This document shows positions 1-64,000 of a DNA stretch of 64,000 nt, piece after piece. The notes under the pieces are model-generated. The model did no database searches, was not told where the DNA came from, and saw only the letters and a program-made list of their open reading frames with translations. Location of the stretch: positions 682,001-746,000 of the forward strand of contig NZ_FNRT01000002.1 of NCBI RefSeq assembly GCF_900105585.1, in the 5' to 3' direction. This stretch comes from Nocardioides exalbidus (GTDB taxonomy: Bacteria; Actinomycetota; Actinomycetes; Propionibacteriales; Nocardioidaceae). The position numbers and the translations under genes are program-made. Position 1 is the first letter of the stretch. Each line of letters opens with the position of its first letter.

Positions 1-1
1 C

Positions 2-238
2 GGCGACCTGTTCGTCGAGTGGGAGCCGGAGCAGGGCGACGAGGCGCTCGGGGTCGTCGACTTCTCGATCTTCCCGCACGTCGGGCTCTTCCCGGGCAAC
101 ACCTTCGAGATCGCCAAGGAGTGGGCCGCCGGGCTCGGCAACGCCGCCTACGCCCTCGACGAGCAATCGGCCGTCCTGGTCGACGGCGAGCGGGTCGAGG
201 TCGTCTCCGAGGGCGAGTGGCGGCAGCTCGGTGGGTGA
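2..238 (+). CDS. Peptidase S51 (dipeptidase E-like) family protein, C-terminal part
   Basis: An open frame enters from the left edge and stops at 236-238, giving 78 C-terminal residues. They include FSIFPHVGLFPGNT, a region of alternating Ala and Gly ending in AYALDEQSAVLV, and the ending VEVVSEGEWR. This layout is known from the C-terminal half of cytosolic S51 peptidases (dipeptidase E / cyanophycinase-like), where the tail reads roughly 'AYA.DDQ.A..V..G.VEVVSEG'. The catalytic Ser region lies outside the window. The frame overlaps the next gene by 8 bases, so the two are probably co-transcribed. The family call is from memory of the motif, not a search. Confidence 0.65.
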   Translation, partial: GDLFVEWEPEQGDEALGVVDFSIFPHVGLFPGNTFEIAKEWAAGLGNAAYALDEQSAVLVDGERVEVVSEGEWRQLGG

Positions 239-1277
239 GCGCGCCACGCCCCACCTCCGCGTCGACGTCGAGCGGCTGCGCGCCAACGTCGTGCGCGCCG
301 CTGCGTCCGCCGCGGACGCCGGGGTCGCGATCCGGCCGCACGCCAAGACCCACAAGTCGGCCGACATCGCCCGGCTACAGCTCGAGGCGGGCGCCGTCGG
401 GCTGACCGTCGCGACCGTCGGTGAGGCAGAGGCGTTCGCCGACGCCGGGTGCACCGACCTGTTCATCGCCTACCCGCTGTGGCTGACCGACGCGCTGGCC
501 GCCCGCCTCGGAGCGCTCGCCGACGGCGGCGCCCGGCTCGCGATCGGGGTCGACTCGGTGGACGGCGCCCGGACCACCGCGACGCTGCTGGCCGGCTCGG
601 GTGTCGAGGTCGTGGTCGAGGTCGACTCGGGTCACCACCGCAGCGGCACCGACCCGGCGTCCGCCGCCGAGGTCGCGCTCGCCGCCTCTCCCCTCGGCGT
701 CCGCGGCGTCTTCACCTTCCCCGGGCACTCCTACTCCCTCGACGGGCGGGCCTCCGCTGCCCGCGACGAGTCGCTCGCCCTCACCACGGCGCGTACGTCG
801 CTCGCCGCCGCCGGCATGTCGGCACGGGTCGTCAGCGGCGGGTCGACCCCGTCACTGGAGCACGCGGACGCCTCCGTGCTCACCGAGGTGCGGCCCGGCG
901 TCTACGTCCTCGGCGACGCCCAGCAGTGGGAGCTCGGCGCGATGGCGCCCGGCGACATCGCCCTGTCGGCCGTGGCCACCGTGGTCAGCCACGCCGGCGG
1001 ACGTGTCGTGCTCGACGCCGGCTCGAAGGTGCTCGGCGCGGACCGGGCGGCGTACGCCACCGGGTTCGGGCGGCTGCTCGACCACCCCGACGCGCGCATC
1101 GTGCTGCTCTCCGAGCACCACGCGGTCGTCGAGATGTCCAGGCCCCTGCCCGCTCTCGGCAGCCGGGTGCTGGTCGTGCCGAACCACTGCTGCACCGCGG
1201 TCAACCTCGCCGACGAGCTGTGGCCGACGACCGGCGACGGGCCCTGGCCGGTCACCGCACGCGGTCGCAACACCTAG
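231..1277 (+). CDS. D-threonine aldolase / D-serine dehydratase-like PLP enzyme
   Basis: This 348-residue protein has the fold-type III (alanine racemase-like) N-terminal barrel. RPHAKTHK (residues 35-42) carries the probable PLP lysine, Lys39. Near the C-terminus PNHCC puts His319 and Cys321 in the H-x-C arrangement that binds the divalent metal in D-serine dehydratases and D-threonine aldolases. The family cleaves or dehydrates D-beta-hydroxy amino acids; the actual substrate cannot be told from sequence. The start is a GTG at 231, overlapping the stop of the upstream peptidase gene by 8 bases, so translation is probably coupled. Its stop overlaps the stop of the convergent alcohol dehydrogenase gene in a shared CTAG. 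Confidence 0.85.
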   Translation: MGERATPHLRVDVERLRANVVRAAASAADAGVAIRPHAKTHKSADIARLQLEAGAVGLTVATVGEAEAFADAGCTDLFIAYPLWLTDALAARLGALADGGARLAIGVDSVDGARTTATLLAGSGVEVVVEVDSGHHRSGTDPASAAEVALAASPLGVRGVFTFPGHSYSLDGRASAARDESLALTTARTSLAAAGMSARVVSGGSTPSLEHADASVLTEVRPGVYVLGDAQQWELGAMAPGDIALSAVATVVSHAGGRVVLDAGSKVLGADRAAYATGFGRLLDHPDARIVLLSEHHAVVEMSRPLPALGSRVLVVPNHCCTAVNLADELWPTTGDGPWPVTARGRNT

Positions 1278-2377
1278 AAGGCGATGACCTGGCGGAGGGC
1301 CCGGCCATCGGCGAGGTCGTCCATCCCCTCGTTGACGTCGGCGAGCGCGATGGTCGAGGTGATCAGCCGCTCGACCGGGAGCCGCCCCGCGCGCCAGAGC
1401 TCGACGAACGCCGGGATGTCACGCGACGGCACGGCCGAGCCGAGGTAGCTGCCGATGATCGACCGGCCCCCCGCGACGAGCCGGAGCGGGGAGATGCTGG
1501 CCAGTGCGGCAGCCGGGGGGAGGCCGACCGTGACGGTGCGGCCGCCCGGACCGGTGACCTCGACGGCGGTCTCGAAGGCGCGGACGTTGCCGGCCGCCTC
1601 GATGACGACGTCGGCGGCAAGCCCTTGCTCGACCGCCTCGGCAGGAGCGAGTGCGCGGTGCGCTCCGAGGTCCCGCGCCGCGGCGACCTTGTCGGGGGCC
1701 GCGTCGACCCCGACCACGGTGACGTCGTCGACGGACAGCGCCGTCAGCAGCGCGGCCATGCCGACGCCTCCGAGCCCGACCACGGCGACCGTGTCGCCGG
1801 GACGCGGCCGACCGGCGTTGAGAACGGCTCCCCCGCCCGTCAGCACCGCGCAGCCGAGCACCGCTGCAACCCCGGGAGGTACGTCGTCGTCGACCGGCAC
1901 GACCGAGCGCTCGTCGACCACCGCGTGCGTCGCGAAGCCCGAGACGCCGAGGTGGTGGCTGACGGGCTCGCCGCCCCGAGAGAGACGTGATCCGCCGCCG
2001 ATCAGGTGCCCTGCCTCGTTGGACGCACTGCCCCTCACGCACGGCCGGATGCCGTCGGTGCGGCACCCGTCGCACTCGCCGCAGCGCGGCAGGAAGGTCA
2101 TCACCACGCGCTGCCCGACCATCACCTGGGTGGCATCCGGCCCGACGGCCTCGACGCGGCCGCACGCCTCGTGCCCGAGGAGCATCGGCACCGGGCGCGG
2201 CCGGTTCCCGTCGACGACCGACAGGTCGCTGTGGCAGATGCCGGCCGCCTCCATCCGGACGAGCACCTCGCGCCCGGTCGGCGGCTCGAGGTCGAGCTCA
2301 GCGACCGTGAGCGGCGTACTGCTCGCGTAGGGCCTCTTGGCCCCGAGCACCTCGAGGACGGCAGCAGTGATCTTCAC
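1274..2377 (-). CDS. Zinc-dependent alcohol dehydrogenase (MDR superfamily)
   Basis: This is a 367-residue NAD(P)-dependent medium-chain dehydrogenase. GICHSD (Cys48) and GHE (His69-Glu70) give the catalytic zinc site. Cys99, Cys102, Cys105 and Cys113 form the structural zinc lobe. A GLGGVG nucleotide-binding motif follows in the second half. The length and the stretch of His residues before the cofactor domain fit the class III / benzyl-alcohol-dehydrogenase-like branch. The GTG at 2375-2377 was chosen because the protein then begins MKITAAVLE, as relatives do; the frame stays open far upstream but that part is non-coding in character. The substrate is unknown. It stands alone, with a terminator of the neighbouring gene just upstream. 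Confidence 0.88.
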   Translation of the reverse strand: MKITAAVLEVLGAKRPYASSTPLTVAELDLEPPTGREVLVRMEAAGICHSDLSVVDGNRPRPVPMLLGHEACGRVEAVGPDATQVMVGQRVVMTFLPRCGECDGCRTDGIRPCVRGSASNEAGHLIGGGSRLSRGGEPVSHHLGVSGFATHAVVDERSVVPVDDDVPPGVAAVLGCAVLTGGGAVLNAGRPRPGDTVAVVGLGGVGMAALLTALSVDDVTVVGVDAAPDKVAAARDLGAHRALAPAEAVEQGLAADVVIEAAGNVRAFETAVEVTGPGGRTVTVGLPPAAALASISPLRLVAGGRSIIGSYLGSAVPSRDIPAFVELWRAGRLPVERLITSTIALADVNEGMDDLADGRALRQVIAF

Positions 2378-2406
2378 CCCGTCGACACTAGCGACGGGTG
2401 GACGCA

Positions 2407-2440
2407 CGGAGGGGCGCCCCGTCACCGGGACGCCCCTCCG
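2407..2440 (-). terminator. Rho-independent-type hairpin after the secreted hydrolase gene
   Basis: CGGAGGGGCG (2407-2416) pairs perfectly with CGCCCCTCCG (2431-2440) around a 14-base loop. It lies 11 bases beyond the stop of the 2452-6639 gene and upstream of the alcohol dehydrogenase start. There is no U-run, which is usual for actinobacteria. Confidence 0.7.
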
Positions 2441-2451
2441 CTCGGATGCTG

Positions 2452-5400
2452 CTAGCGTTTCCTGACGAGCACCACGCGCGTGGTGGTCACCGAGGTCGCA
2501 CCGGTGGTGCTGACGAACCTGATCGTCAGCGTGACACCGACCCTGCCCTTCTTCCTGAGCTTCTTCAGCTTGCTCCCGGTCACCTCGATCTTGGCCTTGA
2601 GCGTCGTCGCGCCCGAGGCGGTCCTGGTGACGCTGCGGACCTTCGGACCGGTGACGCTGAGCGTGCCGGCCGCGCTGACCGTCACCCCGAGCACGGCCGT
2701 GCCCCGCCGGGTGTTGGGCTTCGCCGTCCCGACCTCGACCACCAGGTTCGTCACCGGAGCGACCGGCGGGACGACCGGCGGAGTGGTGGTCGGCGGCGTG
2801 GTCGGGGGCGTGGTCGGCGGCGTCGTCGGCTCCTCGGGCTCCTCCGCGACGACGAGGGTCAGCGCCTCGGATGTCGTGGTCCTGCCCGACGAGTCGGTGA
2901 CGGCCGCCTGGAGACGGACCTCCTTGCCGGCGTACGTCGCGCTCGGCGTCCAGCCGAAGAGGTACGGCGCCGTGGTGGCGGTGCCGACCGGCGACCCGTC
3001 GACGAGCAGCGTGGCCGACTTCACCGCGAAGTCGTCCGAGCCGCGCAGCAGCGGGTAGACGGTCTCGCCGACGTCGATCTTCGTGCCGTTGCCGGGGTCG
3101 ACGACCGCAGCCGTCGGGGCGTTGTCGGCGACGGCACCGACCGTCGTCGGCACGCCCGCCACCGCGGTGGTCGCACGCGTGGTCAGCGTGATCGACGCCG
3201 CCCCGTTCACGTCGGTGCCGGAGATGGCCTCGACACCCGTGCTCGGGTCGGCGGGACCACCCGCCACCGGTGCCGTCGAGCCGACGTAGCTGCCCGAGAC
3301 GGCGAGCGGGGCGCCCACCCGGACGGCAGTGTTGTCGGCGTTGGCGTTGTAGGCCGCGAAGCCGTTGCCGGTCAGGATGCTGCCGGACACCGACAGGGTT
3401 CCCGTGCCCGCGTCGGTGGCGAGGATGCCGTAGGACTTCGCCGGGTCGGCCTTGAAGTAGTTGCCGGTGACCCGGCTGCCCTTCACGAAGCCGTCCGCGC
3501 CGCTGGTGAACTTGACGCCGGTCTGCGGGTAGACCGAGTTCGGCGTGCCCTTGACCACCGTGCTGCTGACGTAGCCGTGCTGCTCGATGCCGGTGCGGAC
3601 GACGTTGTCCGCCGCACCGTCGCGACCGCGGGCGCCGTCGAAGAGGATGCCGCCGGACTGGTAGCCGGTGACGACGCTGTTGGCGACGGTGACCTCGTTC
3701 TCGACCGTGCCGGCGCCGGAGCCCCGGATGAGGCCGGTCTTCACGATGCCCCATCCGTGCGGGTTCTCCGCCAGCTCCGCGGCGCTCGTGGCGACCTTCA
3801 TCGGCCCGACCACGCTCTCCGAGACCCGGCCCGCCGCACCGAAGAAGGCGATGCCCGCCTCGGCCCAGGTGCTGCCGGAGGTGACGGTGACGCCGGAGAT
3901 GTCGACGAACATCTCGTTGGTGTCGGTGGAACCGAGCGACTGGCGCGAGACGGTGATGACGTTGCCGCCGCCGTCACGCAGGTACGGCGCCGCGCCGGCG
4001 AGGGTGCGGAGCGACTGGTCGGGCTCGATGGTGACCTTGCCGGCACCGGCGCCCTTGATCTTCAGGGGCTTGGTGATGGTCAGGCCGTTGGTCGCGCCCG
4101 CGGCCACCGGGTTGGCGGCGTGGGTGAAGGGCGTCGAGGACTCCTGGTAGGTGCCCTCGCAGACCACGATCGTGTCCCACGGAGCCGCGAAGTCGACGGC
4201 GTCCTGGATCGAGGTGAACGACGCCGTCGGGCACTGGACCCGGTCGTCGTCGACGACCCAGGCGGTGTCGTTGTACTCGTGGCCCACCTGGTCGTCCAGC
4301 TTCACGTTGCCCGGGGTGTTGTCGGACGACGTCAGGAACGTCGCCGGGTCGGGCCCGGTGGCCGGGGCGCCGCTGCCGGCACCGTCGGCGACGTCACCGT
4401 CGGAGAGCACCATGTCGGACGCAGAGGTCGACTCCTGGAAGCGGAGGTCGGCCAGCTGGATCGACCCCGAGGCCGGCGTGCCGTCCTCGCCGAACCGCAG
4501 CTCGACCGCGTCGAGCGTGCTGAGGTCGACGCCCTGGGCGGCGAACTCGCTGAGGGGCACACGGATCTGCTCCAGCACGATGTGCGTGTTGGGCGTGTTG
4601 GTGCCGGTCGACATGTGCAGGGCGTTGCCCCACCGCTCGTCGCCGGCGCGGACCGTGGCCTCGTGGCCGGCCTCGTCGCGCAGGGCGATGACGAAGTCCT
4701 GCGTCGTGCTCGCCGGGTCGTACGACGTCGGCTTCTCGTTGGGGTACTCCCAGTTCGGGCTGGTGCCCGTCCGGGTGTTGTCGCCGCGGTTGTCGGCGCC
4801 CGGGTTGCGGAGGTCGAAGAAGTTGACGTCCGCGTCGACGACGAGGGCCTCGAGTCCGCTCATGTCCTGGCTGGCCGCCGGGATCTGGGCGGTCAGCTCG
4901 GCCGTCCTGCCGCTCTCCCACGCGAGGGCCAGCTGGCGGCCGTACGAGTGGTTGACCGGCGCGTTCTCGCGGATGCCGTTCTGTCCGCCGAGGGCCGCCT
5001 TGCCGGGCAGCGGGCAGGCCTTGGCGCCCGTCGGCTGGGTGGGCTTGCCGAGCTGGGCCGGGGCGAAGTCGTCGGGCTCCGGGTTGCACCAGTCGTAGCC
5101 GCCCGCCGTCCTCTTCGGCAGCGCGACGGCTCCGTTGTCGAGGTAGGGGTAGGCGAAGCCGCTACCGCTCAGGGTGCCGCCGAGGGCGTTGAGCGAGAGC
5201 GGGTTCTCGATCTCGGGACGGATCACGTCGACCCGCTGCGCCGGCGGGGCGAAGTAGGTCGTCGAGGCGTACTCCTCGCACCCGATCCGGGTGCCGGACA
5301 CGCTGGTCGGGCAGGCCGAGGCCGGGATCTGCAGGTGCGAGTCGGTGTCGGACAGCTCACCGGTCAGGTAGGGCTCGAACGCGCCCTCGCCGCCGACGTA

Positions 5401-6639
5401 CCGACGGAAGAAGGCAGCCATCGTGGCGAGGCCGAGCTTCTCCTGGTCGCCCATCCGCGCCGGGTCGCCGGAGATCTTGGTGTTGACCAGCGGGTTGAAG
5501 GTGTCGGAGTTGTCGATCTTGTAGTTCTGCGCGTCGTCGGTGTAGCTCGCGGCGCCGCTCAGCCGGAGGTTGTTGGGGTGGACGTTGGTCGCCGCGGTGG
5601 TCGAGAACGGCGTCGAGTTGCCGCAGGCCGCGTCGTTGTTGTTCTGGCCGTCCGCACCGCCGTCGGCGTACCAGACCGTGTTGTACCAGTTGTGGATCGA
5701 CCCGAGGTGCGTCACCTGGATGCGCGGGAACGGGTCGTCGCCGTTGACGTACTGGCTGCGCTCGAAGAAGCGGGCGCCCTGGAGGTTGGACACGTCGCCG
5801 TCGCACATCGGCAGGATCGTCATGTACGGCGTGCCGTAGGGCGCCTTGCGCTCGTAGTCGACCGGCGCCAGCGAGATGACGCCGCGGAGGGGGTAGCGAG
5901 GTCCGTCGGTCCGGATGCGGTTGTAGTCGATGAAGCTGGTGACCGCGTCACCGCCGCGCGAGTGGCCCATCAGGCCGATGCGCGTCATGTCGAGCTTGCC
6001 CTTGAGGGTGTCACCGAGCGTGGTGTGCGCGTCGTTGACCAGGCCCGTGCTGCTGCCCGCGCTGAGCGCGTCGAGGGTCGCCGCGATGAGGAGGCGACGC
6101 TGGTGCATGCCCTTCCCCTTGGCGTTGTCCTGGCGCATCATCAGCTGGTCCTGCGACAGGGAGAACACCGTGTAGCCCCAGCTCGCGAGGTTCTCGCCGA
6201 GGTAGGCGTAGCCGGCCTCGTTGCGCTTGAACGCCGTCACGCAGGTGAGGCCCGCGCTGTTCGTGTTGCCGTCGCACGAGCCGTGGTTGCCGTGCACGAG
6301 CACGATCAGCGGGGACGGCTCCGTGCGCTGGGTGAAGTCGGGGTGGTAGAGCGCGCCGCGGATCTCCATGTCCTCCGGCGCGGCCACCGACCCGGCGGTC
6401 GGTGCACCACCGGCGGAGTCCGGCTCGTTGAGCGGGGTGGTGCCGAGCTTGACCTCCTGGATCGTGCGAGGCGTGTAGCTGCCCCTGGCGGTCGGGTCGG
6501 GGAGGTCGTCGACCGAGGTGGTCGCTGCCGCCCGGGCGGGCGCAGCGATCAGGGTTGCGGCGGTCACTGGTGATGCCAGCGCTGCGAGGAGCGGCAGCGC
6601 CGCCAGCGCGCGCAGGCGCGCCGAACGGGGTTGCTTCAC
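2452..6639 (-). CDS. Large secreted alpha/beta-hydrolase with beta-helix and Ig-like domains
   Basis: This is a 1395-residue exported protein. Residues 1-38 are a signal peptide (KQPRSARLR, hydrophobic core, cleavage after an ARA-type site). Residues about 95-430 form an alpha/beta-hydrolase: an oxyanion motif HGNHG at 116-120, the nucleophile elbow GHSRGG at 225-230 (Ser227), and later acidic and His candidates in CDGD and SIHNWY. Residues about 800-1165 look like a right-handed parallel beta-helix (YTSIQDA-type start, repeated short G-x-x-I/V turns). An Ig-like domain follows at about 1175-1266, then a Pro/Thr linker at about 1270-1293, and a short beta-rich tail. The role is probably extracellular ester or polysaccharide attack; the substrate is unknown. 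The gene is monocistronic with a terminator behind it. Confidence 0.82.
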   Translation of the reverse strand: MKQPRSARLRALAALPLLAALASPVTAATLIAAPARAAATTSVDDLPDPTARGSYTPRTIQEVKLGTTPLNEPDSAGGAPTAGSVAAPEDMEIRGALYHPDFTQRTEPSPLIVLVHGNHGSCDGNTNSAGLTCVTAFKRNEAGYAYLGENLASWGYTVFSLSQDQLMMRQDNAKGKGMHQRRLLIAATLDALSAGSSTGLVNDAHTTLGDTLKGKLDMTRIGLMGHSRGGDAVTSFIDYNRIRTDGPRYPLRGVISLAPVDYERKAPYGTPYMTILPMCDGDVSNLQGARFFERSQYVNGDDPFPRIQVTHLGSIHNWYNTVWYADGGADGQNNNDAACGNSTPFSTTAATNVHPNNLRLSGAASYTDDAQNYKIDNSDTFNPLVNTKISGDPARMGDQEKLGLATMAAFFRRYVGGEGAFEPYLTGELSDTDSHLQIPASACPTSVSGTRIGCEEYASTTYFAPPAQRVDVIRPEIENPLSLNALGGTLSGSGFAYPYLDNGAVALPKRTAGGYDWCNPEPDDFAPAQLGKPTQPTGAKACPLPGKAALGGQNGIRENAPVNHSYGRQLALAWESGRTAELTAQIPAASQDMSGLEALVVDADVNFFDLRNPGADNRGDNTRTGTSPNWEYPNEKPTSYDPASTTQDFVIALRDEAGHEATVRAGDERWGNALHMSTGTNTPNTHIVLEQIRVPLSEFAAQGVDLSTLDAVELRFGEDGTPASGSIQLADLRFQESTSASDMVLSDGDVADGAGSGAPATGPDPATFLTSSDNTPGNVKLDDQVGHEYNDTAWVVDDDRVQCPTASFTSIQDAVDFAAPWDTIVVCEGTYQESSTPFTHAANPVAAGATNGLTITKPLKIKGAGAGKVTIEPDQSLRTLAGAAPYLRDGGGNVITVSRQSLGSTDTNEMFVDISGVTVTSGSTWAEAGIAFFGAAGRVSESVVGPMKVATSAAELAENPHGWGIVKTGLIRGSGAGTVENEVTVANSVVTGYQSGGILFDGARGRDGAADNVVRTGIEQHGYVSSTVVKGTPNSVYPQTGVKFTSGADGFVKGSRVTGNYFKADPAKSYGILATDAGTGTLSVSGSILTGNGFAAYNANADNTAVRVGAPLAVSGSYVGSTAPVAGGPADPSTGVEAISGTDVNGAASITLTTRATTAVAGVPTTVGAVADNAPTAAVVDPGNGTKIDVGETVYPLLRGSDDFAVKSATLLVDGSPVGTATTAPYLFGWTPSATYAGKEVRLQAAVTDSSGRTTTSEALTLVVAEEPEEPTTPPTTPPTTPPTTTPPVVPPVAPVTNLVVEVGTAKPNTRRGTAVLGVTVSAAGTLSVTGPKVRSVTRTASGATTLKAKIEVTGSKLKKLRKKGRVGVTLTIRFVSTTGATSVTTTRVVLVRKR

Positions 6640-6859
6640 GGGATGTCCTGTCTCTTCGGGGGTGAGCGCTCGTCAGACGTACGGCGCGGCCCGAGGACTC
6701 GCACCCGAGCGACAGGTGAAAAGTAGGGTCGCTCGGTTGCGGTGGTGTTGCCCGGTTATTTCGGTGGAAGCCCCGTTCGGCGTCCTTGTGTTACGAGTGG
6801 TCGGCTGGGCCGAACGCCCTCACGAGTCGGGAACCCGCGGAGGGCCAGGAGGACGCGAA

Positions 6860-6884
6860 GGGCCCGGATCGACGATCCGGGCCC
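6860..6884 (-). terminator. Strong hairpin downstream of the small stress-cluster membrane protein
   Basis: GGGCCCGGATC (6860-6870) and GATCCGGGCCC (6874-6884) form a perfect 11-bp stem with a 3-base loop. It follows the end of the minus-strand stress cluster. The rest of 6640-6916 shows no gene; it should hold the promoter of the secreted hydrolase, but I could not pick one out. Confidence 0.75.
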
Positions 6885-6916
6885 TCCTCGCCCCTGCGTC
6901 GATCCGGACCGACCGG

Positions 6917-7042
6917 CTATGACCTGCGGGTGCTGTTCTGCTCGTTCAGCTTTTTCTTGGCCAGCGGGAGTCCCACCAGGGCGAGGAGCTTCCAGACCGC
7001 CCATCCGAGCAGGGCGAAGAGATTGCGTTTGGTGCGAGCCAT
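6917..7042 (-). CDS. Small (41-residue) membrane protein of the stress cluster
   Basis: The short protein starts MARTKRNLFALLGWAVWK and has one hydrophobic segment (about residues 8-28), followed by a Lys-rich tail KKKLNEQN. The ATG at 7040-7042 has a good ribosome-binding site (GGAAGG) 7 bases upstream. It is the last gene of the minus-strand stress cluster and is followed by a strong hairpin. I do not recognise a named family. Placement after CsbD and the Asp23 genes suggests a membrane or envelope stress role, which is inference only. Confidence 0.6.
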   Translation of the reverse strand: MARTKRNLFALLGWAVWKLLALVGLPLAKKKLNEQNSTRRS

Positions 7043-7107
7043 GGTTGCCTTCCGTCCTTCTGGTGTCGTCGCGGCGCGGACGGCGCCGTCGAGCTGGGGA
7101 GCGGGTG

Positions 7108-7133
7108 CGGCGGCCGGACGAGGCCGGCCGCCG
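7108..7133 (-). terminator. GC-rich hairpin after csbD-like gene
   Basis: CGGCGGCCGG (7108-7117) and CCGGCCGCCG (7124-7133) form a 10-bp stem with a 6-base loop, 20 bases past the CsbD-like stop. It may partly separate expression of the 41-residue gene downstream. Confidence 0.6.
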
Positions 7134-7153
7134 TACACGTCACGCGGTGGGCA

Positions 7154-7327
7154 CTACTTCTTGAAGGCGTCCTTGACGTTCTCGCCGGCCGACTTGACGT
7201 CGGACTTCGTCTGGTCGGCCTTGCCCTCGGCCTTCAGGCTGTCGTTGTCGGTCGCGTCGCCGACGACCTCCTTGGCCTTGCCCACGAGGTCCTCGGCGGC
7301 GTTCTTGGCCTTGTCTGCGATTCCCAT
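7154..7327 (-). CDS. CsbD family stress protein
   Basis: This is a 57-residue hydrophilic protein, MGIADKAKNAAEDLVGKAKE..., ending in DVKSAGENVKDAFKK. The repeated K/A/E/D-rich amphipathic pattern with GKAKE-type segments is typical of CsbD, a small general-stress protein (sigma-B controlled in Bacillus) of unknown biochemical role. The ATG at 7325-7327 is preceded by AGAAGGAG, which fixes the start; a longer open frame upstream is not credible. It sits in the stress cluster 83 bases after the AmaP-like gene. Confidence 0.85.
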   Translation of the reverse strand: MGIADKAKNAAEDLVGKAKEVVGDATDNDSLKAEGKADQTKSDVKSAGENVKDAFKK

Positions 7328-7410
7328 GTGATTTCTCCTTCTTCCGGGTCGGGTGATGCGGTGTTGCTCCACCCCGGCGCCCTGCCGGGGAAGTCGGTGT
7401 ACCGCGTGCG

Positions 7411-7992
7411 TCAGCTGGCGCGCGGGAGCGAACGGCCCCACGGGGCGACGCGGAACTGCACGCTGCAGTGGAGGTCGTCGCGGCCGAGGGCACCGGCGAG
7501 CTGGGCCGACACCTCGTCCGCGCGGCGGGCCAGGTGCGCCAGGTCGGCTTCGGGCTCGATGACGGCCTTGAGGGTGGCCACGAGCTGACCACGGTCACGC
7601 ACGACGGCGCCCCGGGCCGAGCGGACCCCGACGGTGGTCGCGAGCGCGTCGGCAGCGGCGTCGGCCACCTTGGAGCCGGCCACGTCGAGTCGGCCCGTCG
7701 CGTCGGAGCCGTCGAGGACGAGGTGCTTCACGCGTGCGCTGGTCAGGTGGGAGGCGATCCACCGGATCCCGATCAGGGCCAGGACGATGCCCACCAGGGC
7801 GGCGGCCCAGGGGAACCACGCGGCGTCGACCACCTCGGCCACCCGGCTGGTGTCGCTCGTGGCGACCGGTCGGCGGCCGGCGATGGTGACCCCGCTCCAC
7901 CACCAGATGGATGCTGCGCCGCCGACGATCAGCACGAGCGCCAGCAGGAGGGTCGCGATGCGGTCGATGAGGAGAGTCTTGCGCGTTGTCAT
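7411..7992 (-). CDS. AmaP-like Asp23-anchoring membrane protein
   Basis: This 193-residue protein has two membrane segments (about residues 12-33 and 58-80) and a cytoplasmic C-terminal domain of alternating beta/alpha type. Its ending, with DLAHLARRADEVSAQL and a short beta strand, resembles Asp23/AmaP proteins. In Staphylococcus aureus AmaP anchors the alkaline-shock protein Asp23 to the membrane, with a DUF2273 protein in the same operon; that same set is present here. The gene is 9 bases behind the DUF6286 gene, so the two are surely co-transcribed. Confidence 0.7.
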   Translation of the reverse strand: MTTRKTLLIDRIATLLLALVLIVGGAASIWWWSGVTIAGRRPVATSDTSRVAEVVDAAWFPWAAALVGIVLALIGIRWIASHLTSARVKHLVLDGSDATGRLDVAGSKVADAAADALATTVGVRSARGAVVRDRGQLVATLKAVIEPEADLAHLARRADEVSAQLAGALGRDDLHCSVQFRVAPWGRSLPRAS

Positions 7993-8001
7993 GGCGGTAC
8001 C

Positions 8002-8655
8002 TCAGCTTGCTTCGTTCGAGATGGAGATCGCGAGTCGTGGCCTACGCTCCAGGGCGTCGAGGGCGGGAGCGACACGTGCGTCGATGTCGTCCTCGACCTG
8101 GCTGTTGCGGTCCTTGGCAGCCACCGAGGTGGCCGTGACGCGCACCTTGCGACGGGTGGCTCTGACGCGGACGTCGGTGAGGGTGTCGGTCCCCTCCAGC
8201 GCCGATCCCAGGACGGCGGCGAGGTCACGAGGACGCAGGTGGACGCCCGTGTTGGCGCTCAGCGCGAGACCCTTGCGAGGCCTCCGCCTGAAGACGACGG
8301 GCAGCAGCAGCAGGCCGAGCACCACCGCGACGATCCCGGCCAGGAGGACCAGGACGGAGTCACCCTCGATGCCGTCGCCGGCCTCGATCGCCGACGAGAT
8401 CCATGCCGTGTCCGTGATGGCACCCAAGGACACGAGGAGTGCCTGGATCCCCACGACACCCAGCCCGATGAGGGCGAGCGCGATCAGCTGCGCGAAGAGC
8501 GGTGAGGCACCGGTGCCCACGGGGGGCTTGGCGGCGCGCAGCGCGTCCTCGGCGCCGACGTCCGGCGCGGCGGGGGCCGCGACGTCGGACGTCGGGGCTG
8601 GTCCCGGGTGCGCGTCCGCGGCGTTGCGGGTGGGGGTGTCAGGTGTGGCGGTCAT
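8002..8655 (-). CDS. DUF6286-type membrane protein
   Basis: The 217-residue protein has an Ala/Pro-rich N-terminal tail (residues 1-48), two membrane segments (about 54-78 and 98-122, with RRRPRKG just after the second) and a cytoplasmic Asp23-like domain of strands carrying VRVRATRRKVRVTATS. This matches what I recall of DUF6286, a family found next to Asp23 and AmaP genes in actinobacteria. The biochemical role is unknown. It probably forms part of the same membrane-associated complex, given the topology it shares with the next gene. Confidence 0.65.
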   Translation of the reverse strand: MTATPDTPTRNAADAHPGPAPTSDVAAPAAPDVGAEDALRAAKPPVGTGASPLFAQLIALALIGLGVVGIQALLVSLGAITDTAWISSAIEAGDGIEGDSVLVLLAGIVAVVLGLLLLPVVFRRRPRKGLALSANTGVHLRPRDLAAVLGSALEGTDTLTDVRVRATRRKVRVTATSVAAKDRNSQVEDDIDARVAPALDALERRPRLAISISNEAS

Positions 8656-8712
8656 CGGTTCTTCCTTCTGCTAGTGAGGCTCCGTCTCGGATCGGATCGA
8701 GCCGGGAGCGGG

Positions 8713-9102
8713 CTACTGCACCCGGGCGTCAGCGGCTTCGAGGTGCACCACGTCGGCCACGGTGACGTCGACCCGGGTGACGGTGACGCCGGTGAGGTCG
8801 GCGACCTGGCGGGTCACGTGCTCACGGACCTGGGCGGCGACCCGGTCCAACGGCGTGGGCCAGGTCGCGGCGACCTCGACGGTGATCTTCGAGGTGCCGC
8901 CCGCGACGACGGCCTCGGCGTGCGGCAGTCCCTTGCGGATGAGCTTGGTCCACCCCGTGCGCGTGTCGATGACGGCCTCGATCTCGGAGGTCGCGATGGA
9001 CGCGACCCGCTCGACGACCTTGTCGGCGATCACGGTGCGGCCACGCTCGGCGGCGGGCACGGGTGCCGTGGGGGCGGTGAGCGAGGTGTCAGCCACGGTC
9101 AC
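8713..9102 (-). CDS. Asp23/Gls24 family envelope stress protein
   Basis: This 129-residue protein shows the core Asp23 signature: GRTVIADKVVERVASIATSEI, then a beta-rich middle, then QVREHVTRQVADLTGV and TRVDVTVADV. The family forms membrane-associated filaments or scaffolds linked to cell-envelope stress. The GTG at 9100-9102 is taken as start; a second GTG two codons later is equally possible. The 5' end overlaps the small membrane protein gene upstream by 14 bases. Confidence 0.87.
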   Translation of the reverse strand: MTVADTSLTAPTAPVPAAERGRTVIADKVVERVASIATSEIEAVIDTRTGWTKLIRKGLPHAEAVVAGGTSKITVEVAATWPTPLDRVAAQVREHVTRQVADLTGVTVTRVDVTVADVVHLEAADARVQ

Positions 9103-9268
9103 GACGTCCCACGAGGGCGGAGAGGTCGACCTCCCCGTCGAAGTGCCCGCCGATCAGGTAGCCCACCGTGCCCAGCACGAGGGCGATCAGGAAGCCGGCG
9201 AACCCGCCGGCGGCGGCGGCGATCGCGAGGAGGAGGCCGGCGATGAGGCCGACGGTGGAAGTAGTCAT
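9089..9268 (-). CDS. DUF2273-like small membrane protein
   Basis: This 59-residue protein is almost entirely hydrophobic for residues 4-44, with two helices rich in Gly and Ala, then a charged end FDGEVDLSALVGRRDRG. Its size, topology and position directly before an asp23 gene match DUF2273, a partner of Asp23 and AmaP. The ATG at 9266-9268 has AAGGAG 7 bases upstream, which makes the start secure; the longer open frame to 9697 is a shadow of the next gene. Confidence 0.75.
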   Translation of the reverse strand: MTTSTVGLIAGLLLAIAAAAGGFAGFLIALVLGTVGYLIGGHFDGEVDLSALVGRRDRG

Positions 9269-9377
9269 GGTGTGCTCCTTGTCGGTGGACTCGGTGACCG
9301 AGTCCGTTGGTGTGTGTGCGGCTGCCCGCTGGTGCGTCTCGGGCGTGTCGTGGGACGGGGGTTCAGCCCCGTCGCGT

Positions 9378-9728
9378 TCAGCGTGGTGTGGTGGGGGTGA
9401 TGTCCTCGACGACCACCTCGACAGGCCCCCCGAGCAGGGTCGAGACGGTGTCGCGGACCTGCCCGGCGACGGCCAGGACGTCGGAGCCCATGGCCACGGT
9501 GACGTGCACCTGGGTCGAGGCACCGAGCCTGACCCCGCTGACGCGACGACCCGGCAGGTAGGTCCCCACCTCACCGAACGCGCCACCGTGCAGGCCAGTG
9601 ACCCCCGGCACCGCGAGCACCGCAGCAGCCACCACGTCGGCGGTCGTGCCGTCGGGTGCTGCGGTCCCCTCACCCCCGTAGCTCTGGGTCGGGACATCGG
9701 TCCCGGTGGGGAGGTCGGGTGCGGTCAC
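9378..9728 (-). CDS. Asp23/Gls24-related protein
   Basis: The 116-residue protein has a disordered N-terminus (residues 1-25) and a single Asp23-like domain: VAAAVLAVPGVTGLHGG, then GTYLPGRRVSGV, then strand-rich segments and VRDTVSTLLGG. The VPGV.GL..G motif is characteristic of this branch in actinobacteria. It begins with GTG (9726-9728), and the stop of the preceding asp23 gene overlaps that start as GTGA, so translation is coupled. The function is inferred from family and neighbours. Confidence 0.75.
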   Translation of the reverse strand: MTAPDLPTGTDVPTQSYGGEGTAAPDGTTADVVAAAVLAVPGVTGLHGGAFGEVGTYLPGRRVSGVRLGASTQVHVTVAMGSDVLAVAGQVRDTVSTLLGGPVEVVVEDITPTTPR

Positions 9729-10210
9729 TGGACCCGCGGCTCGCTGCCGGCACCCGAACCCGTGCCCGAACCCGCGCCGGTGGCGTCGGCGTGGTCGTCG
9801 TCGGAGTCGATGTGGACGTCCTGGACCTCGATGTTGACCTCGACCACGCGCAGGCCGACCATCCGCTCCACCGCAGCGATCACGTTCGACCGGATCCCCG
9901 CAGCCAGGTCGGCGATCGCCACGCCGTACTCCGCCACGAGCTGGATGTCGATCGCGGCCTCCTTCTCGCCCACCTCGACCGAGATGCCCTGCGAGTGGTT
10001 GGTCGAGCTGCCCGGGATCCGCTCACGGATCGCACCCACCGCACGCGCCGTGCCGCCACCGAGGGCGTAGACACCGGAGACCTCCTTGGTCGCCAGGCCC
10101 GCGATCTTCGACACCACGGTGTCCGCGATCGTCGTACGACCCTGCGTCGACTCCAGCTCCCCACCAGTCGTGCTGGTGGCGGCCGTCTTCGCGATGCTCT
10201 TCTCGCTCAC
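9725..10210 (-). CDS. Asp23/Gls24 family envelope stress protein (first gene of cluster)
   Basis: This 161-residue protein carries the best Asp23 match in the window: GRTTIADTVVSKIAGLATKEVSGVYALGG, IDIQLVAEYGVAIADLAAGI and VNIEVQDVHID. A Gly/Ser/Ala-rich tail follows. I chose the GTG at 10208-10210 because AGAGGA lies 8 bases upstream and the protein then begins SEKSIAK; an in-frame GTG 14 codons earlier lacks these features. It heads the minus-strand stress cluster. The 287 bases upstream hold no gene and should contain its promoter; none is obvious. Confidence 0.88.
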   Translation of the reverse strand: MSEKSIAKTAATSTTGGELESTQGRTTIADTVVSKIAGLATKEVSGVYALGGGTARAVGAIRERIPGSSTNHSQGISVEVGEKEAAIDIQLVAEYGVAIADLAAGIRSNVIAAVERMVGLRVVEVNIEVQDVHIDSDDDHADATGAGSGTGSGAGSEPRVQ

Positions 10211-10497
10211 GTGATCAGTCCTCTTCCATGCTCCGGTGCACTGCTCGTGCACGCTCCTGCCGGCGTGATGTGTGTACGCCGATCGTTCGAAGGTGAGACG
10301 AGACCGGATTCCCGATCGTCACGCCGGTCTGCACGTGGCGCACGTCACAGCAGGCGCAGCGTGAGGATCGGCGACCCGACCACGTCTCACACCGAGGGGG
10401 ATCGAAGTGCGTCGCGACGGTTGAGGCCGTGGGGATGACCCGGCCGTCGCGACGCATCCCGCCCCTTCCCGTCACGTCCGAACCGGAGGAACGCCCC

Positions 10498-10725
10498 ATG
10501 CCCCACGAGGCCCACCGTGCACCGCGTCGCCCTGGCGACATCCGTCCGCTGCGGGATGCGTGGGCGTTCTCGACCAGGAGTCGCGTGACCTGGCGCGAGG
10601 CGATGGAGGGCTCCGCCGTGATGTCGATCGGACTGGTGGCCGCCGGCCTCGGTGCAGGCGCCGTGCTCCTCGTGCGTCGCGCGCGGGCCCGGAGGGACGA
10701 CGCGCGGGCCCGGATGGACGACTAG
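10498..10725 (+). CDS. Small hypothetical protein with one membrane segment
   Basis: This 75-residue protein has a basic N-terminal part (HRAPRRPGD), a hydrophobic segment MSIGLVAAGLGAGAVLLV (about residues 42-59) and a basic tail of Arg/Ala/Asp. The ATG at 10498 is preceded by GGAGGAA with good spacing, which is the main reason to believe it. I do not recognise a family. It is divergent from the Asp23 cluster and 111 bases ahead of the sigma factor gene. Confidence 0.55.
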   Translation: MPHEAHRAPRRPGDIRPLRDAWAFSTRSRVTWREAMEGSAVMSIGLVAAGLGAGAVLLVRRARARRDDARARMDD

Positions 10726-10836
10726 AGCGCGAGCACCCCTACAGGTGACCTGTGCGCGAAAACGCCTCGCGGGCGATCCAGCGTCGTTAACGTGGACAGA
10801 TCAAGCTCTCAAGCAATGGGGTCTTGACCGCGAGCC

Positions 10837-11463
10837 ATGACTCGACGGAGCAGCGCCATGCCCCCTCCCCCACGCCGAAACCGACCTGCCCGACCCAGCA
10901 CCGAGGACCCGGTCGCAATGCGGCTCAGCCGCGCAGCAACAGGTGACCAGGAAGCCTTCGCCGAGCTGTACGACCTCATGTCCAGTCGGGTGCACGGGTT
11001 GGTCCTGCGCGTGCTGCGCGACCACCACCATGCCGAGGAGGTCACCCAGGAGGTGTTCGTCGAGGTCTGGCGCACGTCAGCCAGCTTCGACGTCGTGCGT
11101 GGATCGGCCCAGGGATGGATCCTGACGATGGCCCACCGCCGGGCCGTGGACCGCGTCCGATCGCACAGCTCCGTCCGGCAGCGGGACACCACGTGGCACC
11201 GCGAGCACGACAGCGCCACCTCCCACGACTCGACGGCCGCGCTGGCCGCAGCACATCTCGACGCACTGTCGGTGCGCGAGGCACTGGCCCTCCTTCCCGC
11301 ACCGCAGCGGCGGGCGCTGGAGCTCGCCTACCTGGACGGGCACACGTACTCCACCGTGGCGCAGATGATGCAGGCGCCTGTCGGCACGACCAAGACGCGG
11401 ATCCGGACCGCGCTGCACACCCTGAGGGCCCACATGGAGAACCCGAGCCTGGTCACCACGTGA
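10837..11463 (+). CDS. ECF-type RNA polymerase sigma factor
   Basis: This 208-residue sigma-70 family protein shows region 2 (AFAELYDLMSSRVHGLVLRV, followed by HHHAEEVTQEVFVEVWR, about residues 39-76) and region 4 (LPAPQRRALELAYLDGHTYS, about 152-171, followed by a helix-turn-helix to about 195). It resembles the SigK/SigL branch. No anti-sigma gene adjoins it. The start could be ATG 10837 or ATG 10858; the second has GGAG 8 bases upstream and is perhaps the better one. Its position beside the Asp23/CsbD cluster suggests a stress regulon, not shown by any promoter match I could find. Confidence 0.88.
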   Translation: MTRRSSAMPPPPRRNRPARPSTEDPVAMRLSRAATGDQEAFAELYDLMSSRVHGLVLRVLRDHHHAEEVTQEVFVEVWRTSASFDVVRGSAQGWILTMAHRRAVDRVRSHSSVRQRDTTWHREHDSATSHDSTAALAAAHLDALSVREALALLPAPQRRALELAYLDGHTYSTVAQMMQAPVGTTKTRIRTALHTLRAHMENPSLVTT

Positions 11464-11488
11464 GCATCCGCCCCGGCCGGAAACCCCG

Positions 11489-12157
11489 TCAGGCGGACGT
11501 GTGCTGCCCCGGCGCGACGTCGGTGCCTGCTCGAGCCTCGCGCACGACTCGCTCCAAGGCCTCGGCGACCCCGTCACCGGCGCCCGTCCCACGGTCGGCC
11601 CGCTCGAGCAGTGTCCGAGCGACGTCGGCGACCTTGCGGTTGGCGAGCTGGGAGCTCAGCCGCAGCCGCGCGAACGCCTCGTCGGCGGTGCAGCCCTCGG
11701 CCAGCATGATCATGCCCTTGGCCTGCTCGATGACCGGTCCGGCCACTGCCTTCTTGGTCAGGGCGTCCTCGACGTCGGCCTGGGTCTCGTCGCGACGTGC
11801 CTGCGTCAGGTCGATGTAGTACCCCTGGACCTCGAAGGTCCGACCGTCGGTGTCGAGGTGCGAGCTGCCGACGCTGACGACCGAGAGGACCTTCTGGTTG
11901 CGGTCCACGATGCGGTGGTAGCAGCTGTAGGTCCCGCCGTCGCGGATCACCGCAGCGAAGACGCCGGCGGCACGCTCCCGGTCGTCAGGGTGCTTGTGGT
12001 GCATCAGTGCCGTGGTCGTGGCCGGGATCTCGCGTGGCACGTAGCCGTGGAGCTGGTAGAGGGCGTCCGACCAGTCCCACCGGTCACCCGCGACGTCGTA
12101 GGTGAAGGGAGCGACTATGCCGGGCGAGCGCTCGCCCGGGAAGGAATGGATGTCCAC
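11489..12157 (-). CDS. PAS-ANTAR domain regulator
   Basis: The 222-residue protein has a PAS domain at about 18-118 (WDWSDALYQLHGY, HPDDRERAAGVF, YSCYHRIVDR, GYYIDLT) and an ANTAR domain at about 126-185 (VIEQAKGMIMLAEGCTADEAF, then RKVADVARTLL). ANTAR proteins bind paired RNA hairpins and prevent transcription termination. The PAS domain presumably senses a small ligand or redox signal. AmiR, an ANTAR protein, controls amidase operons that also contain amiS; an AmiS homologue lies 95 bases upstream on the same strand here, which makes a functional link plausible. It is convergent with the sigma factor gene. Confidence 0.88.
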   Translation of the reverse strand: MDIHSFPGERSPGIVAPFTYDVAGDRWDWSDALYQLHGYVPREIPATTTALMHHKHPDDRERAAGVFAAVIRDGGTYSCYHRIVDRNQKVLSVVSVGSSHLDTDGRTFEVQGYYIDLTQARRDETQADVEDALTKKAVAGPVIEQAKGMIMLAEGCTADEAFARLRLSSQLANRKVADVARTLLERADRGTGAGDGVAEALERVVREARAGTDVAPGQHTSA

Positions 12158-12252
12158 GAGCAGTGCGTGTCTCCCTCGTCATGACCGACTGCCCGTGACC
12201 GACGACGAGCGTTGAGCGAGACTACCTGTCGCGCGACGCCCGCCGCCGGTGA

Positions 12253-12900
12253 TCACGAGCGAGCCACCACCGACTCCGGTGGCGACGTCGTCACGACGCC
12301 AGCAGGGGTGATGGACCCGCCGTCCTTCGCGGTCCGCAACGCGAGGGGCGCGAGGGCGAGGACCGTCGCGACGATGGACAGGCCGACCGCCCAGGCCGGC
12401 ACCGTCTCCCCGAGCAGGTAGACGAACGCCGGGATCGTGCAGGTGGTGAAGGCCATGATGAGCGTCAGCCACCCCACCAGTGCCGTCCAGCGCGCCTTGC
12501 CCAGGGCGATGACGACGAAGAAGGCGGCCCACAGCACGGACCACTGCGCCCAGAGCAACGCCGAGGCGACGTCGTCGAACCGGACGGCGTTGACCACGGC
12601 GAAGCCGGCGGCCATCAGGGCCACCCAGGCCGAGTACCAGCCGAGGCCGGTGCCCTCGTAGCCGGCGAGGTTGTTGATGCCGACGTAGAGGTAGGTGAAC
12701 CCGAACATGAAGACGCCGGCGGCCGCGAGGACCTGGTCGGGGTCGTCGGCGGTGGCGATCGCGTAGAACGGGATCGCCACCTGCAGCGCCCCGACGAAGA
12801 GGTTGAAGACGCCGGCGGTCTTGGCATCCACCTGGCCCAGGAACAGCAGGCCGTTGACGAAGAGCGCGGCTCCGACGAAGAGCAGTCCCACGGATGACAT
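12253..12900 (-). CDS. AmiS/UreI family transporter (amide/urea channel)
   Basis: The 215-residue protein has about six or seven hydrophobic segments, beginning GLLFVGAALFVNGLLFLG and containing GVFNLFVGALQV and FGFTYLYVGINNL. These match AmiS/UreI inner-membrane channels that pass urea or short-chain amides. The C-terminal tail is Thr/Ser-rich and cytoplasmic. The ATG at 12898-12900 has GGAGGAG upstream. It starts 27 bases after the DszC-like monooxygenase gene and is probably co-transcribed with it, so its substrate may be a small amide made or used by that pathway; this is inference. Confidence 0.85.
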   Translation of the reverse strand: MSSVGLLFVGAALFVNGLLFLGQVDAKTAGVFNLFVGALQVAIPFYAIATADDPDQVLAAAGVFMFGFTYLYVGINNLAGYEGTGLGWYSAWVALMAAGFAVVNAVRFDDVASALLWAQWSVLWAAFFVVIALGKARWTALVGWLTLIMAFTTCTIPAFVYLLGETVPAWAVGLSIVATVLALAPLALRTAKDGGSITPAGVVTTSPPESVVARS

Positions 12901-12927
12901 CAGTTCTCCTCCTCCAGCGTCCGCGGC

Positions 12928-14169
12928 TCAGAAGTACGCATTGCCCGGGAAGGACGCGCCGTTGACGTGGTGGTCGCCGATGGCCGAGGCCTTGAGGAAC
13001 GTCGGGTTGTGCGTCGATGCCACCCGGGCGTTGCGCCAGTGTCGGTCGAGGTTGTGCACCTTCTGCGTCGCGGACGCGCCGCCCACGTCGAAGAGCTTCG
13101 CCGCGGTGGCGTAGGAGAACCGGTCGATCGCGACCTTGGCCTGGGCGGCAGCCAGCTGCGCGGCCTCGGCCAGGGCGGGGTCGGGAGCGCCGTCGACGAC
13201 CGAGTCGTAGGCGACCTGGATGGCGCCGGCCGCGGCGAGCACGATCGCCTCCGCGGCGAAGGCGTCGGCGGAGATCTCGCCGACCACCTGCAGGACCTGC
13301 CGGTCCTCGGCTGCCGATCCGGTCGCAGCGTGACTGAAGTTGCGGGCGCGGCGCTGGACGAGGGCGACTGCGTCGTTGCGGACGCTGCGCAGGATTCCGA
13401 CGGTCACGGCCTGGAGGTAGAGCTGCAGGAAGGCGCCCATGTAGCCGGTGGGCTGGTCGTCCGGGTCACCCAGGTCGAAGAACTCGTCCTCGCTCACCTC
13501 GACGTCGTCGAGTCGCGTCGTGCCCGTGGCCGTGAGGCGCTGGCCGAACCCGTCCCAGTCGTCCTCGACTGTGACACCGTCGCGGTCGACGGGCACCACG
13601 GCGCCCGCGATCCTCTGGTCACCCGACCTGGCCCAGATCTGGGTGTAGTCGCTGTAGAGGGTGCCGGTCGAGTAGAACTTCTCGCCGTTGAGCCGGTAGC
13701 CGCCGCCGGGCTGGGCCGTGATGGTGGTGTCGAAGTGCAGGCCCACCGCATGCTTGCTCTGCTCGCTGAAACCGTTGCCGACGAGCTTGTCGTCGGTGAT
13801 CAGCCGGATGCCGCGGGCCCGGGCCCCGGGGTCGACGGCCACCAGCTGCTGCTCGACGAACCAGAAGTGCGTGCGCAGGATGTGGGCGACGTTCGAGTCG
13901 GCCTCTGCCAGCGCGATCAGCGTCGCGAAGAACTCGCGCACGCTGGCGTCTCCGCCGCCTTCCGCCGTGGGGACGCGGAGGCGTCCGAGCCCCGCCTGCT
14001 TGGCCCAGGCGATCTGCTCGAACGGCGCGATCCGGTCCCGGTCGCGCAGGTCGGCGTCCACCGAGATGCGGTCGAGGAGTGCGGTCAGCTCGGGCGAGCC
14101 CGGCTTCACGGGCGAGGTGTGCGCCGACTCTCTCGCGAGCGCGGTGTGGTCATCGGTCTGGGTGCTCAT
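12928..14169 (-). CDS. DszC/SfnB-like flavin-dependent monooxygenase (acyl-CoA dehydrogenase fold)
   Basis: This 413-residue protein has the acyl-CoA dehydrogenase fold: GRLRVPTAEGGGDASVREFF near the N-terminus, LNGEKFYSTGTLYSDY in the middle (flavin domain), and a helical C-terminal part ending RVASTHNPTFLKASAIGDH. The NGEKFYSTG segment and the H-N-P end are typical of dibenzothiophene/sulfone-type monooxygenases (DszC, SfnB), which use reduced FMN from a separate reductase. There is no catalytic Glu base of the dehydrogenases. The promoter region shares a 22-bp element with the organosulfur operon at 42 kb. Two flavin reductases encoded there could supply FMNH2. Substrate unknown. Confidence 0.83.
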   Translation of the reverse strand: MSTQTDDHTALARESAHTSPVKPGSPELTALLDRISVDADLRDRDRIAPFEQIAWAKQAGLGRLRVPTAEGGGDASVREFFATLIALAEADSNVAHILRTHFWFVEQQLVAVDPGARARGIRLITDDKLVGNGFSEQSKHAVGLHFDTTITAQPGGGYRLNGEKFYSTGTLYSDYTQIWARSGDQRIAGAVVPVDRDGVTVEDDWDGFGQRLTATGTTRLDDVEVSEDEFFDLGDPDDQPTGYMGAFLQLYLQAVTVGILRSVRNDAVALVQRRARNFSHAATGSAAEDRQVLQVVGEISADAFAAEAIVLAAAGAIQVAYDSVVDGAPDPALAEAAQLAAAQAKVAIDRFSYATAAKLFDVGGASATQKVHNLDRHWRNARVASTHNPTFLKASAIGDHHVNGASFPGNAYF

Positions 14170-14208
14170 AGGTGGCTCCTTCGGCGACGGGGTCGCGACG
14201 TCAACTAA

Positions 14209-14230
14209 TCTCTACTGAGTTTATTGACTT
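14209..14230 (-). promoter_or_regulatory. Putative sulfur-regulon promoter/operator element, copy 1
   Basis: On the minus strand this reads AAGTCAATAAACTCAG followed by TAGAGA. It is AT-rich in a GC-rich background and lies 39 bases ahead of the monooxygenase ATG. It matches 42064-42085 at 19 of 22 bases. Confidence 0.6.
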
Positions 14231-14347
14231 AAAGCGCTTCAGCAACGACGCGGCTGCGCGTGCCTGCCGGTGGCCTCATCGGAGAAACGGAGCACCCAGG
14301 GTCTTCCGAACAGGCCCGTCGTCTGCCGGTGCCTCGCCAGATGCAGA

Positions 14348-14391
14348 AGGGCCGCGCCTGCCTCCCTCGTGGGGATGGCGGGCACGGCCCT
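14348..14391 (-). terminator. Hairpin terminator after tRNA-Ala
   Basis: AGGGCCG (14348-14354) pairs with CGGCCCT (14385-14391), and after one mismatch GCCTGCC (14356-14362) pairs with GGCGGGC (14377-14383). It lies 17 bases beyond the tRNA 3' end. Confidence 0.65.
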
Positions 14392-14405
14392 GATCAGCTG
14401 TCTTC

Positions 14406-14480
<75 letters not shown>

Positions 14481-14560
14481 TCCACGCCTCACGGCGCGTC
14501 GCAAAGATACACGAGCCGTCGGCGGCGTTCCCAATCGGCCCGGCCGATCGACGGGGAGGC

Positions 14561-15430
14561 TCAGGCGCCGCTGGCGCGGCGGCTCTCGCTGTCCTCGCGG
14601 GCGGCCTTGGCGGACTGCTCGGCGGAGCGGGCGAGGGCGGAGTCCTCGTCGTTGCGGCCGCTCGACCAGACGCCGGTGGAGTCGAGGTCGATCGTCGAGA
14701 CGGTACGACGCTGGGCGGCCGGCTTGCTGACGTAGGTCGGGAGCGTCGTGGGAACCATGTCCCAGCCACCGGCGACCGGCTCGGGGACGACAGCGGCCTC
14801 GACGGTGGGTGAGTCGACGACGGGAACCTCGACCGGGATCCGCGGCGCCTCGGGGGTCACCGCGATCTCGCCGGTGAGGTCGAGGTCCTCCTGTTCGGGA
14901 GCACCTGCCACGCGCGCCGGCTCGCCGACCTCGATCGCCGAGCGGGCTGCGCGCTCGGCCCGGACCGAGAGGCGGCAGGCGACCAGCCACGCCACGAGCA
15001 CCGCGGCCGGGGCGGCGACCCACGGCCAGGTGACGACCGAGAAGGCGGCCAGGCCGATGACGACGGCGTTGGCGAGCAGCACGACCGCGAGCACGTTGCG
15101 GCGGCGCTTCGCGGCGCGGCGCGCGGACGCCCGCAGCTCGCCGGGTCGCGGCGCGGCGGGCGACGTCGTACGCGACGCGACGACGGGCTCGGGCTCCACG
15201 TGCTTCTTGGTCTCGACCGGCGGGCGCAGCGCGGCGCGGATCGGCGACACGACGAGGCGGGCGCTGCGGCGGTCGACCGGCTCGCGACGGGCCAGGACGC
15301 GCATCGTGTGGGAGAACTTGTCGACCGAGCGGCTGCGGACGACCTCGTCGTGGTGCTTGAGGGCCTTGGGGATCAGGTAGACGGCCCACGCCACGGCAAG
15401 GGCGACGAAGATGAGAGCGCTCAGGTCCAC
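14561..15430 (-). CDS. sepX: SepX/GlpR divisome membrane protein
   Basis: This 289-residue protein has an N-terminal membrane helix (MDLSALIFVALAVAWAVYLIP, residues 1-21), immediately followed by KALKHHDEVVRSRSVDKFS, a motif I recognise from actinobacterial SepX/GlpR. A second hydrophobic pair lies at about 112-152. The cytoplasmic C-terminal region is acidic and Pro/Val-rich and contains a conserved-looking WDMVPTTLPTYVSKP (about 222-236) and TIDLDSTGVWSSGR. In Corynebacterium the membrane receptor GlpR binds the gephyrin-like Glp during division; in Streptomyces SepX stabilises FtsZ. The locus order here (Glp at 17-18 kb, UDP-glucose pyrophosphorylase, RimJ-like) supports this. Confidence 0.82.
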   Translation of the reverse strand: MDLSALIFVALAVAWAVYLIPKALKHHDEVVRSRSVDKFSHTMRVLARREPVDRRSARLVVSPIRAALRPPVETKKHVEPEPVVASRTTSPAAPRPGELRASARRAAKRRRNVLAVVLLANAVVIGLAAFSVVTWPWVAAPAAVLVAWLVACRLSVRAERAARSAIEVGEPARVAGAPEQEDLDLTGEIAVTPEAPRIPVEVPVVDSPTVEAAVVPEPVAGGWDMVPTTLPTYVSKPAAQRRTVSTIDLDSTGVWSSGRNDEDSALARSAEQSAKAAREDSESRRASGA

Positions 15431-15490
15431 GCACCGAGACTAGGAGCGCGGAGCACGAGCGGGGCGGATGTCAAGTGGTGTGTCGCAGAA

Positions 15491-16102
15491 CTACTGGTGT
15501 GACTGGTGTGTCGAGAGCCGCGCGAGGATGCCCCGTGGCACCTCCTCGACCGTCACCGCGAAGACCCGGTGGTCGCGCCACTCGCCGTCGATGTGGAGGA
15601 AGCGGGGGGCGTAGCCGACCTGCTCGAGGCCGAGCTTCTCCACCACGCGCAGGGAGTTGGAGTTCTCCGGGCGCACGCAGATCTCGATGCGGTGCAGCCC
15701 CACCGAGCCGAAGCAGTGGTCGATCGCCAGCGCCACCGCACGCGGCGCGACGCCGCGACCGGCGACCTCCGCGGCGACCCAGTAGCCGATCGAGGCCCAC
15801 TGCGCCGAGCCGCGTGCCACGTTGCTCACCGTCACCTGGCCGGCGAACTTCCCGTCGACCTCGATGACGAACGGCAGGCACGCCCCCTGGCGGGCCTGCT
15901 GCAGCAGCGACTTCGTGACGAGCTTGTACGACGACGGGCGGGGCGCGGAGCCCGGCGGGACCGTCGCGTCCCACGGCCGAAGCCAGTCGTGGTTGCGCTG
16001 GCGCACGGCCTGCCACGCGTCGGCGTCGGACTTGCGCAGCGAGCGCAGGACGACGCCCTCGGACTCCAGGTGCGCGGGCCAGCCGGGCGACGTGCCCGGC
16101 AA
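15491..16102 (-). CDS. RimJ-like GNAT N-acetyltransferase
   Basis: The protein of about 203 residues has a GNAT fold: VVLRSLRKSDADAW at the start, LPFVIEVDGKFAGQVTVSN, the acetyl-CoA loop WVAAEVAGRGVAPRAVALA, then LHRIEICVRPENSNSLRVVE and a C-terminal FAVTVEEVP. These are RimJ/RimL-type protein acetyltransferase features. The start is uncertain: a TTG at 16100-16102 was taken, and a CTG at 16111 would overlap the MoaB stop; no strong ribosome-binding site is visible. It forms part of the divisome/molybdopterin block, where a rimJ gene is also found in corynebacteria. Confidence 0.82.
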   Translation of the reverse strand: MPGTSPGWPAHLESEGVVLRSLRKSDADAWQAVRQRNHDWLRPWDATVPPGSAPRPSSYKLVTKSLLQQARQGACLPFVIEVDGKFAGQVTVSNVARGSAQWASIGYWVAAEVAGRGVAPRAVALAIDHCFGSVGLHRIEICVRPENSNSLRVVEKLGLEQVGYAPRFLHIDGEWRDHRVFAVTVEEVPRGILARLSTHQSHQ

Positions 16103-16107
16103 GGCGT

Positions 16108-16602
16108 TCAGTGGTCGCTCCCGACGACCTGCTCGACGGCGTGGCGGAGCACCGGCTCCAGCACGGCGAGCCCGTCCTTCACGCCGCCGCGGGAGCCGGG
16201 GAGGTTGACGACGAGGCACTGCCCGGCGATGCCGGCGATGCCGCGCGAGAGCATCGCGGTGGGCACGCCCTTGGCCACGCCGGCGGCCCGGATCGCCTCG
16301 GCGATGCCCGGCACCTCGCGGTCGAGCAGTGGCCGGGTCGCCTCCGGGGTGCGGTCCGTCGGGGTCAGCCCGGTGCCTCCGGTGGTGAGCACGAGGCGTA
16401 CGCCGTCGGCGACCGCTGCGGAGATCGCCTCGCGCACCGGGTCGCCGTCGGGCACGACCGCGGGGTCGCCGCACTCGAAGCCCTGCCCGCGCAGCCAGTC
16501 GGCGATCAGCGGACCGGTCTCGTCGGCGTAGACCCGCGCAGCGGCGCGGTTGGAAGCGACGACGACGGCGGCGCGCAGGCTCCCGGAGCTCATCGCGACC
16601 AC
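16108..16602 (-). CDS. moaB: MoaB/Mog-type molybdopterin adenylyltransferase
   Basis: The 164-residue protein has the MoaB/Mog signature: TTGGTGLTPTDRTPEAT (residues about 73-89), ETGPLIADWL and VNLPGSRGGVKDGL near the C-terminus. It adenylates molybdopterin before metal insertion. GTG at 16602 was chosen because GAGGTG sits 5 bases upstream; an ATG three codons later is also possible. It lies between moaC and the RimJ-like gene with spacing of a few bases. Confidence 0.88.
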   Translation of the reverse strand: MVAMSSGSLRAAVVVASNRAAARVYADETGPLIADWLRGQGFECGDPAVVPDGDPVREAISAAVADGVRLVLTTGGTGLTPTDRTPEATRPLLDREVPGIAEAIRAAGVAKGVPTAMLSRGIAGIAGQCLVVNLPGSRGGVKDGLAVLEPVLRHAVEQVVGSDH

Positions 16603-16606
16603 AGTG

Positions 16607-17083
16607 TCACCTCGTCCATGGGCCGCTCTTGCCGCCGGTCTTGGTCTCGACCCGGATGTCGGTGATGACCGCGGCCTTGTCGACGGCCTTGACCATGTCG
16701 ACGACGGCGAGCGCGGCGACCGAGACGGCGGTCAGCGCCTCCATCTCGACGCCGGTGCGGTCGGTCGTGCGGACGGTCGCGGTGATGTCGACCGACTCGT
16801 CGGTGACCTCGAGGTCGACGGTCACGCCGGAGATGGCCAGCGGGTGGCACAGCGGGATCAGCGCCGGCGTCTGCTTGGCGCCCATGATCCCGGCGATGCG
16901 GGCCACCGCGAGCGCGTCACCCTTCGGCACGCCCTCGCCGCGGAGCAGCTCGACCACCGCGGGGCTGACGAGCACGCGGCCGGACGCGGACGCCGTACGC
17001 GCCGTGACTGCCTTGTCGCCCACGTCGACCATCCGGGCGGCACCGCTCGCGTCGACGTGCGTCAGGCGATCCCCCGGGGTCAC
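16607..17083 (-). CDS. moaC: Cyclic pyranopterin monophosphate synthase MoaC
   Basis: The 158-residue protein has the canonical MoaC motifs: [18 protein letters not shown] at the N-terminus, [35 protein letters not shown] and ETKTGGKSG at the C-terminus. It converts the MoaA product to cyclic pyranopterin monophosphate in molybdenum-cofactor synthesis. It starts with GTG at 17081-17083, one base after the Glp stop. No moaA, moaD or moaE is present nearby. Confidence 0.95.
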
Positions 17084-17084
17084 G

Positions 17085-18341
17085 TCAGAACTCCTCGTCC
17101 AGCTTGCGGATCGCCACCATCTCGCCGGCCGCGATCGCGGTCGTGTCGGCCGGCACCTCGATGAGGCAGTTGGCAGTGGCGAGGTCGCCTATCAGGTGCG
17201 AGCCGTGGCCGCCGACCGGGGACACGAACGTGCCGCCGCGGTCGGAGTCGTAGAGCCCACGCACCATCTGCACCTTGCCGTCGGGCGAGGAGAGGCCGTG
17301 GGTGAGGCGCGCGCGGCTGGTCGGGCGGACGTAGGGCAGCTTGCCCATCATCCGGCGGATCGCGGGCAGCACGAAGGTCTCGAAGGAGACGTAGGACGAG
17401 ACCGGGTTGCCGGGCAACGTGAAGACCGGGGTGGCGTCGTCGCCGACCGTGCCGAAGCCCTGCGGCTTGCCGGGCTGCATGCCGACGCCGCCGAACCACA
17501 TGGTGCCGTGCTGGGACAGTGACTCCTTGACGACGTCGAAGTCGCCCTCGCTGACGCCACCGCTGGTGACGACCAGGTCGGCGCGGACCAGCTGGTCGCT
17601 CAGGGCCTCGGTGAAGGCGTGCGTCTCGTCGGGGACGATGCCGACGCGGTACGCGATGGCACCGGCGGCGCGGGCTGCCGCGGCCAGGAGGTAGGAGTTG
17701 CCGTCATAGATCGAGTCGTGGCCCAGCGGGGTGCCGGGGTCGCGGAGCTCGGAGCCGGTGGAGATGACGACGACGCGCGGCCGGGGACGGGTCCGCACGG
17801 TCGCGCGGCCGACCGCGGCGAGCATGCCGAGGTGGCGCGGGCCGAGGACCGTGCCCTCCTCGAGCAGCATGTCGCCCTCGGCGATGTCGTCGCCGAGCGG
17901 ACGGATGTGCTGGCCGGCGCTGGGTGCCTGCGCGATGCGGACCTGCGCCACGCCGCGGTCGGTCCACTCGTAGGGGACGATCGCGGTGGCGCCGGCCGGC
18001 ACGGGCGCACCGGTCATGATCTTCACGGCGCTGCCGGGCGACAGCGCGAGGATCGAGGACTGGCCGGCGCCGATCTCACCGACGACCGGCAGCACGACCG
18101 GGTCGTCCTCGGTGGCGCCCGCGACGTCCTCGGTGACCACGGCGTAGCCGTCCATCGCGGAGTTGTCGAAGCTCGGCAGGGAGATCGGGGCGACGACGTC
18201 CTCGGCGAGCGCCAGGCCGAGCGCCTCCATCAGCGGCTGCGGGAAGGCCGGCAGCGGGGAGATCGTGGCGAGGATGCGGTCGAGGTAGTCCCCGACGGGG
18301 AGCAGCCCGGGCTGCGCCGGCGGGAAGTCGGGCTCAGCCAT
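17085..18341 (-). CDS. glp: Gephyrin-like molybdotransferase (Glp/MoeA)
   Basis: The 418-residue protein has the MoeA fold: [16 protein letters not shown] in the N-terminal part, then [16 protein letters not shown], a MoCF-biosynthesis domain with [26 protein letters not shown] and [14 protein letters not shown], and a C-terminal beta domain. MoeA inserts molybdate into adenylylated molybdopterin. In corynebacteria a MoeA paralogue, Glp, instead acts in cell division through GlpR. This copy sits in that very arrangement (UDP-glucose pyrophosphorylase before it, RimJ-like and SepX/GlpR after it), but with moaC and moaB inserted, so it may serve both roles. It overlaps the upstream gene by 8 bases. 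Confidence 0.88.
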
Positions 18342-19737
18342 GCTGCTCCTGCTCGTCGAGGATCGTGCCGCCCTCGACGCGCTGGGCGGAGCTCGCGTTG
18401 AGGGTGACCTCGCCGACGACCTTCACGCCGTGGCCGAAGGTCCAGTCGCCCTCGACGGTGAACGAGTCGGCCTCGCGCAGGGACGGGGCACCTTCGGGGA
18501 ACCGCTTGTCGAAGTCGCCGACCAGCTTGTAGAACTCACCGTCCAGCGAGACGTAGGGAACCTCGTCGCCGGTCTGGTCGAGCACGAAGTCCTTGCCGAT
18601 GTCGTAGACGTCGGAGCGCAGCACCAGCAGGTCGTCGGTGGTCTTCACCGGGACGAACCGGTCGCGGCCGACCTCGATCGTGCGCGCGCCCTCGAAGACC
18701 TCGATCGCGGCGCCCATCGCGGTCTCGACCTGGATCACCTTCGGGGTCGAGGCGTCCGCCGGGTCGAGGTTCTTCACGTTGCGGATCAGCGGCAGGCCGA
18801 GGATCCCGCCGCGCGCGTCCAGCGCGTCGGACATCGCCTGGAGGTCGAACCAGAGGTTGTTGGTCGAGCAGAACTTGTGGCGGCTCAGGTCGGCCAGCGC
18901 CTCCTTGTCCGCCTCGAGCGTCTGGGCGGACTCGCGCAGCACGATGCGGCCGTCGGACTTGCGGCGCGCGAAGTGCCCGCCCTTGCGGTCCGACGGCGTG
19001 CGCCGGACCGCCTCGATCGCGAACGGCGCGCCGCTCTGGGCGAACCAGCCGGCGACCCGCGCATCGGGCACCGCACCGAGGTTGTCGGAGTTGGAGACGA
19101 AGACGTAGCGGAAGCCCTGGTCGACCAGCCGGGCGAGCAGGCCGGTGCCCCTCAGCGCGGTGTAGAGGTCACCGTGGCCGGGCGGGCACCACTCGAGGTC
19201 GGGGGCCTTGGGGTAGGCGGCCGGCATCAGGTCGGCCTCGAGGAGCTTGGGCTCCTTGTTCTGTAGGAACTCCAGCGGCAGGCCGTCGACGGGCAGCGCG
19301 TCGTAGCGCTCGAGCGCGGCCATCGTGTCGGCCGAGGTGCGGAAGGAGTTCATGAACAGCAGCGGCAGCGTCGCGTCGTACTCCTGGCGGAGGTGGAGCA
19401 CCTGCCGGGCGATGATGTCGAGGAAGCTGAGCCCGCGGCGCACGCAGAGCAGCGACTTCGCGCGCTCCATGCCCATGCTCGTGCCGAGGCCGCCGTTGAG
19501 CTTGATGACGGCGGTCTTGCGGATCGCGTCGGCGGCGACGTCGTGGGGCACCTCGACGTCGGCCAGCGCCTCCATGTCGAGCGGGTCGATGGTGTCCTCG
19601 GCGATCATGCCGGTCTCACCGTGCTCGAGGAGCCGGTAGTAGTGCGCGAAGGTGTCGATCGCGACCTCGTCCACCCCGGCCGCACGCATCTTCTCGCGCG
19701 CCAGGGCGAGGCCCTGGGCATTGCCCTTGCTTCCCAT
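18334..19737 (-). CDS. UTP-glucose-1-phosphate uridylyltransferase (UDPGP family)
   Basis: The 467-residue protein belongs to the eukaryotic-type UDPGP family rather than the short bacterial GalU type. It has KLNGGLGTSMGMERAKSLL at about residues 79-97 (nucleotide loop), PGHGDLYTALRGTG, and a left-handed beta-helix-like C-terminus (GDWTFGHGVKVVGEVTLN). It makes UDP-glucose for cell-wall and storage sugars. I chose ATG 19735-19737 (MGSKGNAQG) because the upstream open frame runs into the divergent cyclo-ligase gene. The 22-base gap to that gene must hold both promoters or leaderless starts. Confidence 0.9.
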   Translation of the reverse strand: MGSKGNAQGLALAREKMRAAGVDEVAIDTFAHYYRLLEHGETGMIAEDTIDPLDMEALADVEVPHDVAADAIRKTAVIKLNGGLGTSMGMERAKSLLCVRRGLSFLDIIARQVLHLRQEYDATLPLLFMNSFRTSADTMAALERYDALPVDGLPLEFLQNKEPKLLEADLMPAAYPKAPDLEWCPPGHGDLYTALRGTGLLARLVDQGFRYVFVSNSDNLGAVPDARVAGWFAQSGAPFAIEAVRRTPSDRKGGHFARRKSDGRIVLRESAQTLEADKEALADLSRHKFCSTNNLWFDLQAMSDALDARGGILGLPLIRNVKNLDPADASTPKVIQVETAMGAAIEVFEGARTIEVGRDRFVPVKTTDDLLVLRSDVYDIGKDFVLDQTGDEVPYVSLDGEFYKLVGDFDKRFPEGAPSLREADSFTVEGDWTFGHGVKVVGEVTLNASSAQRVEGGTILDEQEQHG

Positions 19738-19759
19738 GCTTCGATCGTAGGCTGCTGGG

Positions 19760-20374
19760 GTGGACTCGCCACATCCCGGTGTTAGCACGGTCACCAAGGA
19801 CGCCCTGCGCGACCAGCTGCGCGCTGCCCGCAAGCGCCGCCCGCTCGAGGCCGCGGCCGGTTTCGCGGCCTCCGTCGCGGAGGTCGCGACGGAGTGGTCG
19901 GAGGTACGACGGGCCGCGACCGTGGCTGCCTACGTCTCCGTCGGCAGCGAGCCCGGCACCGGCCTCCTGCTCGACGCGCTGGTCGCCGCCGGCAAGCGGG
20001 TGCTGCTGCCGGTCCTCATGCCCGACAACGACCTCGACTGGGGTGTCTACACCGGTCCTGACAGCATCATGAAGGCAGCTCGCGGTCTCTACGAGCCGAG
20101 CGGAGCGCGACTCGGCCTCGACGCGATCCGAACTGCCGACATGGTGCTCGTCCCCGGGCTCGCCGTCTCCTCGACCGGCGAGCGGATGGGCCAGGGCGGC
20201 GGGTCCTACGACCGCGCGCTCACCCGGATCACGCCCGGGACCCCCGTCGCCGTGGTGCTGTACGACGACGAGGTCGGGGTCGTCGTGCCCACCGAGCCCC
20301 ACGACCTGCCGGTCGACTTCGCGCTGACGGCGGGCGGCGTCGTACCTCTGCGGGAGTCACCGGATATCCGGTGA
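19760..20374 (+). CDS. 5-formyltetrahydrofolate cyclo-ligase
   Basis: The 204-residue protein has the family motifs: KDALRDQLRAARKRRP at the N-terminus, RVLLPVLMPDNDLDW, GLYEPSG, ADMVLVPGLAVSSTGERMGQGGGSYDRAL (residues about 129-157) and DDEVGVVVPTEPHD. It converts 5-formyl-THF to 5,10-methenyl-THF with ATP. It begins with GTG at 19760. Its last codons (SPDIR) and stop lie inside the palindrome of the repeat module that begins at 20357, so the coding end is set by that element. Confidence 0.9.
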   Translation: MDSPHPGVSTVTKDALRDQLRAARKRRPLEAAAGFAASVAEVATEWSEVRRAATVAAYVSVGSEPGTGLLLDALVAAGKRVLLPVLMPDNDLDWGVYTGPDSIMKAARGLYEPSGARLGLDAIRTADMVLVPGLAVSSTGERMGQGGGSYDRALTRITPGTPVAVVLYDDEVGVVVPTEPHDLPVDFALTAGGVVPLRESPDIR

Positions 20375-20438
20375 GACTCCCGCTTGTCGGCCGAGATCTG
20401 GGCCGACAAGCGGGGTGGTCACCGGATATCCGGTGACC
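20357..20438. repeat. Palindromic convergent-end module, copy A
   Basis: Three dyads follow one another. TCACCGGATATCCGGTGA occurs at 20357-20374 (an 18-bp perfect palindrome that holds the cyclo-ligase stop). CCCGCTTGTCGGCC (20379-20392) pairs with GGCCGACAAGCGGG (20401-20414), a 14-bp stem with an 8-base loop. The same 18-bp palindrome recurs at 20419-20436. The stem and one palindrome recur at 47302-47360. It lies between two convergent genes and probably stops transcription from both sides. Confidence 0.8.
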
Positions 20439-20445
20439 GCCGCCG

Positions 20446-23070
20446 CTACTCGGCGACGAGCGGCGTCAGCACGAGGGTGTCCTCGGCCGAGGCGAGGACC
20501 GCGTCGCGGCTGAACGGCCAGGCGAGCGTCTCGCCGTCGACGTAGAGCTCGGTCTGGTCGGAGTAGTGCGAGGACGCCGGGTGGCCGGAGACCCCGGTGA
20601 GGTTGATCCAGCGCGAGTCGTCGAAGTCGGCCATCGAGATGACCATCCGCATCGACGGCGCGGCGGTGACGTCGTAGCCGTCGACGGCGTTCCACGAGGT
20701 CGCGTCCACGATCGAGGAGCCGCCGCCGACCTTCCAGCCGTCGCGGTTGAAGAGCCGCTCGACGAGCCCGACGCCCGACTCGCCGAGGGTCGCGTTGTGG
20801 AGGTTCATCCGGTGCAGCCGGCCCCACTCCCACAGCTGCGGGTCGCGCGCCTGGCGGCGGGTGAGCTCGTCGCGGGCGTCGAGCAGCGCCTGGCGCAGGA
20901 TGTCGTCGCGGGTCTCGACCTCGTCGGTCCCGGCGTCGTCCCACCACGGCCCGGCGGGCTCGGTCAGCATCCGGCCGACGACCAGGAACCACCGGTCCCC
21001 GCCGTCGGGCCAGGTGCGCTGACGCAGCTCGTCGTGGAAGGTGAGGTCGAGCAGGTTGCGCCACACCACGTTGAAGTACGCCGCGGGCGCGCTGTCGGCC
21101 GGTGAGGTGAAGTCCCAGTCGCGCAGCAGGTCCTGGGCGTTGCGGTAGTAGCCGCCCGGGACGTCGAGGTCGAGCAGGTAGGGCACCAGGGTCTCGGCCA
21201 TGGGGTTGGTCGTGTCGAGCTGCAGCGCCGACATCTCGGCCACCGACAGCTCACCCTCCTCGGTCAGCACGTCGCGGATCCGCGTCGAGCGGTAGCCGTA
21301 GTCCCAGTCCTTGGTGAGCAGGTAGGGGTAGCGCTCGTCGATGACCGCCTGGTTGGCGGTCGCGATGAACCCCTCCTCCGGGTCGAGGACGCTGGGCAGG
21401 CCGTCGAACGGGATGTCCTCGCCCGTCCAGTCGTTGGCGCTGTTCCAGCCCTCGACCGGCAGCGTGCCGTCGTTGCCGCCGCCGCGGATCGGCACCCGCC
21501 CGGGCGCCTGGTAGCCGATGTGGCCGTCGCGGTCGGCGTAGACCAGGTTCTGCGACGGCACCGAGAAGTCGGCGGCCGCGTCGCGGAACGAGTCCCAGTC
21601 GCTCGCGCGATTGAGCTCGAGGATGGCGTCGGCGGTCGGGGCCGGATCGAGCGCGGTCCACGCCAGCGCGACGGCGTACCCGCTCCCCCGGTCGCCGTCG
21701 TCGTCGGCGGGCGCGTTGGCACCGACGGTCGCGAACTCCGACGACACGTCGCTGATGAGCGGCCCGTGCACGGTCTCGCGGACCCGCAGCGACACATCGT
21801 CCTGCCCGCGCACCTCGATCGTCTCGGTGCGCACCTGCATCGGCTCGGTGGTGTCGTCGCGGACGTAGCGGTCGTCGCCCTCGGTCTTCTCCAGGAAGAG
21901 GTCGGTGACGTCCGGGCCGAGGTTGGTGAAGCCCCAGGCGATGTCGGCGTTGTGGCCGATGATCACGCCGGGCACGCCGGAGAAGGTGAAGCCCGCGGTG
22001 TCGAGGGTGCAGTCGTCGGACACCTCGCGGCAGTGCAGGCCCATCTGCATCCAGATGCCCGGCTGGCTGACGCCGAGGTGCGGGTCGTTGGCCAGGATCG
22101 GCATGCCGGTGGAGCTGTGCTCGCCGTCGACGACCCACGAGTTGCTGCCGAGCCCGCGGCCCTTGCCGAGCAGGTCGGGCATCGCCTCGACGCTCTCCTG
22201 CACGCGCTCGAGCGCCTCGACGACGCCCTGGGGGTACGCCGGTCGCCGCGGGTTGCGCGTCCCGTTGGACGTCGCGTTCTGCTCGAAGACGCCGTCGACC
22301 ACGCCCCCGCCCGAGACGATCGGCGGGTGCTCGTCGTAGGGGTAGTCGGGCCAGAGCTGGGCGATCTCGGCGTCGGTGTGGTCGAGGGAGAGCAGCACCC
22401 GGTCGACCTCGGCGTCCATGTTGCCGCGCAGGTCCCACGCCATCGCCTTGAGCCAGGCGAGGGAGTCGATGGGGTCCCACTCCTCGGGCGTGTAGTCGAG
22501 GCCGGTCAGCCCGAGCACGGCGTACTCCGCCGACAGCTCCGAGGGCGAGCGCTCGGCGATGTAGGCGTTGACCCCGTCGGCGTACGACATCAGCGCGTCG
22601 CGCGTGGCGGGCTGCAGGAGCGCCCACTCCTGCTCGGCGACCCGGCGCCAGCCCATCGTGCGGATCATCTTGTCGGTCTCGAGCGTGGTGTCGCCGAACA
22701 TCTCCGAGAGCCGGCCGGCCGTGACGTGGCGGCGGAAGTCCATCTCGAAGAACCGCTCGGAGGCGTGGACCCAGCCCTGGGCGAACATCAGGTCGGCGTC
22801 GGTGTCGGCGTAGACCTGCGGGATGCCGTGGGCGTCCCTGATCACCTCGACCGGCCCGGTGATGCCGGGCACCTCCACCTCGCCGGACGTCTGCGGCAGC
22901 GGACGGCGCACGACGACCACGGCAGCCGCCGCGAGCACCAGCAGCAGGATCACCAGCCCGAGGGCGGTCCACGCGGTCCAGCGCACGGCGCGGGGCGCGC
23001 GCCGGAAGGTCTGCCACCAGTTGATCCGCGGCAGCGGGGTGTCGGTCTCGGGGGCAGACGTCTCGCTCAT
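20446..23070 (-). CDS. Membrane-anchored penicillin acylase family protein (Ntn hydrolase)
   Basis: The 874-residue protein begins with a short cytoplasmic tail and a membrane helix (about residues 35-54), followed by the acylase alpha region (VIRDAHGIPQVYADTDADLM, GWVHASERFFEMDF). The autoproteolytic site is LGSNSWVVDG: Gly308-Ser309, where Ser309 would become the N-terminal nucleophile of the beta chain. ANDPHLGV and further beta-chain motifs follow. The family hydrolyses amide bonds of penicillins, cephalosporins or acyl-homoserine lactones; the substrate is not predictable here. The ATG at 23068-23070 gives a normal family start. It is convergent with the cyclo-ligase gene across the repeat module. 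Confidence 0.87.
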   Translation of the reverse strand: MSETSAPETDTPLPRINWWQTFRRAPRAVRWTAWTALGLVILLLVLAAAAVVVVRRPLPQTSGEVEVPGITGPVEVIRDAHGIPQVYADTDADLMFAQGWVHASERFFEMDFRRHVTAGRLSEMFGDTTLETDKMIRTMGWRRVAEQEWALLQPATRDALMSYADGVNAYIAERSPSELSAEYAVLGLTGLDYTPEEWDPIDSLAWLKAMAWDLRGNMDAEVDRVLLSLDHTDAEIAQLWPDYPYDEHPPIVSGGGVVDGVFEQNATSNGTRNPRRPAYPQGVVEALERVQESVEAMPDLLGKGRGLGSNSWVVDGEHSSTGMPILANDPHLGVSQPGIWMQMGLHCREVSDDCTLDTAGFTFSGVPGVIIGHNADIAWGFTNLGPDVTDLFLEKTEGDDRYVRDDTTEPMQVRTETIEVRGQDDVSLRVRETVHGPLISDVSSEFATVGANAPADDDGDRGSGYAVALAWTALDPAPTADAILELNRASDWDSFRDAAADFSVPSQNLVYADRDGHIGYQAPGRVPIRGGGNDGTLPVEGWNSANDWTGEDIPFDGLPSVLDPEEGFIATANQAVIDERYPYLLTKDWDYGYRSTRIRDVLTEEGELSVAEMSALQLDTTNPMAETLVPYLLDLDVPGGYYRNAQDLLRDWDFTSPADSAPAAYFNVVWRNLLDLTFHDELRQRTWPDGGDRWFLVVGRMLTEPAGPWWDDAGTDEVETRDDILRQALLDARDELTRRQARDPQLWEWGRLHRMNLHNATLGESGVGLVERLFNRDGWKVGGGSSIVDATSWNAVDGYDVTAAPSMRMVISMADFDDSRWINLTGVSGHPASSHYSDQTELYVDGETLAWPFSRDAVLASAEDTLVLTPLVAE

Positions 23071-23172
23071 CACTGGGCATTGTGCCGTACCATTGGCAGT
23101 CGATCCGCCTGAGTGCCAGCGCGTCGCGCCGGCCCCGGCAGAGTCCCTCCCTGTCGCTCTCGAAGGACCCAC

Positions 23173-23511
23173 ATGCCCACCTACCAGTACGCCTGCACCG
23201 AGTGTGGGCACGCGTTCGAGCAGTTCCAGAGCTTCAGCGACGACGCGCTGACCGTCTGCCCCGTGTGCGACGGCAAGCTGCGCAAGGTCTTCAACGCCGT
23301 CGGCGTGGTCTTCAAGGGCTCGGGCTTCTACCGCACCGACTCCCGCTCGACCTCCTCGTCCTCCGACACCGCGTCGTCGAGCACGAAGAGCTCGGACTCC
23401 TCCTCCAGCGGCACGGGCTCCGACTCGTCCGGCTCCTCCTCGTCGTCGACGTCCACCAGCAGCTCCACCTCGTCGTCCTCGTCGTCCTCGTCGTCGTCCT
23501 CCTCCGACTGA
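23173..23511 (+). CDS. FmdB-family zinc ribbon protein with serine-rich tail
   Basis: This 112-residue protein starts MPTYQYACTECGHAFEQFQ and has two Cys pairs, CTEC (8-11) and CPVC (29-32), making the zinc ribbon of the FmdB family. VFKGSGFYRTD follows as usual. From residue 53 on it is an extreme low-complexity tail of Ser with Thr, Asp and Gly, far longer than the core needs. The function of FmdB-type ribbons is not settled (regulatory or RNA/protein binding). The ATG at 23173 has GAAGGA upstream. Confidence 0.85.
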   Translation: MPTYQYACTECGHAFEQFQSFSDDALTVCPVCDGKLRKVFNAVGVVFKGSGFYRTDSRSTSSSSDTASSSTKSSDSSSSGTGSDSSGSSSSSTSTSSSTSSSSSSSSSSSSD

Positions 23512-23512
23512 C

Positions 23513-23535
23513 GGCCCACCGCCTGCGGGTGGGCC
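23513..23535 (+). terminator. Hairpin after the FmdB-type gene
   Basis: GGCCCACC (23513-23520) and GGTGGGCC (23528-23535) make an 8-bp stem with a 7-base loop directly behind the stop codon. Confidence 0.7.
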
Positions 23536-23585
23536 CCTGTGGAGAGCCCGAGCGGCACGAGGCCCGTCCGGCCTAGCGTCGTCGG

Positions 23586-24218
23586 ATGCTCCCGGGACTC
23601 CCACCGACCCGACGCCGGCTGCGGGCCGTACGTCACCAGCTGCGGCGCCGTCGCCGGCTGGTCGCCGCCTGCCTGACCGGGATCGCGGCCCTCGCCGCCA
23701 TCCGTGCGGTCGCGCCGCCGCCACCCGACACCGTGGCCGTGCTGGTCGCTGCTCGTGACCTCCCGTCGGGCACCCGGCTCGGCGACCGCGACCTCGTCCG
23801 GCGCGACTACCCCGCCGACCTCGCTCCCTCCGGAGCGGCCAGCGAGGCGGTCGGTCGCGTCCTGGCTGCCCCGATCGGGCGGGGCGAGGTGCTGACCGAC
23901 GCCCGGGTGGTGGGCCCGGGACTGGCCGAGGCCCAGCCCGGCGACACGGTCCTGCCGGTCCGGCTGCCCGACGCCGGGATGGCGACGCTCCTCAGGCCGG
24001 GCGACGTGGTCGACCTGCTCGCCACCGATCCGGGGACCGGCACCGCCACCACCGTCGCGCGCGACGTGACCGTCCTCGCCACGCCCGGCGACGTGCCCGA
24101 GGGGCCGGCCGGCGGCTCCGGCGGCGCCCTCGTCGTGGTCGGTGCGTCTGCCCAGGAAGCCGTGGAGATCACGTCCGCGGCGCTGTCACAGTTCCTGACC
24201 GTGTCGTGGGAGCGATAG
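23586..24218 (+). CDS. SAF-domain protein (CpaB/RcpC-like)
   Basis: The 210-residue protein has an Arg-rich N-terminus (residues 1-24), a membrane or signal segment (25-43) and a SAF domain VLVAARDLPSGTRLGDRDLVRRDYP (about 51-75), followed by PIGRGEVLTDARVV and the RcpC-like DTVLPVRLPDAGMATLLRPGDVVDLLA. CpaB/RcpC proteins belong to Flp/Tad pilus assembly, but no other pilus gene is in the window, so it may be an orphan or have another envelope role. The ATG at 23586 follows the FmdB terminator by about 50 bases. Confidence 0.78.
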   Translation: MLPGLPPTRRRLRAVRHQLRRRRRLVAACLTGIAALAAIRAVAPPPPDTVAVLVAARDLPSGTRLGDRDLVRRDYPADLAPSGAASEAVGRVLAAPIGRGEVLTDARVVGPGLAEAQPGDTVLPVRLPDAGMATLLRPGDVVDLLATDPGTGTATTVARDVTVLATPGDVPEGPAGGSGGALVVVGASAQEAVEITSAALSQFLTVSWER

Positions 24219-24270
24219 CGTTCTGCCATTCACTCAGTCGGCCTCTCGGGGCCTAGCAAGAGGGAGCACC

Positions 24271-24624
24271 ATGACTGGTTTCAGGAACTTCATCCTCAAG
24301 GGCAACTTGATCGAGATCGCCACCGGTCTGATCATGGCCCTCTCGTTCGCAGCAGTGACCACGACCTTCACCGAATGGCTCACCGGACTCCTGCCCGACA
24401 CGACCTCCGATGTCTTCGGCACCGCGCCCCAGAGCTTCGGCGCCTTCCTCAACGCGGTGATCTCGTTCCTCATCCTCGCCGCGATCGTCTACTTCTTCGT
24501 GATCACGCCTTACACGAAGGCCAAGGAGCGCTTCTTCCCCGACAAGCCGGAGGGCACCCCGGCGGACATCGCACTCCTGGAGGAGATCCGCGACCTGCTC
24601 AAGGCGCAGCGCCCCACCGCCTGA
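24271..24624 (+). CDS. mscL: Large-conductance mechanosensitive channel (MscL) family protein
   Basis: The 117-residue protein has MscL organisation: FRNFILKGNLIEIATGLIM (first helix), a short periplasmic loop, a second helix FGAFLNAVISFLILAAIVYFFVI and a cytoplasmic tail ending ALLEEIRDLLKAQ. GGGAG precedes the ATG. The pore helix departs from the usual glycine pattern (normally G.I.G.AFG): here it reads ATGLIMALSFAAV, so the gating tension may differ. It is followed by a strong terminator. The family protects against hypo-osmotic shock. Confidence 0.85.
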   Translation: MTGFRNFILKGNLIEIATGLIMALSFAAVTTTFTEWLTGLLPDTTSDVFGTAPQSFGAFLNAVISFLILAAIVYFFVITPYTKAKERFFPDKPEGTPADIALLEEIRDLLKAQRPTA

Positions 24625-24653
24625 GGGCGTCGTACGACCCAGGCTCCACACGC

Positions 24654-24691
24654 ACGAACGGCCCGCCCCGGGAGGGAGGCGGGCCGTTCGT
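24654..24691. terminator. Bidirectional hairpin between mscL and the LCP operon
   Basis: ACGAACGGCCCGCC (24654-24667) and GGCGGGCCGTTCGT (24678-24691) form a perfect 14-bp stem with a 10-base loop. It lies between the convergent mscL gene and the 66-residue minus-strand gene. Confidence 0.8.
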
Positions 24692-24710
24692 CATGTCCGG
24701 GGCGAGGCGC

Positions 24711-24911
24711 TCAGCCGTGGTGCGGCGGCACCTGCTCGCGGTACCACGCATCACCCTTGCCGGAGCGGTCCTCGCGGGCGTCGGTGTCGTCGGAGGTCTG
24801 CTCGTGCGTGCTGTCGCCGAAGACCGCGGCCAGGCGCCGGCGCCGCTTCCACTGGGGTTCGACCTCGGGCTCCTGCTCCGGAGCACCCTGCTCGTCGGAG
24901 CGGTCGCTCAT
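24711..24911 (-). CDS. Hypothetical 66-residue hydrophilic protein
   Basis: It is a small, charged protein, SDRSDEQGAPEQEPEVEPQWKRRRRLAAVFGDSTH..., ending AWYREQVPPHHG, with no membrane segment. It starts with an ATG (24909-24911) that overlaps the LCP stop by 4 bases, so translation is coupled to the LCP gene. I do not recognise a family. The KRRRRLAAVFGD stretch resembles short actinobacterial proteins found behind LCP genes, but that is only an impression. Confidence 0.6.
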   Translation of the reverse strand: MSDRSDEQGAPEQEPEVEPQWKRRRRLAAVFGDSTHEQTSDDTDAREDRSGKGDAWYREQVPPHHG

Positions 24912-26212
24912 GCGCAGACGCCGTAGATCTTGTCCTCGGGATCCGTGGTCTCCGTGGGCGTGGTCGGCGAGGTGGGCGTCCCGGTCTCGGTCGGCGTCTC
25001 GGTCGGCGTCTCGGTCGGGGTCTCCGTGGGCGTCCCGGTCGGCGTGCCGGTGGACGTCTCGGGCGTGCCGGTCGAGGAACCCCCGGCGCTCGGCGACTCC
25101 GACGATCCGGGCGGGCCCTCGGCGCTGACGGAGGTGCCGCCGATCAGCTTGGCCGGGAGCTCCTTGTCCTCCGCGATGAGCTTCCAGATCTGCGTCGCCT
25201 GGTCCGTCCAGTAGACGCGGCCCCAGAAGTCGGAGTCGCGCGGGTAGTAGGCCGTCGGCAGCGTGACGAACTTGATCTTGTCGAGGCCGATGCCCTGAAG
25301 CTGCATGGCGACCTTGCCGAGCCGGGTGACGTTGGCGAACTCGTCGTCGGTGGTGAGCGACTTGGTCGCCGCGTCGAGGAACCGCACCACCTTGTCGAGG
25401 CGGGTCAGGGTGCCGGCGGAGAGCACCTCGCGCACGAGGGCGCCGATGAACTCCTGCTGGCGGCGGATGCGGGAGATGTCGTTCTGCTGGATCAGGTCAC
25501 CGACGTAGCGGGCGCGCACGTAGTCGAGGGCCTCGTCGCCGGTCAGCACGGACGGGTTGCCCTTGGGCACGAAGATGCTGTGCTTCGGGTCCTTGATGTC
25601 CTCGGGCACGCAGACCGGCACACCGCCGACCGCGTCGACCATCGAGCCGAAGCTGGCGAAGTCGACCACGATGAAGTGCTCGACGCGGATGCCGGTGTTC
25701 TCCTCGAGCTGGCGCATCGTGCACAGCGGGCCGCCCACGCTGTAGGCGGCGTTCCAGATCACGTCCGTCACCGCCGGGGAGTCGCACCCGTCCTCGGGAC
25801 GGTTCACGATCGAGTCGCGCGGGATGGAGACGGCGTACGCCCGGCTGCGGTCGGCGGACAGGTGCACCAGGATCGTGGTGTCGGACCCGCCGCCGCCCTC
25901 CTGGTCGATGCCGCAGCCGTCGCAGTCGCGCGAGTCGGAGCCCATCACCAGGATGTCGAGCGGCTCGCCGTTGCCGGTGTAGACCTCCTGGGGCCGCGCA
26001 TCCTCGTCGAGCGCGTCGGTGGAGACGCCCTCGATGTTGCCGTTGAGGTGGCGGATGAAGTAGACCGTGCTGAGGCCCGTGATGAGTGCGAGCACGAGCG
26101 CGCTGATCAGGACGACCCGTCCGACCGTGTGCTTGCGCTTGGCCTTGCCCCGTCGTTTGGGTGCCGTGTCGAGGGCGCCGTCGGGCGGCTCCGGGCGCGA
26201 CTCATCGGACAC
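24908..26212 (-). CDS. LytR-CpsA-Psr (LCP) family glycopolymer ligase
   Basis: The 434-residue protein has a basic cytoplasmic tail, a membrane helix (about residues 29-50) and an extracellular LCP domain: DILVMGSDSRD (about 86-96), SDTTILVHLSADRSRAYAVSIPRDSIV (catalytic Arg region), VDFASFGSMVDAVGGVPVC, and LDYVRARYVGDLIQQNDISRIRRQQEF. LCP enzymes transfer wall polymers such as teichoic acids or arabinogalactan to peptidoglycan. The last 70 residues are a Thr/Pro/Glu repeat (TPTETPTETPTE) probably spanning the wall. The ending DKIYGVCA is unusual in carrying a Cys. Confidence 0.9.
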   Translation of the reverse strand: MSDESRPEPPDGALDTAPKRRGKAKRKHTVGRVVLISALVLALITGLSTVYFIRHLNGNIEGVSTDALDEDARPQEVYTGNGEPLDILVMGSDSRDCDGCGIDQEGGGGSDTTILVHLSADRSRAYAVSIPRDSIVNRPEDGCDSPAVTDVIWNAAYSVGGPLCTMRQLEENTGIRVEHFIVVDFASFGSMVDAVGGVPVCVPEDIKDPKHSIFVPKGNPSVLTGDEALDYVRARYVGDLIQQNDISRIRRQQEFIGALVREVLSAGTLTRLDKVVRFLDAATKSLTTDDEFANVTRLGKVAMQLQGIGLDKIKFVTLPTAYYPRDSDFWGRVYWTDQATQIWKLIAEDKELPAKLIGGTSVSAEGPPGSSESPSAGGSSTGTPETSTGTPTGTPTETPTETPTETPTETGTPTSPTTPTETTDPEDKIYGVCA

Positions 26213-26333
26213 GGGGGCTCACCTTCGACAGGGACGGGCAGTGCTGACCGCACTGAACTTACTTCACGAGCGCAAGATCACAGTGTCCGCGACACCACCG
26301 AGCCACCCGTCGCAGGCTGCGGAAAAGGCCTGA

Positions 26334-26717
26334 TCAGGTGCGTCGCGCGGAGAGCAGCCCGATGAACTCGTCAGCCATCTCGAGCTGGCGAGCGAGCCTC
26401 GCCCGACGCTCTTCGGCGTCCGACTCGACCGCCACGAGGCGCTCGCGCGACGCCGCTCGCCCGGCGGCGTCGGTGGCCGGGTCGTCGAGCACCTCGAGGT
26501 CGGACATCACGGCCTTCATCTCGTCGATGCTGAAGCCGAGCGGCTTCATCCGGCGGATGACGAGGATCTTGTCGACGTCGGCCTCGGTGTAGAGCCGGAA
26601 CCCGCCCTCGGTCCGTCCGGACGGCTTGAGGAGCCCGACCTCCTCCCAGTGCCGCAGGCTGCGCAGGGACAGCTCGGTGCGGGTCGCGACCTCGCCGATC
26701 TGCATGACCTCGCCCAT
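26334..26717 (-). CDS. MerR family transcriptional regulator
   Basis: The 127-residue protein has the MerR winged-helix start MQIGEVATRTELSLRSLRHWEEVGLL, then the wing SGRTEGGFRLYTEADVDKI and RRMKPLGFSIDEMKAVMSDL, followed by a coiled coil (about 78-122) with no ligand Cys residues. ATG 26715-26717 is preferred over the internal ATG 26705 because GGAGG lies 7 bases upstream. It is divergent from the SulP gene and shares a dyad at 26739-26760 that lies in both promoters, so it probably controls that transporter. Confidence 0.88.
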   Translation of the reverse strand: MGEVMQIGEVATRTELSLRSLRHWEEVGLLKPSGRTEGGFRLYTEADVDKILVIRRMKPLGFSIDEMKAVMSDLEVLDDPATDAAGRAASRERLVAVESDAEERRARLARQLEMADEFIGLLSARRT

Positions 26718-26738
26718 GACCGCCCCTCCGATTTCAAC

Positions 26739-26760
26739 CCTACCCTTACGTGAGGGTAGG
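26739..26760. promoter_or_regulatory. Putative MerR operator between merR and sulP
   Basis: CCTACCCT (26739-26746) and AGGGTAGG (26753-26760) form perfect 8-base arms with a 6-base spacer. The dyad ends 10 bases before the sulP start and 22 bases from the merR start. Confidence 0.6.
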
Positions 26761-26770
26761 TTTCCGCCAC

Positions 26771-28282
26771 GTGCCTGACACCGCAGACCCTACGAGCCCG
26801 CCGGCCGAGCCCTCCGTCCGCTCCGCGCTCCGCTCGCCGAAGCTGCTCCGCACGGAGGTCCTCGCCGGGCTCGTCGTCGCGCTCGCGCTGATCCCCGAGG
26901 CCATCTCCTTCTCGATCATCGCGGGCGTCGACCCGCGCGTCGGGCTCTTCGCCTCCTTCACGATGGCCGTCACCATCTCCTTCCTCGGCGGTCGCCCCGC
27001 GATGATCTCCGCCGCGACCGGAGCCATCGCCCTGGTCATCGCCCCGGTGATGCGAGAGCACGGCATCGACCACCTGGTCGCCACCGTCCTGCTCGGCGGC
27101 GCGATCCAGGTCGTCCTCGCCGTGCTCGGCGTGGCGCGGCTGATGCGGTTCATCCCGCGCCAGGTGATGGTCGGCTTCGTCAACGCCCTCGCCATCCTCA
27201 TCTTCGTGGCCCAGGTGCCCCACCTCGTCGACGTGCCGTGGGCGGTCTACCCGATGGTCGCCGTCGGCATCGCCCTGATCGTCGGCCTGCCGCGGATCAC
27301 CACCGTCGTACCGTCCCCGCTCGTCGCGATCGTCGCGCTCACCGGCTTCGCGCTCCTCGCCGGCCTCGGTCTGCCCGACGTCGGCGACGAGGGCCGGCTG
27401 CCCGACAGCCTGCCGACGCTCTTCCTCCCTGACGTCCCGTGGACGCTCGACACGTTGAAGATCATCGGGCCCTACGCCGTCGCGATGGCGCTGGTCGGCC
27501 TGCTCGAGTCGCTGCTCACCGCCAAGCTCGTCGACGACATCACCGACACCCGCTCCGACAAGACGCGTGAGGCCTGGGGCCAGGGCGCCGCGAACCTCGT
27601 CACCGGCTTCTTCGGCGGGATGGGCGGCTGCGCGATGATCGGCCAGACGATGATCAACGTGAAGGCCTCCGGTGCCCGGACCCGGATCTCGACCTTCCTC
27701 GCCGGCGTCTTCCTGCTGGTCCTGGTCGTCGGCTTCGGCGATGCCGTGGCGCTCATCCCGATGGCCGCGCTCGTCGCGGTCATGGTGATGGTGTCCGTCG
27801 GCACGTTCGACTGGCACTCGGTCCGACCGAGCACCCTGCGTCGGATGCCGAGGTCGGAGACGGCCGTCATGGTCGCCACCGTCGTCGTCACGGTCCTCAC
27901 CCACAACCTCGCCATCGGCGTCGGGGTCGGCGTGCTCGTCGCGATGACGCTGTTCGCCCGCCGCGTCGCCCACCTGACCGAGGTGCACCGTGAGCTCGTC
28001 GAGGCCGCCGACGGCACCGCCTCCGCGGTCTACCGCGTCACCGGCCAGCTCTTCTTCGCCTCGAGCAACGACCTCTACACCCAGTTCGCGTACGCCGAGG
28101 ACCCCCCGCACGTCGTCGTCGACCTGTCCGCGTCGCACGTGTGGGACGCCTCCTCGGTCGCCGCGCTCGACGCGATCACCACCAAGTACGCCCGCCGCGG
28201 CGCGACCGTCGAGATCGTCGGCCTCAACGCCTCCAGCGCCGAGCGCCACCAGCGGCTGAGCGGGTCTCTGCAGTCGCTCTGA
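26771..28282 (+). CDS. SulP/SLC26-type anion transporter with STAS domain
   Basis: The 503-residue protein has about 10-12 membrane segments. It begins [30 protein letters not shown], and contains [19 protein letters not shown], the motif known from the SulP family; a cytoplasmic STAS domain follows (about residues 410-495: [23 protein letters not shown]). It probably imports sulfate or bicarbonate; the substrate is not defined. GTG 26771-26773 is chosen because an earlier in-frame GTG would lie inside the operator. Divergent from merR. Confidence 0.88.
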
Positions 28283-28347
28283 GCCGCATCGAGTTCGCCG
28301 GCGTACGTCGTCGTGGCAGGATGCTCTCCGCCGTGCGCGCACGGCAC

Positions 28348-28423
28348 GCCCCAGTAGCTCAGTGGATAGAGCAGCCGCCTCCTAAGCGAAAGGTCGCAAG
28401 TTCGACTCTTGCCTGGGGCACCA
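28348..28423 (+). tRNA. tRNA-Arg (anticodon CCT)
   Basis: A full cloverleaf: GCCCCAG pairs with CTGGGGC in the acceptor stem, the D arm is AGCTCAGTGGATAGAGC, the anticodon loop is CTCCTAA (anticodon CCT), and the T loop is TTCGACT. The discriminator is A, followed by an encoded CCA (28421-28423). Confidence 0.95.
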
Positions 28424-28455
28424 GCAGGACCCGTTGCACCACCGCCACACGTCGA

Positions 28456-28514
28456 AGAACTGCGGCCGGACGACACGTCCGCCCAGGTGGCGGGTGTCGT
28501 ACGGCCGCAGTTCT
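28456..28514. terminator. Long imperfect hairpin between tRNA-Arg and the organosulfur operon
   Basis: AGAACTGCGGCCG (28456-28468) pairs with CGGCCGCAGTTCT (28502-28514), and the inner arms ACGACAC and GTGTCGT continue the stem. It lies between a plus-strand tRNA and the 3' end of the minus-strand operon. Confidence 0.7.
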
Positions 28515-28552
28515 CGAGGTCGTTCGGCAGGTCCGGATCCGGCAGCCCCTGC

Positions 28553-29077
28553 CTACAGCGTGCGGAGCGTGCCGAAGCCGCTGCGGTGGAAGACGAGCGG
28601 GTGGGCGTTGTCCTCGGCGCGGTGCACGGCGTGGAGCTCGAGCAGGACGACCACGTGGTCGCCGGCCTCGACCTCGCGGTAGATCGTGCAGTCGAAGCTC
28701 GCGAGCCCGTCGTCGAGCGTGACCGCGCCCTCGGTGGTGGTCGACCACGCGATCGCGTCGAAGCGGTGCTCGACCGGACCGGCCAGCGCCCGGCACACCT
28801 CGGCGTGGTGGTCGGCCAGGACCGTCACGCCCAGGTGCGAGGAGCGACGCAGGTCGGGCCACGTCTTCGACGACGTCGCGAGGCTGACCGAGACCAGTGG
28901 CGGGTCGAGGCTGACCGAGGTGAACGAGCTCGCCGCGAGCCCGACCGGCTGGCCGTCGATCTCGGCCGCGAGGGCCACGACCCCGCTCGGGAAGGTGCCG
29001 AACGCGTCGCGCAGCAGCCGCGGGTCGAGGTCCTGGTTGGTGGTGAGGTGGGTGCTCACGGTGGGCACGGCAGTCAC
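28553..29077 (-). CDS. Flavin reductase family protein (FMN/FAD reductase domain)
   Basis: The 174-residue protein has the flavin-reductase-like (split beta-barrel) motifs: LRDAFGTFPSGVVALAA, GLAASSFTSVSLDPPLVSVSL, TWPDLRRSSHLGVTVLADHH and DHVVVLLELHAV. Such proteins make reduced FMN for two-component monooxygenases. It is the last gene of the operon; its GTG start (29075-29077) overlaps the stop of the preceding FMN reductase as GTGA. A likely FMNH2 source for the three operon monooxygenases and perhaps for the DszC-like enzyme at 13 kb. Confidence 0.9.
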   Translation of the reverse strand: MTAVPTVSTHLTTNQDLDPRLLRDAFGTFPSGVVALAAEIDGQPVGLAASSFTSVSLDPPLVSVSLATSSKTWPDLRRSSHLGVTVLADHHAEVCRALAGPVEHRFDAIAWSTTTEGAVTLDDGLASFDCTIYREVEAGDHVVVLLELHAVHRAEDNAHPLVFHRSGFGTLRTL

Positions 29078-29595
29078 GGGGTTCCGTTCGTGGTGGGGGA
29101 CGTCGAGGCGAGGAAGGTGGAGACCAGCGGCCGGGTGGCCGCGAGCCAGTCGGCGTACGCCGCCGGGTCGTCGTGCTGGGCGTCGACGACGTAGAGCGCC
29201 CGGCCGGGGACCGTCCCGCCGATCTCCGTCAGCACGGGCCGGAGCGTCGTCTCCGGCGCGAGCGAGTGGGCGGGGCTGCCCCCGAGCATGAGGGGCACGG
29301 CCAGGCCGGAGAGCCCGGTGCCACCGGCGAACCGGTCGAGGAAGAGCTTGAGCAGCCCGGTGTAGGCGGCCTTGTAGGTGGGGCTCGCGACGACGACGAG
29401 GTCGGCCGCTCCCACCTGCTTCACCAGGTCGGCGACACCCGCGTCGGCCCAGTCGAGGATCGCCGGGCCCAGCGTGGCGAGGTCGACGACGAGGTCGGGC
29501 TCGGCTCCGCCCAGCTCGGTCGCCACGTAGGTCGCCGCGGAGAGCGTGCGGCTGCCCGGCTTCGGGTTGCCGACGACGACCGCGATGACGCTCAT
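29074..29595 (-). CDS. NADPH-dependent FMN reductase (SsuE-like)
   Basis: The 173-residue flavodoxin-fold protein has VIAVVVGNPKPGSRTLSAA at the N-terminus (residues 3-21), DLVVDLATLG, and LVVVASPTYKAAYTGLLKLFLD, the signature of NADPH-dependent FMN reductases of the SsuE/MsuE type. In alkanesulfonate systems SsuE supplies FMNH2 to SsuD, and two SsuD-like genes sit upstream here. ATG at 29593-29595 overlaps the alpha/beta hydrolase stop. Confidence 0.9.
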   Translation of the reverse strand: MSVIAVVVGNPKPGSRTLSAATYVATELGGAEPDLVVDLATLGPAILDWADAGVADLVKQVGAADLVVVASPTYKAAYTGLLKLFLDRFAGGTGLSGLAVPLMLGGSPAHSLAPETTLRPVLTEIGGTVPGRALYVVDAQHDDPAAYADWLAATRPLVSTFLASTSPTTNGTP

Positions 29596-30302
29596 CGGAC
29601 GGCTCCCGCGGGGACCAGCACCGGGGGCAGCCCCGCACCGAGCTTCAGGGACTCGAGGAACAGCACGATCGTGGCCGCCACGGAGCGGTGCGACACGTCG
29701 TTGAGGATGTCGTGCCGACCGCCCTCGACCAGCCACACGCGCGCGTCGGCGGCGTCGACGTACGACGCGATCGCGTCGGCCGCAGGCGTGATCCGGTCGG
29801 CGGTCCCGTGGACGACGAGCACCGGCTTGTCGGGCGCGGACAGCTCGACGGTGGTCCACGGCAGCGGGCGGTCGAGCGCCTCGCGGTCGAGGAGCACGTC
29901 GGCGTCGAGGACGGAGCGGTGCACCGGACAGGCGGTCCGGGCCTCGACCTGGTCCTCCCACGAGCCGTCGGCGGTCGAGCCCGGGAGCGCGACGCCCGCG
30001 ATCACCGCCGCGTCGGCGGCCACCTCCCCCACGAGGGTGGCCGCCAGCGTGGCTCCGGTGTCGGCGCCGACGAGGACCTTCGGCGAGGGCAGCGACTCGT
30101 CGGCGAGCAGCTTCTCGACGCGCACCCGCGTGGCGGTCAGGTCGTCGAGGTCGACGGCCACCACGCGCACCTTGTAGGCGTCGGCGGACAGGCGCTTGCC
30201 GAAGCGGGCGTAAAACGCGTCGGTCTCGCCGCGTCCGGGCAGGACGACGAGCGTGCCGCGCGGCGTCGCGCCGGCGGGCTCGTCCCAGGCAGTGACAGTC
30301 AT
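29592..30302 (-). CDS. Alpha/beta hydrolase with Asp in the nucleophile position
   Basis: The 236-residue protein has the fold: TLVVLPGRGETDAFY (oxyanion strand), then LVGADTGATLAATL, where the elbow residue is Asp81 rather than Ser. An acid strand HGTADRITPA and a late His in EGGRHDILND complete the triad. Asp elbows are known from haloalkane dehalogenases and epoxide hydrolases, but the overall sequence is not close to these in my view; its reaction is open. It lies between the thiol dioxygenase and the reductases within the operon, 46 bases after the former and overlapping the latter. Confidence 0.78.
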   Translation of the reverse strand: MTVTAWDEPAGATPRGTLVVLPGRGETDAFYARFGKRLSADAYKVRVVAVDLDDLTATRVRVEKLLADESLPSPKVLVGADTGATLAATLVGEVAADAAVIAGVALPGSTADGSWEDQVEARTACPVHRSVLDADVLLDREALDRPLPWTTVELSAPDKPVLVVHGTADRITPAADAIASYVDAADARVWLVEGGRHDILNDVSHRSVAATIVLFLESLKLGAGLPPVLVPAGAVR

Positions 30303-30348
30303 GATCGGTCTCCTTCTCGGATCGACAGGTCAGGCAGGTCGCGCGGGC

Positions 30349-30930
30349 TCAGGCCCAGCGCGAGGTGAACCAGTGCACGGCACCGGTCTCGGGGTCGTAG
30401 CTGCGGCGCGGGAGGGTGCCGATGTCCGCGCCGTAGACGTGGATGCCGACAACGGGCTGGTCGCCGCCGCAGCGGACCTGGTGCACGTCGTCGTCGGTCG
30501 TGCAGCAGACGGTCACCTGGCCCGCACCCCACTCGTCGGTGCCCTGGCCCACCAGCGGGACGTCGGGCACGCTCGGCTTCTCGTAGCGCGTCTCGACCTC
30601 GACGCCGGAGTAGATCCCGACGACGCCCCAGGTCTCGTGGCCGTGGACGGGCGTGCCCTGGCCGACGTCCCACACCGCGCTGGCGATGGAGAAGCTGCCG
30701 TCGGCGGCGACGTGCAAGGGGTACATCACGTAGCGCACCGGGTCGGGGGCCACCTGCTCCGCGGGCAGCTCGAAGCCCTCGGCGAGGGCGCGCTCGAGCT
30801 CGGTGCGGACGGCGGCGGTCAGTGCCTGCTCGTCGAGCCCCTGGCTGATGAGGTCCTCGACGGTCCGGGCGAGGTCCGCGATCGCGGGCACCTCGCTGCG
30901 GACCGGGACGATCTCCTGCTGCGCGGTCAT
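30349..30930 (-). CDS. Cysteine dioxygenase-type thiol dioxygenase
   Basis: The 193-residue cupin has the three-histidine iron site of the family: His96 and His98 in TPVHGHETWG, and His150 in DDDVHQV, with the same spacing (H-x-H-x51-H) as cysteine dioxygenase. The third motif reads G-I-H-V-Y (162-166), where family members have S-x-H-x-Y, and there is no Cys at the crosslink position (Val103). It probably adds O2 to a free thiol, giving a sulfinate, perhaps 3-mercaptopropionate rather than cysteine. Within the operon it would handle a thiol released upstream. It overlaps the crotonase stop. Confidence 0.82.
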   Translation of the reverse strand: MTAQQEIVPVRSEVPAIADLARTVEDLISQGLDEQALTAAVRTELERALAEGFELPAEQVAPDPVRYVMYPLHVAADGSFSIASAVWDVGQGTPVHGHETWGVVGIYSGVEVETRYEKPSVPDVPLVGQGTDEWGAGQVTVCCTTDDDVHQVRCGGDQPVVGIHVYGADIGTLPRRSYDPETGAVHWFTSRWA

Positions 30931-31568
30931 GCGGACTCCTTCTTCCTGGCGTTCCTGGCCTGGGCGGCCTTCATGGTCTGGTCGGCGTACGCCGTGATGC
31001 GGGCGTGGAGCCCGGGTGCGCTCACCGAGCGGGCGAGGGCGCTCACCTCGGCGTCGCTGTCGTGGTGGGGGCGGGCGGGTCGCGCGGCGGCGAGCACCGA
31101 GGCGAGGTCGCCCGGCACGCCGGTGGCCCAGGCCTCACCCAGCTCGGCGCGCCGGACCACCCCGAGCGCGACGCCGAAGGCGGAGCCCGGGAACCGGAGC
31201 GTCACGGCCGGGTCGACGAGCCGGTGGTCGCACGCCAGCACGACGTCGGCCCCGGCGCCGACCGCGGCACCCTCGACCACCGCGACCGTGGTGCACGGCG
31301 CGGCGATGAGCCGTTCGAGCAGGTCGGCGATCCTCAGGAAGCGCAGGGCCAGCGTCGCGTCGGTCTCGTCCACCAGGCCGCCGAGGTCGAAGCCGGCGGC
31401 GAAGTGGCGGGCGTTGCCGCGCAGCACGAGCGCCTCGGGTCGCGCACCCTCGACCTCGTCGAGCACCGCGTGCAGCGCGTCGACGAGCTCGACGGACAGT
31501 GCGTTGGCACGGGTGGGCCGGTCGAGGGTGACTGTCCAGACCGGGCCGCGGTCGACGATGACGCTCAT
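30927..31568 (-). CDS. Enoyl-CoA hydratase/isomerase family protein (crotonase)
   Basis: The 213-residue protein starts MSVIVDRGPVWTVTLDRPTR and has the crotonase core RANALSVELVDALH, LVLRGNARHFAAGFDLGGL (oxyanion loop) and VVEGAAVGAGADVVLACDHRLV. It is shorter than a full hydratase (about 255), and the C-terminal part is reduced; whether it hydrates, isomerises or hydrolyses CoA esters is open. ATG 31566-31568 overlaps the CoA-transferase stop (ATGA). With the CoA-transferase next to it, it suggests a CoA-linked carbon skeleton in the pathway. Confidence 0.83.
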   Translation of the reverse strand: MSVIVDRGPVWTVTLDRPTRANALSVELVDALHAVLDEVEGARPEALVLRGNARHFAAGFDLGGLVDETDATLALRFLRIADLLERLIAAPCTTVAVVEGAAVGAGADVVLACDHRLVDPAVTLRFPGSAFGVALGVVRRAELGEAWATGVPGDLASVLAAARPARPHHDSDAEVSALARSVSAPGLHARITAYADQTMKAAQARNARKKESA

Positions 31569-32743
31569 GCCGTCCACTCCTCTGTCCACTCCTGCACGAC
31601 GTCGGGGTGCGCACCGAGCCGGGGCGCTCCGCGCTCGAGCCGCGGCGCGAGGCCGGAGATCCGCACCGGGTAGACGACGGTCGGCGTCTCCCCCGCGACC
31701 GGGACGTCCACGCTGGCCACGAGCCCGGTCGCCTCGACGTGCGGGTCGGCCAGGGCCTCGCCGAACGTGTTGACCGGTCCGCAGGGCACGCCGCGTGCCC
31801 GCAGCTCGGTGAGCCAGTGCTGGCGCTTCTCCTGCGCGAGCTGCTCGCCGAGGAGCCCGGCGAGCTCCAGCTGGTTCGCCACCCGGTCGCCCTGGGTGAC
31901 GAACCGCGGGTCGTGGACGAGGTGCGGCAGCCCGACGACCTCGGCGACGGCGGCCCAGAGCTTGTCGTTGCCGGCGGCGATCGTCAGGTCGCCGTCGGCC
32001 GCGGAGAAGCCCTGGTACGGCGCGTTGCGCGGGTGGGCCGTGCCGAGGCGCTGCGGCTCGCGGCCCGATCCCCAGTACTCGCTCGTCTGGAGGGCCGAGA
32101 CGCCGATGAGGCAGTCGAGCATCGGGACGTCGAGCCGCACCGACGCGCCGGACTCGCGGACCTGCGGCAGCATCGCGGCGATCGTGTAGGCCGCGTAGAG
32201 GCCCGCGGTGAAGTCACCGACCGGCACGCCCGACTTCACCGGGTTGCCGTCGGGCTCGCCGGTCACGCTCATCAGGCCGGACATGCCCTGGATCACGACG
32301 TCGTAGGCGCCGTCGTTGACGTAGGGGCTGCTCAGCCCGTAGCCCGAGATCGACGCGTAGACCAGGCCGCGGTGCCCGGCGGACACCTCGTCGTAGCCGA
32401 TGCCGAGGCGGTCGAGCACGCCCGGCCGGTAGTTCTCGACCACCACGTCGGCGGCGGCGATGAGCGCGCGCACCTCCGCGAGCTGGTCGGGGTCCTTGAG
32501 GTCGGCGGTGATGCTGCGCTTGTTGCGGTTGACCGAGGCGAAGTTGTGGCTGAACGCCGATCCGTCGTCGTCGCGCGCGAACGGCGGCCACGCCCGCATC
32601 TGGTCGCCGGTCGGCGGCTCCACCTTGACGACGTCGGCACCGAGGTCGGCCAGCAGCATCCCCGCGAACGGGCCGGCTGCGACGTGCGCGAGCTCGACGA
32701 CGCGGACGCCGCTCAGCGGGAGACGGTGGTCCTCAGGAGGCAC
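31565..32743 (-). CDS. Class III CoA-transferase (CaiB/BaiF family)
   Basis: The 392-residue protein has the family motifs: LSGVRVVELAHVAAGPFAGM, LADLGADVVKVEPPTGD, FASVNRNKRSITADLK, VENYRPGVLDRLGIGY and VGDFTAGLYAAY, in which Asp177 is the catalytic aspartate. The enzymes move CoA between carboxylic acids through a glutamyl- or aspartyl-CoA intermediate. It overlaps the luciferase-like gene upstream by 11 bases and the crotonase downstream by 4. Its presence in an organosulfur operon suggests that the substrate has a carboxylate, e.g. a mercapto- or sulfo-acid; this is inference. Confidence 0.9.
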   Translation of the reverse strand: MPPEDHRLPLSGVRVVELAHVAAGPFAGMLLADLGADVVKVEPPTGDQMRAWPPFARDDDGSAFSHNFASVNRNKRSITADLKDPDQLAEVRALIAAADVVVENYRPGVLDRLGIGYDEVSAGHRGLVYASISGYGLSSPYVNDGAYDVVIQGMSGLMSVTGEPDGNPVKSGVPVGDFTAGLYAAYTIAAMLPQVRESGASVRLDVPMLDCLIGVSALQTSEYWGSGREPQRLGTAHPRNAPYQGFSAADGDLTIAAGNDKLWAAVAEVVGLPHLVHDPRFVTQGDRVANQLELAGLLGEQLAQEKRQHWLTELRARGVPCGPVNTFGEALADPHVEATGLVASVDVPVAGETPTVVYPVRISGLAPRLERGAPRLGAHPDVVQEWTEEWTA

Positions 32744-33899
32744 GGGCGGTCCCGGCGCGGTGGGCGAGCTCCTGGCGGACGAGCGGCAGCAGGTCGCGGC
32801 CGTAGTCGACGGCGTCCTGCAGCGGGTCGTAGCCGCGGATGAGCACGGTGTTCACGCCGATCTCGACGTAGTCGAGGATCGCCGCCGCGACCGTCTCGGG
32901 CGAACCGACCAGCGCGGTGGAGTTGCCGCCACCGCCGACGGCCGTCGTGGTCGGCGTCCAGAGGCAGCGATCGTGCACGTCGCCCTTCTCGGCCACCGCG
33001 AGCAGCCGCTGCGAGCCCGCGTTCTGCGGGCCCTGGCCCTGCGGGTGGATCCGCCCGACCTTCTCCTTGAACGCCTGGCCGACGACACCGTTGATCGTGT
33101 CGAGGATGCCGTGCGCGCGCTCCCACGCCTCCTCGTCGGTCCGCCCGAGGATCGGGCGGAAGGAGACCGAGATGCGCGGCGCCGCCGGACGTCCGGCTGC
33201 CGCCGCCTCGCGTGCGACCGTGGCGATCTGCTCGCCGGTCTCGGCGAGCGGCTCGCCCCAGAGCATGTAGGTGTCGGCCCGCTTGGCGCCCACGGTGTAG
33301 GCCGCCGGGGAGCTGCCCCCGAAGAACAGCTCGAGGTGGCGGTCCTCGAAGGGGTGGACCTGCGGGTCGAAGCCCTCGAAGCGGTAGTAGCTGCCCTGGA
33401 AGTCGCGCGGGCCCGTCGTGTCCCACGACTGGCGCAGGACCTGGAGGTACTCGTCGGTGCGCGCGTAGCGCTCGTCGTGCGGCAGGTAGTCGCCCTCGCG
33501 GCGCTGCTCGGTGTCGTTGCCGCCCGTGACGATGTTGAGCGCGACACGGCCCTTCGAGAAGTGGTCGAGGGTGGCGAAGGTGCGCGAGGCCAGGGTCGGG
33601 TGCACGACGCCGGGGCGGTGCGCGACGAGCAGGCCGAGGCGCTCGGTGCGGGAGGCGGCGTACGCGGCCACCTGGGTGCCCTCGGACCAGCCGGAGCCGT
33701 AGCCGATGAGCACGCGGTCGAAGCCGCCGTCCTCGTGGGCCTGGGCGAAGCGCGCGGTGTAGTCGGGGTCGACGACGGGACCGGACGAGCGGCGGATCTC
33801 GGAGGAGTCGGCGGTGCCGATCATGCCGAGGATCTCGACGGAGTCGTAGGGCGCGGGGGTGGGCGCGGGGGTGGGCGAGGGGGTGGGCGAGGTGGTCAT
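32733..33899 (-). CDS. SsuD-like luciferase-family FMNH2-dependent monooxygenase (copy 1)
   Basis: The 388-residue protein is a luciferase-fold (TIM barrel) monooxygenase: FARFAQAHEDGGFDRVLIGYGSGW-type N-terminus, RVALNIVTGGNDTEQRREGD (residues about 119-138), HDERYARTDEYLQVLRQSW, and FFGGSSPAAYTVGAKRAD. These match alkanesulfonate monooxygenase SsuD and its relatives, which cleave C-S bonds to release sulfite. Residues 3-17 are a Ser/Pro/Thr/Ala repeat (TSPTPSPTPAPTPAP) not expected in the family; a later start is possible. It overlaps the CoA-transferase and follows the second copy. Confidence 0.87.
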   Translation of the reverse strand: MTTSPTPSPTPAPTPAPYDSVEILGMIGTADSSEIRRSSGPVVDPDYTARFAQAHEDGGFDRVLIGYGSGWSEGTQVAAYAASRTERLGLLVAHRPGVVHPTLASRTFATLDHFSKGRVALNIVTGGNDTEQRREGDYLPHDERYARTDEYLQVLRQSWDTTGPRDFQGSYYRFEGFDPQVHPFEDRHLELFFGGSSPAAYTVGAKRADTYMLWGEPLAETGEQIATVAREAAAAGRPAAPRISVSFRPILGRTDEEAWERAHGILDTINGVVGQAFKEKVGRIHPQGQGPQNAGSQRLLAVAEKGDVHDRCLWTPTTTAVGGGGNSTALVGSPETVAAAILDYVEIGVNTVLIRGYDPLQDAVDYGRDLLPLVRQELAHRAGTARAS

Positions 33900-33932
33900 G
33901 GTGGTTCCTTCTCTCGGGGGTCGCGGACGTTC

Positions 33933-35054
33933 TCAGACGAGGGCGAGGCGCCGGTCGGCGCCGGCGCGGACCAGGTCGATGACGGGGGCGTACGACGTCG
34001 CGTCGGCCAGGGGGTCGAAGCCGCGGATGAGCAGGGTGGTGACGCCGAGGGCGACGTAGTCGAGCAGCGCGTCGGCGACCTGCTCCTGCGTGCCGACGAG
34101 GGCGGTCGAGTTGCCGGTCGCGCCGGTGACCTTCGCCAGCGCGGTCCACAGCCGCTTGTCGTGGACGTCGCCCTTGTCGGCGGCGTCCAGCAGGCGCTGC
34201 GACCCGACGGCGTTGCGGCCGTCGAGGCCGAAGGTCCGCCGGGTGGTGCCCCAGCGCTCCTGGGTCGCGGCGAGGATCTGCTCGGCGCGCGCCCAGGCCT
34301 CGGCCTCGGTGTCGGCGACGATCGGGCGCAGGCTGACGCTGAACCGCGGGTCACGGCCGTAGGGCGCCGCGGCGGCGCGGACCTGCTCGATGCGCTCGCG
34401 GATGCCGTCGAGCGGCTCGCCCCAGAAGGCGTACGCGTCGGCGTGCTTGCCGCCGACCCGGATGGCGTCCTCGGACGCGCCGCCGAAGTAGACCGGGATG
34501 CCGCCGGGCGCGGGGCGGACGGCCGACCAGGCGCCCTCCACCCGGTAGAACTCGCCCTCGTGGTCGAACGGCTCCTCCGACTCCCACTCGCGGCGCAGGA
34601 CCGTGAGGAAGTCGTCGGTGCGGCGGTAGCGCGTGGTCTTGTCGGAGAAGTCGCCGTCGCGAGCCTGGTCGACGTCGTCGCCGCCGGTGATGACGTGCAT
34701 CGCGACCCGGCCGGGGTGGAAGGCGTCGAGGGTGGCGTAGGCGCGGGCAGCCAGGGTGGGGGCGAGGAAGCCCGGGCGGTGGGCGAGCAGCACGCCGAGG
34801 CGGTCCGTCGACTGGAGGACGTGGGACGCCACCAGGAAGCCGTCGGGTGTCGCCGAGGAGTGCGCGATGAGCACCCGGTCGAAGCCCGCGGCCTCGTGCG
34901 CCTGCGCCAGCCGGGCGGCGTACGCCGGGTTGACGGTCGGCCCGACCGGGACGCCGGCCTCGGTCTGGGCCGAGATCCCGTCGACGCGGTTGTGCTCCGA
35001 CGGGGCGATGCTGGTCTCCTGCGTGGCGGTGATGCCGATGAGCTCGATGGTCAT
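33933..35054 (-). CDS. SsuD-like luciferase-family FMNH2-dependent monooxygenase (copy 2)
   Basis: The 373-residue protein is a paralogue of the next gene: ARLAQAHEAAGFDRVLIAHSS, RVAMHVITGGDDVDQARDGD, KTTRYRRTDDFLTVLRREWES, YFGGASEDAIRVGGKHADAYAFWGEPLD and GDVHDKRLWTALAKVTGATGNSTALVG. The start ATG at 35052-35054 overlaps the ABC ATPase stop (ATGA), so translation is coupled to the transporter. Two different SsuD-like enzymes in one operon suggest two sequential or alternative C-S substrates, or a heteromeric enzyme. Confidence 0.88.
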   Translation of the reverse strand: MTIELIGITATQETSIAPSEHNRVDGISAQTEAGVPVGPTVNPAYAARLAQAHEAAGFDRVLIAHSSATPDGFLVASHVLQSTDRLGVLLAHRPGFLAPTLAARAYATLDAFHPGRVAMHVITGGDDVDQARDGDFSDKTTRYRRTDDFLTVLRREWESEEPFDHEGEFYRVEGAWSAVRPAPGGIPVYFGGASEDAIRVGGKHADAYAFWGEPLDGIRERIEQVRAAAAPYGRDPRFSVSLRPIVADTEAEAWARAEQILAATQERWGTTRRTFGLDGRNAVGSQRLLDAADKGDVHDKRLWTALAKVTGATGNSTALVGTQEQVADALLDYVALGVTTLLIRGFDPLADATSYAPVIDLVRAGADRRLALV

Positions 35055-36109
35055 CAGGACTCCTGGGTCTCGGTGATCTGGGCACGCCACTCGCCGGCGA
35101 CGTGGCACGCGGCCTCGCGCTCGTCGGCCAGGGCGACCGGACGGGGCTGCGTGGCGCACGCGTCGTGGGCGAAGCGGCAGCGGTTGGCGAAGACGCACGC
35201 CTCGGGCGAGGTCCACACGCGCGCCCCGGCCGGCGGCCGGAGCTGGTCGGGCCGCAGGCGGTCGACGTGGGTGACGCTCGGGGCGAAGGCGGTCAGCAGC
35301 CCCGTGTAGGGGTGGGCGGGGCGCTCGAGGACGTCCTGGATCGGACCCTGCTCGACGACGCGGCTCCGGTAGAAGACCGCCACCCGGTCGGCGATCCCCG
35401 CGAGTGAGCTGAGGTCGTGGGCGATGATCACGACCGCGAGGTCGAGCTCGCGGCGCAGCCGGTCGAGCAGGCTGAGCACCAGGTTGCGGTTGGAGACGTC
35501 GAGGGCGGAGACGGGCTCGTCGCAGAAGAGCAGCTGCGGGCGGGTCGAGATGGCGCGGGCCAGCGACACGCGCTGCCGCTGGCCGCCGGACAGCTGGCGG
35601 GGACGGCGTCGCAGCATCGACTCCGGCTCCAGCCCGACCAGGCGGAGCGACTCGGCCACCCGCTCGTCCCGCTCGGCACGCGACAGGGTGCCCGCGATGT
35701 CGAGGGGCTCGCGGACCAGCTCGGCGACCGTGAGGTCGGGATCGAGGGAGCGCAGCGGGTCCTGGAAGACGAGCTGCACCTGGCCGGATCGGCGGAAGTC
35801 GCGCAGCGCTCGTCCCTTCAGCGCGCCCATGTCCTGGCCGTCGAACTCGATGCGGCCGGACCGCGGGCGGACGAGGCCCACGGTGGCCCGGGCGAGGGTG
35901 GTCTTGCCCGAGCCGGTCTCACCGATGATGCCGACGATCTCGCCGGGACGGACCTGGAGGCTGGCGTCGGTGAGCGCCGCGCCGGTGCCGAGGTTCGTGC
36001 CCTTGCGGGGCCGGGCGTAGGACACCGACAGGTCGGTGACCCGCAGCAGCGGGACCACCCGTGCCCCGGCGTGGTCGAGCGCCTCGGCGCGTTCGCGGGT
36101 GGCGGTCAT
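35054..36109 (-). CDS. Dpp/Opp-type ABC transporter ATPase (OppF-like)
   Basis: The 351-residue ATPase has Walker A GETGSGKTT (about 72-80), QLVFQDPLRSLDPDLTV (Q-loop), LSGGQRQRVSLARAI (signature), Walker B LLFCDEPVSALD and HDLSS (H-loop). A C-terminal oligopeptide-transporter extension with four Cys (CVFANRCRFAHDAC...C) resembles the iron-sulfur or metal-binding tail of DppD/OppF-type proteins. With the adjoining ATPase it makes a pair typical of peptide/nickel importers. Start ATG 36107-36109 overlaps the upstream ATPase stop. Confidence 0.92.
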   Translation of the reverse strand: MTATRERAEALDHAGARVVPLLRVTDLSVSYARPRKGTNLGTGAALTDASLQVRPGEIVGIIGETGSGKTTLARATVGLVRPRSGRIEFDGQDMGALKGRALRDFRRSGQVQLVFQDPLRSLDPDLTVAELVREPLDIAGTLSRAERDERVAESLRLVGLEPESMLRRRPRQLSGGQRQRVSLARAISTRPQLLFCDEPVSALDVSNRNLVLSLLDRLRRELDLAVVIIAHDLSSLAGIADRVAVFYRSRVVEQGPIQDVLERPAHPYTGLLTAFAPSVTHVDRLRPDQLRPPAGARVWTSPEACVFANRCRFAHDACATQPRPVALADEREAACHVAGEWRAQITETQES

Positions 36110-37104
36110 GCGAACGCTCCTTCGAGCTCGTCGATGCGGGCGCAGCGCGCGGCGCGGCCCTCGCCCAGGTCGGCCAGCGGGACCGGTCCCGAGGTGCAGG
36201 CATCGGTGGCGAAGCGGCAGCGGGGGGCGAACCGGCAGCCCGGCATCTGCTCCCCCACCGAGGGCGGCTGGCCGGGGATGATCTCGAGCGAGCGCCGCTC
36301 CCAGGTGCCGATCGTGGCCACGCCCATCAGCGCCTGCGTGTAGGGGTGCCGCGGGCGGGCGAGCACCTCCTCGGTGGTGCCGCTCTCGACGATCTCGCCG
36401 CCGTACATCACGAGGATCCGCTCGCAGGTCTCGGCGACGACCGCGAGGTCGTGGGTCACCAGCAGGAGCGACAGCCCGTGGCTCTCGCGGAGCCTCCCGA
36501 GCAGGTCGAGGATCTCGGCCTGGATCACCACGTCGAGCGCGGTGGTCGCCTCGTCGGCGATGAGCAGCTCGGGCTCGCAGGAGACCGAGATGGCGATGAG
36601 CACGCGCTGCTGCATGCCGCCGGAGAGCTGGTGGGGGTACTGGTGGAAGACGCCCTCGGGGTCGTGCAGCCCGACCTCGGTGAAGAGCTCGACGGCCCGG
36701 TGGTGCGCGTCCGCCCGCGAGAGGCCGCGCTTCACGCGCAGCTGCTCGGCGAGCTGGTGGCCGACGGTCAGGGACGGGTTGAGGTACGACGCCGAGTCCT
36801 GGAACACCGCACCGAGCCGGGTGCCCCGGACGTCGTTCCACGTGCGCCGGCTCGCGCCGGTCAGCTCGGTGCCGCCGAGCACGATGCGGCCGTGGTCGAC
36901 CTCGCCGGTCTTCGGCAGCAGGCCGAGCACCGAGCGGCAGGTGAGGGTCTTGCCGCTGCCGGACTCGCCCACGAGGCCGACGGACTCGCCGCGGCCGATC
37001 GTGAACGAGACGTCGTGCACGGCGACGAGGTGGTCGCCGACCGACACCTGGAGGTCGCTCACCTCGAGGACCGGGCTGCCCGGGCGGGAGGTCTGGTCAG
37101 GCAT
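36106..37104 (-). CDS. Dpp/Opp-type ABC transporter ATPase (OppD-like)
   Basis: The 332-residue ATPase has Walker A GESGSGKTLT (about 44-53), AVFQDSASYLNPSLTV, HQLSGGMQQRVLIAISVS (signature), Walker B LLIADEATTALD, and HDLAVVAETC. The C-terminal tail again has paired Cys (PGCRFAPRCRFATDAC). GMQQRVLIA is the OppD/DppD variant of the signature. ATG 37102-37104 overlaps the permease stop by 8 bases. The tail and pairing mark a peptide/nickel-family importer rather than SsuB. Confidence 0.92.
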   Translation of the reverse strand: MPDQTSRPGSPVLEVSDLQVSVGDHLVAVHDVSFTIGRGESVGLVGESGSGKTLTCRSVLGLLPKTGEVDHGRIVLGGTELTGASRRTWNDVRGTRLGAVFQDSASYLNPSLTVGHQLAEQLRVKRGLSRADAHHRAVELFTEVGLHDPEGVFHQYPHQLSGGMQQRVLIAISVSCEPELLIADEATTALDVVIQAEILDLLGRLRESHGLSLLLVTHDLAVVAETCERILVMYGGEIVESGTTEEVLARPRHPYTQALMGVATIGTWERRSLEIIPGQPPSVGEQMPGCRFAPRCRFATDACTSGPVPLADLGEGRAARCARIDELEGAFA

Positions 37105-37999
37105 GGGTGGTCTCCTTCCGCGCGGCGCGGGTCTCGGAGCGGGTGGCAGCGCGAGCAGCACGGGACGGCGTACGCCGCCGGGGTGCGTCGCCGGTCGCCT
37201 CGCGGACCGCGTCGGCGAGCAGGTTGAGGGAGCCGACCGTCGCCATCATCAGCAGGCCCGGGAAGACGGGCGCCCACGGCTGCTGGGCGAGGTAGTCCAG
37301 GTCGGAGGCGAGCATCCCGCCCCACGTGGGAGCCGGCGGCGAGACGCCGAGCCCGAGGAACGACAGCGACGCGACGACCAGCAGCGCCGAGCCGGTGGCC
37401 TGGGCGGAGGTGACCGCCACGTTGGGCAGCACCTTGCTCCAGATGTGCTTGCGCAGCGTCCACCACTCCGTGGCGCCCATCAGCTCGGCCGCCTCGACGT
37501 ACTGCTGGCGGCGCATGCCCATGGCGACCGCGCGGGTCACGCGGTAGAAGATCGGGCTGATCAGCACGCCGATCGCGAACATCGCCTGCTGGAGGCCGTT
37601 GCCGAGCGTGCCGGCGACGGCGATGGCGAAGACGGTGAACGGGAGGATGACGAGCGTGTCGCTGATGCGCAGCGACAGCCACTCGAGACGCGGCCCGAGC
37701 CAGGCCGACGCGAGGCCGGACGGCACGCCCAGGGCGGCACCGATGACGACCGCCTCGAAGGCGCCCACGACCGAGAGCCGCGTGCCCGACATCAGCCGGC
37801 TGAGCACGTCGCGGCCGACGTAGTCGGTGCCGAGCCAGTGGGTGGCGGACGGCCCCTCGAGCACGTGGTCGGTGTACTGCCGCAGCGGGTCGTGCGGGGC
37901 GAGCGCGCCACCGAAGACGGTGAGGAACGCGATGCCCGCCAGGACGACCATCGCGAAGCGTGCCGTCGGGATCCGCCACAGGTTGCGCAGCGTGGTCAT
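37097..37999 (-). CDS. Dpp/Opp-type ABC transporter permease (DppC-like)
   Basis: The 300-residue protein has an N-terminal helix and about five more membrane segments. GTDYVGRDVLSRLMSGTR (about residues 58-75) and the EAA loop EAAELMGATEWWTLRKHIWSKVLPN (about 177-201) mark the DppC/OppC type. ATG 37997-37999 overlaps the first permease stop. It pairs with the gene before it to form the membrane channel. Confidence 0.92.
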   Translation of the reverse strand: MTTLRNLWRIPTARFAMVVLAGIAFLTVFGGALAPHDPLRQYTDHVLEGPSATHWLGTDYVGRDVLSRLMSGTRLSVVGAFEAVVIGAALGVPSGLASAWLGPRLEWLSLRISDTLVILPFTVFAIAVAGTLGNGLQQAMFAIGVLISPIFYRVTRAVAMGMRRQQYVEAAELMGATEWWTLRKHIWSKVLPNVAVTSAQATGSALLVVASLSFLGLGVSPPAPTWGGMLASDLDYLAQQPWAPVFPGLLMMATVGSLNLLADAVREATGDAPRRRTPSRAARAATRSETRAARKETTHA

Positions 38000-39063
38000 C
38001 GCAGGGCCCCCTCTCGGCGGGCGGTCGGGTCGAGCGCCTTCTGCAGGACGTTCACGAGCGAGCTCGCGACGACCACCACGACGGCGGTGACCAGGAGCGT
38101 GCCGAGGACGACCGGTACGTCGCCCCGCTCGGCGGACTGCAGGGCGAGCTGGGCGACTCCCGGGAGGCCGAAGAGCCGCTCGGTGATCACGGCGCCGCCG
38201 ACGATGAGCGGGATCGCGAGGCCGATCACGGCGAGGGTCGGGGCGGCGGCGTTGCGCAGCACGTGTCCGAAGAGGACCCGTGACCTGCCGTAGCCGCGCA
38301 TCTCCGCACCGATCGCGTAGTTCTCCCCCAGCGCGGTCACCATCGAGGTGCGGAGCTGGCGGGCGATCGAGGCGGCGACGTCGAGGCTGAGCGCGAGCGA
38401 CGGCAGGATCGAGAAGCGCAGCCACTGCGCCGGGTCCTGGTCGATCGGCACGTAGCCGCCCGAGGGCAGCAGCTGCAGCTTGACCGAGAAGATCACGATC
38501 AGCGCCATGCCGATCACGAACGGCGGCAGGGTGGCGAGCACCGAGCACACGAGGGTGACCACGCGGTCGAAGAAGCCGCCGTTGCTCAGCGCGGCACCGA
38601 TCCCGGAGCCGCCGCCGATGAGGATGGCGAGCACCAGCGCGAGGGCCGCGATCGACAGGTCGACCGGCAGCGCCTGCTTGATGCTGTCGGCGACCGGGAT
38701 CGTGGTGAACCACGAGCGGCCGAGGTCGCCCTGCACGGCGCTGCCGACCCACGAGACGTACTGCTCGACCAACGGGCGGTCGAGGCCGAACTCGTGGTTC
38801 ATCCGGGCGATGTCCTCGGGCGTGGCGGTCTCGCCGAGGACGGCCGCGGCCGGGTTGCTGTCGCTGAGCGCGCCGAGCGCGAAGGCGATGACCGAGGCGA
38901 GCAGCAGCACCGTGACGGCGACGGCGAGGCCGCCGGCGACCGCACGGACCAGGGGTACGACGCGGCGCGGGCGCACGACCTCGGTCGCGGTCGACGGACC
39001 GGGCGCGGGCGGCGGGGCGTCGGGCGCGGTCGTGCCGGTGTCGGGTGCGACGGTGAGGCTCAC
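37996..39063 (-). CDS. Dpp/Opp-type ABC transporter permease (DppB-like)
   Basis: The 355-residue protein has a Pro/Ala-rich N-terminal tail, a first membrane helix at about 40-65, a periplasmic domain with ATPEDIARMNHEFGLDRPLVEQY and GDLGRSWFTTIPV, and later helices with GYGRSRVLFGHVLRNAAAP (EAA-type loop). These are DppB/OppB features. Its GTG start (39061-39063) overlaps the substrate-binding-protein stop. The 35-residue tail before the first helix is longer than usual. Confidence 0.9.
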   Translation of the reverse strand: MSLTVAPDTGTTAPDAPPPAPGPSTATEVVRPRRVVPLVRAVAGGLAVAVTVLLLASVIAFALGALSDSNPAAAVLGETATPEDIARMNHEFGLDRPLVEQYVSWVGSAVQGDLGRSWFTTIPVADSIKQALPVDLSIAALALVLAILIGGGSGIGAALSNGGFFDRVVTLVCSVLATLPPFVIGMALIVIFSVKLQLLPSGGYVPIDQDPAQWLRFSILPSLALSLDVAASIARQLRTSMVTALGENYAIGAEMRGYGRSRVLFGHVLRNAAAPTLAVIGLAIPLIVGGAVITERLFGLPGVAQLALQSAERGDVPVVLGTLLVTAVVVVVASSLVNVLQKALDPTARREGALR

Positions 39064-40625
39064 GCCGTGACGCCTTCGAAGCGACGCAGGCTCGGCCGGG
39101 TCGGGAGCCCGCTGACGCCCTTGCGGGCGATGACGGCCGGCACCAGCGTGAGGAAGGTGTTCGGGAAGGTGGTGACCGCGATCTTCGTCGCCTCCTGGAG
39201 GAGGGCGGGGTAGGCCGGGTCGTCGGTCGGGGTGTTCTTGACCTTCTCCAGCTGCGCCTCGAGCTCGGGGCTGGTCGTGCGGCCGGGGTTCATCAGGCCC
39301 TCGGCGCCGAAGAGCACCTGGAATGCCTGCACCGGCGACTCGCGCCCGGCGAAGCCGTCGTAGGCCAGCGCCTTGGAGTGCTCGAGGTAGACCAGCTGCG
39401 TGTGCTGGGTGGCCGGGATCGAGTCGATCGTCGCCTCGATGCCGACCTCCTTCAGCTGCGCCTGGATCAGCTCGACCGCCGCGTCGCTCTGGCCGCTGCT
39501 GGTGAAGACCGCCTTGATCGGGGTCTTGAGCCCGGCGTCCTGGAGGATCTGGCGCGACTTGTCGGGGTCGTAGGCGTAGATGCTCGCCAGCTCCGGGTTG
39601 TAGCCGACGTAGCCGGGCGGGAAGGGCTGGTAGCTGACGTCGCCGACGCCGAAGGCGGCGACCTGCTTGAGCTTCTCGCGGTCGATGGCGTACTTCATCG
39701 CCTCGACGACGGCCGGGTCGTCGAAGGGCGCCATGGTCGCGTTCACGTCGAGCACGCTGACGAACATGGTGTTGATCACCTGGACGTCGAGACCGGCGTC
39801 CTTGGCCTGCTGCAGCTGCGCGCCGCCGAGGCGGGCGAGGTTGAACTGGCCGGAGCGGGCCGCGGCGACCGCGGTCGACGGGTCGGGCTGCGGGTAGAGC
39901 TCGAAGTTCTCGACCTTGATCTCGTCGGCGGCGGAGAAGTTCGGGTTCTTCTTGAGCGTCGCGTGGTCGTTCTGGACGTACGCCGTCAGGGTGAACGGCC
40001 CCGACCCGGCCGGCTGCGTCGCCAGCGCGTCGACGTCCTTCTCGAAGGCGGCCGGGTTCACGACCATGCCGGTCTTGCCGGCGAAGAGCAGCGGGTACTG
40101 GTAGTCGACCTCGGTCAGCTCGATGACGACGTCGAGGTCGCCGTCCGCCTTCACCGACTTGATCGTCGCCATCTGGGGCGCGATCAGCGACCCGTCCTGG
40201 GTGCGACCGCGCTCGATCGACTTCGCGACCGCGGTGGCGTCGAGCGGGCTGCCGTCGCTGAACTTCAGGTCCGGCTGGAGGGTGAACGTCACCACCTTGC
40301 CGGAGTCGTCGTAGGCCCACTTCTCGGCCAGCCACGGGGTGGCGTTGCCCTGGTCGTCGAGGGCGGTGATGGCGTCGTAGGTGAGGGCGAGCATCTGCAC
40401 GTCGGAGCCCGCGGACGACGTCACCGGGTCCCAGGTGGTCGGCAGCTGCCAGGCCCACTTGATGGTGCCGGTGCCGCCGGCGGCACCGCTGCTGCCCACG
40501 GTGGAGGTGCCGCCGCAGGCCTCGAGGCCGAGCACGAGGCCGGCGGCGAGGCTCAGGCCGAGGAAACCGCGGCGGGACGGGGTGAGGACGGGGCTGAGGG
40601 CGGGGTTGGTGCTGGCGCGCGTCAT
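39060..40625 (-). CDS. Family 5 substrate-binding lipoprotein of the ABC importer
   Basis: The 521-residue protein has a combined twin-arginine and lipobox leader: SRRGFLGLS (17-25) and LEAC (Cys37). The mature domain has the SBP family 5 pattern: [49 protein letters not shown], and [16 protein letters not shown]. It is the extracytoplasmic receptor for peptide, nickel or other larger solutes. Together with the two permeases and two ATPases it makes a complete importer. A family-5 receptor is unexpected for sulfonates, which normally use SsuA/TauA. Confidence 0.92.
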
Positions 40626-40691
40626 GGTGGGCGTGTGCCTCTCGGTTCGGGTCGTACGACGGTTGGGTGGGGGTGGGTGCTGCGGCCGGGG

Positions 40692-42035
40692 TCAGCCGGC
40701 CTGCCGAGCCGCCGTGTGGCGGTTGACCGGCACGGGCAGCCCGAGATGCCCGCGCAGGTGGGTGGAGTCGTAGTCGGCGCGGAAGACGCCGCGCTCCTGG
40801 AGGATCGGGACGACCTCGTCGACGATCCGGCGGAAGTTGGCGGGGTGGTCGAGGCCGATGTTGAAGCCGTCGCAGGCCCGCGCCTCCCACCACTCGACGA
40901 GCTTGTCGGCGACCGTCGCGGCCGAGCCGACGAACTCGCTCTTGCGGAAGGCGCGGGTGGCCTCGACGGCCTGGCGCAGGGTCCAGCCGTTGTCGGCCGC
41001 CCGCTGGGTGACGGCCTTGGCCTGCGTGTAGAAGGAGCGCTCCCCGTGGACGAGGGCCTCGGCCGGGAACGGTGCGTCGAGGTCGTACTGCGTGAAGTCG
41101 TGCCAGCCGAAGGGACGCCCGAACTCCCGCAGGGCGGCGCCGAAGGTGTGGTCGCGGTCGTTGTTGGCCGCCTCGATCTCGCGGGCGTCCTCGTCGGTGT
41201 CGCCCACCACGACCTTGATGCCGGGCATGACGACGACGTGGTCGGGGTTGCGGCCGAACTTGTCGCGGGCGCGGGTCTTGATGTCGTCGTAGAAGGCCTG
41301 CCCGCTCGGGATGTCGGGCGCGTGGGTGAAGATCCCCTCCCCGACGCTCGCGCCGAGGTCGCGGCCCTGGTCGGAGTCGCCGGCCTGGAAGATCACCGGG
41401 TGGCCCTGCGCGGAGCGGACCAGGTTGAGCGGGCCGCGCACGGCGAAGTAGGTGCCCTCGTGGTCGAGGACGTGCTGCTTGCTGGCGTCGAGGAACTGAC
41501 CGGTCTCGCGGTCGCGGACGAAGGCGTCGTCCTCGTAGGAGTCCCAGAGCGCCCGGGCGAGCTCGACGTACTCCTGCGCCCGGCCGTAGCGGGTGTCGTA
41601 GTCGTAGTGCTCGTCGAGGCCGTAGTTGCCGGCGGTGCCGGCGTCACCGGTGGTCACGACGTTCCAGCCCGCACGGCCCTTGCTGATCAGGTCGAGGCTG
41701 CCGAAGCGGCGGACCAGGTTGAAGGGGCTGTTGAAGCTCGTGGTCGCCGTGCCGACCAGCCCGATGCGGCTGGTCTGCGTGGCGAGCGCGCTCAGCAGGG
41801 TGAGCGGCTCGAGCCGGTTGAGGTAGTGCGGCGGCGAGAACGGGGTGATGAACTGGCTGTCGACGATGAAGACCAGGTCGAACTTGCCGCGCTCGGCGAG
41901 CTGCGCCATCTCGACGAACCAGTCGATGTTGACGCTCGCGTCGCCCGGGATCTCGGGGTCGAGCCACAGCGTGTGGCTGCCCGGTCCGCCCGTGCCGTAC
42001 GGCACCGCTCCCAGGTGCATCTGCCTCGTGCCCAT
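40692..42035 (-). CDS. NtaA/SnaA/DmoA-type FMNH2-dependent monooxygenase
   Basis: The 447-residue protein is of the longer luciferase branch that includes nitrilotriacetate monooxygenase, DszA and dimethylsulfide monooxygenase DmoA: FVEMAQLAERGKFDLVFI, NRLEPLTLLSALATQTSRIGL, FGSLDLISKGRAGWNVVTTGDAG and YFAVRGPLNLVRSAQGHPVIFQAGDSD (near-complete flavin site). It is the first gene of the operon, 66 bases ahead of the receptor gene and 28 bases behind the shared 22-bp element. A substrate such as a sulfone, sulfide or chelate cannot be chosen from sequence. Confidence 0.88.
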   Translation of the reverse strand: MGTRQMHLGAVPYGTGGPGSHTLWLDPEIPGDASVNIDWFVEMAQLAERGKFDLVFIVDSQFITPFSPPHYLNRLEPLTLLSALATQTSRIGLVGTATTSFNSPFNLVRRFGSLDLISKGRAGWNVVTTGDAGTAGNYGLDEHYDYDTRYGRAQEYVELARALWDSYEDDAFVRDRETGQFLDASKQHVLDHEGTYFAVRGPLNLVRSAQGHPVIFQAGDSDQGRDLGASVGEGIFTHAPDIPSGQAFYDDIKTRARDKFGRNPDHVVVMPGIKVVVGDTDEDAREIEAANNDRDHTFGAALREFGRPFGWHDFTQYDLDAPFPAEALVHGERSFYTQAKAVTQRAADNGWTLRQAVEATRAFRKSEFVGSAATVADKLVEWWEARACDGFNIGLDHPANFRRIVDEVVPILQERGVFRADYDSTHLRGHLGLPVPVNRHTAARQAG

Positions 42036-42063
42036 CGACTCCCTCTCGCAGTTGGAACACCTT

Positions 42064-42085
42064 TCTCTACTAAGTTAATCGACTT
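42064..42085 (-). promoter_or_regulatory. Putative sulfur-regulon promoter/operator element, copy 2
   Basis: On the minus strand this reads AAGTCGATTAACTTAG followed by TAGAGA. It is 28 bases ahead of the first operon gene and matches 14209-14230 in 19 of 22 positions. The AT content and position suggest a promoter, an operator or both. Confidence 0.6.
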
Positions 42086-42140
42086 TGCGTGAACGATCCA
42101 ACGCGGGTCCGTGATGCGTGTCATCACGACGCGTGATCAA

Positions 42141-42150
42141 TAGTCGACTA
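42141..42150. promoter_or_regulatory. Putative LysR-type operator dyad
   Basis: TAGTCGACTA is a perfect 10-bp palindrome, flanked by TGATCAA and ATCTGATC. It lies 11 bases ahead of the lysR start and about 105 bases from the operon start, in the divergent region typical of LysR control. Confidence 0.4.
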
Positions 42151-42161
42151 ATCTGATCGAC

Positions 42162-43025
42162 ATGGAACGCATCCTCGACATCGGCCCCCTCCGCAGCCTC
42201 GTGGCGGTGGCCGACCACGGCGGGTTCCAGCGCGCTGCCGAGCACCTCCACCTGAGCCAGGGAGGGGTCAGCCAGCACGTGCGGCGGCTCGAGGCGGCCA
42301 CCGGGCTCCGGCTGGTCGAGCGGCACGGTCGCGGCTCGCGGTTCACGCCCGAGGGCGAGCGGCTGCTCGCGTCGGCCCGCGGCATCCTGGCCGCCCACGA
42401 CGACGCGCTCCGCGACCTCGCCGGTGCCCACCTCGAGGTCACCATCGGCTCGACCGAGCACGCGGCCGCGCGCCTGCTCCCCTCGCTCTCGGCGGCGCTC
42501 GAGGACGCCGGGTCGCGCACGACGTTCCGCTACCGCATCGACCGCGGCGCCCGGCTCCGGGAGGGACTGGCGTCGGGCCAGGTCGACCTCGCCCTCCTCC
42601 TCAACGCAGCCGACCACCCCGGGGCGGTGCCCGTCGGCGCGCTCGAGCTGACCTGGTACGCCGCTGCCTCGTGGCGGCTGCCCGTCGCACCCGACCCGGT
42701 GCCGGTCGTCGCGTTCGACAACCCGTGCGAGCTGCGCAAGCGGGCCCTCCAGACCCTCGCCGACCACGGCGTGCCCGCCACGATCGGGGCTGAGGCGACC
42801 CAGCTGGCCGGGGTGCAGGCGGCGGTCAGCGCCGGCCTCGGCGTCGCCCTGATGGCGCTCGACGAGCCGCCGCCCGGCCTCGTCGCGGTCAGCGACCTGC
42901 CCACGCCGGAGCCGCTGACGCTCTACGTCTGCCCGCGCGCCGGGCTGGCGGACGACGTCGTCGCCCTGGCCGCGGACGCCGTCGCCGCCGTGCTCGCCGG
43001 CTCGGGACTCGCGCTCACGTCCTAG
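42162..43025 (+). CDS. LysR family transcriptional regulator of the organosulfur operon
   Basis: The 287-residue protein has the LysR helix-turn-helix at its N-terminus: LRSLVAVADHGGFQRAAEHLHLSQGGVSQHVRRLEAATGLRL (about residues 10-51), and an effector domain with VTIGSTEHAAARLLPSL and VDLALLLNAAD. It has the EA-type conserved RFTPEGERLL. It is divergent from the 14-gene operon with 126 bases between, so it is the obvious candidate regulator; CysB-like sulfur regulators belong to the same family. The effector is unknown. Confidence 0.88.
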   Translation: MERILDIGPLRSLVAVADHGGFQRAAEHLHLSQGGVSQHVRRLEAATGLRLVERHGRGSRFTPEGERLLASARGILAAHDDALRDLAGAHLEVTIGSTEHAAARLLPSLSAALEDAGSRTTFRYRIDRGARLREGLASGQVDLALLLNAADHPGAVPVGALELTWYAAASWRLPVAPDPVPVVAFDNPCELRKRALQTLADHGVPATIGAEATQLAGVQAAVSAGLGVALMALDEPPPGLVAVSDLPTPEPLTLYVCPRAGLADDVVALAADAVAAVLAGSGLALTS

Positions 43026-43031
43026 GCCGCT

Positions 43032-43090
43032 CGCTACCGAACAGTCGGGGTGTCGATCGGCTCCGATCACCCCGCGACTGTTCGGTAGCG
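43032..43090. terminator. Long inverted repeat between convergent lysR and reductase genes
   Basis: CGCTACCGAACAGTCG (43032-43047) pairs perfectly with CGACTGTTCGGTAGCG (43075-43090), and the GGGGTG/CACCCC arms just inside continue the stem after a slip. It lies between two convergent genes and is likely bidirectional. Confidence 0.8.
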
Positions 43091-43101
43091 CCAGACCGAT
43101 C

Positions 43102-44262
43102 TCAGACGGTCTCGAACCGGATCCCCGCCGCCTGGAGCCGGGCGAGCAGCGCGTCGCCCATCGCGACGGCCGAGGTGACCTGGCCGGACGTCTCCGGGTT
43201 GTCGTCGAGCGCGAGGCAGAGGGCCGCCTCGGAGAGCATCTTCGCGGTCTCGGTGTAGCCGGGATCGCCGCCCGAGACACGGGTGTGGACCGTCTCGCCA
43301 CCCGCCTCGCCGACGAAGTCGACGGTGAACCACGACTTCTTCCGCTTCGACGCGTCCGGCCCGGACCCCTGCGGCACCTTGCCCTTGAGGAAGTCGCGCA
43401 CCGGCTTCACCTGCGCCGCGACGGTGAGCGCGCCGACGCCGATCGCCCCGCCGGCGGCGTACCGCAGCGTCTTCGTGCCCGCCCAGTGGGAGTAGCGGAA
43501 CTTCGGGCCGTACGCCGGCAGCGCGGCGCCGCTGCGCGCCACGACGATCGGGTCGATGGTCGGCAGCGGGAGCAGCCAGTAGCCGAGCACCGGGTCGCGG
43601 TGCGGCTTGCCCCCGACCGAGCGTGACGAGCGGCCGTCGGCCGGTTTCCCCTCGGCCCGGCGGCGGTCGGCGTACGTCTTCTTCATCTGCTTGGCGCGGG
43701 CGAACTGGTCGAGCGCCGAGTGGAACGTGCCGCCCGACGGCGTGCCGCCGGCGCGGACGACGCCGCGCACGGTGATCGGCCCGTCGGAGGGCAGCTGCTG
43801 GACGGTGAAGTAGGCGCCGAGGTCGTGCGGGACCGAGTCGAAGCCGCACGCGTGGACGATCCGGGCGCCGGTGCGCACGGCGGTCTCGTGGTGCTCGAGA
43901 TAGGTCCGGTCGACGAACTCCGGCTCCCCGGTGAGGTCGAGGTAGTCGGTGCCGGCCTCCGCGCAGGCGGCGACGAGCGCCCCGCCGTTGGCGAGGTAGG
44001 GGCCGATGGTGGTGACGACGACCCGGGCCTGGCGGGCGACGTCGGCCAGCGCGGCCGGATCCGTGGCGTCGGCGACGAGGACCTCGACCGCGGCACCTGC
44101 GTCGGCGAGGCGGCGGCGCACGCCCTCGAGCTTGTCGGCGTTGCGGCCGGCGACCGCCCAGCGCAGGCCCTCGGGTGCGTGCGCAGCGAGGTAGTCGGCG
44201 GTGAGGCCTCCGGTGAACCCGGTGGCGCCGAACAGCACGATGTCGAAGGGCCTGTCGCTCAT
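43102..44262 (-). CDS. Saccharopine dehydrogenase-like NADP-binding protein
   Basis: The 386-residue protein begins DIVLFGATGFTGGLTADYLAAHAPEGLRWAVAGRN, a Rossmann fold (G-A-T-G-F-T-G), with VEVLVADATDPAALADVARQARVVVTTIGPYLANGGALVAACAEAGTDYLDLTGE following. These are saccharopine-dehydrogenase / trans-acting enoyl reductase features, and YSHWAGTKTLRYAAGG later is typical of the mycobacterial-type enoyl reductases of lipid synthesis. It is a lone gene between the lysR terminator and the beta-propeller gene. Reaction not assigned. Confidence 0.85.
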   Translation of the reverse strand: MSDRPFDIVLFGATGFTGGLTADYLAAHAPEGLRWAVAGRNADKLEGVRRRLADAGAAVEVLVADATDPAALADVARQARVVVTTIGPYLANGGALVAACAEAGTDYLDLTGEPEFVDRTYLEHHETAVRTGARIVHACGFDSVPHDLGAYFTVQQLPSDGPITVRGVVRAGGTPSGGTFHSALDQFARAKQMKKTYADRRRAEGKPADGRSSRSVGGKPHRDPVLGYWLLPLPTIDPIVVARSGAALPAYGPKFRYSHWAGTKTLRYAAGGAIGVGALTVAAQVKPVRDFLKGKVPQGSGPDASKRKKSWFTVDFVGEAGGETVHTRVSGGDPGYTETAKMLSEAALCLALDDNPETSGQVTSAVAMGDALLARLQAAGIRFETV

Positions 44263-44324
44263 CGCGCCATCGTGTCACGCGGCGGTCGCGGAACCCGTGG
44301 GCCGCACGCGCCGTCCCACCCGAC

Positions 44325-46196
44325 ATGGCCACCCCGCTCCGACTGCGCACCACCGTCACCGGCATCGCCGCTCTCACCAGCCTCGCGGCCGCCGTCGGCG
44401 TGGGCTACGCGATCGGGCAGGACTCCGGCCCCACTGGCACCCCGGAGTCCCCGCGCATCCGGCTCGCGAACGCCGACCTGACCAGCCCCGGCTCGTGCGA
44501 CGCGCTGCTGCAGTCCTACGTCGACCGGGCCGTCGAGCAGGTGGGCCCGTGGGGCTGGGACGGCGAGATGCGGGTCTTCGCGGCGGAGGGCGACGCGGCG
44601 ATGCCGCTGTCCTCGAGCGCAGGCGTCGAGCGGTCGATGCCGACGACGTCGCGCACGACCAGCGACGAGTCCGGCACCAACGTCCAGGAGGCCGGCGTCG
44701 ACGAGGCCGACGTGGTGAAGGTCGCGGGCTCGCTCCTGCTGCGGGTGCGCGACGGCGAGCTGCTGGCGTACGACGTCTCCGGCGACGCCCCCGTGCTGTT
44801 GTCGACGACCCCGGTGCCTGCGGCCCGCAGCCATGGCTGGCCCCACGACCCGGGCGGCGAGATGCTGCTCGTCGACGGCCGCGCGGTCGTCCTCGGGACG
44901 ACCGACACGGGCACGACGATCACCACGGTGGACCTGTCGGACCCCCGGTCGCCGTCGATCGTGGACACGACCACCGTCACCGGGCACGCGTCGGCCGTGC
45001 GGCTCACCGGCGACGTCGTCCGCGTCGTCGTGCAGACCGAGCTGCCCCAGCTCGACTTCTCGACGCCGGACGGGACGCTCGGCGAGCTGCGGGCGCGGCT
45101 CCACAACCGCGCGCTGGTGCGCGGCACCACGCTCGCCGACTGGCTCCCGACGGTTGACGGCCAGCCCGTCGTCGACTGCGGCGACGTGGCGGTGCCCGCC
45201 GACGAGGACCTCGCGCTCGGCACGACGACGGTGCTCGCGCTCGACCCCGCCTCGCCCACGACCCGCACGGCGACGGCGGTCGCGACGGACTCCGACACGT
45301 CGTACTTCTCGACCGACCGCTTCTACCTCGCGGCCGGTGCGCCGGCGTGGTGGGGACCGTGGAGCGAGTGCATCGACTGCGGCGTCGGCCTGCCGGAGAA
45401 GCCGCGTGGCACGACGCCGATCTTCGCCTTCGCGCTCGACGGGATGGAGGCGTCGTACGTCGCCTCCGGCGAGGTCGCGGGCACGATCGCCGACCGCTGG
45501 TCGATGGACGCCGTCGGCGGGTCGCTCCGGGTCGCCGTCGGACCGAGCGCGGCGACCGGCACGGCCAACTCCGTGATCACCCTGCGCGAGGACGGCTCCT
45601 CGCTGGTCGAGGAGGGACGCGTCGACGACCTCGGCGTCGGGGAGACGATCCAGTCGGTGCGGTGGTTCGACGACCTCGCGATCGTGGTGACCTTCCGCCA
45701 AACCGACCCGCTCTACGCGGTCGACCTGACCGACCCGGCCGCGCCCGTGCTGCTCGGCGAGCTCGAGATCCCGGGCTACTCCGACTACCTCCACCCACTG
45801 GGCGAGCACCGCCTCATCGGGCTCGGCCAGGACGCCACCGCGGACGGACTCGTCCAGGGGGCGCAGGCCGCGCTCTTCGACGTCACCGACCTCGCGAACC
45901 CCCGCCAGATCGACGTCGTCCGCTACGACCCCGGCACGTGGGCCGGCGCGAGCTCCGACCCGCGCCAGTTCACCTGGCTGCCCGACCAGCGCACCGCCCT
46001 CGCCGTCGTCGACGGCAGCAGCGCGAAGGGGATGACCGGCTGGGTCTCGATCCTCTCCCTCGCCGACGGGCGGATGACCAACCGGATGGTCGAGGTCGAG
46101 CACGGGGAGGCGGTGTACGACGTCCGCCTGGTGCCGCTCGCCTCCGGCAAGGTCGCGCTCGTGACCGGCTCGGACGTCTCGTTCCTGGCCCTGTGA
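44325..46196 (+). CDS. Secreted beta-propeller domain protein
   Basis: The 623-residue protein has an N-terminal membrane or signal segment (about 8-30) and then a beta-propeller of repeats such as VDLSDPRSPSIVDTTTVTG, VDLTDPAAPVLLGELEIPG and FDVTDLANPRQIDVV. TNVQEAGVDEADVVK (about residues 119-133) is the hallmark of the PF09826-type propeller family of bacteria and archaea. It is likely surface-attached; function unknown. No LPXTG or lipobox is seen. Divergent from the saccharopine-dehydrogenase-like gene. Confidence 0.85.
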   Translation: MATPLRLRTTVTGIAALTSLAAAVGVGYAIGQDSGPTGTPESPRIRLANADLTSPGSCDALLQSYVDRAVEQVGPWGWDGEMRVFAAEGDAAMPLSSSAGVERSMPTTSRTTSDESGTNVQEAGVDEADVVKVAGSLLLRVRDGELLAYDVSGDAPVLLSTTPVPAARSHGWPHDPGGEMLLVDGRAVVLGTTDTGTTITTVDLSDPRSPSIVDTTTVTGHASAVRLTGDVVRVVVQTELPQLDFSTPDGTLGELRARLHNRALVRGTTLADWLPTVDGQPVVDCGDVAVPADEDLALGTTTVLALDPASPTTRTATAVATDSDTSYFSTDRFYLAAGAPAWWGPWSECIDCGVGLPEKPRGTTPIFAFALDGMEASYVASGEVAGTIADRWSMDAVGGSLRVAVGPSAATGTANSVITLREDGSSLVEEGRVDDLGVGETIQSVRWFDDLAIVVTFRQTDPLYAVDLTDPAAPVLLGELEIPGYSDYLHPLGEHRLIGLGQDATADGLVQGAQAALFDVTDLANPRQIDVVRYDPGTWAGASSDPRQFTWLPDQRTALAVVDGSSAKGMTGWVSILSLADGRMTNRMVEVEHGEAVYDVRLVPLASGKVALVTGSDVSFLAL

Positions 46197-46227
46197 CGGC
46201 GCCGCTTCCGGACGTACCCTCACCTCT

Positions 46228-46494
46228 ATGTGCCGCAACATCCGACCGCTCAACAACTTCGAGCCGCCCGCGACGCGCGACGAGGTGACGGCCGCCGCGC
46301 TGCAGTACGTCCGCAAGGTGGCCGGCACGACCAAGCCCTCGCAGGCCAACGAGGAGAGGTTCTACGCCGCCGTCAAGGAGATCGCGCACATCACCGAGCA
46401 CCTCCTCGACGACCTCGTGACCACCGCGCCGCCGAAGAACCGCGAGGTCGAGGCGGCCAAGGCGCGGGCCCGCGCGCAGGCGCGGTACGCGTGA
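46228..46494 (+). CDS. DUF2277 family protein
   Basis: The 88-residue protein begins MCRNIRPLNNFEPPATRDEV, the invariant opening of DUF2277, followed by AALQYVRKVAGTTKPSQANEE and a basic C-terminal helix. The function is unknown; Cys2 is conserved in the family. Its stop overlaps the GTG start of the sirtuin gene by 3 bases, so the two are translated together. Confidence 0.93.
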   Translation: MCRNIRPLNNFEPPATRDEVTAAALQYVRKVAGTTKPSQANEERFYAAVKEIAHITEHLLDDLVTTAPPKNREVEAAKARARAQARYA

Positions 46495-47324
46495 CCCTCG
46501 CCCCGATCCGTGCCGAGGCCCTCGACCTGCTGGCCACACGGCCGCTCGTCGTGCTGACCGGCGCCGGCCTCTCGACCGACTCGGGCATCCCGGACTACCG
46601 CGGCCCGGGCGCCCCGACGCGGGCGCCGATGACCTACCAGGAGTTCGTCGCGACGCCGGAGGCGCAGCAGCGCTACTGGGCGCGCAGCCACCTCGGCTGG
46701 CAGCGGATGGGGAGGGCACTCCCCAACGACGGCCACCGGGCACTCGCCGCCCTCGACCCCGACCTGCTGATCACGCAGAACGTCGACGGCCTCCACGAGG
46801 CTGCCGGCTCACGGTCCGTGGTCGCCCTCCACGGCCGGGTGTCCGAGGTCGTGTGCCTCTCCTGCGGGACGACCTCCTCGCGCGCCGACCTCGAGCGCGA
46901 GCTGGACGCCCTCAACCCCGGCTGGCTCGAACGGCACGGCTGGGTCGAGTCCCGCCCCGACGGCGACGTCGACCTCGACGACACCCACGACTTCGTCGTC
47001 CCCCGCTGCCGGTGCGGCGGCCCGCTGAAGCCGCACGTCGTCTTCTTCGGCGAGAACGTCCCCGCCGACCGCGTGGCCCGCTGCTACGCCGCCGTCGAGG
47101 CGCTCGGCACCTCGGGCGCGCTGCTCGTGGCCGGGTCGTCCCTGACCGTGATGAGCGGCCTCCGGTTCGTGAAGCGCGCGGCCGCGGGAGGCACGCCGAT
47201 CGTCATCGTCAACCGCGGTGAGACCCGGGGCGACGCGTTGGCGTCGTACAAGCTCGAGGTGGGGTGCAGCGAGTTCCTGACGGAGCTGTGCACCCGAGTC
47301 TCCCGCTTGTCGGCCGAGATCTAG
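46491..47324 (+). CDS. Sir2 family NAD-dependent deacylase
   Basis: The 277-residue sirtuin has VVLTGAGLSTDSGIPDYRGPG (residues about 20-40, NAD site), LITQNVDGLHEAAGS, and the catalytic His in VALHGRVSEVVC. One zinc pair is CLSC; the second is CRC (spacing one rather than two), in RCRCGGPLKPHVVFFGENVP. It removes acyl groups from protein lysines. GTG 46491-46493 overlaps the DUF2277 stop. The gene ends with a TAG that lies inside the loop of the repeated stem module. Confidence 0.9.
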   Translation: MTLAPIRAEALDLLATRPLVVLTGAGLSTDSGIPDYRGPGAPTRAPMTYQEFVATPEAQQRYWARSHLGWQRMGRALPNDGHRALAALDPDLLITQNVDGLHEAAGSRSVVALHGRVSEVVCLSCGTTSSRADLERELDALNPGWLERHGWVESRPDGDVDLDDTHDFVVPRCRCGGPLKPHVVFFGENVPADRVARCYAAVEALGTSGALLVAGSSLTVMSGLRFVKRAAAGGTPIVIVNRGETRGDALASYKLEVGCSEFLTELCTRVSRLSAEI

Positions 47325-47360
47325 GCCGACAAGCGGGGCGGTCACCGGATATCCGGTGAC
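47302..47360. repeat. Palindromic convergent-end module, copy B
   Basis: CCCGCTTGTCGGCC (47302-47315) pairs with GGCCGACAAGCGGG (47324-47337) around an 8-base loop holding the sirtuin stop, and GTCACCGGATATCCGGTGAC follows at 47341-47360 as a 20-bp palindrome. It matches copy A (20379-20436) almost base for base. It lies between the convergent sirtuin and dtxR genes. Confidence 0.8.
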
Positions 47361-47372
47361 TCCAGCGCCAGC

Positions 47373-48071
47373 TCAGCGCCGCACGAAGATGTGCTCGGCC
47401 GCCTCGACCACGAGCTCGGCGGTCTCGCCGCCGGAGCCGATCAGGATGCCCTCGTCGGTCTTCGCGATGGTGACGGTCTTGCCGGGGAGGGCGCCGACGC
47501 GGCGGAGGAGGCCCATCAGCTCCTCGTCCTTCTGCATCTCCTCGGAGATCCGCTTCACGTGGACGCGCTGGTCCTCGGAGACGGCGGCGCCGGAGAGTGG
47601 CTCCACGTTGTCCATGAAGTCCTCGCCGACGGTGTCGCCGAGCTCGTCGAGACCGGGGATCGGGTTGCCATAGGGCGACTCGGTCGGGTGGTCGAGCAGG
47701 TCGAGCAGGCGGCGCTCGACGGTCTCCGACATCACGTGCTCCCAGCGGCACGCCTCGGCGTGCACGAGCTCCCAGTCGAGGCCGATGACGTCGGTGAGCA
47801 GCCGCTCGGCGAGCCGGTGCTTGCGCATCACGCGGGTCGCGAGGAGCAGGCCCTCCTCGGTGAGCTCGAGGTGGCGGTCGCCCTCGACGGTCAGCAGTCC
47901 GTCGCGCTCCATCCGGGCGACGGTCTGCGACACGGTCGGGCCGGACTGGTGCAGCCGCTCCGCGATCCGGGCGCGCAGCGGGACGATGTCCTCCTCCACG
48001 AGCTCGTAGATCGTGCGGAGGTACATCTCGGTGGTGTCGATCAGGTCACTCACGAGGTCATTGTGTCCCAT
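47373..48071 (-). CDS. DtxR/MntR family metal-dependent regulator
   Basis: The protein of about 232 residues has a DtxR winged helix: DTTEMYLRTIYELVEEDIVPLRARIAERLHQSGPTVSQTVARMERDGLLTVEGDRHLELT (about 14-72), the metal-binding and dimerisation helices (RKHRLAERLLTDVIGLDW, EACRWEHVMSETVERRLLDLL) and a C-terminal SH3-like (FeoA-type) domain. Known members sense Fe(II) or Mn(II). The start is uncertain: ATG 48071 or the GTG 18 bases downstream. Divergent from the hotdog-like gene. Confidence 0.88.
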   Translation of the reverse strand: MGHNDLVSDLIDTTEMYLRTIYELVEEDIVPLRARIAERLHQSGPTVSQTVARMERDGLLTVEGDRHLELTEEGLLLATRVMRKHRLAERLLTDVIGLDWELVHAEACRWEHVMSETVERRLLDLLDHPTESPYGNPIPGLDELGDTVGEDFMDNVEPLSGAAVSEDQRVHVKRISEEMQKDEELMGLLRRVGALPGKTVTIAKTDEGILIGSGGETAELVVEAAEHIFVRR

Positions 48072-48115
48072 CCGGCAACTGCGGTGCTCCACCCGCCCGT
48101 GGCACAGTGGCCCGG

Positions 48116-48913
48116 GTGAGCGAACTCATCGTGCCGCGACGTTTCTGCGGGCCTCCCGACTCGGGCAACGGGGGCTGGACGGCGGGTGCCCTGGCCGCCC
48201 TCGACGAGCCCGACTCACCCGACAACCGGTGCGACAGCTGGCCCGCCATCGAGGTCTCGCTGCGCCAGCCGCCGCCCCTCGACACGCCCCTCCTCGTCGG
48301 CCAAGACGGCGGAGTGACCACGGCGTCCTTCGGCGGTACGCCGATCGCGACGGCGCAGCGCAGCGACCGGGACCTGGCCGAGGTGGAGCCGGTCTCCCCC
48401 GAGGTCGCGGCCGCCGCCTCGTCGTCGTATCCGGGACTCACGTTCCACCCCTTCCCCACCTGCTTCGCCTGCGGCACGGCGCGGGAGGAGGGCGACGGGC
48501 TGCGGATCTTCCCCGGCAAGGTGGGGGACGCCGGGCAGGAGGGAGCCGGCGACCTCGTCGCTGCTGCCTGGACGCCGCACCCGAGCCTCCACGAGGACTG
48601 GCACACCTACGTTGACGACGTCCCCCGCGCGTCGGTGGCGGTGACCTGGGCCGCGCTCGACTGCATCGGCGGCTGGGCCGGCGACCTCACCGAGCGGCTG
48701 ATGGTGCTCGGGCGGATGACCGCGCGGGTCGACGACCTGCCGGTGATCGGCGAGCCGCACGTCGTGGTCGGCGAGGGCCGCGGCCAGGACGGCCGCAAGA
48801 CCTTCACCGCCTCGACGCTGTACGACGCCGACGGCCGCGTCGTCGCCACCGCGGAGCACATCTGGATCGCCGTCGACCCGGCGATGTTCGGCGGTCGGGT
48901 TCCCAGCCGGTGA
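48116..48913 (+). CDS. Thioesterase-like (hotdog) protein, uncharacterised
   Basis: The protein of about 265 residues begins VSELIVPRRFCGPPDSGNGGW, an opening shared with uncharacterised actinobacterial proteins, and has a second half of beta-strand character (VAVTWAALDCIGGWAGDLT, KTFTASTLYDADGRVVATAEHIWIAVD) that resembles a double-hotdog thioesterase. CFACG (about 119-123) suggests a Cys pair. The exact function is unknown. The GTG at 48116 is chosen as the protein then starts with the family opening. It is divergent from dtxR. Confidence 0.6.
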   Translation: MSELIVPRRFCGPPDSGNGGWTAGALAALDEPDSPDNRCDSWPAIEVSLRQPPPLDTPLLVGQDGGVTTASFGGTPIATAQRSDRDLAEVEPVSPEVAAAASSSYPGLTFHPFPTCFACGTAREEGDGLRIFPGKVGDAGQEGAGDLVAAAWTPHPSLHEDWHTYVDDVPRASVAVTWAALDCIGGWAGDLTERLMVLGRMTARVDDLPVIGEPHVVVGEGRGQDGRKTFTASTLYDADGRVVATAEHIWIAVDPAMFGGRVPSR

Positions 48914-48958
48914 GCCGGGGTTTCGACGTCCTCGACGAGACTTGAGACGATGGGGCGC

Positions 48959-50551
48959 ATGGCTGATGTGAACGATCCAATCCGCAGCGACTGGTGGCGC
49001 CACGCCGTCGTCTACCAGGTCTACGTCCGCAGCTTCGCCGACAGTGACGGCGACGGCATCGGCGACCTGCCCGGCATCACGGCGCGACTGCCGCACCTCG
49101 CCGACCTCGGCGTCGACGCGCTCTGGATCACGCCGTTCTACACCTCTCCCCAGCACGACCACGGCTACGACGTCGCCGACTACGAGGACGTCGACCCGCT
49201 CTTCGGCACGCTCGCCGACGCCGACGACCTCATCGCCCGCGCGCACGAGCTCGGCCTGCGCGTCGTGGTCGACCTCGTGCCCAACCACACGTCCAACGAG
49301 CACGAGTGGTTCCGGGCCGCCCTGGCCGCCGGTCCGGGCAGCCCCGAGCGGGCCCGCTACCTCTTCCGGGACTCGCCGGAGGGCAAGCCCGCCGGCACTC
49401 CTCCCAACAACTGGAGCTCGGTCTTCGGCGGCCCGGCGTGGACGCAGGTCGACGACGGCCAGTGGTACCTCCACCTCTTCGACTCCTCCCAGCCCGACCT
49501 CGACTGGCGCAACCCCGAGGTGCCGGCGATGTTCGAGGGCGTGCTGCGCTTCTGGCTCGACCGCGGGGTCGACGGCTTCCGCGTCGACGTCGCCCACGGC
49601 CTCTTCAAGGAGGCCTCGCTGCGCGACCAGGTCGTCGAGCCCGGCGGGACGCCCGTCAGCGGTGCCGGCGAGATGGTCGAGCGCAAGGTCACCGACGAGC
49701 CGATGTGGGACCAGCCCGAGGTGCACGAGGTCTACCGCTCGTGGCACCGGATCCTCGACGAGGCCGGCCCGGACCGGATGGCCGTCGCCGAGGCGTGGAC
49801 CCAGACCGTCGAGTCGATGGCGGCCTTCGTGCGACCCGACGAGCTCGACCAGACCTTCAACTTCGCGTGGCTGCTCGCCGACTGGTCGGCCGAGTCCTTC
49901 TCCGAGGTCATCACCAGCACGCTCGCCTCCGTCGAGAGCATCGACGCGGCCCCGACGTGGGTGCTCAGCAACCACGACGTGATGCGCCACGTCACTCGCT
50001 ACGGCGGCGGCGCGCAGGGCCTCGCGCGGGCCCGCGCGGCCACGCTGACCATGCTCGCGCTGCCCGGGTCGAGCTACCTCTACCAGGGCGAGGAGCTCGG
50101 CCTCGAGCAGGTCGACGTCGCGCCGGAGGACCGGCAGGACCCGTCGTACCTGCGCACCGGCGAGGTCGGCCGCGACGGCTGCCGGGTGCCGATACCGTGG
50201 GGCGGCACGGAAGCGCCGTACGCCTTCGGGCCGGGCACCGCGCAGCCGTGGATCCCGCAGCCGGCGGACTGGGCGCCCCTCACCGTCGAGGCGCAGGCCG
50301 CCGACCCGTCGTCGACGATGGCGTTCTACCGCGACGCCCTGCGGATCCGCCGCGACTTCGCATGGACGGCCGGCGAGGACGTGACGATGCTGGACGCCGG
50401 GGACGACGTCGTCGCCTTCACCCGCGGCCCGGTCACCGTCGTGCTCAACTGCGGCACGACCCCGGTCGAGCTCCCCGAGGGCGAGCTGCTGCTCGCCAGC
50501 GGTCCGGTCGACGGCACGCTGCCGCCCGACACCGCCGCCTGGCTCCACTGA
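48959..50551 (+). CDS. Alpha-glucosidase, glycoside hydrolase family 13
   Basis: The 530-residue enzyme has the GH13 pattern: WWRHAVVYQVYVRSFADSDGDGIGDL, DALWITPFYTSP, VDLVPNHTSNEHEWF, and the catalytic triad Asp210 (FRVDVAHG), Glu278 (VAEAW) and Asp340 (SNHD). The GDGIGDL and HTS motifs fit the oligo-1,6-glucosidase / alpha-glucosidase branch. It probably hydrolyses maltose-like or isomaltose-like sugars in the cytoplasm; there is no signal peptide. ATG 48959 gives the normal N-terminus. It is a lone gene convergent with the marR pair. Confidence 0.92.
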   Translation: MADVNDPIRSDWWRHAVVYQVYVRSFADSDGDGIGDLPGITARLPHLADLGVDALWITPFYTSPQHDHGYDVADYEDVDPLFGTLADADDLIARAHELGLRVVVDLVPNHTSNEHEWFRAALAAGPGSPERARYLFRDSPEGKPAGTPPNNWSSVFGGPAWTQVDDGQWYLHLFDSSQPDLDWRNPEVPAMFEGVLRFWLDRGVDGFRVDVAHGLFKEASLRDQVVEPGGTPVSGAGEMVERKVTDEPMWDQPEVHEVYRSWHRILDEAGPDRMAVAEAWTQTVESMAAFVRPDELDQTFNFAWLLADWSAESFSEVITSTLASVESIDAAPTWVLSNHDVMRHVTRYGGGAQGLARARAATLTMLALPGSSYLYQGEELGLEQVDVAPEDRQDPSYLRTGEVGRDGCRVPIPWGGTEAPYAFGPGTAQPWIPQPADWAPLTVEAQAADPSSTMAFYRDALRIRRDFAWTAGEDVTMLDAGDDVVAFTRGPVTVVLNCGTTPVELPEGELLLASGPVDGTLPPDTAAWLH

Positions 50552-50569
50552 CGCAGCTCCGCCCCCGGG

Positions 50570-50619
50570 GATCCGTCATCCCGATCCGCGCAGATGAGTG
50601 CGACTTCAGATGACAGATC
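50570..50619. terminator. Possible terminator hairpin between GH13 and marR genes
   Basis: GATC-C-GTCATC (50570-50580) can pair with GATGAC-A-GATC (50609-50619) with one mismatch. It lies in the 104-base gap between two convergent genes; support is weaker than for the other convergent hairpins here. Confidence 0.35.
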
Positions 50620-50655
50620 GCCCGGAGGCGGGTGCGGTGCTCGAGCTGAGTGGCC

Positions 50656-51144
50656 TCAGTCGTCGCTGAGCGCGGTGTTGTACGCCGACAGCTGGGCGGA
50701 GAACGTCGCGAGGTCCTCGTCGGACCAGTCCGACAGCCGCGCGTCGAACCGGTCGCTGCGGCGACGGCTCATCGCGTCGAGGCGCGTGCGGCCCTCGTCC
50801 GAGGCGTCGAGCAGGATGGCGCGGCGGTCCTCGGGGTCCGGCATCCGCACGACGAGGCCGAGGTCGACCAGTGCCTGCACCTGCCGGCTGACGCCGCCCT
50901 TGTCCATCCCGAAGGCGTCGGAGAGGTCGGCGCCACGCATCGGCCCCTCCTTCGCCAGGTGGGTGAGGATGAAGAACGTCATCGGGTGCAGGTCGGGGTG
51001 CACCTCACGAGCGCGCTCGCCGATGACCCGCTTGACGCGGCGGATCAGCGTGCCGACCTCGGCCTCGATGGCGCGGAGGTCGTCGTAGCGGGACCTGGTG
51101 GTCGTGCTCCTCGTGGTGCTCACGGCGGTCATTGTGGTGCTCAC
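50656..51144 (-). CDS. MarR family transcriptional regulator
   Basis: The 162-residue protein has the MarR fold: LIRRVKRVIGERAREVHPDLHPMTFFILTHLAKEGPMRGADLSDAFGMDKGGVSRQVQALVDLGLVVRMPDPEDRRAILLDASDEG (about residues 32-118). DPEDRRA is the family wing. It overlaps the MFS efflux gene stop at its GTG start (GTGA); an ATG four codons later is possible. Translational coupling to the pump suggests that it represses that operon, and a dyad at 52781-52797 is a candidate operator. Confidence 0.88.
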   Translation of the reverse strand: MSTTMTAVSTTRSTTTRSRYDDLRAIEAEVGTLIRRVKRVIGERAREVHPDLHPMTFFILTHLAKEGPMRGADLSDAFGMDKGGVSRQVQALVDLGLVVRMPDPEDRRAILLDASDEGRTRLDAMSRRRSDRFDARLSDWSDEDLATFSAQLSAYNTALSDD

Positions 51145-52745
51145 ACCTGAGAAGCGGGTGAGACGGGGCTGACCTCGGCCATGAGCTCGTCGTCGCGCTT
51201 CACCGAGGTGCGCAGCGGCACCTCCTTGATGAAGAGCACGGCGATGAGCGCGCCGATCGCGAACGGCAGGGCGACCAGGAAGATGTGGCCGGTCGCGTCA
51301 CCGAAGGCGCTCTCGAAGATCGCGCGGAGCGGTGCCGGCATCCCGGACACGTCCGGGATCCCGCCCTGGCTGTGGCTGACGGCGTCGGCGTACTCCGGGT
51401 GCGCGGCGAGCAGCTCGGTCAGCCCGGCCTTCACCGAGTCGGCGACCTGGGTAGAGAGCACGGCGCCGAGGGCGGCGATGCCGACCGAGCCACCGAGGGA
51501 GCGGAAGAACGCGACCACCGAGGAGCCGGCGCCCATGTCGGAGAGGGCGATGGTGTTCTGCACGGCGAGGACGAGGTTCTGCATCGTGGCGCCGAGGCCG
51601 AGGCCGAGGACCGCCATGAAGATGCCGGTGTGCCACAGCGGGGTGTCGGCGTCGATCGTGGAGAGCAGGCCGATGCCGAGGATGACCGCGACCATGCCGG
51701 CGACGAGCCAGCGCTTCCAGACACCGGTGGCGGAGATGATGCGACCGCTCGTGATGCTCGAGACGAGGAGACCGCCGACCATGCAGATCGACATCAGGCC
51801 GGCCTCGGTCGGGCTCATGTCCTTGGCGCGCTGGAAGTAGAGGCTCAGGTAGACCGTCGAGCCGAACATCGCGACACCGATCAGCACCGACGCGACAGTG
51901 GCGAGGGTGAGGGTGCGGTCCTTGAAGAGGCGCAGCGGGATGACCGGGTCCTTGGCCACGTTGGCCTCGACGTAGATCGCCGCGCCGATCACCGCGAGGG
52001 CTCCGACGACGAGGAGGGCGCTGGTCGTGGAGACCCAGTCGAAGTTCTGGCCGCCGAGGGAGACCCAGATCAGCAGGATCGAGACGCCGCCGACCAGGAG
52101 GAAGGCGCCGAGGTAGTCGATCGACACGTCGTCGCGCTTGACGACCGGGAGCCGCAGGGTCTTCTGCAGCACCACGAAGGCGAGGGCCGCGACCGGGAGC
52201 CCGGCGAAGAAGCACCAGCGCCAGCCGACGGTGTCCACCAGCACGCCACCGACGAGCGGGCCGCTCACGGTCGCGAGGGCGAAGACGGCGCCGATGTAGC
52301 CGCTGTAGCGGCCACGCTCACGCGGGGAGACCATCGAGGCGATGACGACCTGCACGAGTGCGGTGAGTCCGCCGACGCCGAGGCCCTGCACGACGCGGGC
52401 GCTGATCAGCACCTCCATCGAGGGCGCGAAGCCGGCGACGACGGAGCCGATCGAGAAGATGACCAGCGCCGACTGCACCAGGATCTTCTTGTCGAAGAGG
52501 TCGGCGAACTTGCCCCAGATCGGGGTGGTCGCGGTCATCGCGAGCATCGTGGCGACGACGACCCACGTGTAGCCGGTCTGGCTGCCCTGCAGGTCGTCGA
52601 CGATGGTCGGCAGCGCGTTGCTGACGATCGTGGAGGAGAGCATCGCGACGAACATCGCGAGGAGGAGGCCGCTGAGGGCCTCGAGCACCTCGCGGTGGGT
52701 CATCTGGCCGTTCTGCTCGGCGCTGATGGTGGGAGCCTGGGTCAC
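51141..52745 (-). CDS. EmrB/QacA-type (DHA2) drug-efflux transporter
   Basis: The 534-residue MFS protein has 14 membrane segments, with MTHREVLEALSGLLLAMFVAMLSSTIVSNALPTIVDDLQGSQTGYTWVV at the start, motif A (FADLFDKKILVQ), motif C (TVSGPLVGGVLVDTVGWRWCFF), and a C-terminal hydrophilic tail. DHA2 pumps export lipophilic drugs with proton antiport. GTG 52745 is taken as the start (VTQAPTISAEQNGQ precedes the first conserved MTHRE); the ATG there is another option. Behind it is marR. In front are an operator dyad and a leader-peptide region. Confidence 0.9.
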   Translation of the reverse strand: MTQAPTISAEQNGQMTHREVLEALSGLLLAMFVAMLSSTIVSNALPTIVDDLQGSQTGYTWVVVATMLAMTATTPIWGKFADLFDKKILVQSALVIFSIGSVVAGFAPSMEVLISARVVQGLGVGGLTALVQVVIASMVSPRERGRYSGYIGAVFALATVSGPLVGGVLVDTVGWRWCFFAGLPVAALAFVVLQKTLRLPVVKRDDVSIDYLGAFLLVGGVSILLIWVSLGGQNFDWVSTTSALLVVGALAVIGAAIYVEANVAKDPVIPLRLFKDRTLTLATVASVLIGVAMFGSTVYLSLYFQRAKDMSPTEAGLMSICMVGGLLVSSITSGRIISATGVWKRWLVAGMVAVILGIGLLSTIDADTPLWHTGIFMAVLGLGLGATMQNLVLAVQNTIALSDMGAGSSVVAFFRSLGGSVGIAALGAVLSTQVADSVKAGLTELLAAHPEYADAVSHSQGGIPDVSGMPAPLRAIFESAFGDATGHIFLVALPFAIGALIAVLFIKEVPLRTSVKRDDELMAEVSPVSPASQV

Positions 52746-52780
52746 TGCGTTGCCTACGATTCTTGGTTGCCGTCCGCAAT

Positions 52781-52797
52781 AGTTGTTGACCACAACT
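52781..52797. promoter_or_regulatory. Candidate MarR operator dyad
   Basis: AGTTGT (52781-52786) and ACAACT (52792-52797) are perfect 6-base arms with a 5-base spacer, in an AT-rich patch 36 bases ahead of the pump start. MarR operators have this form. No other strong dyad lies closer. Confidence 0.5.
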
Positions 52798-52872
52798 TTA
52801 CGCCTCCGACAACCATCAGGCCAGCCGACGACGACGAGACCTGGCCCACACCGACGTCGCCCGGACATGCAG

Positions 52873-52940
52873 CGACCCGCAGGCGTGCTGCCCCTTCGAG
52901 AAGGGGCCCCGGTGGATGAAGACCGGGCGCCTGCGGGTCG
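52873..52940 (-). promoter_or_regulatory. Leader hairpin (attenuator-type) ahead of the efflux gene
   Basis: CGACCCGCAGGCG (52873-52885) pairs with CGCCTGCGGGTCG (52928-52940), a perfect 13-bp stem. Within its loop is a second hairpin, CCCCTTC-GA-GAAGGGG (52891-52906). The adjoining segment GGTGGCTGC (52941-52949) can pair with the leader-peptide codons at 52994-53002, giving alternative folds. Confidence 0.5.
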
Positions 52941-52986
52941 GGTGGCTGCAGTGGATTCGCCGGCAGCTGTCGGCGGACCGGGCTGC

Positions 52987-53025
52987 CTAGCGGGCAGCCA
53001 CCTCACTCATCCGAAAAGAACTCAT
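52987..53025 (-). CDS. 12-residue leader peptide upstream of the efflux gene
   Basis: MSSFRMSEVAAR followed by TAG. The ATG is preceded by GGAGGTGATCC at 53031-53041, a 10-11 base match to the 3' end of 16S rRNA, far stronger than most sites in the window. Its last codons overlap an inverted repeat around the stop (GGCTGCC at 52981-52987 and GGCAGCC at 52993-52999) and can also pair with 52941-52949. The size, the strong site and the hairpins fit a ribosome-sensing leader; this is inference. The remainder of the 432-base gap 52746-53177 shows no other gene. Confidence 0.5.
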   Translation of the reverse strand: MSSFRMSEVAAR

Positions 53026-53030
53026 TCCTC

Positions 53031-53041
53031 GGATCACCTCC
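53031..53041 (-). promoter_or_regulatory. Very strong ribosome-binding site of the leader peptide
   Basis: On the minus strand GGAGGTGATCC is complementary to the 16S rRNA tail over about ten bases. It lies 5 bases upstream of the leader ATG, closer than usual, and a second GAGGA directly touches the ATG. Confidence 0.6.
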
Positions 53042-53056
53042 CTTCTGTGTGCCTCG

Positions 53057-53085
53057 AGCGTACGTCGGCAGGCACGGGGGCTCAA
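53057..53085 (-). promoter_or_regulatory. Putative promoter of the leader/efflux transcript
   Basis: TTGAGC (53085-53080) and TACGCT (53062-53057) on the minus strand are spaced by 17 bases, as for a sigma-70 type promoter. Transcription would begin near 53050, leaving a short leader with the ribosome-binding site. Confidence 0.4.
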
Positions 53086-53177
53086 CGCATTAACTCCCGG
53101 ACTTGCACCTGCCGCAGCGTCATGTGGTCCGGTGGTCCCACGCCCACACCCCAGCCACACGGAAAGAGGAACCACCC

Positions 53178-54068
53178 ATGAGCTTGCCGTTCGCGATCCC
53201 GCGCCAGGTCAAGATCGGTGACGCGGCAGCGTTCGTCGGCACCACGCCCCGGGCGATCCGCCACTACCACGAGATCGGCCTGCTCCCCGAGCCCGAGCGG
53301 GGCAGCGACGACCGCCGCCGCTACGGGTACGACGACATGATCCGCCTGCTGTGGATCCGCCGGATGGCCGACGCCGGGATCGCGCTCGACGACATCCGTG
53401 CCGCGTTCACCGATCCGGCTCCGGCACAGTCCGACGGCACGGACGACCAGGAGCTCGCAGCGATCCTGCAGCGGCTGGAGGGGACCCTCGCCGCCCGCGA
53501 GGCCGAGCTGCGGGAGCAGCGGAGCGCCGTGCAGCGCATGCTCGCCGCGGGCAGCAGGAGGGGCCTGCTCTCCGACCTCGTCACCACCCGGCTCGCGGGT
53601 GTCCCCGAGGGCTCACTGCGCCAGGCGGACCTGGACACCCTGCTGGTCACCGAACGGATCTTCGGTCCGCTCGGCGCGGCCATCCAGGCCGGCCGGTTCG
53701 TCGCCCTGGCCGCCCACCCCGACCTGCAGGAGGAGTCCGACAGCGTGGACGCCGCCGAGGAGGCGCTCGACGACACCGTCGACGTCGACGACCCCCGCGT
53801 GGCAGAGGTGGCCGAGCGACGACACGCCTTCGAGCTGGCGCTGAACGCCGTCATCGAGGAGTCCGGCCAGGCGGAGGAGGAAGAGAGGTTCTTCGACTCC
53901 TGGGAGGCCTCGCAGGCCGGCGACGTCGACGCCGGACCCGGGTCCGGGCAGGGCTCGACGGGCGTCCTTGCGGCGGTCGAGCAGATGCCCTACGACTTCT
54001 CCCCGGCTCGCGTGCGGTGCCTCGAGCTGGTGGCCGAGATGCTCGCCGAGGAGCCGCTGGCCCGCTAG
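53178..54068 (+). CDS. MerR family regulator with long C-terminal domain
   Basis: The 296-residue protein has a MerR winged helix (VKIGDAAAFVGTTPRAIRHYHEIGLLPEPERGSDDRRRYGYDDMIRLLWIRRMADAGIALDDI, about 11-73), a coiled coil (about 85-120) and an extra helical acidic domain of about 170 residues with EEEERFFDSW. That domain resembles TipA/antibiotic-binding types only vaguely. ATG at 53178 has GGAAAGAGGA upstream. It is divergent from the leader peptide of the efflux pump and may help control it. Confidence 0.85.
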   Translation: MSLPFAIPRQVKIGDAAAFVGTTPRAIRHYHEIGLLPEPERGSDDRRRYGYDDMIRLLWIRRMADAGIALDDIRAAFTDPAPAQSDGTDDQELAAILQRLEGTLAAREAELREQRSAVQRMLAAGSRRGLLSDLVTTRLAGVPEGSLRQADLDTLLVTERIFGPLGAAIQAGRFVALAAHPDLQEESDSVDAAEEALDDTVDVDDPRVAEVAERRHAFELALNAVIEESGQAEEEERFFDSWEASQAGDVDAGPGSGQGSTGVLAAVEQMPYDFSPARVRCLELVAEMLAEEPLAR

Positions 54069-54082
54069 ACGCTTGGGAGCGG

Positions 54083-56083
54083 TCAGCCGACGACGACCTC
54101 CTCGGCGGCCGACTCGAACTGGGAGCGGTAGAGCCGGGCGTAGGCACCGCCGACCGCCAGCAGCTCCTCGTGGGACCCCTGCTCGACGATCGAGCCGTCC
54201 TCCATGACGAGGATCAGGTCGGCGTCGCGGATGGTCGAGAGCCGGTGCGCGATCACGAACGACGTCCGGTCCGAGCGCAGCGCGGCCATCGCCTGCTGGA
54301 GCAGCAGCTCGGTGCGGGTATCGACCGACGAGGTGGCCTCGTCGAGGATCAGCAGCGCCGGGTCGGACAGGAACGCGCGGGCGATCGTGACCAGCTGGCG
54401 CTCCCCGGCGGAGAGGTTCGAGCCGTCCTCGTCGATGACGGTGTCGTAGCCGTCGGGCAGGGAGTGCACGAAGCGGTCGACGAAGGTCGCCCGGGCTGCC
54501 TCGAGGATCTGCTCCTCCGTGGCGTCCGGCCGGCCGTAGGCGATGTTGTCGCGGATCGACCCGGCGAAGAGCCAGGTGTCCTGGAGCACCATCCCGATCC
54601 GGCTGCGCAGCACGCCCCGCGGGATCGAGGTGATGTCGACGCCGTCGATGAGGATCCGCCCCGACTGCGGGTCGTAGAACCGCATGACCAGGTTGACCAT
54701 CGTGGTCTTGCCGGCGCCGGTCGGTCCGACGATCGCGACCGTGCTGCCCGGCTCCGCGACCAGGGACAGGCCGGAGATGAGCGGGCGCTCGGGGTCGTAG
54801 GAGAACGACACGTCCTCGAAGCGCACCTCGCCGCGCGCGTCGGCCTCCGCGGCGGGCCGGCCCGAGGCGTCGGGCGTCTCCTCGTCGGCGTCGAGCAGCT
54901 CGAAGACCCGCTCGGCCGAGGCGACGCCGGACTGCAGCAGGTTGAGCATCGAGGCGACCTGCGTGAGCGGTTGGGTGAACTGGCGGGTGTACTGGATGAA
55001 GGCCTGCACGTCGCCGAGCGACATCGTGCCGCTGGCGACCCGGAGGCCACCGAGGACGGCGATGACGACGTAGTTGAGGTTCCCGACGAACATCATGATC
55101 GGCATGATGAGCCCGCTCACGAACTGGGCGGAGTACGACGCCTGGTAGAGCTCGTCGTTCTGCTCGGCGAACTTCCGCTCGGAGTCGGCCTGGCGACCGA
55201 AGACCTTGACGATCGCGTGCCCGGAGAACGTCTCCTCGATGTGGGCGTTGAGGGTCCCGGTGCGGCGCCACTGCTGGATGAACATGCCCTGCGAGCGCTT
55301 CATCACCGCCGCCGTGACGAACATCGAGATCGGCACCGAGACGAGCGCGACCAGCGCCAGCAGCGGCGAGATGTAGAACATCATCCCGATCACCGCGAAG
55401 ACCGTGAGCAGCGAGGTGAGCATCTGGCTCATCGTCTGCTGGAGGGTCTGGCTGATGTTGTCGATGTCGTTGGTGACCCGGCTCAGCAGCTCGCCGCGCG
55501 GCTGCTTGTCGAAGTAGCCCAGCGGCAGCCGGTTGACCTTGTCCTCGACCTCGGACCGCATCCGCAGGATGGTCCCCTGCACGACGTCGTTGAGCAGGTA
55601 GCCGCCCAGCCACGCCAGCAGCGACGCGGCGACGTAGACCGCCAGCACGAGGAGCAGCACGTCGGCGACGGCCGAGAAGTCGACGCCGTCGGTGAGCTTC
55701 ATCGACGCGAGCATGTCGGCACGGTCGTTCTCACCCTGCGCGCGGAGCGCCTCGATGGCCTGCTCCTGCGTCGCACCCGAGCCCAGCACGTCCTTGCCGA
55801 TCAGGCCGGCGAAGATCAGGTCGGTCGCCCGGCCCAGGATCTTCGGCCCGACCGCGGTGGCGACCACGCTGACCAGCGTCAGGGCGACGACGGCGTACGC
55901 CTTGTGGCGCTCGGGGCGCAGCCGCGCGAGCAGCCGCTTGAGCGAGGGCCAGAACGTGTCGGCCTTCTGGCCGATCATCCCGCCGCCCATCGGGCCGCGG
56001 CCGGGACCGCCCGGGCCCTGCTGGATGCGCTCGGTCTCCTTCAGCTGGCCACCCTTGGCGGGGGCCTGCGACTCGGTGCTCAT
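54083..56083 (-). CDS. ABC exporter half-transporter, active-site subunit
   Basis: The 666-residue protein has a 40-residue Gly/Pro-rich N-tail, six membrane helices with a small insert (about residues 115-150), and an ATPase with Walker A GPTGAGKTT, Q-loop VLQDTWLFAG, signature NLSAGERQ, and Walker B LLILDEATSSVD with catalytic Glu. The Glu and VIAHRLST H-loop are intact. Signature Q is LSAGE rather than LSGGQ. Its ATG overlaps the stop of the partner gene (ATGA), so they form a heterodimer of the TM287/288 or LmrCD type that exports drugs or lipids. Confidence 0.93.
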   Translation of the reverse strand: MSTESQAPAKGGQLKETERIQQGPGGPGRGPMGGGMIGQKADTFWPSLKRLLARLRPERHKAYAVVALTLVSVVATAVGPKILGRATDLIFAGLIGKDVLGSGATQEQAIEALRAQGENDRADMLASMKLTDGVDFSAVADVLLLVLAVYVAASLLAWLGGYLLNDVVQGTILRMRSEVEDKVNRLPLGYFDKQPRGELLSRVTNDIDNISQTLQQTMSQMLTSLLTVFAVIGMMFYISPLLALVALVSVPISMFVTAAVMKRSQGMFIQQWRRTGTLNAHIEETFSGHAIVKVFGRQADSERKFAEQNDELYQASYSAQFVSGLIMPIMMFVGNLNYVVIAVLGGLRVASGTMSLGDVQAFIQYTRQFTQPLTQVASMLNLLQSGVASAERVFELLDADEETPDASGRPAAEADARGEVRFEDVSFSYDPERPLISGLSLVAEPGSTVAIVGPTGAGKTTMVNLVMRFYDPQSGRILIDGVDITSIPRGVLRSRIGMVLQDTWLFAGSIRDNIAYGRPDATEEQILEAARATFVDRFVHSLPDGYDTVIDEDGSNLSAGERQLVTIARAFLSDPALLILDEATSSVDTRTELLLQQAMAALRSDRTSFVIAHRLSTIRDADLILVMEDGSIVEQGSHEELLAVGGAYARLYRSQFESAAEEVVVG

Positions 56084-57816
56084 GCCACCTCCTCGGCGGT
56101 CATCTGGGACTGGACGATCTCCTGGTAGGTCGAGCACGTCTCGAGCAGCTCGTCGTGGGTGCCGGTGCCGACGACGGCGCCGTCCTCCATCACCACGATC
56201 CGGTCGGCGTGGCGGATGGTCGCGACGCGTTGCGCCACGATCACCACCGTCGACTCACGGGTCACCGGTCTGAGCGCGGCCCGCAGCCGGGCGTCGGTGG
56301 TGAGGTCGAGCGCGGAGAAGGAGTCGTCGAAGAGGTAGATGTCGGGGCGCCGGATCACCGCCCGCGCGATCGCCATCCGCTGGCGCTGGCCGCCGCTGAG
56401 GCTGGTGCCGCCCTGGGCGATCTCGGCGTCGAGCCGGTCGGGCATCGCCTCGACGAAGTCCTTCGCCTGGGCGATCTCGAGCGCCGCCCACATCTCCTCC
56501 TCGGTGGCGTCGGGCTTGCCGTAGCGCAGGTTGTCCGCGACGGACCCGCGGAAGAGGAATGCCTTCTGCGGCACCAGGCCGAGCCGCGACCAGAGGAGCT
56601 CCGGCTCGATGTCGCGTACGTCGACTCCCCCGACGCGCACCGCACCTCCGGTCGCGTCGAACAGGCGCGGGACCAGGTTGACCAGGGTCGACTTGCCGGC
56701 ACCGGTCGAGCCGACGATCGCCACGGTCTCGCCCGGGCTGGCCGTGATCGCCACGGACCGCAGGACCGGCTCGTCGGCACCGGGGTAGGCGAAGGTGACG
56801 TCGTCGAGCTCGAGCGCGAGCCGCCCGGGGAGCTCGGTGACCGCGTCGGCCGGCGGGACCACCGACGAGCCGGTCTCGAGGACCTCGGTGATGCGCTCCG
56901 CGCAGACCGAGGCACGCGGGACCATCATCAGCATGAACATCGCCATCATCACCGACATCACGATCTGCATCAGGTAGGAGATGTAGGCGGTCAGCGCACC
57001 GACCTCCATGTGGCCGTCCTCCACGCGGTGCCCGCCGAACCAGAGCACGGCGACCATGGCGACGTTGGAGACGACCATGACCGTCGGGAACATCGCGGCC
57101 TGCCACCGGCCGGTGCGGATCGCGACGTCGGTGAGCTGCTGGTTGGCGTCGCCGAACCGCTCGGTCTCGTGCTCCTCGCGGACGAACGCGCGCACCACCC
57201 GGACGCCGGTGATCTGCTCGCGCAGCAGCCGGTTCACCTCGTCGATGCGCTCCTGCATGAGCCGGAAGCTCGGCACCATCTTGCGGACGATCAGGCCGAT
57301 CGCACCGCCGAGCACGGGCACCACGGCCAGCACCAGCCACGACAACCCGATGTCCTCGCGGGCGGCCATGATGATGCCGCCGACCATCATGATCGGCGCC
57401 GACACCATGAGCGTGCCGCCCATCAGCACGAGCATCTGCACCTGCTGGACGTCGTTGGTCTCGCGGGTGATCAGCGACGGTGCGCCGAAGTGCTGCACCT
57501 CGCGGGCGGAGAACGACCCGACCCGGTGGAAGATCGCCGCGCGCAGGTCGCGGCCGAAGCCCATCGCGTTGCGCGCGGAGAACCACACCGCGGCGATCGA
57601 GCAGACGATCTGCACGAGCGAGACCGCGAGCATGTAGCCGCCGTGGCGCAGGATGAAGCCGGTGTCGCCGGTGACGACGCCCTTGTCGATGATGTCGGCG
57701 TTGAGGCTCGGCAGGTAGAGCGCGGCCATGGTGCCGACGAACTGCAGGGCGACGACCGCGGCCAGCGGGGCGGCGTACGGCTTCAGGTAGGTGCGGACGA
57801 GTCGGAGCAGCATCAC
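56080..57816 (-). CDS. ABC exporter half-transporter, degenerate-site subunit
   Basis: The 578-residue protein has six membrane helices (from LLRLVRTYLKPYAAPLAAVVALQF) and an ATPase with Walker A GSTGAGKST, VPQKAFLFRGS, LSGGQRQRMAIARAVI and Walker B IYLFDDSFSALD. There the catalytic Glu is replaced by Ser (DDSFSALD against DEATSALD), and the H-loop His is replaced by Gln (VAQRVAT). This is the degenerate site of heterodimeric exporters such as TM287/288. It overlaps the TetR gene stop upstream by 4 bases. Confidence 0.93.
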   Translation of the reverse strand: MMLLRLVRTYLKPYAAPLAAVVALQFVGTMAALYLPSLNADIIDKGVVTGDTGFILRHGGYMLAVSLVQIVCSIAAVWFSARNAMGFGRDLRAAIFHRVGSFSAREVQHFGAPSLITRETNDVQQVQMLVLMGGTLMVSAPIMMVGGIIMAAREDIGLSWLVLAVVPVLGGAIGLIVRKMVPSFRLMQERIDEVNRLLREQITGVRVVRAFVREEHETERFGDANQQLTDVAIRTGRWQAAMFPTVMVVSNVAMVAVLWFGGHRVEDGHMEVGALTAYISYLMQIVMSVMMAMFMLMMVPRASVCAERITEVLETGSSVVPPADAVTELPGRLALELDDVTFAYPGADEPVLRSVAITASPGETVAIVGSTGAGKSTLVNLVPRLFDATGGAVRVGGVDVRDIEPELLWSRLGLVPQKAFLFRGSVADNLRYGKPDATEEEMWAALEIAQAKDFVEAMPDRLDAEIAQGGTSLSGGQRQRMAIARAVIRRPDIYLFDDSFSALDLTTDARLRAALRPVTRESTVVIVAQRVATIRHADRIVVMEDGAVVGTGTHDELLETCSTYQEIVQSQMTAEEVA

Positions 57817-58403
57817 GTGTCCTGGGTGGTCGTGGGGGTCTTGAGGACGCCGTTGAGGACGGTGTCCACGATGTCGGCCGCCGTGAGCGGGTGGCCGTCG
57901 GAGATGTGGGGGTGGGTGCCGGAGAAGGTCAGCAGCCGGACCATGTGCATCAGCTGGGCCGGCGGGACGCGCAGCAGGTCGCGGTGCGGCTCGGCGAGGG
58001 CCTGCAGGATGGTCGCGACCCGCTCGCGCTCGGCCTCCATGTGACGCCGCGCCTTCGGCGGACCGAGCATCCCCATCCGCGACATGAGGGTGAAGACGCG
58101 CTCGAAGCGGTGCTGGAAGAGCTCCACCACCTCGAGCAGGAGGGCACCGAGCGGTTGGTCGGGGTCGACCTCCAGGAGCTGGGAGATGAACGGCTCGAGG
58201 TCGAGCGCCTCGTCGAGCGCTGCGGCGACGAGGTCGTCCTTGGAGTCGAAGACGCGGAAGATCGTGCCCTCCGCGATCCCGGCGGCGTCGGCGATCTGCT
58301 TCGTGGTCACGGTGCGACCGTGCTCCACGAGCAGCGGGACGGTCGCCGTGACGAGGGCGGCCCGGCGGTCGTCGGGCGAGAGGGGCTTGGCGCGAGGTGG
58401 CAC
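57813..58403 (-). CDS. TetR family regulator of the ABC exporter
   Basis: The 196-residue protein has the TetR helix-turn-helix: DDRRAALVTATVPLLVEHGRTVTTKQIADAAGIAEGTIFRVFDSKDDLVAAAL (about residues 10-62). GTG 58401-58403 (PPRAKPLSPDDRR) is chosen because relatives start MPPRA; the open frame runs 10 codons further into the operator. A perfect dyad lies 14 bases upstream. Its stop overlaps the exporter start, so it is probably autoregulated and represses the exporter. Confidence 0.9.
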   Translation of the reverse strand: MPPRAKPLSPDDRRAALVTATVPLLVEHGRTVTTKQIADAAGIAEGTIFRVFDSKDDLVAAALDEALDLEPFISQLLEVDPDQPLGALLLEVVELFQHRFERVFTLMSRMGMLGPPKARRHMEAERERVATILQALAEPHRDLLRVPPAQLMHMVRLLTFSGTHPHISDGHPLTAADIVDTVLNGVLKTPTTTQDT

Positions 58404-58417
58404 GCGCTCCAGACTAA

Positions 58418-58437
58418 GTGAGTGAGCACTCACTCAC
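58418..58437. promoter_or_regulatory. TetR operator dyad
   Basis: GTGAGTGAG (58418-58426) and CTCACTCAC (58429-58437) are perfect 9-base arms with 2 bases between. Such GAGTGAGCACTC dyads are typical of TetR-family operators. Confidence 0.7.
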
Positions 58438-58495
58438 AACTCCTTCTCCGATTCCGGGGATGCCGCTCGCACCCGGTTCGTGGTGCGCTCGACCC

Positions 58496-58894
58496 ATGAC
58501 TGCCATGGACAGGTTCCTCAACTCGAAGCTCGTCGACCAGTACGGCGCCGCGCTGGCGCCGTCGTTCGACTTCGTCAACACCGCAGCCGGCGCAGAGCTC
58601 GACGTGCCCCGTGAGCCGCTCGCTGTGAGCGCCGCGGTCCAGAAGCTCGTCGCCGACGAAGGACACACCCTGGCGGGGATGAGCGACGACCAGCTCGGCA
58701 TCGCGGTGATCACGAAGAAGACGCTGATGAGCTGGGAGAACGCGACCGGGATCGTCATCACGCCGTCCCCGCAGGGCTCGCACGTCCAGGTCTTCATGGA
58801 GAACATGCCCGGTCGACCGAAGGCCCTGATGGACGGCAAGAAGAACAAGAAGATGGCGCAGAAGCTCGCAGAGAAGATCAAGGCCGCCGTCTGA
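58496..58894 (+). CDS. Uncharacterised 132-residue protein
   Basis: It is a soluble protein, MTAMDRFLNSKLVDQYGAA, then DFVNTAAGAELDVPREPLAV, a central strand region (GIAVITKKTLMSWENATGIV, VQVFMENMPGRPKAL) and a strongly basic C-terminal helix (KKNKKMAQKLAEKIKAAV). I do not recognise a family. It is 59 bases from the TetR operator on the other strand, so it may be in that regulon. The ATG at 58496 is chosen; ATG 58505 is also possible. Confidence 0.6.
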   Translation: MTAMDRFLNSKLVDQYGAALAPSFDFVNTAAGAELDVPREPLAVSAAVQKLVADEGHTLAGMSDDQLGIAVITKKTLMSWENATGIVITPSPQGSHVQVFMENMPGRPKALMDGKKNKKMAQKLAEKIKAAV

Positions 58895-58934
58895 GCCACG
58901 CCTGACCGACGGGGCGCGTTCGTAGACTGCCGCC

Positions 58935-61919
58935 GTGCGCGCGAGGCGGGGGCTCCAGGTCGGCGTCGTCCTGCTCGTCCTCGCCGCACTCGGCGCCGGC
59001 ATCGCGCTCGGCATCTCGAGCGCGCTGGGCATCCGGGTCGAGCCCAAGCAGGTGCCGATCGAGGAGCTGGTCGCGGCGCCGCCGCGCGACGCGGTCGCTC
59101 CCCCGCGCCTGATCGACGTCGTCGCACCCGACGGCGTACGCATGGACGCGGCGCTCGCCGAGCTCGGCGAGGCGACCTCCGGGGAGACGGACGGCACCGC
59201 GACCCTGCGGGTGTCGTACGACGACGAGGCGCTGCCGGGCGACGGACAGGGCGACGGACAGGGCGACGACTCCTACCGGCTGTCCGGCACGGACGAGCGG
59301 ATCCGCATCACCGCCGGCAGCGAGGCCGGTGCCGTCCGCGGCGTCTACGACCTCGCGCAGAAGGCCCGCGCCCAGCGGCCGCTAGCGGAGGGACGCGGGC
59401 TCGTCACGTCGGCCCTGCCGTTCCGGATGGTCGACCTCGGCGCGGCCGGCGTCGACCCCGATCCGGAGCAGTGGCGCGGCGGCACCGACTACTCCCACTA
59501 CTCGCGCGCGTTCGAGGACGTCTTCCTCGACGAGGCTCCCTACATCGACCGGGCCGCGCTCGCCGAGGCCCGCGAGAGCGTCCTCGCCTACGCCCATCAC
59601 GTGCTCGCGCAGGGCTACAACGCCGTCGCCGTCCCGGGCTTCCTCGACCTCGTCACCTTCGACGCGATCCCGGAGATCTACGCCGACGACCCTGCGTACG
59701 CCGCTCGCGCCCGGGCGGTGCGCGACGCCTTCGGACCGATCTACGCCGAGCTCGACGACCTCGGCCTCGACGTCTACCTCCGCACCGACATGCTCATCCT
59801 CAGCGAGCCGCTGGAGCGCTACCTCACCGACGAGTTCGACCTCGACACCGAGGACCCCGGGCTCTGGAAGGTCTACGAGGCAGCGCTCGACGAGATCTAC
59901 GCGGAGCTGCCCCAGCTGTCCGGGGTCGTGCTGCGCATCGGCGAGGGCGGCGGCATCTACAACTCGCCCGGCATCGACTACTACTCCGAGATCTCGGTGA
60001 CCACGCCGAAGGCGGTGCAGGCGATGCTCGGCGCCTTCACCGACCAGGCCGAGCGCGCGGACAAGGACGTCGTCTTCCGCACGTGGAGCGTCGGCGTCGG
60101 CGCGGTCGGCGACATGCACACCAACCCCGAGTCCTATGACGAGATCCTGGCGGGCATCGACTCCCCGCGGCTCGTGGTGTCGACGAAGTACAGCCTCGGC
60201 GACTTCTACTCCTGGCTCCCGCTCAACGACACCCTCGAGCAGGGCGACCAGCGCCGGATCGTCGAGCTGCAGAGCCGGCGCGAGTTCGAGTCGTTCGGCG
60301 CCGTGCCCGACGACCTCGGCGTGCTGCACCAGATGGCCCTGCAGCACTTCATCGCCGCCAACCCCCACGTCGAGGGCATCTGGACCTGGACCCAGGACGG
60401 CGGCCCCTGGCGGGCCGGCCCGAGGTCGCTGCTGCTGACGACCGGCTTCTGGCAGCTCTACGACCTCAACTCCGAGACCGCCGCGCGGCTGGCGCGCGAC
60501 CCCGACGCCGACCCCGCCGAGCTCACCGCCGACTGGGTGCGCCGCTGGTTCTCCACCGACCCCGACACGGTGGCCGCGATCACGCAGGCGATGTCGTACT
60601 CCCGCGAGGCGGTGACGCACGGGCAGTACGTCCCGCAGTTCGCGCAGGTGCGCGCCTTCGCGCTCGGTCTCGAGCCGCCGCCGCAGATGCTGCTCTTCGA
60701 GTGGGACATCCTCACCGGCGACAGCGCCGTGCTCGACGTCCTCTACGCGATCGCGCGCGACCACGGCGGCACCGACGGGCTCGACGGCGTCACGGCCGCG
60801 ATCGACGACGGCCAGCACGCCGTCGACCTCGCCGCCACGATGCGCGACCTCGTCGCCGGGACCGACGCGACCACCTACTCCGACCCCGTGATGCGCGAGC
60901 AGCTGCTCTCCTCCCTCGACTACCAGGTCGACCTCCACGCGCTCCTCGGCGCCTACCGCGAGATGACCCTGCGGCACGCGCTGTGGCTCGACACCGGCGA
61001 GGGTCGCGAGGTCTGGGAGTCCGCGCGGGAGCGCTTCGACGCGGCGGCGACCGAGCACGAGAGCCGGTACGGCGACGACCTGGCGCTGCCGGCCTACAAC
61101 CTGACCGCCGCCAGGATCGGCGAGGAGCGCGCCGCCCGCGACCTGCCGATGGCGTGGCTCGCCCGTGGCGGGCTGGTCGCGCTGCTGCTGGCGCTCGGAC
61201 TCACGCGCACCGGCCGGACGATGGTGCGGACCGCGGTGACGCCGTGGCGCGAGCCGGGTCCGACCAACCGGTGGCTCGTCGTCGCGATCCCCCTCGTCGC
61301 CGTGGCGTGGAGCCGACTCGTGCTGACGTGGTTCCTCGCGCCCAGCCACCTGCTGCTCGTCGGCATCGGGTGGGCCGTCCTCGCACTCGTCGTCGGTGCC
61401 TCGCTGCTGTGGACCCGCTCGTGGCACGTGGCGGTGGCCGTCGGCGGCGCGGTGACGATCCGGTCGCTGCTCCTGCTGGCCGTGCTGGCGTGGCGCGGAC
61501 CGGGCGGTTACTGGTTCGCCTTCTGGACCGAGCCGGCGACGCGGTCGGCGTACGTCGTCGTGTCGTTCGTGCTCGCGGGGTGGGTCCTCGCCGCCCTGCT
61601 CTGGGCGCTGGCGGCGCACGTCGGCAGGCGCCGGGCGACGGCCGCCGTCCTGCACACGGTGGCGCTGACGCTGCTCGGCGTCGGGTCGCTGCTCCAGCTC
61701 GTCGGCCTCGAGGACGCCCTCACCGTCTGGAACGACCAGATGGCGCTGCTGCCCTGGGGCATGGCGCGGATCCTGGGGATCACGACCTTCCTCGGCATCC
61801 CGACCGCGTTGCCGTCCTTCGTGCTCGGCGCGGCGGGTGTGCTCCTGCTGGTCGCGGCGGCGCTCGGCCTGCCGATGCGTCGACCAGCCGCCGTCCCCAC
61901 GAGGACCTCGTCGCGGTGA
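58935..61919 (+). CDS. Large membrane protein with glycosidase-like extracellular domain
   Basis: This 994-residue protein has an N-terminal membrane helix (about 8-32), a large extracellular part (about 33-730) and a C-terminal set of about six or seven membrane helices (about 735-985). The outer part has a region like the N-terminal domain of alpha-glucuronidase/hexosaminidase-type enzymes (RITAGSEAGAVRGVYDLAQ), then a TIM-barrel-like segment with LAQGYNAVAVPGFLDLV, VVLRIGEGGGIYNSPG (Glu at about 336) and VFRTWSVG. This resembles GH67/GH115-like barrels, but I could not name a family. GTG start at 58935. Fused channel-like membrane end is unusual. Confidence 0.6.
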   Translation: MRARRGLQVGVVLLVLAALGAGIALGISSALGIRVEPKQVPIEELVAAPPRDAVAPPRLIDVVAPDGVRMDAALAELGEATSGETDGTATLRVSYDDEALPGDGQGDGQGDDSYRLSGTDERIRITAGSEAGAVRGVYDLAQKARAQRPLAEGRGLVTSALPFRMVDLGAAGVDPDPEQWRGGTDYSHYSRAFEDVFLDEAPYIDRAALAEARESVLAYAHHVLAQGYNAVAVPGFLDLVTFDAIPEIYADDPAYAARARAVRDAFGPIYAELDDLGLDVYLRTDMLILSEPLERYLTDEFDLDTEDPGLWKVYEAALDEIYAELPQLSGVVLRIGEGGGIYNSPGIDYYSEISVTTPKAVQAMLGAFTDQAERADKDVVFRTWSVGVGAVGDMHTNPESYDEILAGIDSPRLVVSTKYSLGDFYSWLPLNDTLEQGDQRRIVELQSRREFESFGAVPDDLGVLHQMALQHFIAANPHVEGIWTWTQDGGPWRAGPRSLLLTTGFWQLYDLNSETAARLARDPDADPAELTADWVRRWFSTDPDTVAAITQAMSYSREAVTHGQYVPQFAQVRAFALGLEPPPQMLLFEWDILTGDSAVLDVLYAIARDHGGTDGLDGVTAAIDDGQHAVDLAATMRDLVAGTDATTYSDPVMREQLLSSLDYQVDLHALLGAYREMTLRHALWLDTGEGREVWESARERFDAAATEHESRYGDDLALPAYNLTAARIGEERAARDLPMAWLARGGLVALLLALGLTRTGRTMVRTAVTPWREPGPTNRWLVVAIPLVAVAWSRLVLTWFLAPSHLLLVGIGWAVLALVVGASLLWTRSWHVAVAVGGAVTIRSLLLLAVLAWRGPGGYWFAFWTEPATRSAYVVVSFVLAGWVLAALLWALAAHVGRRRATAAVLHTVALTLLGVGSLLQLVGLEDALTVWNDQMALLPWGMARILGITTFLGIPTALPSFVLGAAGVLLLVAAALGLPMRRPAAVPTRTSSR

Positions 61920-61934
61920 TGAAATTCGTGATGC

Positions 61935-61995
61935 ACGTGGCGACGCCGCACCTCCCGGCTGAGCGAAAGCTTTCGCGCAGAGGCGAGGGCCACGT
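61935..61995. terminator. Possible bidirectional hairpin between convergent genes
   Basis: ACGTGGC (61935-61941) pairs with GCCACGT (61989-61995), and GCGAAAGCTTTCGC (61963-61976) is a 14-bp palindrome inside it. It is between the glycosidase-like gene and pdxH. Confidence 0.4.
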
Positions 61996-62025
61996 CGACC
62001 CCGTGCACCGGATCTTGCAGCGCCG

Positions 62026-62673
62026 CTAGGGAGCAAGCCGCTCCGTGACCCAGCCCGAGCCGGAGCGGCGGTAGACGAGCCGGTCGTGCATCCGGCTGCG
62101 GCGGCCCTGCCAGAACTCGACGACCTCGGGGACGACGCGGTAGCCACCCCAGTGCGGCGGGACGGGGACCTCGGCGTCCGTCGGATCGGCGCCGAAGCGC
62201 TCCTCGACCTCGGCGTAGGACGCCGACAGCTCGGCCCGCGAGGCGACCGGGCGGGACTGGGCGGACGCCCACGCCCCGAGCTGCGCACCTCGGGGACGGG
62301 AGTGGAAGTAGGTCTCGACGTCGGCGTCGTCCAGCACCGAGGCGCTGCCCTCGACGCGGACCTGTCGCTCGAGCGGGTGCCACGGGAAGAGCAGGGCGCA
62401 CTGCGGGTCGGCCGCGAGCTCGTCACCCTTGCGGGAGGCCTGGTTGGTGAAGAAGACGAACCCGTCGGGCGAGACGCCCTTGAGCAGCACCATCCGGCTC
62501 GACGGCCGGCCGTCGGGGGTCGAGGTCGCGAGCACCATGGCGTTGGGCTCGTGCACGCCCGCGTCGATGGACTGCTGGAGCCAGCGCTCGAACATCTCGA
62601 TCGGGTCGGCGGCCAGGTCGGGGACGTCGAGGCCCCCGCGGCCGTACTCCTCACGCAGCGCGGACAAGTCCAT
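62026..62673 (-). CDS. pdxH: Pyridoxamine 5'-phosphate oxidase
   Basis: The 215-residue protein has the family motifs: PIEMFERWLQQSIDAGVHEPNAMVLAT, DGRPSSRMVLLKGVSPDGFVFFTNQASRKGDELA, ALLFPWHPLERQVRVEG, FHSRPRGAQLGAWAS and the C-terminal EFWQGRRSRMHDRLVYRR. It oxidises pyridoxamine or pyridoxine phosphate to PLP using FMN. The ATG at 62671-62673 is divergent from the citrate synthase start. PLP enzymes such as the first gene of the window depend on this cofactor. Confidence 0.95.
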   Translation of the reverse strand: MDLSALREEYGRGGLDVPDLAADPIEMFERWLQQSIDAGVHEPNAMVLATSTPDGRPSSRMVLLKGVSPDGFVFFTNQASRKGDELAADPQCALLFPWHPLERQVRVEGSASVLDDADVETYFHSRPRGAQLGAWASAQSRPVASRAELSASYAEVEERFGADPTDAEVPVPPHWGGYRVVPEVVEFWQGRRSRMHDRLVYRRSGSGWVTERLAP

Positions 62674-62726
62674 GTCTGGACACTAACGAACCGGGTGCAG
62701 AATGAGCCGACACCAGGAGGAGCACC

Positions 62727-63830
62727 ATGACCGAGATCCACCACGGCCTCGAAGGCGTCGTCGCGTTCGAGACGCAGATCGCCGAGCCCGACAAGGAGGG
62801 CTCCGCGCTCCGCTACCGCGGGGTCGACATCGAGGAGCTCGTCGGCCGGGTGCCGTTCGAGAACGTCTGGGGCCTCCTGGTCGACGGCTCCTACTCCCCC
62901 GGCCTCCCGCCGGCCGAGCCCTACAACATCTCGATCCACACCGGCGACGTCCGCGCCGACGTGCAGGCTGCGGTCGCGATGCTCGCCCCGATGCTCGGCA
63001 TGGGCCAGACCTACGACATCTCCGACGAGCAGGCGCGCCTCGACCTGTCCCGCGTCGCCGTCATGGTGCTGTCGTACGCCGCCCAGTCCGCCCGCGGCCT
63101 CGGCAAACCGGTCGTCACCCAGGCCGAGGTCGACCAGGGCAGGACCCTCGCCGAGCGGTTCCTGATCCGCTGGCGCGGCGAGGCCGACCCGAAGCACGCG
63201 CACGCCATCGACGCCTACTGGTCCTCGGCCGCCGAGCACGGCATGAACGCCTCCACCTTCACCGCCCGCGTCATCACCTCGACCGGCGCCGACGTGGCCG
63301 CCGCCTTCTCCGGCGCCATCGGCGCGATGTCCGGCCCGCTCCACGGCGGCGCGCCGTCGCGCGTGCTCGGCATGATCGAGGAGGTCGAGAAGCGCGACGG
63401 CGACGCGGCGACCTACGTCAAGGAGCTGCTCGACAGCGGCGAGCGGCTGATGGGCTTCGGCCACCGCGTCTACCGCGCCGAGGACCCGCGCGCCCGCGTG
63501 CTGCGTCGCACGGCCAAGGAGCTCGACGCCCCGCGCTACGAGGTCGCCGAGGCACTCGAGAAGGCCGCCCTCGCCGAGCTGCGCGAGCGCCGTCCCGACC
63601 GCGTGCTCGAGACCAACGTCGAGTTCTGGGCCGCGATCGTCCTCGACTTCGCCGAGGTGCCGGCCCACATGTTCACCTCGATGTTCACGTGCGCGCGCAC
63701 CGGCGGCTGGTCCGCCCACATCCTCGAGCAGAAGACCACGGGTCGCCTGATCCGGCCGTCCGCGGTCTACGCCGGACCGAGCACCCGCCCGGCCAGCGAG
63801 GTCGACGGCTGGGACCAGGCCTGGGGCTGA
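62727..63830 (+). CDS. Citrate synthase (short 'citrate synthase 2' type)
   Basis: The 367-residue protein has SALRYRGVDIEELV at the N-terminus, SAAEHGMNASTFTARVI, GAMSGPLHGGAPSRVLGMI (catalytic His near 206), MGFGHRVYRAEDPRA and LETNVEFWAAIVLDFAEVP. The catalytic Asp of type I enzymes is a Glu here (NVEF), as I recall for this actinobacterial branch. The enzyme condenses oxaloacetate with acetyl-CoA. GGAGGAG lies 6 bases before the ATG. Convergent with the truncated gene at the right edge, with one base between the stops. Confidence 0.93.
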   Translation: MTEIHHGLEGVVAFETQIAEPDKEGSALRYRGVDIEELVGRVPFENVWGLLVDGSYSPGLPPAEPYNISIHTGDVRADVQAAVAMLAPMLGMGQTYDISDEQARLDLSRVAVMVLSYAAQSARGLGKPVVTQAEVDQGRTLAERFLIRWRGEADPKHAHAIDAYWSSAAEHGMNASTFTARVITSTGADVAAAFSGAIGAMSGPLHGGAPSRVLGMIEEVEKRDGDAATYVKELLDSGERLMGFGHRVYRAEDPRARVLRRTAKELDAPRYEVAEALEKAALAELRERRPDRVLETNVEFWAAIVLDFAEVPAHMFTSMFTCARTGGWSAHILEQKTTGRLIRPSAVYAGPSTRPASEVDGWDQAWG

Positions 63831-63831
63831 C

Positions 63832-64000
63832 TCACCCGGTGGGTGGCTGCTGCTGCGCGTAGTACCAGGACGTCAGGCCCTTCGCGCCCTGCCGGGTCAG
63901 CGAGATGTGGACGTGGTCGCGGTGGCGCAGCGTGGGCGAGCACGACCTCTTCGTGCGGCAGCTCGAGCTGAGGTAGCGCTCGGGCGCGAAGCCCCGGTAG
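63832..64000 (-). CDS. C-terminal part of a secreted-type protein cut by the window edge
   Basis: A minus-strand frame enters from the right edge and ends at 63832-63834. It encodes about 56 residues including YRGFAPERYLSSSCRTKR, then HRDHVHISLTRQGAKGLTSWY and a Gln/Pro-rich end. The H-x-D-H-V-H-I-S motif is known from the C-terminal part of secreted M15-like or 'D-alanyl-carboxypeptidase-like' domains, in which these His residues bind zinc. Without the N-terminus the assignment stays tentative. Confidence 0.5.
   Translation of the reverse strand, partial: YRGFAPERYLSSSCRTKRSCSPTLRHRDHVHISLTRQGAKGLTSWYYAQQQPPTG

Follow-up and report, generated by a model that had tools for sequence, protein, structure and literature searches.

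The Locus

The window analysed here is the whole stretch of 64,000 nucleotides from Nocardioides exalbidus. Its minus strand contains a DHA2/MFS efflux pump gene, a MarR-family regulator gene 3' of it, and, upstream of the pump, a sequence belonging to the Rfam family RF02471 (Ms_IGR-5) (Table 1). The cmscan match scores 98.6 bits (E = 6.6e-21), where the gathering cut-off is 45 bits, and extends over model positions 1–184, the full length of the model. The genome has one copy. Rfam describes the family as "Actinobacteria sRNA", without known function.

The transcript has been detected in M. smegmatis (PMC10454040) and is supported by RNA-seq in S. lividans (PMC8079986), and in S. avermitilis the ends of its transcription unit, classed as an sRNA, have been mapped (PMC8780764). 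Ribosome profiling in M. abscessus and M. smegmatis found footprints on the MS_IGR-5 RNA as a whole, and its authors noted that clear evidence of translation was missing for such RNAs (PMC4974804). A literature search gave no paper in which Ms_IGR-5 is assigned a function, a start codon for its ORF or a pairing with 16S rRNA. Structured RNPs can also give Ribo-seq footprints.

The first-pass annotation of positions 52,781–53,085 proposed a leader peptide with alternative hairpins for the DHA2 pump. All of the sequence features it listed are real. Its reading is retained insofar as the mini-ORF is selected as a translated frame, and abandoned as regards the pump. The promoter-like pair in front of the ORF is present as TTGAGC-17-TACGCT. 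Among 177 distinct, non-redundant copies of Ms_IGR-5, which are the comparative set used below, TA...T is kept at the homologous place of the -10 in 141, against a background of 1.6%. Generic promoter and terminator scanners reported nothing for the locus, which is expected since these are GC-rich actinobacterial sites.

Table 1. Features of the Ms_IGR-5 locus and its neighbours in the window.
Feature	Position	Strand	Evidence
Promoter -35, TTGAGC	53080..53085	-	Sequence; T/G-rich -35 position conserved in relatives; 17-nt spacer
Promoter -10, TACGCT	53057..53062	-	TA...T at homologous place in relatives
sRNA gene, Rfam RF02471 Ms_IGR-5	52867..53050	-	Full-length cmscan match; single copy in genome
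Helix P1, 5' strand CAC	53047..53049	-	Covariation
16-nt complement of the 16S 3' tail (extended Shine-Dalgarno), AGAAGGGAGGTGATCC	53031..53046	-	Pairing kept in relatives; own 16S tail
Mini-ORF, 12 codons + TAG, MSSFRMSEVAAR	52987..53025	-	Frame conservation in 177 sequences
Pseudoknot, ORF side GGATGA, codons 5–6	53007..53012	-	Complementary to 52914–52919; register-specific covariation; compensatory changes
Helix P1, 3' strand GTG, codons 7–8	53004..53006	-	Pairs with 53047–53049; covariation
Helix P2, 5' strand GGTGGCTGC, codons 8–11	52994..53002	-	Covariation
Helix P3, 5' strand around stop codon	52982..52992	-	MFE fold; covariation model
Helix P3, 3' strand	52958..52967	-	MFE fold; covariation model
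Helix P2, 3' strand GCAGCCACC	52941..52949	-	Covariation
Helix P4, terminator-like, 5' strand	52928..52940	-	Compensatory changes in 10/10 modelled pairs
Pseudoknot, P4 apical-loop side TCATCC	52914..52919	-	Covariation; compensatory changes
Helix P4, 3' strand	52873..52885	-	Covariation model; MFE fold
Palindrome AGTTGTGGTCAACAACT before pump, probable MarR operator, outside sRNA	52781..52797	-	Similar palindromes in relatives
DHA2/MFS efflux pump (neighbour, outside sRNA)	51141..52745	-	Pfam MFS_1 8.8e-47
MarR-family regulator 3' of pump (neighbour)	50656..51144	-	Pfam MarR_2 1.1e-13

Distribution and Gene Context

Ms_IGR-5 is present once per genome in 98 of the 121 genomes of the family; one fragmented genome shows two overlapping matches. 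With a 72-position sequence model of the 5' part, the RNA is found in 193/297 genomes of the class and 106/296 of the phylum. Several complete genomes do not have it, so some lineages can do without the RNA, and it is not essential across the group. In one genus of the same family (g2), it is missing from the complete genomes G214, G331, G342, G350, and G363 and present in others, a pattern in which repeated loss is open to comparison. No copies were found in phages or plasmids. Four pattern matches on viral contigs lack the structure and are chance matches.

Two phyla, Actinomycetota and Spirochaetota, were surveyed. A pattern scan of the whole collection returned at least 120 stretches; among the matches listed, 119 are from Actinomycetota and one is from a Spirochaetia MAG (contig L287, VFLI01000053.1), in which metH and ahcY lie beside the element. 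Two different models recover intact relatives in 11 of 296 Spirochaetota genomes, one copy each. By inspection, the 16S complement and the in-frame start and stop are seen in 11/11, and a TTGACA-like -35 as well as a T-rich stretch following P4 in most of them. None of them reaches the Rfam gathering cut-off, and several score 27–40 bits. The spirochaete copies (L287, L360–L370) are from genomes with a GC content of 28–65%. The 3' half of their P4 contains a conserved GCAGTCGCT-like motif, a possible second partner of the ORF segment GGTGGCTG.

The neighbouring genes vary. In 55 of 105 named loci, the RNA is followed by a gene on the opposite strand. Next genes on the same strand belong to many unrelated clusters, the pump being found in only four. 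The pump is downstream in 12 of 22 same-genus loci examined and in few others. It is on the other side of the RNA in L086, L095, and L048 and absent in further family loci. Palindromes of the type GTTG-N5to7-CAAC between the RNA and the pump are also seen in relatives, and AGTTGTGGTCAACAACT is probably a MarR operator and likely the true control of the pump.

A cis-acting leader by which the DHA2 pump senses ribosomes would agree with the position of the pump, usually 240–420 nt downstream of the RNA in the family relatives that have it there, as well as with the reality of the ORF and hairpins. However, a downstream pump is lacking in most relatives, a convergent gene is found in half, a MarR-type palindrome of its own precedes the pump, and spirochaete relatives mostly end with a T-rich terminator. 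The compatibility of P2 and P4, described below, leaves no antiterminator. Judged from sequence comparison, it is very unlikely that Ms_IGR-5 is the leader of the pump. Some read-through link between the two is possible in Nocardioides, where the pump often follows. In family loci such as L034, L035, and L066–L069, the RNA often has ABC exporter genes and the pump and/or a MarR gene as neighbours, and drug-export genes are clustered locally around the RNA in that family.

Ms_IGR-5 occurs once per genome with a promoter of its own, and the genes downstream of it across the phylum are unrelated or convergent, which indicates a stand-alone gene for a structured small RNA. The conserved promoter, the terminator-like P4 and the lack of a common downstream gene are, as sequence features, those of a separate transcription unit.

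Complementarity to the 16S rRNA 3' Tail

The ribosome-binding site was originally reported to have about ten bases complementary to 16S rRNA, and it is stronger still. All 16 nucleotides of AGAAGGGAGGTGATCC can pair with the tail of the 16S rRNA of the same genome, GGATCACCTCCTTTCT, by 15 Watson-Crick pairs and one G-U pair. The predicted duplex has -30.1 kcal/mol, compared with -12 kcal/mol for a normal Shine-Dalgarno (SD) sequence. In a pattern search allowing up to two mismatches, the 16-mer is seen in this genome only at this site and, in antisense orientation, at the two 16S genes. The 16 contiguous pairs are retained in 169/177 copies. Among the 370 departures from perfect complementarity in the 177 copies, 360 are A>G or C>T, that is, they preserve pairing as G-U. 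Position 12 of the complement (53,034) is G in 165/177 copies, which gives G-U with the 16S, while A would pair perfectly. It is A in the window; elsewhere it is a consistent single wobble within an otherwise maximal duplex.

Extended SD sites of Staphylococcus aureus (PMC13009471) are similar in that the SD-anti-SD helix is extended towards the start codon, the spacing is long and weak starts are frequent. Weak start codons (TTG, GTG, CTG, and ATC) also occur among the Ms_IGR-5 copies. Unlike the S. aureus sites, the complement in Ms_IGR-5 extends over 16 nt of the 16S tail and belongs to a free-standing structured RNA that contains only a mini-ORF.

Such pairing could sequester small subunits or block the anti-SD tail, and lower SD-dependent relative to leaderless translation. 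The coverage of the whole 16S tail, the energy of the duplex and its retention among the copies are consistent with a sponge for 30S subunits, as are the published ribosome footprints (PMC4974804). For a pure sponge, however, a start codon that tracks the frame and a conserved in-frame stop codon, described in the next section, would be superfluous, and we regard it as rather unlikely.

A Conserved Mini-ORF Frame

The 12-codon reading frame of the first-pass annotation, MSSFRMSEVAAR*, is found at 53,025–52,987 of the minus strand. The hexamer GAGGTG inside it is invariant in 177/177 copies. All three phases occur in the distance from the SD core to GAGGTG (103, 37, and 37 copies). The start codon is in the frame of GAG in 162/177 copies, whereas 17.9 are expected from spacer shuffles with a maximum of 29; the copies share ancestry and shuffle tests therefore overstate independence, but this effect and that of P1 below are too large to hinge on that. 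The remaining 15 copies have, by inspection, mostly CTG, ATC or ATT at the start position. In the relatives, the in-frame start lies 7–13 nt behind GGAGG and opens a frame of 12–15 codons. The fifth triplet after GAG is a stop codon in 174/177 copies (TAG in 151, TGA in 17, and TAA in 6). Two degenerate copies depart from this, the stop codon being lost in L072 (TGG) and moved by one codon in L065.

The leader frame is thus conserved across the copies at both its start and its stop, as expected of a translated mini-ORF. The comparison in relatives suggested by the first-pass annotation gives a different result for the peptide, whose sequence is scarcely constrained. The pN/pS of the mini-ORF over the 177 copies is 0.84 overall and 1.09 for the last codons, after GAGGTG, and this indicates that the peptide is hardly selected. 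A synonymous-bias coding signature is absent from the 177 copies, in which the frame alone is kept, and the pN/pS range of 0.84–1.09 gives no sign of a conserved arrest peptide among them. Based on these comparisons, the mini-ORF is selected as a translated frame with start and stop, and its amino acids are barely constrained.

The conservation of frame, start and stop, and the invariant E-V at the C-terminus of the peptide, could also point to a micropeptide gene whose product of 12–15 aa acts in trans. Against this are the pN/pS values and the variable length of the ORF, from 12 to 17 codons across relatives, and the conserved residues coincide with nucleotides required by P1, the pseudoknot and P2. 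A micropeptide is most improbable.

Helices and a Pseudoknot

The minimum-energy fold of the RNA has -98.2 kcal/mol (z = -4.9 against shuffled sequence). The exact complementarity of 52,941–52,949 to codons of the leader (52,994–53,002), as originally described, corresponds to a 9-bp long-range helix, P2. The inverted repeat around the stop codon (P3) is part of the minimum-energy fold, and the perfect 13-bp stem with nested hairpins is seen as P4. P1, between CAC(G) on the 5' side and (C)GTG, was tested on coordinates that were not fitted to the structure, and its pairs are kept in 174/177 and 175/177 copies against about 119 in shuffles.

In an alignment of 100 sequences, 90.6% of the cells of the modelled helices are paired, against 73.8% after shuffling, a percentage biased in favour of the structure since the alignment was fitted to it. 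Double-change cells number 415 against 100 in shuffled alignments, and the covariation score is 0.455, against 0.153 after shuffling and at most 0.087 for slid partners. P1–P4, among them the stems for which covariation in relatives had been suggested as a check, covary strongly.

The pseudoknot joins codons 5–6 (GGAC) with the apical loop of P4 (GUCC). At this fixed register, 37/61 copies have a match between the nucleotide that follows GGAC and the one that precedes GUCC, with 22.9 expected and 0/2000 shuffles. Of the five other pairings tested, four give no signal; a weak excess is seen for the fifth, the pair that flanks the core on the opposite side. The core itself changes on both sides: GGAU/AUCC in the window, and GGAA/UUCC, CGAC/GUCG, AGAC/GUCU, and UGAC/GUCA elsewhere. 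A free-window search with the 26 non-GGAC sequences alone gives a weak signal (42/1000). In L070, a degenerate copy, the P4 region is shortened and the pseudoknot partner is not evident.

It was previously suggested that the two structures could exclude each other. P2 and P4 instead abut at 52,941/52,940 and are both present in the minimum-energy fold. Since they are adjacent and compatible, there is no terminator/antiterminator switch. No mutually exclusive terminator/antiterminator helices or helices sequestering a ribosome-binding site were found, and the pump start at 52,745 is far outside the fold. The sole competing pair of helices in the predicted structures is a short start-codon hairpin and the pseudoknot, both of which use GGAU(GA) of the ORF. 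From codon 5 onward, nearly every nucleotide of the ORF also takes part in P1, the pseudoknot, P2 or P3.

The RNA in the window corresponds to RF02471 over the full length of the model and shares its isolated gene arrangement. The printed Rfam consensus leaves the 3' strand of P2 unpaired, has neither P1 nor the pseudoknot, and draws a GGUCC:GGAC hairpin. The entry does not mention the ORF or the 16S pairing, and its cut-off misses the spirochaete members. The core of the GGUCC:GGAC hairpin is nearly always formable, but its covariation is not beyond shuffles. In copies with a changed ORF side, the 5' side of this hairpin is mostly unchanged, and the accompanying change is in the P4 loop. A looser search for complements gives some signal for the hairpin and the pseudoknot alike, and the hairpin is possibly an alternative state.

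Possible Function

Leaders with uORFs of the erm and WhiB7 type are ribosome-mediated attenuators. Ms_IGR-5 resembles them in the strong SD and in the short ORF whose nucleotides double as strands of helices. It differs in that no downstream gene is conserved, the helices are compatible rather than alternative, and there is no conserved arrest peptide. Ms1/6S and 6C are likewise widespread structured actinobacterial RNAs, and one of them acts on RNA polymerase (Ms1: PMC4191392). Ms_IGR-5 has no sequence relation to them, and in contrast carries ribosome complementarity and a translated frame.

Ms_IGR-5 is annotated as an sRNA in several transcriptomes, and its unpaired GAATCC together with the 3' strand of P2 is a possible target-binding region. 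It might be considered as an ordinary base-pairing sRNA, with an incidental ORF and a 16S complement that serves only for ribosome loading or stability. The frame statistics are far above chance, however, and make this highly doubtful.

We consider it rather probable, from the sequence comparisons, that Ms_IGR-5 is a free-standing sRNA whose working part is the encounter with the ribosome, and that translation itself matters while the peptide does not. In the proposed mechanism, a 30S subunit would be recruited through the extended SD helix to the ORF, which lies within the pseudoknotted fold. Initiation and a short run of translation would melt P1, the pseudoknot, P2 and P3, and the terminating ribosome would be placed at the stop codon inside P3. 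The 3' stem P4 would serve as the terminator, and the peptide would be a by-product. The RNA would have two states, ribosome-engaged and folded, the ratio of which is the signal, and the state could be set by ribosome availability or by effects of drugs or stress on initiation and elongation. Candidate outputs are the exposed 3' strands, the stability of the RNA, or 30S subunits withheld.

More tentatively, Ms_IGR-5 may be a trans-acting RNA shared across phyla, which queries or captures small subunits via the whole 16S 3' tail and is unfolded at its pseudoknot by translation of a mini-ORF whose peptide is irrelevant. If this is true, it would be a dedicated ribosome sensor or a regulator of global initiation.

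Implications

The family itself was already known. The 16S pairing, the conserved frame of the mini-ORF, P1, the pairing of P2, the pseudoknot and the spirochaete members, as indicated by the comparisons above, go beyond its Rfam entry. Ms_IGR-5 is among the most widely conserved small RNAs of actinobacteria, seen in Streptomyces, Mycobacterium, Frankia, and Nocardioides. With the signatures of the frame, the 16S pairing and the pseudoknot, an Rfam entry that was an orphan gives rise to a specific and testable idea, an RNA with the ribosome as its input. The copies in spirochaetes indicate a family of greater age or mobility than its name implies. Leaderless mRNAs are common in actinobacteria, and in organisms rich in them the balance of translation between mRNA classes could be shifted by an RNA directed at the 16S tail.
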